Both the position numbers and the translations under genes were made by a program. The notes under the pieces are model-generated. The model was not told where the DNA came from, searched no databases, and saw only the letters and a list, made by a program, of their open reading frames with translations. From Gammaproteobacteria bacterium (GTDB taxonomy: Bacteria > Pseudomonadota > Gammaproteobacteria > UBA9214), in assembly GCA_020344335.1 (NCBI GenBank), contig CP070821.1:1452572-1488221 (forward strand): a stretch of DNA of 35,650 nt. The letters run 5' to 3'. Shown here piece by piece: positions 1 through 35,650 of the stretch; the stretch's first letter is position 1, and the number at the start of each line of letters is the position of its first letter.

Positions 1-270
1 CAGCCCGGTGTACGTGCCCTGTCCCATCTCCAGGTGTTTGACAATGACTGTCACCCGATTATCTGAACCAATACGCACGAAGGCGTTGGGCTCGAAACTG
101 GCCGGGGCAACCACTTCACCGCCGGCCTTGCCCGGTCCGGCTTGCGACTCGACCGGTTCTTCACGGCTGCAGCCGGGCAGATATATGCCGAGCGTCAACC
201 CGGCACCGGCTCCGGCTGTCATCACCAGAAACTGGCGGCGCCCGAGATTTACCTTGCCTTCCTGTTCCAT
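1..270 (-). CDS. iorB: Molybdopterin-binding aldehyde oxidase/xanthine dehydrogenase-family large subunit (IorB-like), N-terminal part only
   Basis: Only the first 90 residues are in the window; the gene runs off the left edge. The protein opens with a twin-arginine signal (GRRQFLVM, residues 10-17), an Ala/Gly-rich hydrophobic stretch and a cysteine at residue 34 in ILE-TYR-LEU-PRO-GLY-CYS context, which resembles a lipobox. The segment ending in EMGQGTYTGL is typical of the IorB (isoquinoline 1-oxidoreductase beta) family, where the large subunit carries the molybdenum cofactor and oxidises N-heterocycles or aldehydes. It lies 13 bases downstream of its 2Fe-2S partner, with a GGGAGG ribosome site before the ATG. 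The substrate cannot be told from this fragment, and the gene symbol is by family resemblance only. Confidence 0.85.
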   Translation of the reverse strand, partial: MEQEGKVNLGRRQFLVMTAGAGAGLTLGIYLPGCSREEPVESQAGPGKAGGEVVAPASFEPNAFVRIGSDNRVTVIVKHLEMGQGTYTGL

Positions 271-283
271 AATGAGCGCCTCC

Positions 284-739
284 CTAAGATAATGCCCGGG
301 ATGCATGCAATATGGCAGCACGTATGCGGACGTATGTGTTGCAGCGACAGATGTTGCCCGCCATAGCATCGTCGATATCCTTGTCAGTGGGTTGCGCGTT
401 GCGGCTCAACAAATCGACTGCCGACATGATCTGTCCCGACTGGCAGTAGCCGCACTGCACGACGTCGAGTTTCTCCCAGGCTGCTTGCACTGCTTTTCCT
501 ACTGCGGATTCCAGTCCCTCAATGGTAGTAACCGTTTTTTCTTCCGCCGCGGATACCGGCGTGACGCAGGAACGCACGGCCCTGCCGTCGAGATGTACCG
601 TGCAGGCGCCGCATTGCGACATGCCGCATCCAAACTTGGTACCGGTAAGACCGATGCTGTCACGAATGGCCCATAACAGGGGGGTGTCGGGATCGATATC
701 CAGTTGCTGCGGGGAACCGTTGATGTTGAGCTGTATCAT
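284..739 (-). CDS. iorA: 2Fe-2S iron-sulfur subunit of a molybdenum hydroxylase (IorA-like)
   Basis: This 151-residue protein passes electrons from the molybdenum site of the large subunit through two 2Fe-2S clusters. The N-terminal plant-type ferredoxin domain has its four cysteines at 38, 43, 46 and 58 (CGMSQCGAC and RSC). The C-terminal [2Fe-2S]_2 domain has cysteines at 96, 99, 131 and 133 (CGYC, CRC). Its length is normal for the family. It lies immediately upstream of the large-subunit gene, so the two form an operon. It has no signal peptide of its own, so if the enzyme is exported this subunit would have to be carried folded with the Tat-tagged partner. That last point is inference. 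Confidence 0.93.
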
Positions 740-792
740 GCCTGATATCCTCTAACGCGCTGTCTGGTACTAAAGCCTAGCACGATTCTACA

Positions 793-821
793 GCTATATT
801 CTGAACAGCCGAATTGGTCAA
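793..821 (-). promoter_or_regulatory. Probable sigma-70 promoter of the iorA-iorB operon
   Basis: On the minus strand a TTGACC -35 box (816-821) is followed after 17 bases by TATAGC (793-798). A start near 786 would give a leader of roughly 45 bases before the iorA ATG. It sits between the terminator-like hairpin of the preceding gene and iorA, as expected for an independent operon. This is a sequence match only. Confidence 0.45.
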
Positions 822-843
822 GGCGAACAGGAGAATTCAGGAA

Positions 844-873
844 ATAAAACCGCATGCGCCGGGGACCGGCGCA
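844..873 (-). terminator. Probable intrinsic terminator after the DUF2934-like gene
   Basis: Perfect 8-base arms TGCGCCGG (855-862) and CCGGCGCA (866-873) close a 3-base loop. On the minus strand they are followed, after TGCGG, by TTTTATTT. It lies about 50 bases past the stop codon at 925 and just ahead of the iorA promoter. The U-tract is displaced by five bases from the stem, so efficiency may be modest. Confidence 0.5.
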
Positions 874-924
874 GGGTGTGAAGCTTTCGCTGCCACATGA
901 CGCAGCAGCTGAAATGTCGGCTTA

Positions 925-1341
925 CTACTGCTGGCGTTCCGGCCTGGTCCCGGACTTCCTGGGCAGGACTATGGTTCCGGAGCTGATGCTATCTGCTGTC
1001 GAACCGGCGGCGTCATCCAGTGCCGCCTCTCCACCCAGCAGCAACTGGTCCACTTCCTTTTCTGCCTCCAGCCAGTCCTGCTCGGGATCACCGCCGGTGA
1101 AGTCGCGGCTTTCCGCCTTGTGATAGGCAGTCAGCTGTATCAGCTCGCGACGGATCTTGTTGCTGATCACCATGCTGCCCAGGCCGGCATCTTCCGTTCC
1201 CTGTTGCCGCTTCAGTTTGCGGGTGGTGTTCTTCAGGGTGTTTTCCAGCTTCTGGGAGAGTGAAAGTTCCAGCTCCTTGATCCGGCCCCACAGGATATCC
1301 ATCTCCACAGACATCTTCTCAATGGTCATTTTCTCTGCCAT
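925..1341 (-). CDS. Small coiled-coil protein with a DUF2934-like segment
   Basis: A hypothetical protein of 138 residues. Residues 1-50 are charged and helical with heptad-like spacing (KMTIEKMSVEMDILWGRI and onward), suggesting a coiled coil. A middle segment around residues 63-98 (RRELIQLTAYHKAE followed by DWLEAEKEVDQ) resembles the DUF2934 motif, a short helical unit of unknown function. The tail is low-complexity and rich in Ser, Gly and Asp. There is no signal peptide or membrane segment. GGAGG lies 8 bases before the ATG. It is downstream of tldD in the same direction, with a 142-base gap and its own terminator-like hairpin, so it may be an independent unit. Function is unknown; the domain match is by eye. 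Confidence 0.75.
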   Translation of the reverse strand: MAEKMTIEKMSVEMDILWGRIKELELSLSQKLENTLKNTTRKLKRQQGTEDAGLGSMVISNKIRRELIQLTAYHKAESRDFTGGDPEQDWLEAEKEVDQLLLGGEAALDDAAGSTADSISSGTIVLPRKSGTRPERQQ

Positions 1342-1383
1342 GACATTGCCTCCGCGTTAGGTTGCCACAGGTCCATCAACCAC

Positions 1384-1401
1384 AGCATCTTGCGATGCTG
1401 C
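1384..1401. other. Short perfect hairpin between tldD and the DUF2934-like gene
   Basis: CAGCATC (1384-1390) and GATGCTG (1395-1401) form a 7-base stem with a TTGC loop. Neither strand has an adjoining T-run, so it is not a clear terminator. It could shape the leader of the downstream gene on the minus strand. Confidence 0.3.
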
Positions 1402-1483
1402 GCCTATCATAATGCTTTATTTTGGGATTGGAAGGATTTTTGGAGTTTTTGGTAAACCGGCCTGCCCAAGCGTCAACTTCCCG

Positions 1484-2929
1484 TCAGGCACTGGTACCAC
1501 CGACCGTCAGTTCGTCGATCAGCAATGTCGGTTGTCCGACACCTACCGGGACGCTCTGACCTTCCTTCCCACAGGTACCCACCCCGGAATCCAGCTGCAG
1601 GTCATTACCGACCATGGAGACGTGTTTCAACACCTCGGGGCCATTGCCAATCAGGGTGGCGCCCTTTACCGGGCGGGTGATCTTGCCCTGTTCAATCAGA
1701 TAGGCCTCGCTCGCGGTGAACACAAACTTGCCCGAGGTGATGTCCACCTGGCCGCCGCCGAAGTTCACCGCATACAGCCCATTGTCGACTGACTGGATGA
1801 TCTCTTCCGGATCTGATTCGCCGGCCAGCATGCAGGTGTTGGTCATGCGTGGCATCGGCAGGTGTGCATAGGACTCACGCCTGCCGTTGCCGGTAGGGGC
1901 CACCCCCATCAGCCCGGCATTCATGCGGTCCTGCATGTAGCCCTTGAGAATACCGTTCTCGATCAGCACGGTCTTCTGTGTAGGGATCCCCTCATCATCG
2001 ACGTTCAGGGAACCCCGTCGGCCCGCAATGGTGCCGTCATCGACAACGGTACACAACGGCGAGGCCACCTGTTCTCCCAGACGCCCGGCGAACGCCGAGG
2101 TACCCTTGCGATTGAAGTCGCCTTCCAGCCCGTGACCAATGGCCTCGTGCAACAGGATACCCGGCCAGCCGGGACCCAGCACCACCGGCATGGTACCTGC
2201 CGGTGTTGCCACGGCATCGAGGTTGACCAGCGCCTGGCGTACGGCCTCGCGCGCATAACCGAGCGCGCGTTCCTCCTGGATGAAAAACCCGTAGTCCGTA
2301 CGTCCACCACCGCCGGCGGTACCCTGCTCGCGCCGGCCATCCTGCTCGGCAATGACCGCCACATTGAAGCGTATCAGCGGGCGTACATCGGCGGACAGGG
2401 TGCCGTCACTGACGGCCACCATCATAACTTCGTGTACACCGGCAAGGCTGACCACCACCTCCTTGACACGCGGGTCCTGGCGGCGTGCCTCGGCATCCAC
2501 CTGCTTCAGCAGGGCGACCTTTTCATCCGCGTTCATCTGGTCGAGCGGATCGAGCGCCGGGTAGAGGCTGTTTTCCGCACCGCGATGCCAGGCCTGCAGC
2601 TTGCCCTCGCTGCCCTGCCGAGCAATCGCACGCGCCGCCTGTGAGGCTTCCAGCAGGGCCGGCATCAGGATCTCGTCGGAGTAGGCAAAACCGGTCTTGT
2701 CGCCACTGATGGCGCGCACCCCCGCGCCCTGCTCGATGCTGTGCGTGCCTTCCTTGACGATGCCATCCTCCAGCACCCACGACTCATAGCGCGTTGACTG
2801 GAAGTACAGGTCGCCGCTGTCAACCGCGTGGCCCAGCAGGCTGCCAAACACCCGGTCGAGACCGTGTTCATCAATACCGGCGGGGGTCAACAGGCGCTGG
2901 CGGGCGATATCGAGGTTTGATGTTGTCAT
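1484..2929 (-). CDS. tldD: Metalloprotease TldD
   Basis: TldD, with its partner PmbA/TldE, forms a cytoplasmic zinc protease that degrades unfolded peptides and matures microcin B17-type peptides. At 481 residues the length is normal for E. coli-type TldD. The zinc motif HEAIGH (about residues 261-266) is followed by the conserved [14 protein letters not shown] segment. The C-terminal half carries the usual [12 protein letters not shown] and [10 protein letters not shown] blocks. The ATG at 2927-2929 gives the standard N-terminus. It follows the nitrilase gene after 228 bases; the order yhdP-nit-tldD is conserved in many gammaproteobacteria. The partner gene pmbA is not in this window. Confidence 0.96.
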
Positions 2930-3004
2930 GAATATTTTGCTGTTACTCCGGGTCTGGTTTCAGTGTCATGCAGTTGCCAGGCAAGGCTTGCAGATAACCC
3001 GCGT

Positions 3005-3077
3005 CCCTCGAGTGCGAGGTACCGGAAGGTACGAGTTTCCCGAGAGGACAGCACGACCGGGGCAAGCATCCCGGTCG
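3005..3077. other. Cluster of three hairpins between the nit and tldD genes
   Basis: Three inverted repeats sit close together. CCTCG/CGAGG closes an AGTG loop (3005-3018). GTACC/GGTAC closes a GGAA loop (3019-3032 region). CGACCGGG (3054-3061)/CCCGGTCG (3070-3077) closes an 8-base loop. None has a following T-run. This intercistronic stretch is long for the operon; whether the structure acts in RNA or is an old repeat is open. Confidence 0.35.
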
Positions 3078-3157
3078 CGTGGTTTGCCACCGCAATTACA
3101 GGATATATTTATCTCAAGTCCCGCCGTCATCAGCAACGCAAGTGACGTTATAGCATA

Positions 3158-3976
3158 TCAGCCGCACTGCAGGCGGCGGTGCTCGATGCTCGGGAAGTTA
3201 CGGCGGGCACTGGCAAGGCGTTCAAGATCGAGGTTCGCACAGACCACGCCCGGCCCGCGCGCAAGACTGTTCAGCACTGTGCCCCAGGGATCCACGATCA
3301 TGCTATGCCCGTAGGTCTCGCGCCCGTTGAGATGGTAACCACCCTGGTCGGGCGCGATGACATAACACTGGTTCTCGATGGCACGGGCACGCACCAGCAC
3401 TTCCCAGTGCGCCTGGCCGGTAATCGCGGTAAACGCCGATGGCAGGACCAGAAGCTGCATGCCAGCATCGAGCTGTTGCCGGAACAGTTCCGGAAAGCGC
3501 AGGTCGTAGCAGACCGAGAGCCCCATGCGCCCGAACGGGCTGTCGATGACCACAACCTCACTGCCGGGTTCGATCGTATCCGATTCAGTGTACTGTTCGT
3601 CGCCGTCGACAATCTGGACGTCGAACAGGTGAATCTTGTCATAGCGGGCGACCTGCTTGCCGGTATTGTCGAACACCAGGCAGACCGCACGTACCTTGTC
3701 CGGTGCATTCGCCACCAGCGGGATGGTGCCACCAACCAGCCAGATGCCGTGGCGGGCGGCCTGCTCGGCGAGGAACGCCTGGATGGGACCGCTGCCTTCC
3801 GGCTCGCGCACCGCAACCTTGTCGCGCTCGGAATTTCCGATGATGGCGAAGTTCTCCGGCAATACCACCAGTTCTGCTTCCTGGCTGACCGCCTCGCCAA
3901 TCAGGCGCTCCGCCTCCAGCAGGTTGGCGCTGACATTTGGGCCAGAGGCCATTTGTATACAGGCAATCACGGTCAT
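3158..3976 (-). CDS. Carbon-nitrogen hydrolase, Nit1-type (probable deaminated-glutathione amidase)
   Basis: A nitrilase-superfamily amidase of 272 residues. The catalytic triad is visible: Glu41 (LPENFAI), Lys114 (RYDKIHLFDV) and Cys156 (SVCYDLRFPEL). The KIHLFDV and CYDLRFPELFR blocks are those of the Nit1/NitFhit branch. Characterised members hydrolyse deaminated glutathione, a side-product of transaminases, to alpha-ketoglutarate and Cys-Gly. Cytoplasmic; no signal peptide. It lies between yhdP and tldD on the same strand, a common gammaproteobacterial order. The exact substrate is inferred from the subfamily. Confidence 0.92.
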   Translation of the reverse strand: MTVIACIQMASGPNVSANLLEAERLIGEAVSQEAELVVLPENFAIIGNSERDKVAVREPEGSGPIQAFLAEQAARHGIWLVGGTIPLVANAPDKVRAVCLVFDNTGKQVARYDKIHLFDVQIVDGDEQYTESDTIEPGSEVVVIDSPFGRMGLSVCYDLRFPELFRQQLDAGMQLLVLPSAFTAITGQAHWEVLVRARAIENQCYVIAPDQGGYHLNGRETYGHSMIVDPWGTVLNSLARGPGVVCANLDLERLASARRNFPSIEHRRLQCG

Positions 3977-4133
3977 GCCAAATCAATCCCGGGAATATAA
4001 AGGCGTTGGCATGGCGAAATGAATTCAGGCAGGCCAGGCACGATAGGGAGTCAACATTCAATCAGGGAGACAGAATAACACAGTTCGAGCGGGTATCGTG
4101 GTCACTGCGACCGTGCTGTTTGCGGGGTTTTGC

Positions 4134-7100
4134 CTACTCGATATCCTCAAAATCCCCGGCATCCTGCTCTTCACTGGGCGGCGGCTCCACCGGTTCGATG
4201 TCGACCTCGGTATACACCGGGTCCGACCAGGGTCCGGTCACGGTGTATTGCTTGTGCGCAAACTTCGTATGCTTCTCCAGTTCATCGCCAAGCAGATGTT
4301 CCGCGAGCAGTATGGCAGCGCCCACCACCGGCCCACCGGCAATGGCACCGGCAATCGGCAGACTGGAGCTGACATGCGGGACCACGGTAATTAACTCGTC
4401 ATAGTCTTCATCCGCCAGCCCGATACGCCCGGAAATATCGATCCGTGCCGCGGGACCCTCGATAAATAGGTCACTGGTGTAGGCGTCTCCTTCAGTGAGC
4501 ACGAAATGTCCTTCGATACGATCGAATGCGTAGCCTTTCTTGAACAGGTCACTAAAATCCAGCAACAGACGGCGCGGCAGCGTGTGCAGGCTGACCAGAC
4601 CGAACACCCGCCCGGCGCCCGGCTTGACGTTCAGTAGCTGCCCGTCCTTGATGACAAGATGCAACTTTCCGTCAAGCACGGCCGGCCGAAACGCCCACGG
4701 CGTGCCCGGCCAGGTGGCACGCAACGATCCATGAATATCACCACCGTCCACCTCTTCCTGGTAGTCGAACTCCTTGAGCAGCTTCTCGAGCTTGCCATCC
4801 TTGATATCGAGTTCGATTTGCGAGACCGGGTTTCCGTCTTCCTGTCGCCAGTTACCGGTCGCTTCCAGCGACAACATGTTCGACTCGACAGCGAGTCGAT
4901 TGATGTGTACCGCACCCGCAACAGTGCTGGTCTGCAACTGTACCGCGCCGATTTTCATGCCTTCGTACATGAGCTTGTTGATGTCAATATCCAGCTCCGG
5001 AAAACCGCTCGGGTCGACAACCAGGGGGGTATCAGGCGCGTCCGCCTGTCGCCTCAGTTTGAGAATTTCCAGGTCAATGGTGACTCGATCGATATCCGTT
5101 TCCCTGTGTACCCGCCGGATTGTGCCCTTGACGGCCGGTCCACCCAGCACGATGTCCTGAGTGGTGCCAGTTTCATCGGCCTGCAGGGAAACATCCGTGA
5201 GTACGAACTGCATGAGTCCCAGCGTACCGATTTCTAGATCAAGCCTGACCGGTGGTCCACCAGCGCCGTCAAACCGCGAAAATACCGGCTGCCATTCGCT
5301 TAGTGCAAAGCGCTCCAGCCGGCCACCGATAGCGAGCTCCCAGGTACGCGGCATGACCGCAGGTTGTGCTCCGATCATGATATTTCCCTTGTGCAGTGCC
5401 ATGCCATGTTCCCCGCCACCGACAGCTAGAACCCCCTGCAACAGATCTGCATAACGAAACTGCAACCTGTGCTCCGGGTGTGCAACCTTCTCAACAACTA
5501 CAGACATTGAACGCCTTTCGGCTGCGGCCTTGCCGAAAGGGGCCGGCAGGTCAATGGCAATACCCTCAAGATCGGACGCAAGCTCAAGACGGATATCCGG
5601 TGTTTCCTTGCGGCCCTTGAGCCGTCCAATACCAATCTGCACATCCCAGTCACTCTTTCCCTCCAGAATACCGGCAAGTGCCGGCTGTTCCCCGGTAACC
5701 ATAGAGGCGAAATCGAGCGCCCCCTGGATACCGATATAGGTGACTGCGTCCTGCGGGTCGGTCCAGACATCGACATTGACCGGCGTGCCCAGCAACCGGG
5801 CCTCGAGTGCCTTGCCGCTGATGCCCTCGGCATCGAAGGCGAGCTTCCCCTTGATGCGCTCGAACCCGATGCCGTCTGTATCCACCTGCAGACCATTCCC
5901 GTGGAGATCGATCTTGCCCTTGACGCCGATATCCCTTTCCTTGCCATGCAGGGGTATGAACAAATCCAGACCGAGGGTCGTCTTGCCTGTCGTGGTCACC
6001 CGGTCAACGAAGCCGCCGTAGATTTCACCGAGCGGGCTGCTGCCGAGTTCCGCCAGCATCACGGGCAGGTTGCCCCTTACGGTACCCTTCAGTCGCAGTT
6101 CCGGACGGGCCAGATCTTTTATCCGTGCATTCACGTACGCCAGTGATGCCGTGCGGATATTGCCCTGGCGACTTACGATATCCATGGAGCGTCCGCTGAA
6201 ATTGACCTGTGCCGCGAGGCGCCTGATCGGTGACCAGTCCTCGTTGTAATCCAGTACCGCATCGGTCACCGGCAATTCGACCACCAGCTGCCCCTCGCCA
6301 TGATCAAACGGTAGCTTGTCCAGCGGCCCCTGCAGCACAACGCGGCCATCCCGGATATCACCGCTGACCAGGGCACGGTCCAGCCAGGCCACCCCTGACT
6401 CCGACATGATGCGAGCCGGCAAATACTGCCTGATGCGGCCGAGCTTGCCCCGCTGGACATCAAGTTGCAGGTCAATCACGGGGGCGGAATCCTGGGGAAC
6501 AAGCAGATTGAGAACTCCGGAAACCGCGAGGTCTGCGTTTTCAAGATGCAGCGCATCCCCGCTGATTGCGAGACCACCATCCTGTTTCTGCCAGCCGACT
6601 TCACCGCCGAGAGTGTCGAATTGCATGGCATCACGAAATACACCGTTGTGGTAAAAGCCGGCAGGCCGGGGTCGCAGCCAGATCGCACCACTATCCCCTA
6701 TCCCGGTCGCCGTGCCGCGCAAACCGCTGAACCCCGGGCCATCCACCGGCCGGATAGCCAGGTCCCTGAAGGCCACGTCAAATCCCAGTACGTCATGACA
6801 ATCCCCGCGCCGCCTCACGTCGAGGTAGAGTTTTTCGATCAAACCTTCCGGTTGCAGTCGGGCTATGCGGTGACGCTGCTGCTCCGGTATGGCGGGGGCT
6901 GTCCTGACCAGCGATTGCAGGTCTTCGAGATACAAGCCAGTGAATTCGCCTGAATAAAATGCATCTCCCTCCTGCCTGCGTTGCGCAATCGAGATACCCG
7001 CCCCCTCGCGCACGGTCTCGCCCTGCACCACGACCAGTTCCTGCGCCGCAAATTGCCAGCCATCGCTGCGCTTGCGCCAGCCGAAGCGGCCGCTGAACCG

Positions 7101-7973
7101 GTCGATTGAATAATCCGTGCCGGCATCCTCACCCTGCTGGTGCAGACGCAGCGCATTGACCTCCACTTCGCCCTTTACATGCCTGAGTTGTCTTTCCGCC
7201 AGGTTTGCCCAGAAACGCAGGTCTGCCGTGCCGCTGATATTGACATCGGGAGCGAGCGCGCGCAGGTTTTCCCTGCTGATCGACAACGAATAACCCTGGA
7301 GATAAACACGGCCGCCCCACTGTTCCGGTGGCCCTTCTGTCGGGTAAATTTTCGCGGCCACGTCAATCCGGTGACCCAGCTGCGGTGGCAGCATGGCATA
7401 ACCGATCAGCAGCGGCTGCTCACCTGCATTCTCCAGCGTAAATGTCACGTCTGATAGGCGCACGGGGTAGTGTTCCGTATACCGGTCGTCATAGGTGATG
7501 ACCGAGTCGTGAATGGACAGGCGATCGATGGCAAACAGCCCGGCGAGTGCGCTATTACCACCGGCAACTTTTCCCAGCCGTGCGATTTGAAATTGTCCGT
7601 CCACATCCCGGATCACCGTGACGTCGGCGCCAATCACATCGATGCTGTTCAGCGACACGCTGCGATCCTGAAGGTAGTTTTTTACGTCGATCCCGATCCA
7701 GATCTCGTCGATGGTGAGTGCCGCCTCAGGCCGGTCGGGGTCCGCGATTGCCACGTCCTTGAGCTTGAGTACCGGGTTCAGTCTGCGCCAGGTCCCCTCG
7801 ATGCGACCGATGGTGACGGTTTTGTTCAGCAGATCAGTGGCATGTGCCTCGATCTCGGCACGGTAGTCACTCAGTACCGGCACCCACAGGCGGCCGGCCG
7901 CGAGGATGACGGCCGCCATGAACAGCATGGCAACGAATGTCATCCAGAGAAAATAAAAGATTCGTGCCACCAT
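4134..7973 (-). CDS. yhdP: YhdP family AsmA-like envelope protein
   Basis: A very large (1279-residue) inner-membrane-anchored protein with one N-terminal membrane helix (about residues 7-27, FYFLWMTFVAMLFMAAVILAA) and a long periplasmic region of repeating beta-strand character (DUF3971 followed by an AsmA-like C-terminal domain, IEGHFVLTEGDAYTSDLFIEG). YhdP, with TamB and YdbH, is known to support phospholipid transport between the inner and outer membranes. The length matches E. coli YhdP. The C-terminus ends in an acidic, proline-rich tail (EPVEPPPSEEQDAGDFEDIE). It lies 43 bases after rng, as in many gammaproteobacteria, and is probably cotranscribed with it. Confidence 0.94.
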   Translation of the reverse strand: MVARIFYFLWMTFVAMLFMAAVILAAGRLWVPVLSDYRAEIEAHATDLLNKTVTIGRIEGTWRRLNPVLKLKDVAIADPDRPEAALTIDEIWIGIDVKNYLQDRSVSLNSIDVIGADVTVIRDVDGQFQIARLGKVAGGNSALAGLFAIDRLSIHDSVITYDDRYTEHYPVRLSDVTFTLENAGEQPLLIGYAMLPPQLGHRIDVAAKIYPTEGPPEQWGGRVYLQGYSLSISRENLRALAPDVNISGTADLRFWANLAERQLRHVKGEVEVNALRLHQQGEDAGTDYSIDRFSGRFGWRKRSDGWQFAAQELVVVQGETVREGAGISIAQRRQEGDAFYSGEFTGLYLEDLQSLVRTAPAIPEQQRHRIARLQPEGLIEKLYLDVRRRGDCHDVLGFDVAFRDLAIRPVDGPGFSGLRGTATGIGDSGAIWLRPRPAGFYHNGVFRDAMQFDTLGGEVGWQKQDGGLAISGDALHLENADLAVSGVLNLLVPQDSAPVIDLQLDVQRGKLGRIRQYLPARIMSESGVAWLDRALVSGDIRDGRVVLQGPLDKLPFDHGEGQLVVELPVTDAVLDYNEDWSPIRRLAAQVNFSGRSMDIVSRQGNIRTASLAYVNARIKDLARPELRLKGTVRGNLPVMLAELGSSPLGEIYGGFVDRVTTTGKTTLGLDLFIPLHGKERDIGVKGKIDLHGNGLQVDTDGIGFERIKGKLAFDAEGISGKALEARLLGTPVNVDVWTDPQDAVTYIGIQGALDFASMVTGEQPALAGILEGKSDWDVQIGIGRLKGRKETPDIRLELASDLEGIAIDLPAPFGKAAAERRSMSVVVEKVAHPEHRLQFRYADLLQGVLAVGGGEHGMALHKGNIMIGAQPAVMPRTWELAIGGRLERFALSEWQPVFSRFDGAGGPPVRLDLEIGTLGLMQFVLTDVSLQADETGTTQDIVLGGPAVKGTIRRVHRETDIDRVTIDLEILKLRRQADAPDTPLVVDPSGFPELDIDINKLMYEGMKIGAVQLQTSTVAGAVHINRLAVESNMLSLEATGNWRQEDGNPVSQIELDIKDGKLEKLLKEFDYQEEVDGGDIHGSLRATWPGTPWAFRPAVLDGKLHLVIKDGQLLNVKPGAGRVFGLVSLHTLPRRLLLDFSDLFKKGYAFDRIEGHFVLTEGDAYTSDLFIEGPAARIDISGRIGLADEDYDELITVVPHVSSSLPIAGAIAGGPVVGAAILLAEHLLGDELEKHTKFAHKQYTVTGPWSDPVYTEVDIEPVEPPPSEEQDAGDFEDIE

Positions 7974-8016
7974 GGGTTACGGGTATCCAGATTCGTGAAA
8001 CGATCAGGCAGCCGTT

Positions 8017-9486
8017 CTACATAGGCACCACGTCATATTGTTCCTGAGTGAATAGCGATTCCACCTGGAACTTGATGGGTTTGCCAATAAATGCCTCGAG
8101 TTCCGCGAGACTGGCCGATTCCTCATCGAGTAGCAGGTCGACCACTTCCTGGGAAGCCAGCACCAGCAACTGTTGCGCATCAAACTGGCGGGATTCGCGC
8201 AGGATTTCACGGAAGATTTCGTAACACACTGTTTCCGGCGTTTTCAGCGATGCACGGCCATCACAGGTTGGACATGCCTCGCACAGCACATGTTCCAGGC
8301 TTTCGCGGTTGCGCTTGCGTGTCATCTCGACCAGCCCCAGCATGGAAACCTCGCTGATACTGGTTTTTGCATGGTCTTTTTTCAGATACTTTTCCAGTGC
8401 ACGCAGCACCTGGCGTTTGTGCTCTTCCTGGGTCATATCGATAAAGTCCGCAATGATGATTCCACCCAGGTTGCGCAGCCGCAACTGGCGGGCAATCGCC
8501 TGTGCCGCTTCCAGGTTGGTCTTGAATATGGTTTCCTCCAGTGTGCGATGACCGACGTAGCCGCCGGTATTCACGTCGATGGTGGTCAATGCCTCGGTCT
8601 GGTCAATGATCAGGTAACCGCCGGATTTCAGTTGTACCTTTCTGCCCAGTGCTTTCTGGATTTCATCCTCGATGCCATACAGGTCGAAGATCGGGCGCTC
8701 CCCGGGGTAGTACTCGAGCTGCACCGGAAGATCCGGCATGAACTGTCCGGTGAATTCCAGGACGCGCTGGTAACTCTCGCGCGAGTCGATCCGGATCTTT
8801 TCGATCTGGTTATCAAACAGGTCGCGCATCACGCGAATACTGAGCGGCAGGTCCTCGTAGATGATCGAACCAGGCTCGATATCTGCCATTCTTTTACTGA
8901 TGGACTCCCACAGCTTGCGCAAGAACATCATGTCGGCACGCAAGGCCTCGGTACTCGCACCCTCCGCCGCGGTACGTGCGATATAACCACCCTTGTCCTG
9001 TTCCGCCATGAATAGCTGAATTATGTCGCGCAGCCGGATGCGCTCTTCTTCATTCTCGATCTTTTGCGATATACCAACGTTACCGACCTTCGGTATGAAC
9101 ACCAGGAAGCGTGACGGGATGGTGATTTGCGTGGTCAGTCGTGCACCCTTGGTCCCCAGCGGATCCTTAATGACCTGCACGATGACTTCCTGTCCCTCAT
9201 GCAACAACTCGTTGATATTGCCGACACTGGCATCGTCAGCAGGTTCGCTGTCGATATTGCGCGGCAGGATATCGGCCGCATGCAGAAAGGCGGCCCGCTC
9301 AAGTCCGATCTCGACGAACGCGGCCTGCATGCCAGGGAGTACCCGGCAGACCTTGCCCTTGTAGATGTTGCCGACCAGGCCGCGACGACGCGCCCGCTCG
9401 ATCATGACTTCCTGCAGCACCCCGTTTTCCACCAGCGCCACGCGCGTTTCCCGCGGAGTTACATTGATCAGAATCTCTTCACTCAT
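8017..9486 (-). CDS. rng: Ribonuclease G
   Basis: This 489-residue endoribonuclease trims the 5' end of 16S rRNA and takes part in mRNA decay. The S1 RNA-binding domain is at about residues 36-125 (GNIYKGKVCRVLPGMQAAFVEIG). The catalytic aspartates of the DNase-I-like domain appear at 304 (TTIDVNTGG) and 347 (ADFID), the positions expected in RNase E/G. The zinc-link CPTC is at 405-408. Unlike RNase E, no long disordered C-terminal scaffold follows. It is 62 bases downstream of maf and 43 bases upstream of yhdP. The maf-rng-yhdP order is the classic gammaproteobacterial arrangement, though without mreBCD upstream here. Confidence 0.97.
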   Translation of the reverse strand: MSEEILINVTPRETRVALVENGVLQEVMIERARRRGLVGNIYKGKVCRVLPGMQAAFVEIGLERAAFLHAADILPRNIDSEPADDASVGNINELLHEGQEVIVQVIKDPLGTKGARLTTQITIPSRFLVFIPKVGNVGISQKIENEEERIRLRDIIQLFMAEQDKGGYIARTAAEGASTEALRADMMFLRKLWESISKRMADIEPGSIIYEDLPLSIRVMRDLFDNQIEKIRIDSRESYQRVLEFTGQFMPDLPVQLEYYPGERPIFDLYGIEDEIQKALGRKVQLKSGGYLIIDQTEALTTIDVNTGGYVGHRTLEETIFKTNLEAAQAIARQLRLRNLGGIIIADFIDMTQEEHKRQVLRALEKYLKKDHAKTSISEVSMLGLVEMTRKRNRESLEHVLCEACPTCDGRASLKTPETVCYEIFREILRESRQFDAQQLLVLASQEVVDLLLDEESASLAELEAFIGKPIKFQVESLFTQEQYDVVPM

Positions 9487-9548
9487 TATTCGTTCCGTGA
9501 CAGCGTATAGCAGGTTCTAGTATGACATAACAAACAACTATCAATAAG

Positions 9549-10127
9549 TTACAATATGTTAATTTTAAATTCCTTGAAGAGCTCCGCCGTCTCGTAAAGG
9601 GGCAGTCCCATCACACCGGAATAACTCCCTTCCAGTCGTTCAACAAATAGTGCCGCGCAACCCTGGATGGCATAGCCACCGGCCTTGTCCTGCGGCTCAC
9701 CGGTCTCCCAGTATGCCTGACATTCCGCCGCGGTTAACGTTCGAAATGTCACATTACTGGTACTCACGCGAACGGCTTCGTGCGCACCGGCGAGTGCAAC
9801 CGCGCTGATCACCTGATGGGTGCGTCCGGACAATCTCAGTAACATGGCAAGCGCATCATCCCGGTCACGCGGCTTTCCCATGATCGTGCCATCGGCAACC
9901 ACCGTGGTATCCGCACCCAGCACCGGGCAATAATCTCCCTCCTCCAGCAAGGTCTTTCCGGCACGCGCCTTCGACAGCGCCAGCCGGGTGACGTAATCAA
10001 GCGGTGCTTCCCCCGGCAAGTGTTGCTCATCGATATCGACTCGCAACACGCCAAAGCTGACCCCGATCTGTGCTAGGAGTTCGTGACGTCGCGGCGATGT
10101 GGAAGCGAGATAGATGTCAGGTTGCAT
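9549..10127 (-). CDS. maf: Maf family nucleoside triphosphate pyrophosphatase (YhdE-type)
   Basis: Maf proteins hydrolyse dTTP, UTP or modified NTPs to monophosphates. The signature ASTSPRR sits at residues 7-13, and the catalytic ADTTV block ([17 protein letters not shown]) and GYAIQG ([11 protein letters not shown]) follow in order. The [11 protein letters not shown] form is that of the YhdE (dTTP/UTP) subfamily. The frame stays open upstream to 10304, but conservation begins at MQPDIYLAS, so the ATG at 10127 is chosen (192 residues); an ATG two codons earlier (10133) is equally possible. It follows the hairpin-rich gap after rlmH and precedes rng. Confidence 0.93.
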
Positions 10128-10166
10128 GCTCATTATTGCCGTCCAACATTGGATCAATACTACCCC

Positions 10167-10185
10167 TGAATAGGTATTCATTTTA
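10167..10185 (-). promoter_or_regulatory. Operator-like palindrome next to a TAAAAT box ahead of maf
   Basis: The arms TGAATA (10167-10172) and TATTCA (10175-10180) are perfect inverted repeats separated by two bases. On the minus strand a TAAAAT -10-like hexamer (10180-10185) abuts it, so the palindrome would overlap a transcription start about 45 bases ahead of maf. No convincing -35 box was found. Confidence 0.3.
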
Positions 10186-10254
10186 CCCGTCGGCGCTGAC
10201 TGCATCGCAGGAAATCCAGCCCCTCTGGCAAGCACCCAACATACCGGGAAGCGC

Positions 10255-10278
10255 GCGGAAAATCCTGCAAAACAGGAT
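10255..10278 (-). terminator. Possible weak terminator in the rlmH-maf gap
   Basis: On the minus strand, arms ATCCTG and CAGGAT enclose a TTTTG loop and are followed directly by TTTTCC. The stem is short and AT-containing, so this is a weak candidate for ending the leuS-rlmH transcript before maf. Confidence 0.35.
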
Positions 10279-10449
10279 ATATATAGCCGGCTCGGGCAAG
10301 CCATTGGTGTACTTGTTGTTTACGGCGCAATAGTGCGCCGGTGCGCAGGCGCGGAAGCCTGCATGGCACAACCTGAATAGACTGGAATCGCGCTTGTACG
10401 CAAATGACAGGGTACTTGCCTATGCACAACAGGCTACTTCAATGACAAC

Positions 10450-10473
10450 ATCACCGGGTTCAGGCCCGGTGAT
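10450..10473. other. Nine-base-stem hairpin spanning the rlmH stop codon
   Basis: ATCACCGGG (10450-10458) and CCCGGTGAT (10465-10473) form a perfect stem around a 6-base loop that contains the rlmH stop codon (10460-10462). There is no T-run on the minus side (GTTGTCATT follows), so a rho-independent terminator is uncertain; it may instead protect the 3' end. Confidence 0.4.
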
Positions 10474-10930
10474 AGGGATGCCCAGCGAGGATGGTCCAGG
10501 CCCGGTAGAGCTGCTCGGCAATGATCACGCGCACCAGCGCATGCGGCAGGGTATGCGCCGACAGTGACCAGCGCAGATCGGCTCGCTGCAGACATTCATC
10601 CGACAGGCCGTCTGCCCCGCCGACCAGCAGGGCCACGTCGTGACCGCCCTGCATCCAGTCCTGTATCCGGGTCGCGAGGGATTTTGTATCCCAGGCCATA
10701 CCATGCTCATCCAGGGCGATTACCGTGCCCTGCGGCGGCAGTGCGGCCAGAATCTGCTCTCCTTCCAGTTCCTTGATGCGCTCTGTATTGAGGGTTTTCC
10801 TGCGCTTGCAGGGCGGTATCTCGACCAGCCGCAGGGAACACTCCCGCGGCAGCCGGCCGGCATACTCATGGTAACCCTCGGCAACCCAGGCAGGCATCCG
10901 GGTCCCGACCGCGACCAGATGAATCAGCAC
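10460..10930 (-). CDS. rlmH: 23S rRNA (pseudouridine-1915-N3) methyltransferase RlmH
   Basis: RlmH is a SPOUT-fold enzyme that methylates pseudouridine 1915 in helix 69 of 23S rRNA on assembled 70S ribosomes. The 156-residue length is standard. Family blocks are present: IHLVAVGTRMPAWV at the N-terminus, ALDEHG, LLVGGADGL for SAM binding in the trefoil knot, and the C-terminal YRAWTILAGHPYHR. The start codon is GTG (10928-10930). It follows rsfS by 50 bases, as in E. coli and Pseudomonas. Confidence 0.96.
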   Translation of the reverse strand: MLIHLVAVGTRMPAWVAEGYHEYAGRLPRECSLRLVEIPPCKRRKTLNTERIKELEGEQILAALPPQGTVIALDEHGMAWDTKSLATRIQDWMQGGHDVALLVGGADGLSDECLQRADLRWSLSAHTLPHALVRVIIAEQLYRAWTILAGHPYHRA

Positions 10931-10980
10931 GAGACCGACCGGTACCTCAATGCGGGTTCAGGTCTCTGACAGTGGTTCAT

Positions 10981-11367
10981 TCAGGTTGCAGGCCTGGCAT
11001 CGCTGCCGACCGACCAGAGTTTTTCCAGTGCATAGAATTCGCGGACCCTGGGCATCATGACGTGTACGACCACATCGCCCAGGTCGACCAGCACCCATTC
11101 CGCTGCCTGCTCGCCTTCCACGCCCAGCGCCCGGAATCCTGCCTGCTTCGTCTTGCGAATCACATTATCCGCCAGCGATTTCACGTGGCGGCTGGAGGTG
11201 CCGCTGGCAATCACCATACGGTCGGTAATCGAAGTGAGTTTGCTGACATCCAGGGTCCTGATATCGACACCCTTGAGTTCCTCCAGGGCATCGATGACCA
11301 GTGCCAGCAGTTTGTCTACCTGTGCCGCTGGCATGGTTTCTGTAGTGTCTGTGTTTTCGCTTTTCAT
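10981..11367 (-). CDS. rsfS: Ribosomal silencing factor RsfS
   Basis: RsfS binds ribosomal protein L14 on the 50S subunit and blocks subunit joining when nutrients are scarce. The protein has 128 residues. The conserved core [31 protein letters not shown] and the later [10 protein letters not shown] block are clear. Its ATG overlaps the nadD stop codon (ATGA at 11364-11367), so translation is probably coupled. The nadD-rsfS-rlmH order is one of the most stable in proteobacteria. The extra N-terminal residues ([16 protein letters not shown]) are poorly conserved in the family. Confidence 0.95.
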
Positions 11368-12005
11368 TGGAGGGTCCTGGCCTGATACAGGTGTTCGCGC
11401 CGTATGATCTCCAGCACCGCTTCCGGAACCAGGAAGCCGGCATTTTCACCGTGCGCCAGCAGGGTACGTATTCGGGTAGCGGAAATTTCCAGTTGTGTGA
11501 CGTTCTGAAACAGAACGCGCCCGACGGCATGTTTTTCCAGTTCTGCTGGATCCATGACCCGGTGCCGGTTGACAAAATCTTCCAGCTCACCCTCAGGATG
11601 AATTTCACTGCCGGGTCGCGTCATAACGACCATGTGACACAGATTGATCAGCTCGTGCCAGCGATGCCATGTCGGCAAGTCGTGAAAGGCGTCCAGCCCA
11701 ATCAGCAGGGACAGGCTCACGGTTCCCAGTTCGGCGCGCAGTGACATCAGGGTATCAAATGTCCATGACGGACCATCCCGCTCGAGTTCACGCCGATCGA
11801 TCCTGAATTCCGGATAATTTCTGATGGCTGCCTCCAGCATTGCAACCCGTAGTGGTGCGTCGGCAACCGGCTGCGGCCGATGCGGGGGGATATGACAGGG
11901 TATCAGCCGCACTTCCTCGAGACCCAGCACCTGCTGGATGTCGAGAGCCGGTCGCAGGTGGCCAAAGTGTACTGGATCAAAGGTTCCGCCGAGAATGCCT
12001 AGCAT
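11364..12005 (-). CDS. nadD: Nicotinate-nucleotide adenylyltransferase NadD
   Basis: NadD joins nicotinate mononucleotide and ATP to form deamido-NAD in NAD synthesis. The nucleotidyltransferase motif [11 protein letters not shown] is at residues 6-16, and the second motif [10 protein letters not shown] (an ISSTxIR variant) is near residue 180. Its 213 residues match the family. It overlaps rsfS by four bases downstream. Upstream, 156 bases separate it from proA; that gap holds a decayed palindromic repeat. Cytoplasmic. Confidence 0.96.
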
Positions 12006-12017
12006 GGGACAGGAAAT

Positions 12018-12095
12018 ATCACTCCGGCTTGACCGGAAATCGGAACCCGATGGATACCACGGATGTCATCCCCGCTTGAAGTACAGGAATGACGG
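12018..12095. repeat. Decayed interspersed palindromic repeat between proA and nadD
   Basis: The segment holds TCCGG-CTTGA-CCGGA (12023-12037), then GGATACC and CCCCGCTTGAAG, and ends in CAGGAATGACGG. This layout resembles the common bacterial repeat built of GTCATTCC-type ends and GGATTCC cores, but the two halves no longer pair well, so it looks like an old copy. The identification is by resemblance to a widespread repeat type, from memory. Confidence 0.4.
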
Positions 12096-12161
12096 TTCAT
12101 GTAGTGATGTATTTGGCAACAGGATACGTCTGGCACGTTTGCAGGTGGAGGCCCGGTGATT

Positions 12162-13445
12162 TCAGGTACGAATATGGCCGTCACCCAGGACGATGTATTT
12201 CAGTGTCGTCAACCCTTCCAGCCCGACCGGACCGCGCGCATGCAGCTTGTCGGTACTGATACCGATTTCCGCACCGAGCCCGTACTCGAAGCCATCGGCA
12301 AAGCGGCTCGAGGCATTGACCATTACCGAGCTGGAATCGACCTCGCGCAAAAAACGCTGTGCGTGCGAGAGTGATTCGGTAATGATGACATCCGTATGGT
12401 CGGAACCATAGCGGTCAATATGTTCGATCGCTGCATCCAGGTCGTCCACGACACGCACCGCCAGCACCGGTGCGAGGTACTCTGTTTCCCAGTCCGTTTC
12501 CGTTGCCGGCTTGATGTCCGGCAGGATCCGCAGGGTCGCTTCGCAACCCCGCAGTTCAACGCCCACTTCCCGAAACCGCTCACCGAGTACCGGCAGGACA
12601 TGCCCGGCAATCGCCCTTGCTACCAGCAGGGTCTCCATTGTGTTGCAGGTTCCGTAACGTTGTGTTTTCGCATTGACGGACACCTTTACCGCCTTGTCGA
12701 TATCGGCCATGTCATCGATATAGGTATGGCATACCCCGTGCAGGTGCTTGATGACCGGGACCCGTGATTCCTTGCTGATACGTTCAATCAGGCCCTTGCC
12801 ACCGCGCGGCACGATAACATCGACGTAGTTCTCCATGCGGACGAGTTCACCGACCGCCGCGCGGTCGGTGGTCTCGATGACCTGCACTACGTCAGCCGGC
12901 AGCCCGGCACTGGCCAGTCCCTCGTGGATACATGCGGCGATGGCCTGGTTGGAATGGATCGCCTCCGAACCGCCGCGCAGGATCGCCGCGTTACCCGATT
13001 TCATGCACAGGCCGGCGGCATCGGCTGTCACGTTGGGCCGCGATTCATAGATAATCCCGATCACCCCCAGCGGTACGCGCATGCGCCCCACCTGGATGCC
13101 CGAGGGACGGAAATTCATATCGGTAATGCTGCCGACCGGATCCGGTAACAACGCAATTTCGCGCAGGCCCTCCGCCATGGCAGCGATGCGCGCATCGTTC
13201 AGTTCCAGGCGGTCCAGCAGCGCCGCATCGAGACCATGCTGGCGACCGGCAGCGAGGTCTTTCTCGTTTTCCGTCTTGAGCTTGTCGGTGGCTGCCTCGA
13301 TGGCTGCGGCAATGGCATTCAATGCCGCATCTTTCCTGCCGGACTCGACCTTGCTGATCTGCCTTGCGGCCGCGCGTGCGCGTCGGCCCACCGTCTGCAT
13401 ATAGGCAGGTACATCTACAGTCACGGATTCGGCCTTTGCACTCAT
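12162..13445 (-). CDS. proA: Gamma-glutamyl phosphate reductase ProA
   Basis: ProA reduces gamma-glutamyl phosphate to glutamate semialdehyde with NADPH in proline synthesis. The protein has 427 residues and the aldehyde-dehydrogenase fold. The catalytic cysteine is in [13 protein letters not shown] (about residue 275). Other family blocks are [25 protein letters not shown] and the C-terminal [17 protein letters not shown]. It starts 12 bases after the holA stop. proA upstream of nadD is the Pseudomonas arrangement; proB is not in this window. Confidence 0.97.
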
Positions 13446-13457
13446 TGTTCTGGATCG

Positions 13458-14498
13458 TTACACGGATTCTGTCAGGTCTGCCGGCTGCGATGCGTCCACA
13501 CCGGCGAGTTGCAGGGTTAATTGTAACATCTCATCCCATTCGTTTCCTGCCGCCTGTCCCTTGATGACCTTGTCAATAGCGGCACACCGGCGCAGCAGGG
13601 CATGACTATCACTGTTCGAGAGACGCTCCAATGCGCGGGCAAATTGCGGCTTGCGGTTCGCCCACACTCGAAACCTTGCAAGGACAGTGGAGACAGTCTC
13701 ACCGCTGGCAATGCTGTCTGTCATCGAAGCCAGTTGCCGGATGTCGCGTGCCAGAGCCCATAGCACCACTGGCGGTGCAACCCCTTCCGCATGCAGTCCG
13801 TTCAGGATGCGCACACTGCGGGCACCCTCTCCCGCCAGTGCACTGTCGGCCAGGGCGTACACGTCAAAACGGGCACTGTCCGCCACTGTCCGGGTGATAT
13901 CATCGGCATCAACCTGCCCCGCACCCCGCAGCAGGTACAGTTTTTCAATTTCCTGCACGCACGCCAGCAGGTTGCCCTCGGTACGTTCTGCCAGCAGGGT
14001 GACGGCAGACTCCGTGGGTTGCAGGCCATGCCGCAGCATGCGTGCGCGTATCCATGCCGGCAGCTGATTTGTATCCAGATGCCAAACGAACACAACAACA
14101 CCGGCCTTGCCGAGTGCCTGCACCCACTTGCTCTTGCGTGCCGCTGCATCCAGCTTGCCGGCCGTGACCAGCAATACGGTGTCTTCCGGTGGCTGTTCCG
14201 CCCAGGCACGCAGCGCCTTCGCTCCGGCATCGCCCGGCCTGCCGGTCGGCAGGCGTACATCGACAATGCGCCGCTCGGAGAACAGCGACAGGTTGCCGGC
14301 AGCCGATGACAGCGAATTCCAGTCAAACCCGGGCTGGACGGTCAGCACATCGCGCTCTGTAAATCCCTGCTGACGGGCCCGGGCACGCACGGCATCAGCG
14401 GCCTCCATAACACGCAGTGGTTCGTCCCCGCTGATGAAATACACCGGCGCGAGCGATTTCTGTAACTGTTTTTCCAGTTGTTCCGGTTTCAGCTGCAT
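13458..14498 (-). CDS. holA: DNA polymerase III subunit delta HolA
   Basis: The delta subunit opens the beta sliding clamp in the clamp-loader complex. The 346-residue length is normal. The N-terminus MQLKPEQLEKQLQKSLAPV and YFISGDEPLRVMEAADAVR are characteristic, followed by LSLFSERRIVDVRLPTGRPG. The C-terminal collar domain includes the conserved AVLWALARDI-like segment (VVLWALARDIRQLA). It sits between lptE and proA in the usual leuS-lptE-holA order, 127 bases after the lptE stop codon. Confidence 0.95.
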   Translation of the reverse strand: MQLKPEQLEKQLQKSLAPVYFISGDEPLRVMEAADAVRARARQQGFTERDVLTVQPGFDWNSLSSAAGNLSLFSERRIVDVRLPTGRPGDAGAKALRAWAEQPPEDTVLLVTAGKLDAAARKSKWVQALGKAGVVVFVWHLDTNQLPAWIRARMLRHGLQPTESAVTLLAERTEGNLLACVQEIEKLYLLRGAGQVDADDITRTVADSARFDVYALADSALAGEGARSVRILNGLHAEGVAPPVVLWALARDIRQLASMTDSIASGETVSTVLARFRVWANRKPQFARALERLSNSDSHALLRRCAAIDKVIKGQAAGNEWDEMLQLTLQLAGVDASQPADLTESV

Positions 14499-14625
14499 CC
14501 GGGGGTCAATGTTTCGGTTGAAATAATGTCCGCATACCTGCCGCTAGTCCCGCCCCACGGGGGTGAGGCGACATTGTTGTGATGATTGTGATGACTCTGT
14601 TAATCGTTCTGTTGACCCAAGGGTA

Positions 14626-15210
14626 TCATTTGACTGCAGCCGCAATCCGCAGCATCGCCAGATTGACAACATCACGTTGCAGTTCGCCGCTGATCAAGTC
14701 TGCCTCACGCTCCTTGGAAAGAATATCGTCCTTGTTGAACACGAAATCCCGGCTAAGCGTGACGGTCTGCCTCTCGACCAGCGGCGAATTATCCGGTGCC
14801 ACCACCTCGAAACGGATCGTTTGGCGAATCAGGATTTCCTGCACCTTGCCACCGATATCCACCGTGAGCACGTCCTTCTCATCCCGGTTGCCGAGAATTT
14901 TCAATATCGCGGTCGCCTCATCACGGTTTTCCGTGACGTGTGCACCCCGACCTTCAAGGGCATCGCGAAAATCGTCATTCAGGGAATCGAACGGCCGCTT
15001 TCCCTGGATATAGGTAACCGCCATGGCATCCGGCAGGACGCTATCACCACGCAGGTGAAAGCCGCAGGCGTTGAGCACCAACAAGGTAAAACCCGCCAGC
15101 AGCAGCCGGACAGCCAGTGCAGGATGCCCCGTGAATACCCTCCGGCAAATTGCGCCATGCTTTCCAGGGTGAACTCTGGAGCCTGAAGTTTTATGACAAT
15201 GACCTCCCAT
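14626..15210 (-). CDS. lptE: LPS-assembly lipoprotein LptE
   Basis: LptE plugs the LptD barrel and helps place lipopolysaccharide in the outer leaflet. After a long n-region comes the hydrophobic LLLAGFTLLVLNAC lipobox and GFHLRG, the typical first residues of mature LptE. The body carries ALEGRGAHVTENRDEATAILKIL and YEVVAPDN-like strands (FEVVAPDNSPLVERQTVTLSRDF). The ATG at 15208-15210, directly after the leuS stop (15212-15214), is chosen over an in-frame codon at 15225 inside leuS. With this start the signal peptide is longer than usual (about 50 residues before the Cys), so the true start could be further in. Confidence 0.9.
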   Translation of the reverse strand: MGGHCHKTSGSRVHPGKHGAICRRVFTGHPALAVRLLLAGFTLLVLNACGFHLRGDSVLPDAMAVTYIQGKRPFDSLNDDFRDALEGRGAHVTENRDEATAILKILGNRDEKDVLTVDIGGKVQEILIRQTIRFEVVAPDNSPLVERQTVTLSRDFVFNKDDILSKEREADLISGELQRDVVNLAMLRIAAAVK

Positions 15211-15211
15211 C

Positions 15212-17686
<2,475 letters not shown>

Positions 17687-17782
17687 TCAGGTGCGGAAGA
17701 ATACCCCAGCCCAAGGGGAACTTCACCTCGGGCACGGATTGGTCCACACTTGGAGTATATCGATTCACAACGGATGCCCGTA

Positions 17783-18313
17783 ATGAGCGAAGAAAAATCC
17801 ACCCGCGAAAAATGGCTCGCTGCCTATGACGACATGATGGTGCGGGTAAAAACCGCCATTGAGGAGGCAGAGGAAGCGACCGTCCCGACCATGCGACGCT
17901 ATATTCACAATGCCCGGGACAAGGCCGTCGAACTGGGGGAACTGACCCGGGAGGAAGCCGAGAAGATCGCCACTTATCTGGAACGCGATCTCGCGGACGC
18001 CGGCAGGCACCTCACCGACACCGGCCAGCAACTCGGTGACTGGCTGCGCTTTGATATTGACCTGATCGAGGACCGGCTGCTCGATGCGCTTTCACATGCC
18101 GCCGACCACACCCGGCTGGAATTGCAGCAGTTCGAGCGTGATATCAAGGAAGGCCCGCCATGGAATGCCGGCGAGGTCACCGGTCCCGGCACCCTGGTAT
18201 GCGACTCCTGCGGCGCCATCATCCGCTTCCATGCCACCGGTTACATCCCGAACTGCCCCAACTGCGACCACACGGTATTTCATCGCAAGACGGTCGAAGA
18301 CGAACTCAAATGA
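17783..18313 (+). CDS. ybeL: Zinc-ribbon-containing protein, YbeL family (DUF1451)
   Basis: A cytoplasmic protein of 176 residues with a long helical N-terminal part (about 1-115, rich in Glu, Arg and Lys) and a C-terminal zinc ribbon: CDSC (about residues 138-141) and CPNC (about 158-161). The E. coli homologue YbeL is also divergent from leuS; its function is unknown. The frame is open far upstream, antisense to leuS, but homology starts at MSEEKSTREKW. An ATG three codons earlier (17774) is possible, but the chosen one has CGGA nine bases ahead. Its stop overlaps the ATG of the next gene (ATGA at 18310-18313). Confidence 0.88.
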   Translation: MSEEKSTREKWLAAYDDMMVRVKTAIEEAEEATVPTMRRYIHNARDKAVELGELTREEAEKIATYLERDLADAGRHLTDTGQQLGDWLRFDIDLIEDRLLDALSHAADHTRLELQQFERDIKEGPPWNAGEVTGPGTLVCDSCGAIIRFHATGYIPNCPNCDHTVFHRKTVEDELK

Positions 18314-18807
18314 GCGATCCGGAACGGCCCTGCCCGACGGCCACCGCCGCTACGGCACAGCCAGGTACGTACCGAATACTGCCGTCTCCCGGGCGACTAA
18401 TGCGAGGCGTTCCGGTCGGCCGAATCCCGATCTCTCTGATGATTATCGCGTTGCTGCTGGCGATGGTTCTGTCGTTACCGGCACTGGCGAACGGAGATGG
18501 CGGAAGTATCGAGCACGTAGTCGTGGTGTGGCTCAAAACACCCGGTGACCGTGCAGCGCAGGACAAGGTCATCGCGGCCAGCCAGGTACTGAAGTCGATT
18601 CCCGGCGTGTTATCACTCAAGGCCGGCACCATGATCCCGAGTGAACGCCCGATTGTCGACAGCAGTTTCGATATAGCGCTGAGCGTCACCTTCAGCGACC
18701 TGGAAGCCATGCAAAACTACCTTACGCACCCGACCCACGTGCAGCTGGTCGGCGAAACGCTGGAACCGCTGGTTGATAAAATCCGGGTGTATGATTACCG
18801 TTACTGA
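18310..18807 (+). CDS. Exported Dabb (stress-responsive alpha/beta-barrel) domain protein
   Basis: The C-terminal 100 residues match the Dabb ferredoxin-like fold: VEHVV-type opening (IEHVVVVWLK), VLSLKAG, a FDIALSVTFSDLEAMQNYLTHP block and the closing VDKIRVYDY. Before it lies a hydrophobic signal sequence, LMIIALLLAMVLSLPALA, pointing to secretion or membrane attachment. The first ATG (18310) overlaps the ybeL stop and suggests coupled translation; an internal ATG at 18400 would give a more ordinary signal peptide (135 residues). Most Dabb proteins are small and cytoplasmic, so the signal peptide is unusual. The function is not known. Confidence 0.78.
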   Translation: MSDPERPCPTATAATAQPGTYRILPSPGRLMRGVPVGRIPISLMIIALLLAMVLSLPALANGDGGSIEHVVVVWLKTPGDRAAQDKVIAASQVLKSIPGVLSLKAGTMIPSERPIVDSSFDIALSVTFSDLEAMQNYLTHPTHVQLVGETLEPLVDKIRVYDYRY

Positions 18808-18834
18808 TCAGGCCCGCGGGTTGAACCAAACGAC

Positions 18835-18913
18835 GTAGGTTGGGCTGAACACCGTGAAGCCCAACACACAATTTTCTCATCCCGTTGGGCTTCGCTAGCT
18901 CAGCCCAACCTAC
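18835..18913. repeat. Long palindromic repeat (GTAGGTTGGGCTGA family) between two convergent genes
   Basis: Perfect 14-base outer arms GTAGGTTGGGCTGA (18835-18848) and TCAGCCCAACCTAC (18900-18913), plus 10-base inner arms GAAGCCCAAC (18856-18865) and GTTGGGCTTC (18884-18893), form a two-step cruciform. The right end overlaps lnt: the TAG in its outer arm is the lnt stop codon (18910-18912). It resembles the GTTGGGC-type palindromes scattered in many gammaproteobacterial genomes. It lies between convergent genes and may also act as a transcription barrier. Confidence 0.78.
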
Positions 18914-20406
18914 CTGCTGCTGCGTTTGCGTGAAGTAACCCAGGTCATTAGCAGCAACGCCACGCACAGCGTAATCACAGGCATATTCCCGACCCGCACA
19001 TACGGTGTCGCGCCGGCACGGGGGATCACGCTCCCCGTGAGCACGACTTCCTCATCCTGTGCACTCCGGGCCATGATGTTGCCACGGTAATCGATGATTG
19101 CCGATATGCCGGTATTGGTCGCACGCAGCATCGGGCGCCCTGTCTCGCGTGCGCGCATGCGTGCCATTTCCAGGTGCTGGTGCGGCGCCAGCGAACCACC
19201 GAACCAGGCATCGTTACTGACGTTGACCAGCATGGCCGCCTCGGGCAGGTCGCGGATGAGCTGCTCCCCAAAGATCACCTCGTAACAGACCGAGGTCGCG
19301 ACCGGGTAACCGGCCGCATGCAGCAGCGGCTGTCCGGCCGTGCCGCTGGTGAAGTCCGCGTTCGGTACCGCCAGTGCATCGAGGGTATCACCGATCACGT
19401 CACGCAATGGCAGGTATTCACCATACGGTACCAGGTGCTGTTTGCTATAAAACGCCGTTTCAGTATTTATCGAGATCACGCTGTTGTAATAGTCCCAGCT
19501 CTCGCGGTCGAGTACCGGGATGCCGGTCAGCAAGGTCATGCCGGCCGCCTGCAGTTCCGTCTGGAGGTAGGGGATAAAGCTGTCCTCGACCTGATGGTAA
19601 AACGCGGGGATCGCCGTCTCCGGCCACACAACGACATCGATATCCTGCAATGCGAAGGTGAGTTCGGAATACCGGCCCAGCGTGGCAACCAGGTTGTCTG
19701 TCGCCCACTTGTCTTCCTGGGCAATATTGCCCTGCACCAGCGCCACATCCAGTGCCGCGCCGCGCGGTTGCGTCCACTCGACCCGGTCCAGCAGCAACCC
19801 GCCGGCCCACAGCACTACCAGCAGGCCAAGACTGGGATAACGATTGCGATCGCTGGCAATTGCCAGCAGCAGTCCCGCACTCACGGCAACCACCAGGCCG
19901 GTACCGAAGACACCGGCCACCGGCGCATATCCGGATAACGGGCTGTTCACCTGGCTGCTCCCGATGGTCAGCCAGGGAAACCCGGAAAACAGCCAGCCGC
20001 GCACCCATTCACTGAGGATCCAGCCGGCCGGCAAGGCCAGCACCATGGTTGCCCAACCCGGTTTGCCCGGCAGCAAGCGCCGGATGCAATACCCGACAGC
20101 CGCCGGGTACAGGCTCAGGAAGGCCACCAGTCCCGACATGACCAGCAAGGCAGGCACGACAGGCACATGGCCATAGTGATGGATACTGACATACACCCAG
20201 GAAATACCGGCCCCGAAGAAACCGAGCCCGAACAGGTAGCCAGTAATAAAGGCGCGGCGCGGGATCTCCCCGAGCCACTGGTTAAACAGAACGGCAAGCG
20301 AGAGCAGGACCAGCGGGTACCAGCCAAACGGTGCAAACGCCGTGACGGCAAGCGCGCCGGCAAGCACGGCGGTCAGCCAGCCGAACCGGTCGACAAGCAC
20401 TATCAC
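18910..20406 (-). CDS. lnt: Apolipoprotein N-acyltransferase Lnt
   Basis: Lnt adds the third acyl chain to the N-terminal cysteine of lipoproteins in the inner membrane. The 498-residue protein has several hydrophobic helices in residues 10-200 and then a periplasmic nitrilase-like domain. The catalytic triad is visible as Glu263 (WPETAIP), Lys322 (SKQHLVPYGEYLPLR) and Cys374 (SVCYEVIFGE). A final membrane helix (VITLCVALLLMTWV) precedes the basic tail. It overlaps corC by four bases at its start (20403-20406). The stop codon lies inside the palindromic repeat, so the last residues may have been shaped by that element. Confidence 0.97.
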   Translation of the reverse strand: MIVLVDRFGWLTAVLAGALAVTAFAPFGWYPLVLLSLAVLFNQWLGEIPRRAFITGYLFGLGFFGAGISWVYVSIHHYGHVPVVPALLVMSGLVAFLSLYPAAVGYCIRRLLPGKPGWATMVLALPAGWILSEWVRGWLFSGFPWLTIGSSQVNSPLSGYAPVAGVFGTGLVVAVSAGLLLAIASDRNRYPSLGLLVVLWAGGLLLDRVEWTQPRGAALDVALVQGNIAQEDKWATDNLVATLGRYSELTFALQDIDVVVWPETAIPAFYHQVEDSFIPYLQTELQAAGMTLLTGIPVLDRESWDYYNSVISINTETAFYSKQHLVPYGEYLPLRDVIGDTLDALAVPNADFTSGTAGQPLLHAAGYPVATSVCYEVIFGEQLIRDLPEAAMLVNVSNDAWFGGSLAPHQHLEMARMRARETGRPMLRATNTGISAIIDYRGNIMARSAQDEEVVLTGSVIPRAGATPYVRVGNMPVITLCVALLLMTWVTSRKRSSR

Positions 20407-21287
20407 AGTTCAGCGCTGGCTTCGACTTCCTGTACTTCGACAGGTTTCGGCAGCACGGTCAATTGCAGCATGTGGACGCGCCGGTTGTCCGCACGCAGGA
20501 TCTTGAACAGCAGGCTGTCGATGACCACACGCTCACCGCGTTTCGGCAGATGCCCCATTTCATTCACGACCAGTCCGCCGATGGTGTCGAACTCCTCACT
20601 GGAGAGTTCCGTACCGAAATATTCATTGAAGTCATCGACCGGTGTGAGCGCCTTGATGGTGTAGTGCATCTCGCTGTGCTTGCGGATGGTGTCTTCCTCC
20701 TCCACATCATGCTCGTCCTCGATCTCGCCGACGATCTGTTCCAGTACATCCTCGATGGTCACCATGCCCGCCACGCCACCATACTCGTCCACCACGATTG
20801 CCATGTGGTTGCGACTGGCACGGAATTCCTTCAACAGGATATTGAGACGCTTGCTTTCGGGAATAAAAATTGCGGGTCGCAGGATTTCACGGACGTTGAG
20901 GCGGCGTTCGGCCTGCTGATAGGCATGCAACAGCAGGTCCTTTGCCAGCAGAATACCGACCACCTCGTCACGATTGTCGCCGATCACCGGGAAGCGCGAG
21001 TGGCCGGATTTGATCACAGTCTGCAGCAATACCTGCGGACTGGCATCGCGTTCCAGTACCACGACCTGGGAACGCGGAATCATGATGTCACGCACCTGCA
21101 TGTCGTCGACCTGCAGCACGCCCTCGAGCATGCCCAGCAAGTCGGCATCAAACAGGTTATTGCGGTGGGAAGCGCGCAGCAGCTCGACCAGCTGCTCGTT
21201 GTCGGTGGGCACCCGTGCCAGCGTGTTTTTGATCCTGGCAAGCCAGGGGCGTTGGCCGGGGCCGCTGGGAGGTCGGTCTTTATTCAT
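20403..21287 (-). CDS. corC: CorC/YbeX family CBS-domain protein
   Basis: A 294-residue soluble protein of the CorC (YbeX) type, with two CBS domains (about residues 65-190; the first opens with VRDIMIPRSQV) and a C-terminal CorC_HlyC domain (about 205-285, GLVVNEMGHLPKRGERVVIDSLLFKI). There is no DUF21 membrane part. The E. coli homologue is linked to magnesium/cobalt efflux and to ribosome handling under heat. The MVTIEDVLEQIVGEIEDEHD block is the standard CBS-to-CorC linker. The order phoH-ybeY-corC-lnt is conserved; it overlaps lnt by four bases, so coupled translation is likely. Confidence 0.96.
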   Translation of the reverse strand: MNKDRPPSGPGQRPWLARIKNTLARVPTDNEQLVELLRASHRNNLFDADLLGMLEGVLQVDDMQVRDIMIPRSQVVVLERDASPQVLLQTVIKSGHSRFPVIGDNRDEVVGILLAKDLLLHAYQQAERRLNVREILRPAIFIPESKRLNILLKEFRASRNHMAIVVDEYGGVAGMVTIEDVLEQIVGEIEDEHDVEEEDTIRKHSEMHYTIKALTPVDDFNEYFGTELSSEEFDTIGGLVVNEMGHLPKRGERVVIDSLLFKILRADNRRVHMLQLTVLPKPVEVQEVEASAEL

Positions 21288-21443
21288 TTAGTAACAGTTA
21301 GTTACCCGTAATTCATTAATTCAGTTATCCACATAGGTGATTCACTCCCTGGTTACATCCAAGGCATATCCCAAGTGTAGGGAAATTATCGCAATAATGA
21401 CACCTGGCACAAGCCGTCCTGGATATCGCAGGTAGCAATGCAG

Positions 21444-21911
21444 TCACCCGATGCGCGCCTGGTAAGGATCGGAATACCCGAGTTGTCCAAGCAATTGTGT
21501 TTCCAGCTGTTCCATGCGCCCAGCCTCTTCCGCCTCCTTGTGCTCATGCCCCAGCAGGTGCAGTACGCCATGAATGATGATGTGGGCCCAGTGCTCTTCC
21601 AGTGACTTGCCCTGCGCCACTGCTTCCCGGGCCACGACCGGTACACAGATCACGATATCTCCGAGAAGCCCGGATTCGACACCCGGGAGCGGCTGATAGG
21701 GAAAGGCCAGTACGTTGGTCGGACCATCCTTGCCCCGGTAGCGGGAATTGAGTGCCGTGATCTCCGCTTCATCGACAATACGCAATGTTAACTCGGCATC
21801 TGCCGCCCGGTCCCGCAGGGCATGCTGCACCCACTGAAGCAATTGTGCGGAGGACGGCAGGCCGTCAGCGGTAATTGCACACTGGATATCAATGCCGGGA
21901 TTCGTATTCAT
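21444..21911 (-). CDS. ybeY: Endoribonuclease YbeY
   Basis: YbeY is a zinc-dependent single-strand RNase needed for 16S rRNA 3' maturation and 70S quality control. The 155-residue protein has the metal triad His114, His118 and His124 (HGVLHLLGHEH), exactly spaced as in E. coli, and the conserved RYRGKDGPTNVLAFPY and GDIVIC blocks. There is no clear ribosome-binding site: the ATG follows a strong palindromic hairpin by only three bases. It is in the miaB-phoH-ybeY-corC-lnt series, 156 bases ahead of corC. Confidence 0.97.
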   Translation of the reverse strand: MNTNPGIDIQCAITADGLPSSAQLLQWVQHALRDRAADAELTLRIVDEAEITALNSRYRGKDGPTNVLAFPYQPLPGVESGLLGDIVICVPVVAREAVAQGKSLEEHWAHIIIHGVLHLLGHEHKEAEEAGRMEQLETQLLGQLGYSDPYQARIG

Positions 21912-21914
21912 CCG

Positions 21915-21978
21915 GTAGGGTGCGCTGTGCGCACCGGGATTCCCCGGGCATCATCATGGTGCGCACGGCGCACCCTAC
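21915..21978. repeat. Palindromic repeat (GTAGGGTGCGC family) between phoH and ybeY
   Basis: Two 21-base arms (21915-21935 and 21958-21978), complementary at 20 of 21 positions, enclose a 22-base loop with a CCCCGGG core. The outer ends read GTAGGGTGCGC. The TAG at the phoH side is the phoH stop codon (21975-21977), and the other end is three bases from the ybeY ATG. Elements with GTAGGGTGCGC ends are familiar interspersed palindromes in proteobacteria. In the operon mRNA this would fold into a very stable intercistronic hairpin. Confidence 0.82.
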
Positions 21979-22967
21979 GACTTGTCGCCACGGTCATGGG
22001 ATTCATAGGCCGAAATGATGCGCTGCACCAGTGGATGTCGCACCACATCCTGTGAAGTGAAGAAGGTAAAACTGATTCCCTGCTGGTCGCTGAGGACGTC
22101 GGTAACCTGTCGCAGCCCCGACTGCGTCTGCTTTGGCAAGTCGACCTGGGTAATATCACCGGTCACAACCGCTGTTGATCCGAAGCCGATCCGGGTAAGA
22201 AACATCTTCATCTGCTCGACTGTCGTATTCTGGCCTTCATCGAGAATAATAAAGGCGTCGTTCAGGCTGCGGCCACGCATGAATGCCAGCGGGGCAATTT
22301 CGATCACGTTGCGCTCAATCAGCTTGGCGACCCGGTCAAGACCCAGCATTTCGTAGAGTGCGTCATAGAGCGGGCGTAGATACGGGTCGACCTTCTGGGT
22401 CATGTCACCCGGCAGAAAACCAAGCCGCTCCCCGGCCTCGACTGCGGGGCGCACCAGTACCAGGCGGCTGACCTTGTCCTGCTCCAGTGCCTGCACGGCA
22501 CAGGCCACCGCGAGATAGGTCTTGCCGGTACCTGCCGGCCCGATCCCGAAGTTCAGATCATGCTTCAGAATGTGCTGCAGGTAGTGTGTCTGGTTGACAC
22601 CGCGTGGTGTTATGGGCCGGCCGGGCGTGTGGATCACCGGCACATCCTCAGTCCCCACGGCCCTGACAATTTTTTCACCGGCACCCTGCTTCCCGGCAGC
22701 TGTCTCCTGCAGGAACAGGTGGATCTTTTCGGGTGACAGGGAGCCCTTGCCGGTTTCGGCGTACAGGCCCTCAAGAATACTGCCGGCACGCTGCACGGCG
22801 GCAGACTCGCCGATGATGCGAAAGTCGTTGCCGCGACTGTTGATCTCCACACCCAGGCGTTGTTCAAGCTGGTGCAGGTTATCATCGAACTGCCCGCACA
22901 ATTCAGCAAGACGTTCGTTGTCGGCGGGCTCGAGAGAAATGTCGATGGAATGAATCCGGGAATTCAA
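21975..22967 (-). CDS. ybeZ: PhoH-like ATPase (YbeZ/PhoL)
   Basis: A cytoplasmic P-loop ATPase, associated in E. coli with YbeY and RNA metabolism. The N-terminal part (ISLEPADNERLAELCGQFDDNL) and the KH-like region precede the Walker A GPAGTGKTYLA and Walker B AFIILDEGQN motifs. There is no ATG at the homology start: TTG at 22965-22967 aligns with the E. coli start and gives 330 residues, and a GTG at 23034-23036 inside miaB would add 23 residues that look like read-through of the other frame. It probably depends on coupling to the miaB stop (22975-22977). The C-terminal SER is followed by a TAG supplied by the repeat. Confidence 0.93.
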   Translation of the reverse strand: MNSRIHSIDISLEPADNERLAELCGQFDDNLHQLEQRLGVEINSRGNDFRIIGESAAVQRAGSILEGLYAETGKGSLSPEKIHLFLQETAAGKQGAGEKIVRAVGTEDVPVIHTPGRPITPRGVNQTHYLQHILKHDLNFGIGPAGTGKTYLAVACAVQALEQDKVSRLVLVRPAVEAGERLGFLPGDMTQKVDPYLRPLYDALYEMLGLDRVAKLIERNVIEIAPLAFMRGRSLNDAFIILDEGQNTTVEQMKMFLTRIGFGSTAVVTGDITQVDLPKQTQSGLRQVTDVLSDQQGISFTFFTSQDVVRHPLVQRIISAYESHDRGDKS

Positions 22968-22974
22968 AACGGTA

Positions 22975-24342
22975 TCAGGCGATATTGGCCACTGCCCCCT
23001 TGCCGGTGGATTCTTCTGTTGAGACAACGGTACCACGCAGCGAGTTCGGCAGTGCCTCGGTAATTTTCACGTTCACGAATCTCCCGATGAGTGCCGGGTC
23101 AGCATCAAAATTCACCACGCGATTGTTTTCCGTGCGGCCGCTCAGCTGGTCGGCGCGCTTGCGCGAGGTTTTTTCAACCAGCACCCGCTCGATGTTGCCG
23201 ACCATGGCCTCGCTGATCTCCGTCGCCATGGTATTGATGCGCTCCTGCAGCCTTGCCAGGCGTTGCTTTTTGACCCCCGGCCGCACGTCATCCGGCAGGT
23301 TGGCCGCCGGTGTACCGGGACGCGCACTGTAGATAAAGCTGAAGGAATGATCGAAACCGACATCCTCGATCAGTCTCATGGTCTGCTCGAAGTCTGCATC
23401 CGATTCTCCGGGAAACCCGACAATGAAGTCCGAAGACAGGCTGATGCCGGGACGCACCGTGCGCAGACGCCGGATGATCGACTTGTATTCCAGCACCGTG
23501 TGGTTGCGTTTCATCAGGGCGAGCACGCGGTCCGAGCCGCTCTGTACGGGCAGGTGCAGGTGTCCGACCAGTTCCGGCACCTCGGCATATACCTGGATCA
23601 GGCTGTCACTCATTTCCAGCGGGTGGGACGTGGTGTAACGGATACGGTCGATCCCGTCGATGGCGGCAATCCAGGTGATCAGCAAGGCAAGGTCGGCTAT
23701 CTCGCCGTCATGCATCTCGCCGCGGTAGGCGTTGACGTTCTGCCCGAGCAGGGTGATTTCGCGCACACCTTGCTCAGCCAGGGCCGCGACCTCGGCGATG
23801 AGGTCATCGAACGGGCGGCTGACTTCCTCGCCACGTGTATATGGCACCACGCAAAAACTGCAGTACTTGCTGCAGCCTTCCATGACCGAAACAAAGGCTG
23901 CGGGACCATCCGCCCGGGGTTCCGGCAGGCAATCGAATTTCTCGATCTCGGGAAAGCTCACATCGATCATGGGCAGTCTTCCCCGGCCGACCTCGTCCAG
24001 CATGGCCGGCAGACGGTGCAGGGTCTGGGGGCCGAACACCAGGTCAACACAGGGTGCGCGCTCGCGCAGGGCAGCACCCTCCTGGCTGGCCACGCAGCCG
24101 CCCACACCGATAATCAATTCCGGGCGCGCGTCCTTGAGCTCCTTCCAGCGCCCGAGCTCGGAGAACACCTTTTCCTGTGCCTTCTCGCGAATCGAACAGG
24201 TATTCAGCAGCAGCACGTCGGCAGCTTTCGGATCATCCGTCACTTGCAGGTTGTGCGAGTCGCCCAGCACGTCCGCCATTTTCGACGAGTCATACTCGTT
24301 CATCTGGCAGCCATGGGTCTTGATATAGAGCTTGCGGGTCAT
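22975..24342 (-). CDS. miaB: tRNA-2-methylthio-N6-dimethylallyladenosine synthase MiaB
   Basis: A radical-SAM methylthiotransferase that adds the methylthio group at tRNA position 37. It has two 4Fe-4S clusters: N-terminal cysteines at 12, 49 and 83, and the radical-SAM cysteines at 157, 161 and 164 (CSKYCSFC), the same positions as in E. coli. A C-terminal TRAM domain follows (about 375-440). The ATG at 24340-24342 is chosen because the N-terminus [26 protein letters not shown] is the family start; a TTG three codons earlier is not needed. It leads the phoH-ybeY-corC-lnt operon. 455 residues. Confidence 0.97.
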
Positions 24343-24410
24343 GAAATCCAAAAATCAGCAAATGCTTAAATATACTGTGTTTAGCACACTGTTTCCATGT
24401 GCAATCCACC

Positions 24411-24467
24411 GGGTGTGCCGTATGCATCATTACAATGCCCGGGAAATCCCGATGCACACAACATGCC
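24411..24467. repeat. Decayed copy of the GTAGGGTGCGC repeat near rnpB
   Basis: These 57 bases align without gaps to the reverse complement of the repeat at 21915-21978, from GGGTGTGCCG through the CCCGGG core to ATGCC. About 14 positions differ, nearly all G/A or C/T transitions, several at CpG sites of the intact copy. The arms therefore no longer pair fully. The repeat at 21915-21978 is the more intact copy. Confidence 0.62.
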
Positions 24468-24494
24468 TTGTATTCATTGACTCCTGCGGATGTC

Positions 24495-24514
24495 GGTGTG
24501 CACGGCGCACCCTG
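24495..24514. repeat. Half-copy of the GTAGGGTGCGC repeat
   Basis: GGTGTGCACGGCGCACCCTG matches one arm of the repeat at 21958-21978 with few changes. It lies 28 bases from the decayed copy at 24411-24467 and could be its displaced right arm or a second fragment. It ends 10 bases before the T-run of rnpB. Confidence 0.5.
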
Positions 24515-24531
24515 GCGATGTATAAAAAAAA

Positions 24532-24878
24532 GAGTCAGCCGATAAGCCGGGTTCTGTCGTGGACAGCCATTCATCTGGGATATGCGTCACCGCATACCTC
24601 GAGCGACCTACCCGGGAACGCTGCGGGCCGCAGCATGGTTCCCCTATTTGGTCTTGCTCCGGGTGGGGTTTACCCTGCCACGCCTGTTACCAGACGTGCG
24701 GTGCGCTCTTACCGCACCATTTCACCCTTACCGGCTCACTTACTCAAAAGCAAACCGGCGGTATATTTTCTGTGGCACTTTCCATGGGCTCGCGCCCCCC
24801 AGGAATTACCTGGCACCCTGCCCTGTGGAGCCCGGACTTTCCTCCCCGGCAAGCGGGGCGACTGTCTGGCTGACTCCC
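24532..24878 (-). ncRNA. rnpB: RNase P RNA (M1 RNA, bacterial type A)
   Basis: The catalytic RNA of RNase P, which cuts the 5' leader from pre-tRNAs. The minus strand shows the conserved CCAGACAGTCGC at the 5' end, GAGGAAAGTCCGGGCTCC (P4 region), GGTAAGGGTGAAATGGTGCGG, AGAGCGCACCG, GGTAAACCCCACCCGGAGCA, ACCAAATAGGGG and the 3' ATGAATGGCTGTCC followed by ACAGAACCCGGCTTA. The 5' GAGTCAGCC pairs with the 3' GGCTGACTC (P1). An eight-T run (24524-24531) follows directly. The ends are set from the P1 pairing and the -10 box, so they may be off by a few bases. rnpB next to miaB is unusual compared with E. coli. Confidence 0.95.
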
Positions 24879-24884
24879 TGGCCT

Positions 24885-24914
24885 ATTATAAGTGAAAACA
24901 CCCCATGCCGTCAG
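24885..24914 (-). promoter_or_regulatory. rnpB promoter
   Basis: A perfect TATAAT -10 box (24885-24890 on the minus strand) has CTGACG as its -35 (24909-24914) with an 18-base spacer. The start would be 7 bases below the -10, at about 24878, which agrees with the RNA 5' end. The -35 lies within the terminator hairpin of the upstream gene. Confidence 0.75.
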
Positions 24915-24934
24915 CGTTAGCGCCGACACATGGG
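24895..24934 (-). terminator. Terminator of the TPR-like gene, overlapping the rnpB promoter
   Basis: The outer arms CCCATG/CATGGG (24902-24907 and 24929-24934) and inner arms GTCAGCG/CGCCGAC (24910-24916 and 24921-24927) form one stem with a TTAG loop. The one mismatch becomes a G-U wobble in the minus-strand RNA, and GTGTTTT follows on that strand. It lies just past the stop codon at 24953. Confidence 0.6.
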
Positions 24935-24952
24935 ATGAGAATGGAAGTGTAA

Positions 24953-25465
24953 TTATTCCCTTTTACGGGGATAGGTCTTGCGGCTGCCCCGGAACAGCTT
25001 CCCGAAAACCCGGCTAAGAAAACTATCACGACCCATGCCTGGCAGCAGGCCGTGCTGTTTGCGCAGGTTGATTTCCTGTTGCAGACGCTTCAGACCCGGG
25101 TGGCCGGCATCGATTTTCAGACCCCGGCGCAATGCCATGTAGGCGCTTTCACGAAAACCGAGCTTGTGCTCGGCCATTGCCAGGTTGTAATACACCTCGA
25201 CATCACTCTGTTCACCAACAGCTGCCTTGCGGCACAGCTTCACGCCATTCTTGTCGCCCATGCAGACGCGAACCAGTCCGTGAAACGAGGTGTAGCGGTT
25301 CTGGTAGATGTCATCCATCTGCGCATGCTCGTCCGCCGTCCGGAACAGCTCCAGTGCGCCCTCCCAGTCCGCATTCCGGAAGCACTTCAGGCCATTGAGA
25401 AAATCATCGTCCAGCCGGACCCGGCTGCCGCTTTTCCAGGGATCCATATCTGCCATATCTGCCAT
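24953..25465 (-). CDS. TPR-like protein of unknown function
   Basis: A 170-residue cytoplasmic protein with helix-pair repeats of tetratricopeptide character: GLKCFRNADWEGALELFRTAD (about 25-45) and VEVYYNLAMAEHKLGFRESAYMALRRGLKID (about 90-120). The C-terminal third is basic (RKQHGLLPGM, SRKTYPRKRE). It probably scaffolds protein contacts; no partner can be named. The start holds three in-frame ATGs (25465, 25456 and 25447) in a 9-base tandem repeat, so the exact N-terminus is uncertain. It is divergent from glgA and ends in a terminator next to rnpB. Confidence 0.8.
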   Translation of the reverse strand: MADMADMDPWKSGSRVRLDDDFLNGLKCFRNADWEGALELFRTADEHAQMDDIYQNRYTSFHGLVRVCMGDKNGVKLCRKAAVGEQSDVEVYYNLAMAEHKLGFRESAYMALRRGLKIDAGHPGLKRLQQEINLRKQHGLLPGMGRDSFLSRVFGKLFRGSRKTYPRKRE

Positions 25466-25658
25466 ATCTGCCGCCCGAGGATAGACTGCTACTTCCCCTT
25501 GTTTCGGTCCGTGGCATTCAGACTTTAGCCTTGTCTGTGCCAGGTCTTATGGAGTGTAGGCTCTGCGTGCCAGGATGCAACTCCGGCTGGCGCAGGGGGA
25601 ACCCCGGCAGTTGAAAACAATACCCGTTTGCTTGACGCCATCCCAGACATGCCGCACC

Positions 25659-25685
25659 CTTGCGGCTCCCGGTAACCCCCGCAAG
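25659..25685. other. Inverted repeat in the leader ahead of glgA
   Basis: CTTGCGG (25659-25665) and CCGCAAG (25679-25685) form a 7-base stem with a 13-base loop, ending 29 bases before the glgA ATG. It could be an operator or a leader hairpin. The rest of the divergent region 25466-25714 shows no convincing promoter pair. Confidence 0.3.
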
Positions 25686-25714
25686 TAGCAGAAGGTGAGC
25701 AATCCCCGGACACA

Positions 25715-27163
25715 ATGAAAATCCTGTTTGCCAGCAGTGAAGCGCACCCCTTGATCAAGACCGGCGGGCTGGCCGACGTCTCCGGCAGCCTGCCGAGGGC
25801 AATTCTCAGCCAGCGCCAGGATATTCGGCTGATCATCCCCGCCTACCGGAAGGTGCTGGAAGTTGCCGATAACATGGTACTGGCTGCCTATCTCGAACTG
25901 GAGGGGGTAAACAACCCGGTCCGAATCCTGTCGGGGCGCTTGCCCGGTGGTAACGTCAGGCTCTACCTGGTCGATTCGCCCCACCACTTCGACCGTGCCG
26001 GCAATCCTTACACAACCAGGGCTGGCCACGAATGGGCCGACAATGCGGAACGCTTCACTGTGTTCTGCCGGGCCATCCATGCACTGGCCATGAATATCGC
26101 CGGTCTCGACTGGCAACCCGATATCGTGCATTGCAACGACTGGCAGACCGGACTGGTGCCTGCCATGCTCGTCGACTCGGGCGCTGCGGCCGCCTCGGTG
26201 TTCACCATTCATAACCTGGCCTACCAGGGCCAGTACGACTGGAAGACCTTCAAGTCACTGCACCTGCCACCGGAATGGTGGTCGATGGAAGCCATGGAGT
26301 TCCACAACAAGTTCTCCTTTATCAAGGGCGGCCTGGTATTCGCCGACTGGCTGACGACCGTCAGCCCGACCTATGCAGAGGAAATTCGTACCCGGGAGTT
26401 CGGCTGTGGACTCGAAGGCCTGCTCGGTCATCGCCGCAATAACCTGACCGGCATACTGAACGGTGTTGACTACTCGGTGTGGAATCCCGGCCGCGACTTG
26501 CGGATTCCGATCCAGTACAACCGCCGCTCGCTGTTTCACAAGCGTGAAAACAAGCATGCCCTGCTGGAACACTTCGCACTGCCACGCATGGATGGTGTAC
26601 CGCTGTTGGTAGTCATCAGCCGCCTGGTGGAGCAAAAAGGCATCGACCTTGTCATTGAGATTCTGCCCGACCTGGTAAAACAGGGCGCACAACTCGCAGT
26701 CCTCGGCAGTGGCGACAAATCCCTCGAGAGTGCGCTCCGCAAGGCCGCCCGGGAATACCCGGAACATGTCGGCGTCCACCTCGATTATGACGAGTCACTC
26801 GCACATTTACTCGAAGCCGGTGGTGATATGTTCCTGATGCCGTCGCGTTTTGAACCCTGTGGACTCAACCAGATCTTCAGCCTGCGTTACGGTACCGTAC
26901 CCATCGTCAGGGTTACCGGTGGCCTGGCCGACACCGTCGTGGATACCACGCCGGAAACCCTGGAGGATAAAACCGCTACCGGCTTCTGTTTTCACAAGGC
27001 CTCGGCCACAGCGCTGTGGAACGCGGTGCAACGCACCATCCGGTATTACCGGGAACCGGACAGCTGGAGCCGAATTATTGACAACGGCATGCGCCAGGAC
27101 TTCAGCTGGAAACGCAGTGCCGAGCGCTATATCGCATTGTACCGGCAGATCCTCAATGGGTAG
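25715..27163 (+). CDS. glgA: Glycogen synthase GlgA (ADP-glucose type)
   Basis: GlgA extends alpha-1,4-glucan chains using ADP-glucose (GT5 family, GT-B fold). The protein has 482 residues. The substrate-binding motif KTGGLADV begins at Lys15; the N-terminal domain continues with HCNDWQTGLVPAML and FTIHNLAYQGQYDW. The C-terminal domain has SRLVEQKGIDLVIEIL and the catalytic MPSRFEPCGLNQIFSLRYGTVPIVR. The start ATG at 25715 lies behind a weak AAGGTGAGC site. No glgB, glgC or glgP is nearby. It is divergent from the TPR-like gene and upstream of ppc on the same strand. Confidence 0.96.
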   Translation: MKILFASSEAHPLIKTGGLADVSGSLPRAILSQRQDIRLIIPAYRKVLEVADNMVLAAYLELEGVNNPVRILSGRLPGGNVRLYLVDSPHHFDRAGNPYTTRAGHEWADNAERFTVFCRAIHALAMNIAGLDWQPDIVHCNDWQTGLVPAMLVDSGAAAASVFTIHNLAYQGQYDWKTFKSLHLPPEWWSMEAMEFHNKFSFIKGGLVFADWLTTVSPTYAEEIRTREFGCGLEGLLGHRRNNLTGILNGVDYSVWNPGRDLRIPIQYNRRSLFHKRENKHALLEHFALPRMDGVPLLVVISRLVEQKGIDLVIEILPDLVKQGAQLAVLGSGDKSLESALRKAAREYPEHVGVHLDYDESLAHLLEAGGDMFLMPSRFEPCGLNQIFSLRYGTVPIVRVTGGLADTVVDTTPETLEDKTATGFCFHKASATALWNAVQRTIRYYREPDSWSRIIDNGMRQDFSWKRSAERYIALYRQILNG

Positions 27164-27247
27164 ACGGGATACATACAGATACTATAGGATATATCTATCA
27201 GTAACTTGCAGGATACTCTTTCAGTATTACTTAATGGAATCAAGGCG

Positions 27248-27275
27248 CTGACAACACCGCGTCACAGGTTATAAT
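27248..27275 (+). promoter_or_regulatory. Strong sigma-70 promoter ahead of ppc
   Basis: CTGACA (27248-27253) and a perfect TATAAT (27270-27275) are separated by 16 bases. Transcription would start near 27282, leaving a leader of about 44 bases. The AT-rich stretch 27170-27240 upstream could add UP-element character. Confidence 0.6.
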
Positions 27276-27294
27276 CCCGGCCCCGGACCGATCC

Positions 27295-27321
27295 AGGCCA
27301 CGCATCGCCGTGGCTTTTTTT
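27295..27321 (+). terminator. Terminator-like hairpin just before the ppc start codon
   Basis: The arms GCCACG (27297-27302) and CGTGGC (27309-27314), extendable by G-T and A-T pairs, are followed by a run of seven T. The T-run ends four bases before the ppc ATG. It may end the glgA transcript or attenuate the ppc transcript started at the promoter just upstream. Confidence 0.62.
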
Positions 27322-27325
27322 ATAC

Positions 27326-30154
27326 ATGACAAAAGCAACCACACCCTTTGACCAGCCACGTGACCGCCTGCTGCGCAGCCGGGTCCGCCTGTTTGGCAAC
27401 CTGCTGGGTGAAGTCCTGCGCGAGCAGGCAGGCGAAGGGGTACTGTCCGCTGTGGAAACCCTGCGCAAGGGATATATCCGGCTGCGCCGGCAGGACAACC
27501 CGGCATTGCGCAAGCGCCTGTCACGGCTGATCGAGGGGCTGCAACCCAATGAGCTGACCTACGTCGTTCGCGCCTTCAACATCTATTTCAGTCTCGTCAA
27601 TATCGCCGAGGAGGCGTTCCAGCACCAGCAGCGCCGTCGCCAGGCACGTGAAGACGGCCCGCTGTGGACCGGTTCGTTCACACAAACCCTGCGGGATTTC
27701 CACGCCGAAGGGGTATCAAAGGAACAGCTGCAGGAACTGCTGGAACAGGCGTTGTACCTGCCGGTGTTTACGGCACACCCGACCGAGGCCATCCGCCGCA
27801 CCGTCATGTTTGCCTTGCGACGCATCTTTCTCACCAGCGAACGGCTGGATGATCGCCGCCTGAGCAGAGAAGAGCGCGCCGATATTACCGCCGAACTCAA
27901 GCGCCAGATCCAGGTCTTGTGGAAGACCGACGAGGTGCGACTGCACAAACCGACGGTCGAGCAAGAGATTCGCAATGGACTGTACTACTTCAGGGAAAGT
28001 CTGTTCGACGCCGTGCCACAAACCTATCGCTATCTCGAAAAGGCCATCAAGAGGGTGTACGGTAATGACGGAACAAGTACCGCCATCACCGTGCCCGGCG
28101 GATTGATCCAGTTCGGATCATGGATCGGCGGTGACCGCGACGGCAATCCGTTTGTGAAGCCCGAAACCACACGCATGGCACTGCGCACCCATGCACAGCA
28201 AACTCTGCTTGCCTACCTGCAACGCGTGGAGGAACTGGCTTACCGGCTGACCCACTCGGAGCGGCTGTGCTCCTTCTCCACTGCCTTCCTGGACAGCATC
28301 AAGTCGGATGAGGAGCATTTTGGCGAAGCCTTTGTCGGCAACCCGGACCGTTATCGCCATGAGCCCTACCGGCGCAAGCTGGCGTTGATACAGCACCGCC
28401 TGCGGCTCAACCTGCAGGCCGTAAACCAACGCCTGGAAAACCCGGAAAGTGACGCGTCCTCCCTGCCCATCGGCTACGCCAGCGAGGAGGAGTTGCTGCA
28501 GGACCTGCTGCTGATCCGCGACTCGCTGCTTGCCAACGGGGATGCCAACCTCGCCGAGGACAAACTGAAGGACCTGATCCGGCTGGTTGAAACCTTCGGG
28601 TTCTTCCTCATGCATCTGGATATCCGCCAGGAATCAAGCCGCCACAGCGAAGCCGTCACCGAGCTGTGCCGGTTCCTGCCCGGCGATATCGACTACACAT
28701 CCCTCGACGAGCCGGCACGCCAGGCATGTCTCACGCAGGCGCTCGAGTCCACTCCCCCGGCAATCGACCGTGACAGCTTGTCGACTGATACACGGGAAAC
28801 CCTGGAAGTGTTCGACGTCATGTACGGCATGCAGGAGGAAGTCAGCCCCAACGCCTTTGGTAACTATGTAATCTCGATGACACACAATGCCAGCCATGTC
28901 CTCGAGGTCATGTTCCTGGGCTGGTTGTGCGGCCTGGCCGGCAGGCAGGATGGTGAATGGAGCTGCAAGCTGCGTATCACCCCGTTGTTTGAAACCATCG
29001 ACGATCTCGAACATGTTGAGGAGGTCTTGTCGCAATTGCTTGACAACGAGTCCTACCGGGCACTGCTCGACTGTACGGGCAACTGCCAGGAAATCATGCT
29101 TGGCTACTCGGACTCGTGCAAGGACGGTGGCATTCTCGCCTCCAACTGGAACCTGTATGAGGCACAGAAAAAGATTATTGCCATTACCGACAGGCACAAC
29201 ACCCGCTGCAGGCTGTTCCACGGACGTGGCGGCACCATCGGCCGTGGTGGCGGCCCGACACACGATGCAATCCTTTCCCAGCCGCCAGGGACCGTGCACG
29301 GGCAGATCAAGTTTACAGAGCAGGGCGAGGTGCTGCGTTACAAGTACAGCAATGTAGAGACGGCAGTCTACGAGCTTTCGATAGGGATCACCGGCCTGCT
29401 GAAGGCCAGCCGCTCCCTGATCCAGCTGCACGCGATCGACCGCCGCGACTACATGGGCATCATGGATGAGCTCACCCGGGTTGGTGAACAGGTCTATCGC
29501 GACCTCATCGATGATACGCCGGGCCTGTTCGACTATTTCTACGATGTCACCCCCGTGACCGAGATCGGTCTGCTGAATATCGGCTCGCGACCCTCGCACC
29601 GCCAGCAGCAGGATCGCTCCAAAACCTCTATCCGTGCAATACCCTGGGTATTCGGCTGGGCGCAGTCACGGCATACCCTGCCGGCCTGGTACGGACTCGG
29701 CACCGCACTGGAAACCTGGCGCAACAACGACCCGGCCCGCCTCGCACGCCTGCAGACCATGTACCAGGAATGGCCGTTCTTTCGCTCCCTGTTGAGCAAT
29801 ATCCAGATGGCACTGTTCAAGGGAGAAATGAATATCGCGCACGAATACACACGCCTTGCCACCGACAGCGCAATGGCCGAAACCATCTACAGCAAGATTC
29901 GCGATGAATACCAGCGCACCGTCACACAGGTCCTGCATGTCAGCGGCCTGCACCAGCTGCTCGAGGAAAACCCGTCACTCGGGCTGTCGCTGTACCGCCG
30001 CAACCCCTACCTGGATCCCCTCAATAACATCCAGATCACCCTGCTGGCCCGCTACCGAAATACCGATCTCATTGATGACCAGCGCGACCGCTGGCTGCAC
30101 CCGTTGCTGCGCTCCATCAATGCCATCGCCGGCGGCATGCGCAACACTGGCTGA
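27326..30154 (+). CDS. ppc: Phosphoenolpyruvate carboxylase Ppc
   Basis: PEP carboxylase adds bicarbonate to PEP to form oxaloacetate and refill the citrate cycle. The protein has 942 residues. The active-site blocks are complete: VFTAHPTEAIRRT (about residues 147-159), GGDRDGNPFV, LHLDIRQES (as MHLDIRQES), GYSDSCKDGG, LFHGRGGTIGRGGGPTH and the C-terminal RNTG. The N-terminal region is slightly longer than in E. coli. No Shine-Dalgarno site precedes the ATG, and a terminator-like hairpin ends four bases upstream; no better start is available downstream. Confidence 0.97.
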   Translation: MTKATTPFDQPRDRLLRSRVRLFGNLLGEVLREQAGEGVLSAVETLRKGYIRLRRQDNPALRKRLSRLIEGLQPNELTYVVRAFNIYFSLVNIAEEAFQHQQRRRQAREDGPLWTGSFTQTLRDFHAEGVSKEQLQELLEQALYLPVFTAHPTEAIRRTVMFALRRIFLTSERLDDRRLSREERADITAELKRQIQVLWKTDEVRLHKPTVEQEIRNGLYYFRESLFDAVPQTYRYLEKAIKRVYGNDGTSTAITVPGGLIQFGSWIGGDRDGNPFVKPETTRMALRTHAQQTLLAYLQRVEELAYRLTHSERLCSFSTAFLDSIKSDEEHFGEAFVGNPDRYRHEPYRRKLALIQHRLRLNLQAVNQRLENPESDASSLPIGYASEEELLQDLLLIRDSLLANGDANLAEDKLKDLIRLVETFGFFLMHLDIRQESSRHSEAVTELCRFLPGDIDYTSLDEPARQACLTQALESTPPAIDRDSLSTDTRETLEVFDVMYGMQEEVSPNAFGNYVISMTHNASHVLEVMFLGWLCGLAGRQDGEWSCKLRITPLFETIDDLEHVEEVLSQLLDNESYRALLDCTGNCQEIMLGYSDSCKDGGILASNWNLYEAQKKIIAITDRHNTRCRLFHGRGGTIGRGGGPTHDAILSQPPGTVHGQIKFTEQGEVLRYKYSNVETAVYELSIGITGLLKASRSLIQLHAIDRRDYMGIMDELTRVGEQVYRDLIDDTPGLFDYFYDVTPVTEIGLLNIGSRPSHRQQQDRSKTSIRAIPWVFGWAQSRHTLPAWYGLGTALETWRNNDPARLARLQTMYQEWPFFRSLLSNIQMALFKGEMNIAHEYTRLATDSAMAETIYSKIRDEYQRTVTQVLHVSGLHQLLEENPSLGLSLYRRNPYLDPLNNIQITLLARYRNTDLIDDQRDRWLHPLLRSINAIAGGMRNTG

Positions 30155-30235
30155 ATTCGCTGTGCCTTCCTTTTCCGCGCAGGACTGGAATGGGTTATAG
30201 TTAACTGGTCTTTATGGGGAGACAGAACTAACACG

Positions 30236-31591
30236 ATGGCAAATCGGCTTGCACTCATTGTAGATGACTCCAAGACGGCACGCGTTACGCTGAAACGCAT
30301 GCTGGAGAAACAGGGGCTTGACGTCGCCACACTGGAGTCGGCGCCCGAGGCGCTTGACTACCTCGTCAACAACACCCCTGATGTCATCTTCATGGACCAC
30401 ATGATGCCGGACATGGACGGTTTCGAGGCCGTCGAGGCCATCAAGAACAATCCCGACACCGCCACCATTCCGATCATGATGTACACCTCCAAGGGTGGTG
30501 ACCTGTATGTCAGTCAGGCGCGTGCCCTGGGGGCAGTCGGCATCCTGCCCAAACAGGTCCAGCCGGCGGCCCTGTTCGAGGTGCTGAACAGCCTCGGCCT
30601 GGTAAAAGACCGGCGCGCCCGTGCTGTGAGCAAATCGGAACGGGCCGTGATGATGGAACCGGCACCGGTGGCTGGCTCCCTGGCGGACAGTGGGGACATG
30701 CAGGAGATTGCGCGTCAGGCTGCCGTTACGGTCGAGCATACCCAGGAGTTGCACAGCCAGTTTGGCGACTTGCTGATCCAGCACAACAGTGTGATCGAGG
30801 AAGATCTCAGCGAGATCAAGCATTCTCTCGCGCAGCTTACCGGTAGTGCTGCAGGCGGTCGATCGGCATTGTCCCAGCTTTACCGGACCGGCCTGTTCAT
30901 TCCGCTCGTCGTGCTGCTGGTCATGCTGATTCCCCTGATCTGGCTTTACAAGATCAACAACGAGACACAGCTGAAGCTCGATATTGCCAGAAACCAGGCT
31001 GCACGCCTGCAGGCATCCGTGCAGCAACTGGGTCAGAACCGGGTCGTGACAGCACCGGCAGCACAAACAGTCATCGAGGAACCGCCGCCCGGGAGGCAGC
31101 CGGCCGAACTCTATCAGAGTATTGCTTGGGCGGTGAACCTCGGCGGTCACTATGACGTGCGCGAGGAGGCCTTCGGAGACCGGCAACTGGCGATCGTCTA
31201 CGAACTCATCACACGCCTCACTGCACTGGACTTCAAGGGTGTTGTCCGGCTGGAATCACACCTCGGCGAATTCTGCCTCAGCGGCAACGAAGTGGATGGC
31301 TTTGTACTCGCCGGGGGTAACATCCTGGTGCGCGAATGTTCCCGCTTTGGTCACCCCCTGCAGCAGCTGCCACTGCTGGGCGAGCGTCAGTCCATCGCAT
31401 TTGCCAATTTCCTCGCCACCTCGCCCCTGGTGAATGGCAGTGACATCCAGATTGAAATCGTTGCACACGGGTATAGCCGGCCCCATCTGAAGTACCCGGC
31501 ACGCGAATCAGGCCTGCCCGCTTCCGAGTGGAACCGCATCGCGGCCGCGAATAACCGCGTCGATGTGATATTGGGGCCTGCCGGCGGCTAA
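30236..31591 (+). CDS. Receiver domain - membrane helix - OmpA-like tail fusion protein
   Basis: Residues 1-122 form a CheY-like receiver: acidic pair Asp10/Asp11, phosphoacceptor Asp54 (FMDHMMPDMDG), Thr84 and Lys106. A linker (about 123-215) has alternating charged and hydrophobic residues that suggest a helix. One strong membrane helix spans about 219-238 (GLFIPLVVLLVMLIPLIWLY), then a coiled-coil-like stretch (about 242-265) and a Pro-rich hinge. The C-terminal part (about 335-446) resembles an OmpA-type peptidoglycan-binding domain in its second half: GERQSIAFANFL (Arg384), IEIVAHGYSRP and ANNRVDVIL (Arg441). The TDxxG motif of the family is missing. No DNA-binding output domain is present. 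GGGGAGA lies upstream of the ATG. It is a single gene between ppc and a convergent gene; function unknown. Confidence 0.85.
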   Translation: MANRLALIVDDSKTARVTLKRMLEKQGLDVATLESAPEALDYLVNNTPDVIFMDHMMPDMDGFEAVEAIKNNPDTATIPIMMYTSKGGDLYVSQARALGAVGILPKQVQPAALFEVLNSLGLVKDRRARAVSKSERAVMMEPAPVAGSLADSGDMQEIARQAAVTVEHTQELHSQFGDLLIQHNSVIEEDLSEIKHSLAQLTGSAAGGRSALSQLYRTGLFIPLVVLLVMLIPLIWLYKINNETQLKLDIARNQAARLQASVQQLGQNRVVTAPAAQTVIEEPPPGRQPAELYQSIAWAVNLGGHYDVREEAFGDRQLAIVYELITRLTALDFKGVVRLESHLGEFCLSGNEVDGFVLAGGNILVRECSRFGHPLQQLPLLGERQSIAFANFLATSPLVNGSDIQIEIVAHGYSRPHLKYPARESGLPASEWNRIAAANNRVDVILGPAGG

Positions 31592-31596
31592 CCGCC

Positions 31597-31617
31597 ACCG
31601 GCGTCAACAGCGCCGGT
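31597..31617. terminator. Hairpin in the 25-base gap between convergent genes
   Basis: ACCGGCG (31597-31603) and CGCCGGT (31611-31617) pair around a 7-base loop and fill the space between the two stop codons. No T-run follows on either side, so it is a candidate two-way stop rather than a classic terminator. Confidence 0.35.
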
Positions 31618-33563
31618 CAATCCGTAGTACCGAGCGAGCCGGCAACGGATGTCCGGTACGCCACAAGCTGCGGCCAGCGTATCAGCAGGTACGGCATGGA
31701 ATCCGGCGCATTGGCCAGCTGCGCCCCGGCCCAGGCCGCCGTTTGCCAGGCCCGGTCATGGTACACGTTTTTGCCCGTTGCACCAGCAAGGTCCAAAAGG
31801 ACATGCACCGCAACCCCGTTGGCCGATACCGCGGCCCCGTCGACCACCTCTTTCTCGCGTATCCAGAACCCGCTATCGTCTCCGCTGCGGTAAAATCCGC
31901 CGGCCACGTCGTCCCAGAACAGTTGCAACTGGGTATCCACCAGGCGCTGCGCCTGTTGAAGCCAGCGCTCGTTACCGGTCACCCGGTAGAGCATCAGCAG
32001 ACCCTCGGCAAGTGCCGCATAGTCTTCGGAAAATCCCGGCACACCACGCACGCCCGCACGCCAGTCACGATACAGGCGTCCCGTCTTGCCGTCATACAAC
32101 GCCGTCATAAGAAAATCCGCGGCACGGGCAGCGGCCTCGATATAACGCTTCTGATCCAGCTGGTGACCGGCCTGTGCCAGCGTGGTAATGAGATGACCGT
32201 TCCATGCGGTAATGATCTTGTCATCGACGGGCACCGCGGCTCGCCGCTGCCGGGCGGTCAGCAGGCGTGCATCGACAGCCGCCGTGCGCTGCCTGGCGGT
32301 AATCAGGTCCACATCGAACTGCCGTGCCAGCGCCTTCAGATCATTGGCAATGTAGAGAATATTTCGACCGGCAAGTTCACCCCGCGGATCATCGATGGCA
32401 TTGCCATGTTCCTCGATCCCGTAACGCGCGCTGGCCCAGTCACGCAGTACCGGTGTATCGAGTTCCGACTCCAGCTGCTGCCGCGTCCAGGTGTAATACG
32501 CCCCCTCCTGCATGTATCCAGTAGTGTCATTCCCGGACGGGCTGTCGGCACCCAGCGCGGAATAAAATCCGCCCTGCGGAGATTGCATCTGCTTCAGGGT
32601 GAAATCGAGAATGCGACCGGCGGTGTCCGCATAATGTCCCGCACCGACCTGGCGGGCAGCAACGAGGTAGGCGCGTGCAATCAATGCCTGGTCGTACAGC
32701 ATCTTCTCGAAATGCGGCACACGCCATTCGAAATCGGTCGAATAGCGGTGAAAGCCGCCACCCAGCTGATCATGGATACCACCTGCCGCCATCCGGTCGA
32801 GGGTTGACAGCGCCATGTCGACACTCGCCTTATTGTCGTCCTGCAGCAGGAACAACAGGCGCGCCGGCTGCGGGAACTTCGGTGCCGGACCGAAACCGCC
32901 CTGCAATTCATCGTACTGGCCGGCCAGCTCGTCACGTACGGTTTCCAGTATTCCAGTGGTCAGTCGTTGTAACGGCATCGCGGAACTGACAAGCCGGCGC
33001 ATCTTCGCCACCGCCCGGTCCGCGGTCTCGCGCACCCCCTTCTCGTCGTCTTTCCAGAGTTCGCTGATCCGCGCCAGCAACTGTTTCAGCCCGGGACGGC
33101 CGCCCCCGGCTTCCGGCGGAAAATAGGTACCGCCCACGAACGGGTGTCCGTCCGGCGTGGTCCATACCGACATGGGCCAGCCTCCCTGCCCGCGGGTGGC
33201 AACCACGTATTTCATATAGGCGGCATCCAGATCGGGACGCTGTTCCCGGTCGATCTTGATGGCAACAAAATTGCGGTTCAGTTGTGCGGCGATCGCCGGG
33301 TCGCTGAAAGACTCGCGCGCCATCACGTGGCACCAGTGACAGGTGAAATAGCCGATAGAGATAAACAGCGGCTTGTTTTCGCGCCGTGCTTTTTCGAAGG
33401 CGGCCTCGCCCCACGGATACCACTCTACGGGGTTACCGGCATGCAACTGCAGATAGGGACTGGATTCCCCTGCCAGACGCCAGCCGCCGGACTTGTCAGC
33501 CGCAACAAGCGGCAGGGTGACTGTCACAAACAAAAGCAGCAGGGAAACGGCGAAACGGTGCAT
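31617..33563 (-). CDS. DUF255/YyaL-type thioredoxin-fold protein with signal peptide
   Basis: A large protein of 648 residues related to YyaL and SPATA20: an N-terminal thioredoxin-like domain (about 32-170) and an (alpha/alpha)6-barrel-like remainder. The hallmark [22 protein letters not shown] block is followed by the CxxC motif at Cys75/Cys78 ([14 protein letters not shown]). Residues 1-22 ([20 protein letters not shown]) form a signal peptide, placing it in the periplasm. The ATG at 33561-33563 is preferred over a GTG four codons earlier. The biochemical role of the family is not established; a redox or N-acyl-glucosamine-epimerase-like barrel role has been suggested. Confidence 0.9.
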
Positions 33564-33658
33564 GGTGCATCTCACAGGACAGATACAGAAGCGGGACGTT
33601 GCTACCCTTGTTCGAGTCGCATCACCGGCAATGGTTCCCGGCAGCAGACTCCGGACGA

Positions 33659-33928
33659 TCAGTCAAAGCGGTAATGCTTTCTGATCGGCTCACTGATATC
33701 CCAGATACAGCGCATGCCTTTCGGAAAGGTCACCAGGTCGCCCTTGCCAATAGTGACCGGTTGGCCACCTTCCGGCGTCACCGTGACTTCGCCTTCCAGT
33801 ACATAGCAGGTTTCCTCTGCATCATAGGTCCAGTCAAAGCGCGAGACTTCCTTCGTCCATACAGGCCAGTCTGCCACTCCAAGCATCAGCAACTCATCCT
33901 CTGTCGGGTTATGGTTAACGGTAATCAT
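33659..33928 (-). CDS. Small cupin-domain protein (Cupin_3/DUF861-like)
   Basis: A single-domain beta-barrel protein of 89 residues. The body reads [34 protein letters not shown] and then [21 protein letters not shown], the two cupin motifs in their DUF861 form (no classical His triad; Glu, Cys and Trp positions instead). The ATG at 33926-33928 has AAGG five bases ahead and is preferred over the GTG two codons upstream. It is the last gene of the run starting with tatD, 13 bases after the cpYpsA-type gene. Ligand and function are unknown. Confidence 0.88.
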
Positions 33929-33941
33929 GTCCACCTTGCCT

Positions 33942-34436
33942 CTACTGTCCGGTTACATTGTCTGACCGCGATATTGCCTCGAGCAGCAGGCGGATCACCT
34001 TGCACGCATACTCGTGTGCCGTCGGTTCCCTGCTCGCACGCGGGCCGGCCACGTTCAGGATAGCAATGCCATGCGTCCGGATAAAACCGGCGACCGCCGC
34101 TGCCGCATCGGCGGTCGACATTACGGGCGCATCAATCGACAGGCAGGGCTTGCCGATTTTCCTGCAGTATTCTTCTGTCAGGGCCGTTCCCCCTTCCAGC
34201 TTGCCGAAATGGATGATCAGTGTGCCATCACTGTCGCTGACATTCTTGCGGGTGCGCTCGGGATAACCGCCGGATGGCAACGGCGTGAGCGGGTAGCGTT
34301 CGTCGATGGGTCCGTCCTCGGCGCTACGGTTCGCGGGACACCATCCTCCGCAGGCAGCGCCCGCCTCCAGGGCGGCATCCAGTGCACCGCGGTCGACACC
34401 GGTCTGCCCCCCCGAGACAATTTTCAAGGGAAGCAT
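33942..34436 (-). CDS. Putative molybdenum carrier protein, cpYpsA type
   Basis: A 164-residue Rossmann-like protein of the LOG/YpsA superfamily. The N-terminus LKIVSGGQTGVDRGALDAALEAG is the signature of the family, followed by CPANRSAEDGPI and YPERTRKNVSDSDGTLI. The family name comes from similarity to a molybdenum-cofactor carrier of algae; the actual ligand in bacteria is not proven. It lies nine bases downstream of the DUF2905 gene and 13 bases ahead of the cupin gene, so the three are probably cotranscribed. Confidence 0.92.
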   Translation of the reverse strand: MLPLKIVSGGQTGVDRGALDAALEAGAACGGWCPANRSAEDGPIDERYPLTPLPSGGYPERTRKNVSDSDGTLIIHFGKLEGGTALTEEYCRKIGKPCLSIDAPVMSTADAAAAVAGFIRTHGIAILNVAGPRASREPTAHEYACKVIRLLLEAISRSDNVTGQ

Positions 34437-34445
34437 CCGGCTGCG

Positions 34446-34661
34446 TCAGCGACGGAAAAACAGGTTGATGAGGATGGTCAGGACAATACTGACGACAATC
34501 ATCGAGGTGATCGGTAAATAAAACGACCCGCCCTCGCCTTCCTTGCGGATATCACCGGGCAAGTGACCGAACCAGCTCAGCAGGCCGGGTGCATACGTGA
34601 GCACCAGGCCCAGGAGGACCAGCACCACACCGATCAACAACACCAGCTTGCCGATTGCCAC
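34446..34661 (-). CDS. DUF2905 small membrane protein
   Basis: A 71-residue protein with two membrane helices (about 5-30 and 49-68) joined by the conserved loop WFGHLPGDIRKEGEGGSFYLPITS, the fingerprint of DUF2905. The start codon is GTG (34659-34661), with AGGA about ten bases ahead. It lies four bases after the gamma-glutamylcyclotransferase-like gene. The function is unknown; the family is widespread in proteobacteria and often found beside unrelated housekeeping genes. Confidence 0.92.
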   Translation of the reverse strand: MAIGKLVLLIGVVLVLLGLVLTYAPGLLSWFGHLPGDIRKEGEGGSFYLPITSMIVVSIVLTILINLFFRR

Positions 34662-34665
34662 GGAT

Positions 34666-35064
34666 TCAGTCCTGCTGGTGACGCAGGTAATGCTGCATGT
34701 GTTTCACCCGGAATACCTCACTGTCCCATTTGTCACGCGACAGACAGTTCCTGTACCGGGGACGAATGATATAGACCCAGGCCTGTACCACGCTACCCTC
34801 GCTCACGCGGACCTGTACACGACTGCGCTGGTAAAAATCACTCTCGTAGGCATCCAGCTTGCGTAACAAGCGCCTGCCAATGCCAGTGTAGATCACCCCC
34901 GGGGTCACGGCTCCCGGCTCGGCGCAGATGGCGGGGAAGACCTGCCCCGTCACGCTGTAACAGGCATAGCCCTCGAGCTGTGCCGGTTTGCCCGTCAAGC
35001 GGCGTCCCGTCACTTGCCGGAAGCAGGCCGGGAACTGCAGTGTACCGTAACAGAACAAGTGCAT
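34666..35064 (-). CDS. Gamma-glutamylcyclotransferase-like (AIG2/GGACT fold) protein
   Basis: The 132-residue protein begins with the fold signature MHLFCYGTLQ, where YGTL forms the substrate-binding loop. Glu74 (LDAYESDFYQR) is at the place of the catalytic acid. GGCT-fold enzymes form 5-oxoproline from gamma-glutamyl peptides or amines, but the family has many members of unknown substrate. It starts 10 bases after the tatD stop codon and is followed at once by the DUF2905 gene, so it is part of the same transcript. There is no strong ribosome-binding site. Confidence 0.9.
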   Translation of the reverse strand: MHLFCYGTLQFPACFRQVTGRRLTGKPAQLEGYACYSVTGQVFPAICAEPGAVTPGVIYTGIGRRLLRKLDAYESDFYQRSRVQVRVSEGSVVQAWVYIIRPRYRNCLSRDKWDSEVFRVKHMQHYLRHQQD

Positions 35065-35074
35065 GAGGTAATAA

Positions 35075-35650
35075 TTACATTGCAGATCGGTCAGTTATCC
35101 CGAATACCTCGCGTGCATTTTCTGTTGTGCGTGCCGCGACTGCTGCCAGGGGCTCGTCGCGCACCGTGGCCAGGGCAACCAGGCAGTCCGGCAGGTATTC
35201 GGGACTGTTGCGCTCCCCGCGGTGTTGCGCGACGACCATGTCGGGCGCATCGGTTTCCAGCACGATGGCCTCCGCTGGCAGTGTCTGTGCCAGCGCGCGC
35301 AGTTTGGCAGAACGATCGTAGGTCAGCATGCCCCCAAACCCGAGCTTGAAACCGAGCTCGATATAGCGTTGCGCCTGTTGCAGGCTGCCATTGAAGGCAT
35401 GCGCCGTCCCGCCACGTACGCGTATCCGTTTCAACGTCGCCAGCACCTGGTCATGCGCCTTGCGCACATGCAGGATGACCGGCAGCCCGGCATCACGCGC
35501 CATCACCAGCTGTGCTTCAAACAGCGCCTGCTGGCGCACACGGTCGGGGTCCTTCCTGTAGAAATCCAGCCCGATCTCGCCCACCGCCACCGGTCGCTGC
35601 CTGGCCAGTCGCGCTTCCAGCAGAGCCAGGTCTGCATCGCTATGCTTCGC
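35075..35650 (-). CDS. TatD family metal-dependent hydrolase (YjjV-like), 5' end outside the window
   Basis: Only the C-terminal 191 residues are in the window; the frame stays open to the right edge. The metal-binding blocks are in order: VGEIGLDFYR (Glu), ILHVRKAHD (His), GGTAHAFNGS (His) and LETDAPDM (Asp). The TIM-barrel family includes 3'-5' DNases and D-aminoacyl-tRNA deacylase-like activities. The TDAPD form followed by an N-x-P-E pair (RNSPEYLP) is that of the YjjV branch. The likely ATG lies beyond 35650. Confidence 0.93.
   Translation of the reverse strand, partial: AKHSDADLALLEARLARQRPVAVGEIGLDFYRKDPDRVRQQALFEAQLVMARDAGLPVILHVRKAHDQVLATLKRIRVRGGTAHAFNGSLQQAQRYIELGFKLGFGGMLTYDRSAKLRALAQTLPAEAIVLETDAPDMVVAQHRGERNSPEYLPDCLVALATVRDEPLAAVAARTTENAREVFGITDRSAM

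Follow-up and report, generated by a model that had tools for sequence, protein, structure and literature searches.

Response regulators are mostly classed by their cytoplasmic output domains, and OmpA-type domains attached to a membrane helix are able, as in MotB, to transmit signals or gate ion flow. Within the 35,650-nucleotide stretch of gammaproteobacterial DNA analyzed here (the window), a single gene encodes a receiver and an OmpA-like domain on one polypeptide. Its nearest functional analogues are FrzS and AglZ of Myxococcus xanthus, with which the window protein shares an N-terminal receiver and a long coiled coil. In FrzS, this arrangement serves localization and not DNA binding, and the receiver is without a phosphorylatable aspartate and without the Mg-binding triad (PMC1974792). 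In contrast, the phosphorylation site is intact in 69/69 aligned members of the window protein's family; since it is missing from FrzS, the window protein could function in a similar way but falls outside the FrzS/AglZ type. FrzS is also not known to have a membrane helix or a periplasmic domain.

On the periplasmic side, the closest comparison is with the C-terminal domains of MotB, YfiB, Pal, and OmpA, which share the fold of the window protein's tail and in which the ligand-binding arginine occupies the place of its Arg384. The tail differs from these domains in having no profile match, a 26-residue insert with two cysteines, and C-x-x-x-G in place of TDxxG; the aspartate of the binding pair is absent in the window's genus, and the cytoplasmic part is a receiver. 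The single-domain receivers of the type IV pilus chemosensory cluster (PilG, PilH, and the ChpA receiver) represent the third point of reference, as receivers of this kind are the nearest by score within the same genome and among the nearest on a tree. They are soluble, whereas the window receiver is membrane anchored and has its switch tyrosine and Lys-Pro pair replaced.

A conserved gammaproteobacterial family

The gene (30236..31591, plus strand) starts with ATG and encodes a protein of 451 amino acids with full-length homologues at 30-78% identity. It is a real protein with the domain order given in the initial annotation, namely, a receiver, a coiled coil, a membrane helix, and an OmpA-like tail, the last being OmpA-like by fold. 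This order is constant across 69 aligned gammaproteobacterial homologues, and its expected recurrence in other genera is borne out. A frameshift or fusion restricted to one genome, considered from the outset as a possible refutation, is ruled out by full-length homologues in many gammaproteobacterial families.

A scan of genome contigs returned 555 related stretches, and the best 80 loci, nearly all full length, come from Woeseiaceae, Steroidobacteraceae, Ectothiorhodospiraceae, Nevskiales, Chromatiales, and gammaproteobacterial bins. The tail is carried by 18/22 genomes of the same family, with the window's own not counted, and by 25/369 genomes in an even sample of Gammaproteobacteria. It lies behind a receiver in every full-length class-wide match, and the single receiver-less match stops at a contig end. 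Across a phylum sample, the tail was found in 2/299 genomes, these being the window's own and one more of the same class. Two loci carry labels from outside the class (L044, labeled Halobacteria archaeon, and L081, labeled Bythopirellula); their family genes are gammaproteobacteria-like, L044 begins exactly like the gammaproteobacterial L034, and the contigs are probably misbinned. Searches of open-access full text, with subscription papers outside their scope, brought up neither a protein combining receiver, membrane helix, and OmpA domain nor any account of tail-anchored receivers. The window protein is part of a conserved gammaproteobacterial family, apparently undescribed in the open-access literature, within a larger group of membrane-tethered receivers.

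The receiver and its putative tail-anchored relatives

The receiver, at residues 7-117 (30254..30586, plus strand), is the only Pfam domain found in the protein and matches the response regulator receiver domain (PF00072) with an E value of 9e-26 and 90.6 bits against a cut-off of 30.2. The full catalytic set first read from the sequence (Asp10, Asp11, Asp54, Thr84, and Lys106) is invariant in 69/69 homologues. An aromatic switch residue and a Lys-Pro pair are common on the output face of PF00072 receivers, if not strictly defining, and the 20 receivers of the window's own genome have the switch Tyr/Phe in 17 cases and the proline of Lys-Pro in 14. Position 103 in the OmpA-bearing homologues is instead Val or Ile in 69/69 (Ile103 in the window), the usual switch Tyr/Phe being absent, and position 107 is mostly Gln or Glu, so that Lys-Pro becomes Lys-Gln or Lys-Glu (Lys106-Gln107 in the window). 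Lys-Pro is retained in the tail-anchored relatives described below (16/16). Judged from these residue counts, the receiver looks active, but the OmpA clade has a rewired output face and lacks the usual output switch. The invariance of G88, Y91, A95, R96, G99, and A100 in turn implies that a different contact keeps the helix 4 face under strong constraint.

The nearest receivers were collected by receiver similarity alone, whatever follows the receiver. Among the closest of those without an OmpA domain, a clear membrane helix follows the receiver in all but two of the proteins examined. In 16 relatives (L195, L197-L205, L212, L213, L219, L223, L231, and L234), a long helical region leads to a terminal membrane helix that, by hydropathy only, ends 0-8 residues before the stop codon, and these proteins are accordingly termed putative tail-anchored receivers. 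Others differ: L196 has a membrane helix and a short tail but has lost the OmpA domain; L190 (1363-2796) has a coiled coil, a membrane helix, and a different C-terminal outer domain with two cysteines and no Pfam match; L187 ends at a contig end; and L194 is without a membrane helix. Pfam searches beyond the receiver in eight sampled relatives gave weak helical matches only. A genuine membrane helix follows none of the 20 receiver domains of the window's own genome, as the two flags raised by hydropathy fall inside a second receiver.

A tree of 70 receiver domains over 122 columns, with many weak forks and with comparison receivers all taken from the window's own genome, splits the anchored receivers from all 20 own-genome receivers with support of 100/92. 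The OmpA-bearing receivers form a 99/95 clade (30 OmpA rows and 3 others) within the tail-anchored grade. With a root among the ordinary receivers, anchoring would be the older state, and the OmpA-like domain would have arisen by a single gain, followed by at least one or two losses or exchanges. As the OmpA clade sits inside the tail-anchored set, the common feature is a receiver tethered to the membrane and not signaling via an OmpA domain. It can be proposed, tentatively and with slightly less than even confidence, that these proteins represent a distinct gammaproteobacterial class of response regulator in which membrane location is the output: a single clade of receivers, all tethered by a C-terminal membrane helix, within which one branch acquired a disulfide-stapled OmpA-fold domain together with a rewired output face. 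A cytoplasmic phosphate switch would thereby be physically linked to the cell wall.

The OmpA-like tail and the gene neighborhood

The putative periplasmic OmpA-like domain comprises residues 289-451 (31100..31588, plus strand), modeled by AlphaFold at a pLDDT of 94.3. With hardly an exception, the top 39 PDB fold matches of this model (Foldseek) belong to the OmpA family and include OmpA, Pal, YfiB, TolB-bound Pal, TssL, MotB, TagL, and Zorya ZorB. The best PDB entries are 5wtp, 1oap, and 5y61, and the TM score to target is 0.46-0.62 for most of the best ten; as the best E value is only 2.3e-3, the likeness is to be read as fold-level evidence. A home-made OmpA profile aligns collinearly with the tail (E 0.0014, score 26.6, against 20.0 for the best of 60 column-shuffled decoys), and since this score is only modestly above that of the reversed profile (22.9), the OmpA claim rests on fold. 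The OmpA-like domain profile (PF00691), which does match six other genes of the same genome, matches neither the window protein nor any of 68 tails in Pfam, and NCBIfam and PDB sequence profile searches of the tail gave no OmpA match. The OmpA resemblance first proposed thus failed by sequence profiles and held by the fold of the AlphaFold model.

The same model alters what the resemblance consists of. The tail had been taken for the second half of an OmpA domain, but the beta-alpha-beta-alpha-beta fold is present, including the first beta-alpha-beta unit, and the insert follows the second strand of that unit; as modeled, the tail is a whole OmpA-like domain split by an insert. The insert occupies residues 343-368 (31262..31339, plus strand) and is 26 residues long in 63/69 homologues and 25-27 in the remainder. 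Cys347 and Cys368 are each found in 69/69, every tail has exactly two cysteines, and the linkers have none, so that the family's cysteines are almost confined to the tail. A periplasmic disulfide between Cys347 and Cys368 fits this pattern.

The missing TDxxG motif is likewise better described as altered, since C-x-x-x-G stands at its place, displaced past the insert (C368-S-R-F-G372, with Arg384 at +12; 31337..31387, plus strand). Across the family, C-[D/S/T/A]-x-x-G aligns with TDxxG; Asp369 is the commonest residue at its position (40/69), which is Ser in the window's genus. Arg384 and the "ANNRVDV" segment are present as first reported, and position 384 is Arg in 53/69 homologues. G372 and position 384 are 12 residues apart in 67/69 homologues, the same spacing as between TDxxG and the ligand-binding (diaminopimelate) arginine in OmpA. 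By these counts, many members seem to retain both residues of the wall-binding pair, and the window's genus seems to have lost one of them. As the residue lost is the acidic one of the peptidoglycan-binding pair (Ser369), wall binding by the window protein is conjectural.

The gene neighborhood varies. A phosphoenolpyruvate carboxylase gene (ppc) lies about 80 bases upstream in the window, and a DsbH-type thioredoxin-fold gene is convergent on the opposite strand; its DUF255 product (31617-33575, minus strand) probably carries a signal peptide and contains a CHWC motif. Further along (33942-34436, minus strand), a circularly permuted YpsA-type SLOG protein is encoded between cupin and gamma-glutamyl cyclotransferase genes. 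A ppc gene is upstream only in the window's family, an alpha/beta hydrolase gene is downstream in 19 other loci, and further loci have bactofilin, GGDEF-EAL, DUF2845, and gshA genes as neighbors. No operon partner was found; the neighbors differ between lineages and name no function. A scan for promoters and terminators was uninformative. No histidine kinase match was found in the window, in agreement with the initial annotation that no cognate kinase is adjacent, and a crude motif scan of all loci found one histidine kinase. The genome as a whole has 19 HATPase_c matches, not every one of which is a kinase.

The DsbH-type gene adjoins the family gene in 9 loci of the window's family and is possibly relevant to the cysteine pair of the tail. 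It could be speculated that the periplasmic domain reads the state of the wall, or the redox state via its cysteines, and alters phosphorylation of the receiver, the protein thereby competing for the phosphate of a shared kinase such as a pilus-type CheA. The invariance of the cysteine pair would suit such an outside-in sensor or phosphate sink, although the cysteines are equally invariant at loci without an adjacent DsbH-type gene. The own-genome receivers nearest in score are a pilG-pilH-like pair and the receiver of a large CheA-like protein encoded near 515 kb, and a branch of modest support (83/87) groups the receiver of this large protein with one member of the pair and one further receiver; this branch is shallow. 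Genomes with the family encode a pilG-like receiver in 19/19 cases and those without it in 14/20 (Fisher p 0.02), a comparison in which genomes were not matched for relatedness. As a receiver would also be an odd reporter for an outer sensor, we consider this explanation improbable.

A bactofilin gene is found within three genes of the family gene in 15/70 loci from several lineages, mostly on the opposite strand and usually convergent to it (L078:9344-9751 and its 14 counterparts). Bactofilin is encoded in 19/19 genomes with the family and in 12/20 without it (p 0.003; genomes not matched for relatedness). Both observations are in line with a wall-anchored polarity or cell shape factor acting with the bactofilin cytoskeleton. 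However, the prevailing opposite orientation speaks against such a role, and the window's own bactofilin gene lies about 740 kb from the family gene. Furthermore, the closeness may be simple inheritance, because the same block carries unrelated genes such as gshA. A partnership with bactofilin is thus very doubtful.

The membrane tether and proposed recruitment at the envelope

In the AlphaFold model, built with 69 homologues, the receiver is confident, as is a C-terminal domain that starts near residue 288. Two long helices, at residues 153-207 and 221-270, agree with the coiled coil originally described. The first represents a predicted cytoplasmic helical or coiled-coil linker (30692..30856, plus strand), and the second contains a predicted periplasmic helical linker at residues 239-270 (30950..31045, plus strand). 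Between them, the single membrane helix, first noted at about 219-238, falls at 219-237 by hydropathy (30890..30946, plus strand; 2.78 over 19 residues), and exactly one such helix is found in 77/79 family members. The positive charges flanking it give an unclear topology signal (1.8 versus 2.0 per 15 residues). The N-terminal receiver is without a signal peptide, and if it is cytoplasmic, the single membrane helix requires the OmpA-fold domain to be periplasmic.

Mean identity to the window protein, over the 69 aligned homologues, is 68% for the receiver, 39% for the tail, 18% for the cytoplasmic linker (residues 123-217), and 16% for the periplasmic linker. The spacing from receiver to membrane helix varies between 79 and 122 residues, which disfavors one fixed rigid register through the linker, and the stretch after the membrane helix is nearly constant at 199-219 residues. 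These properties bear on the two roles originally suggested, in which phosphorylation inside alters something outside or a receiver is tethered at the envelope. In the former, phosphorylation of Asp54 would change the dimer, and the change would travel along the helices and affect how the OmpA-like domain outside binds the wall or a partner. This is conceivable because OmpA-type domains on a membrane helix can transmit signals, as MotB does, and it would make use of the intact catalytic site, the nearly unbroken modeled helix through the membrane, and the near-constant length beyond it. Against this, the linkers are poorly conserved and variable in length on the receiver side, the sister proteins have a receiver, coil, and membrane helix but no outer domain, and L196 and L190 have lost and replaced the OmpA domain, respectively. 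Inside-out signaling therefore seems to us somewhat unlikely.

A receiver tethered at the envelope is favored, as the receiver is the most conserved part, the tether is constant in the wider group, whose nearest members keep coil and helix without a periplasmic domain, and the linkers are the least conserved. We put at roughly one in two the probability that this membrane-tethered, phosphorylatable receiver serves as a recruitment platform that is controlled by phosphorylation and held in position by the envelope. The helical linkers would make the protein a dimer, and the OmpA-like domain, stapled by its disulfide, may attach to the cell wall or to an envelope protein and thereby determine the position of the receiver. 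Asp54 would receive its phosphate from a kinase encoded at another locus, and the receiver, once phosphorylated, could recruit a cytoplasmic partner to this site or release it. The output would then be recruitment to a particular site on the inner membrane instead of DNA binding, and an outward signal is improbable. The tail-anchored sister proteins may have an equivalent role in which no periplasmic anchor is involved.

In conclusion, the analysis points to a signal protein whose action depends on its position at the membrane rather than on DNA binding, and the tail of this protein illustrates that OmpA-fold domains can escape current profile libraries. It provides a named set of homologues and a testable link between two-component signaling and envelope organization. 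If the proposal is true, a clade with a membrane anchor as its common output and one branch extending into the periplasm would represent a different use of the phosphate switch, giving these bacteria control over where partners gather at the envelope or a coupling of cytoplasm and wall without transcription.
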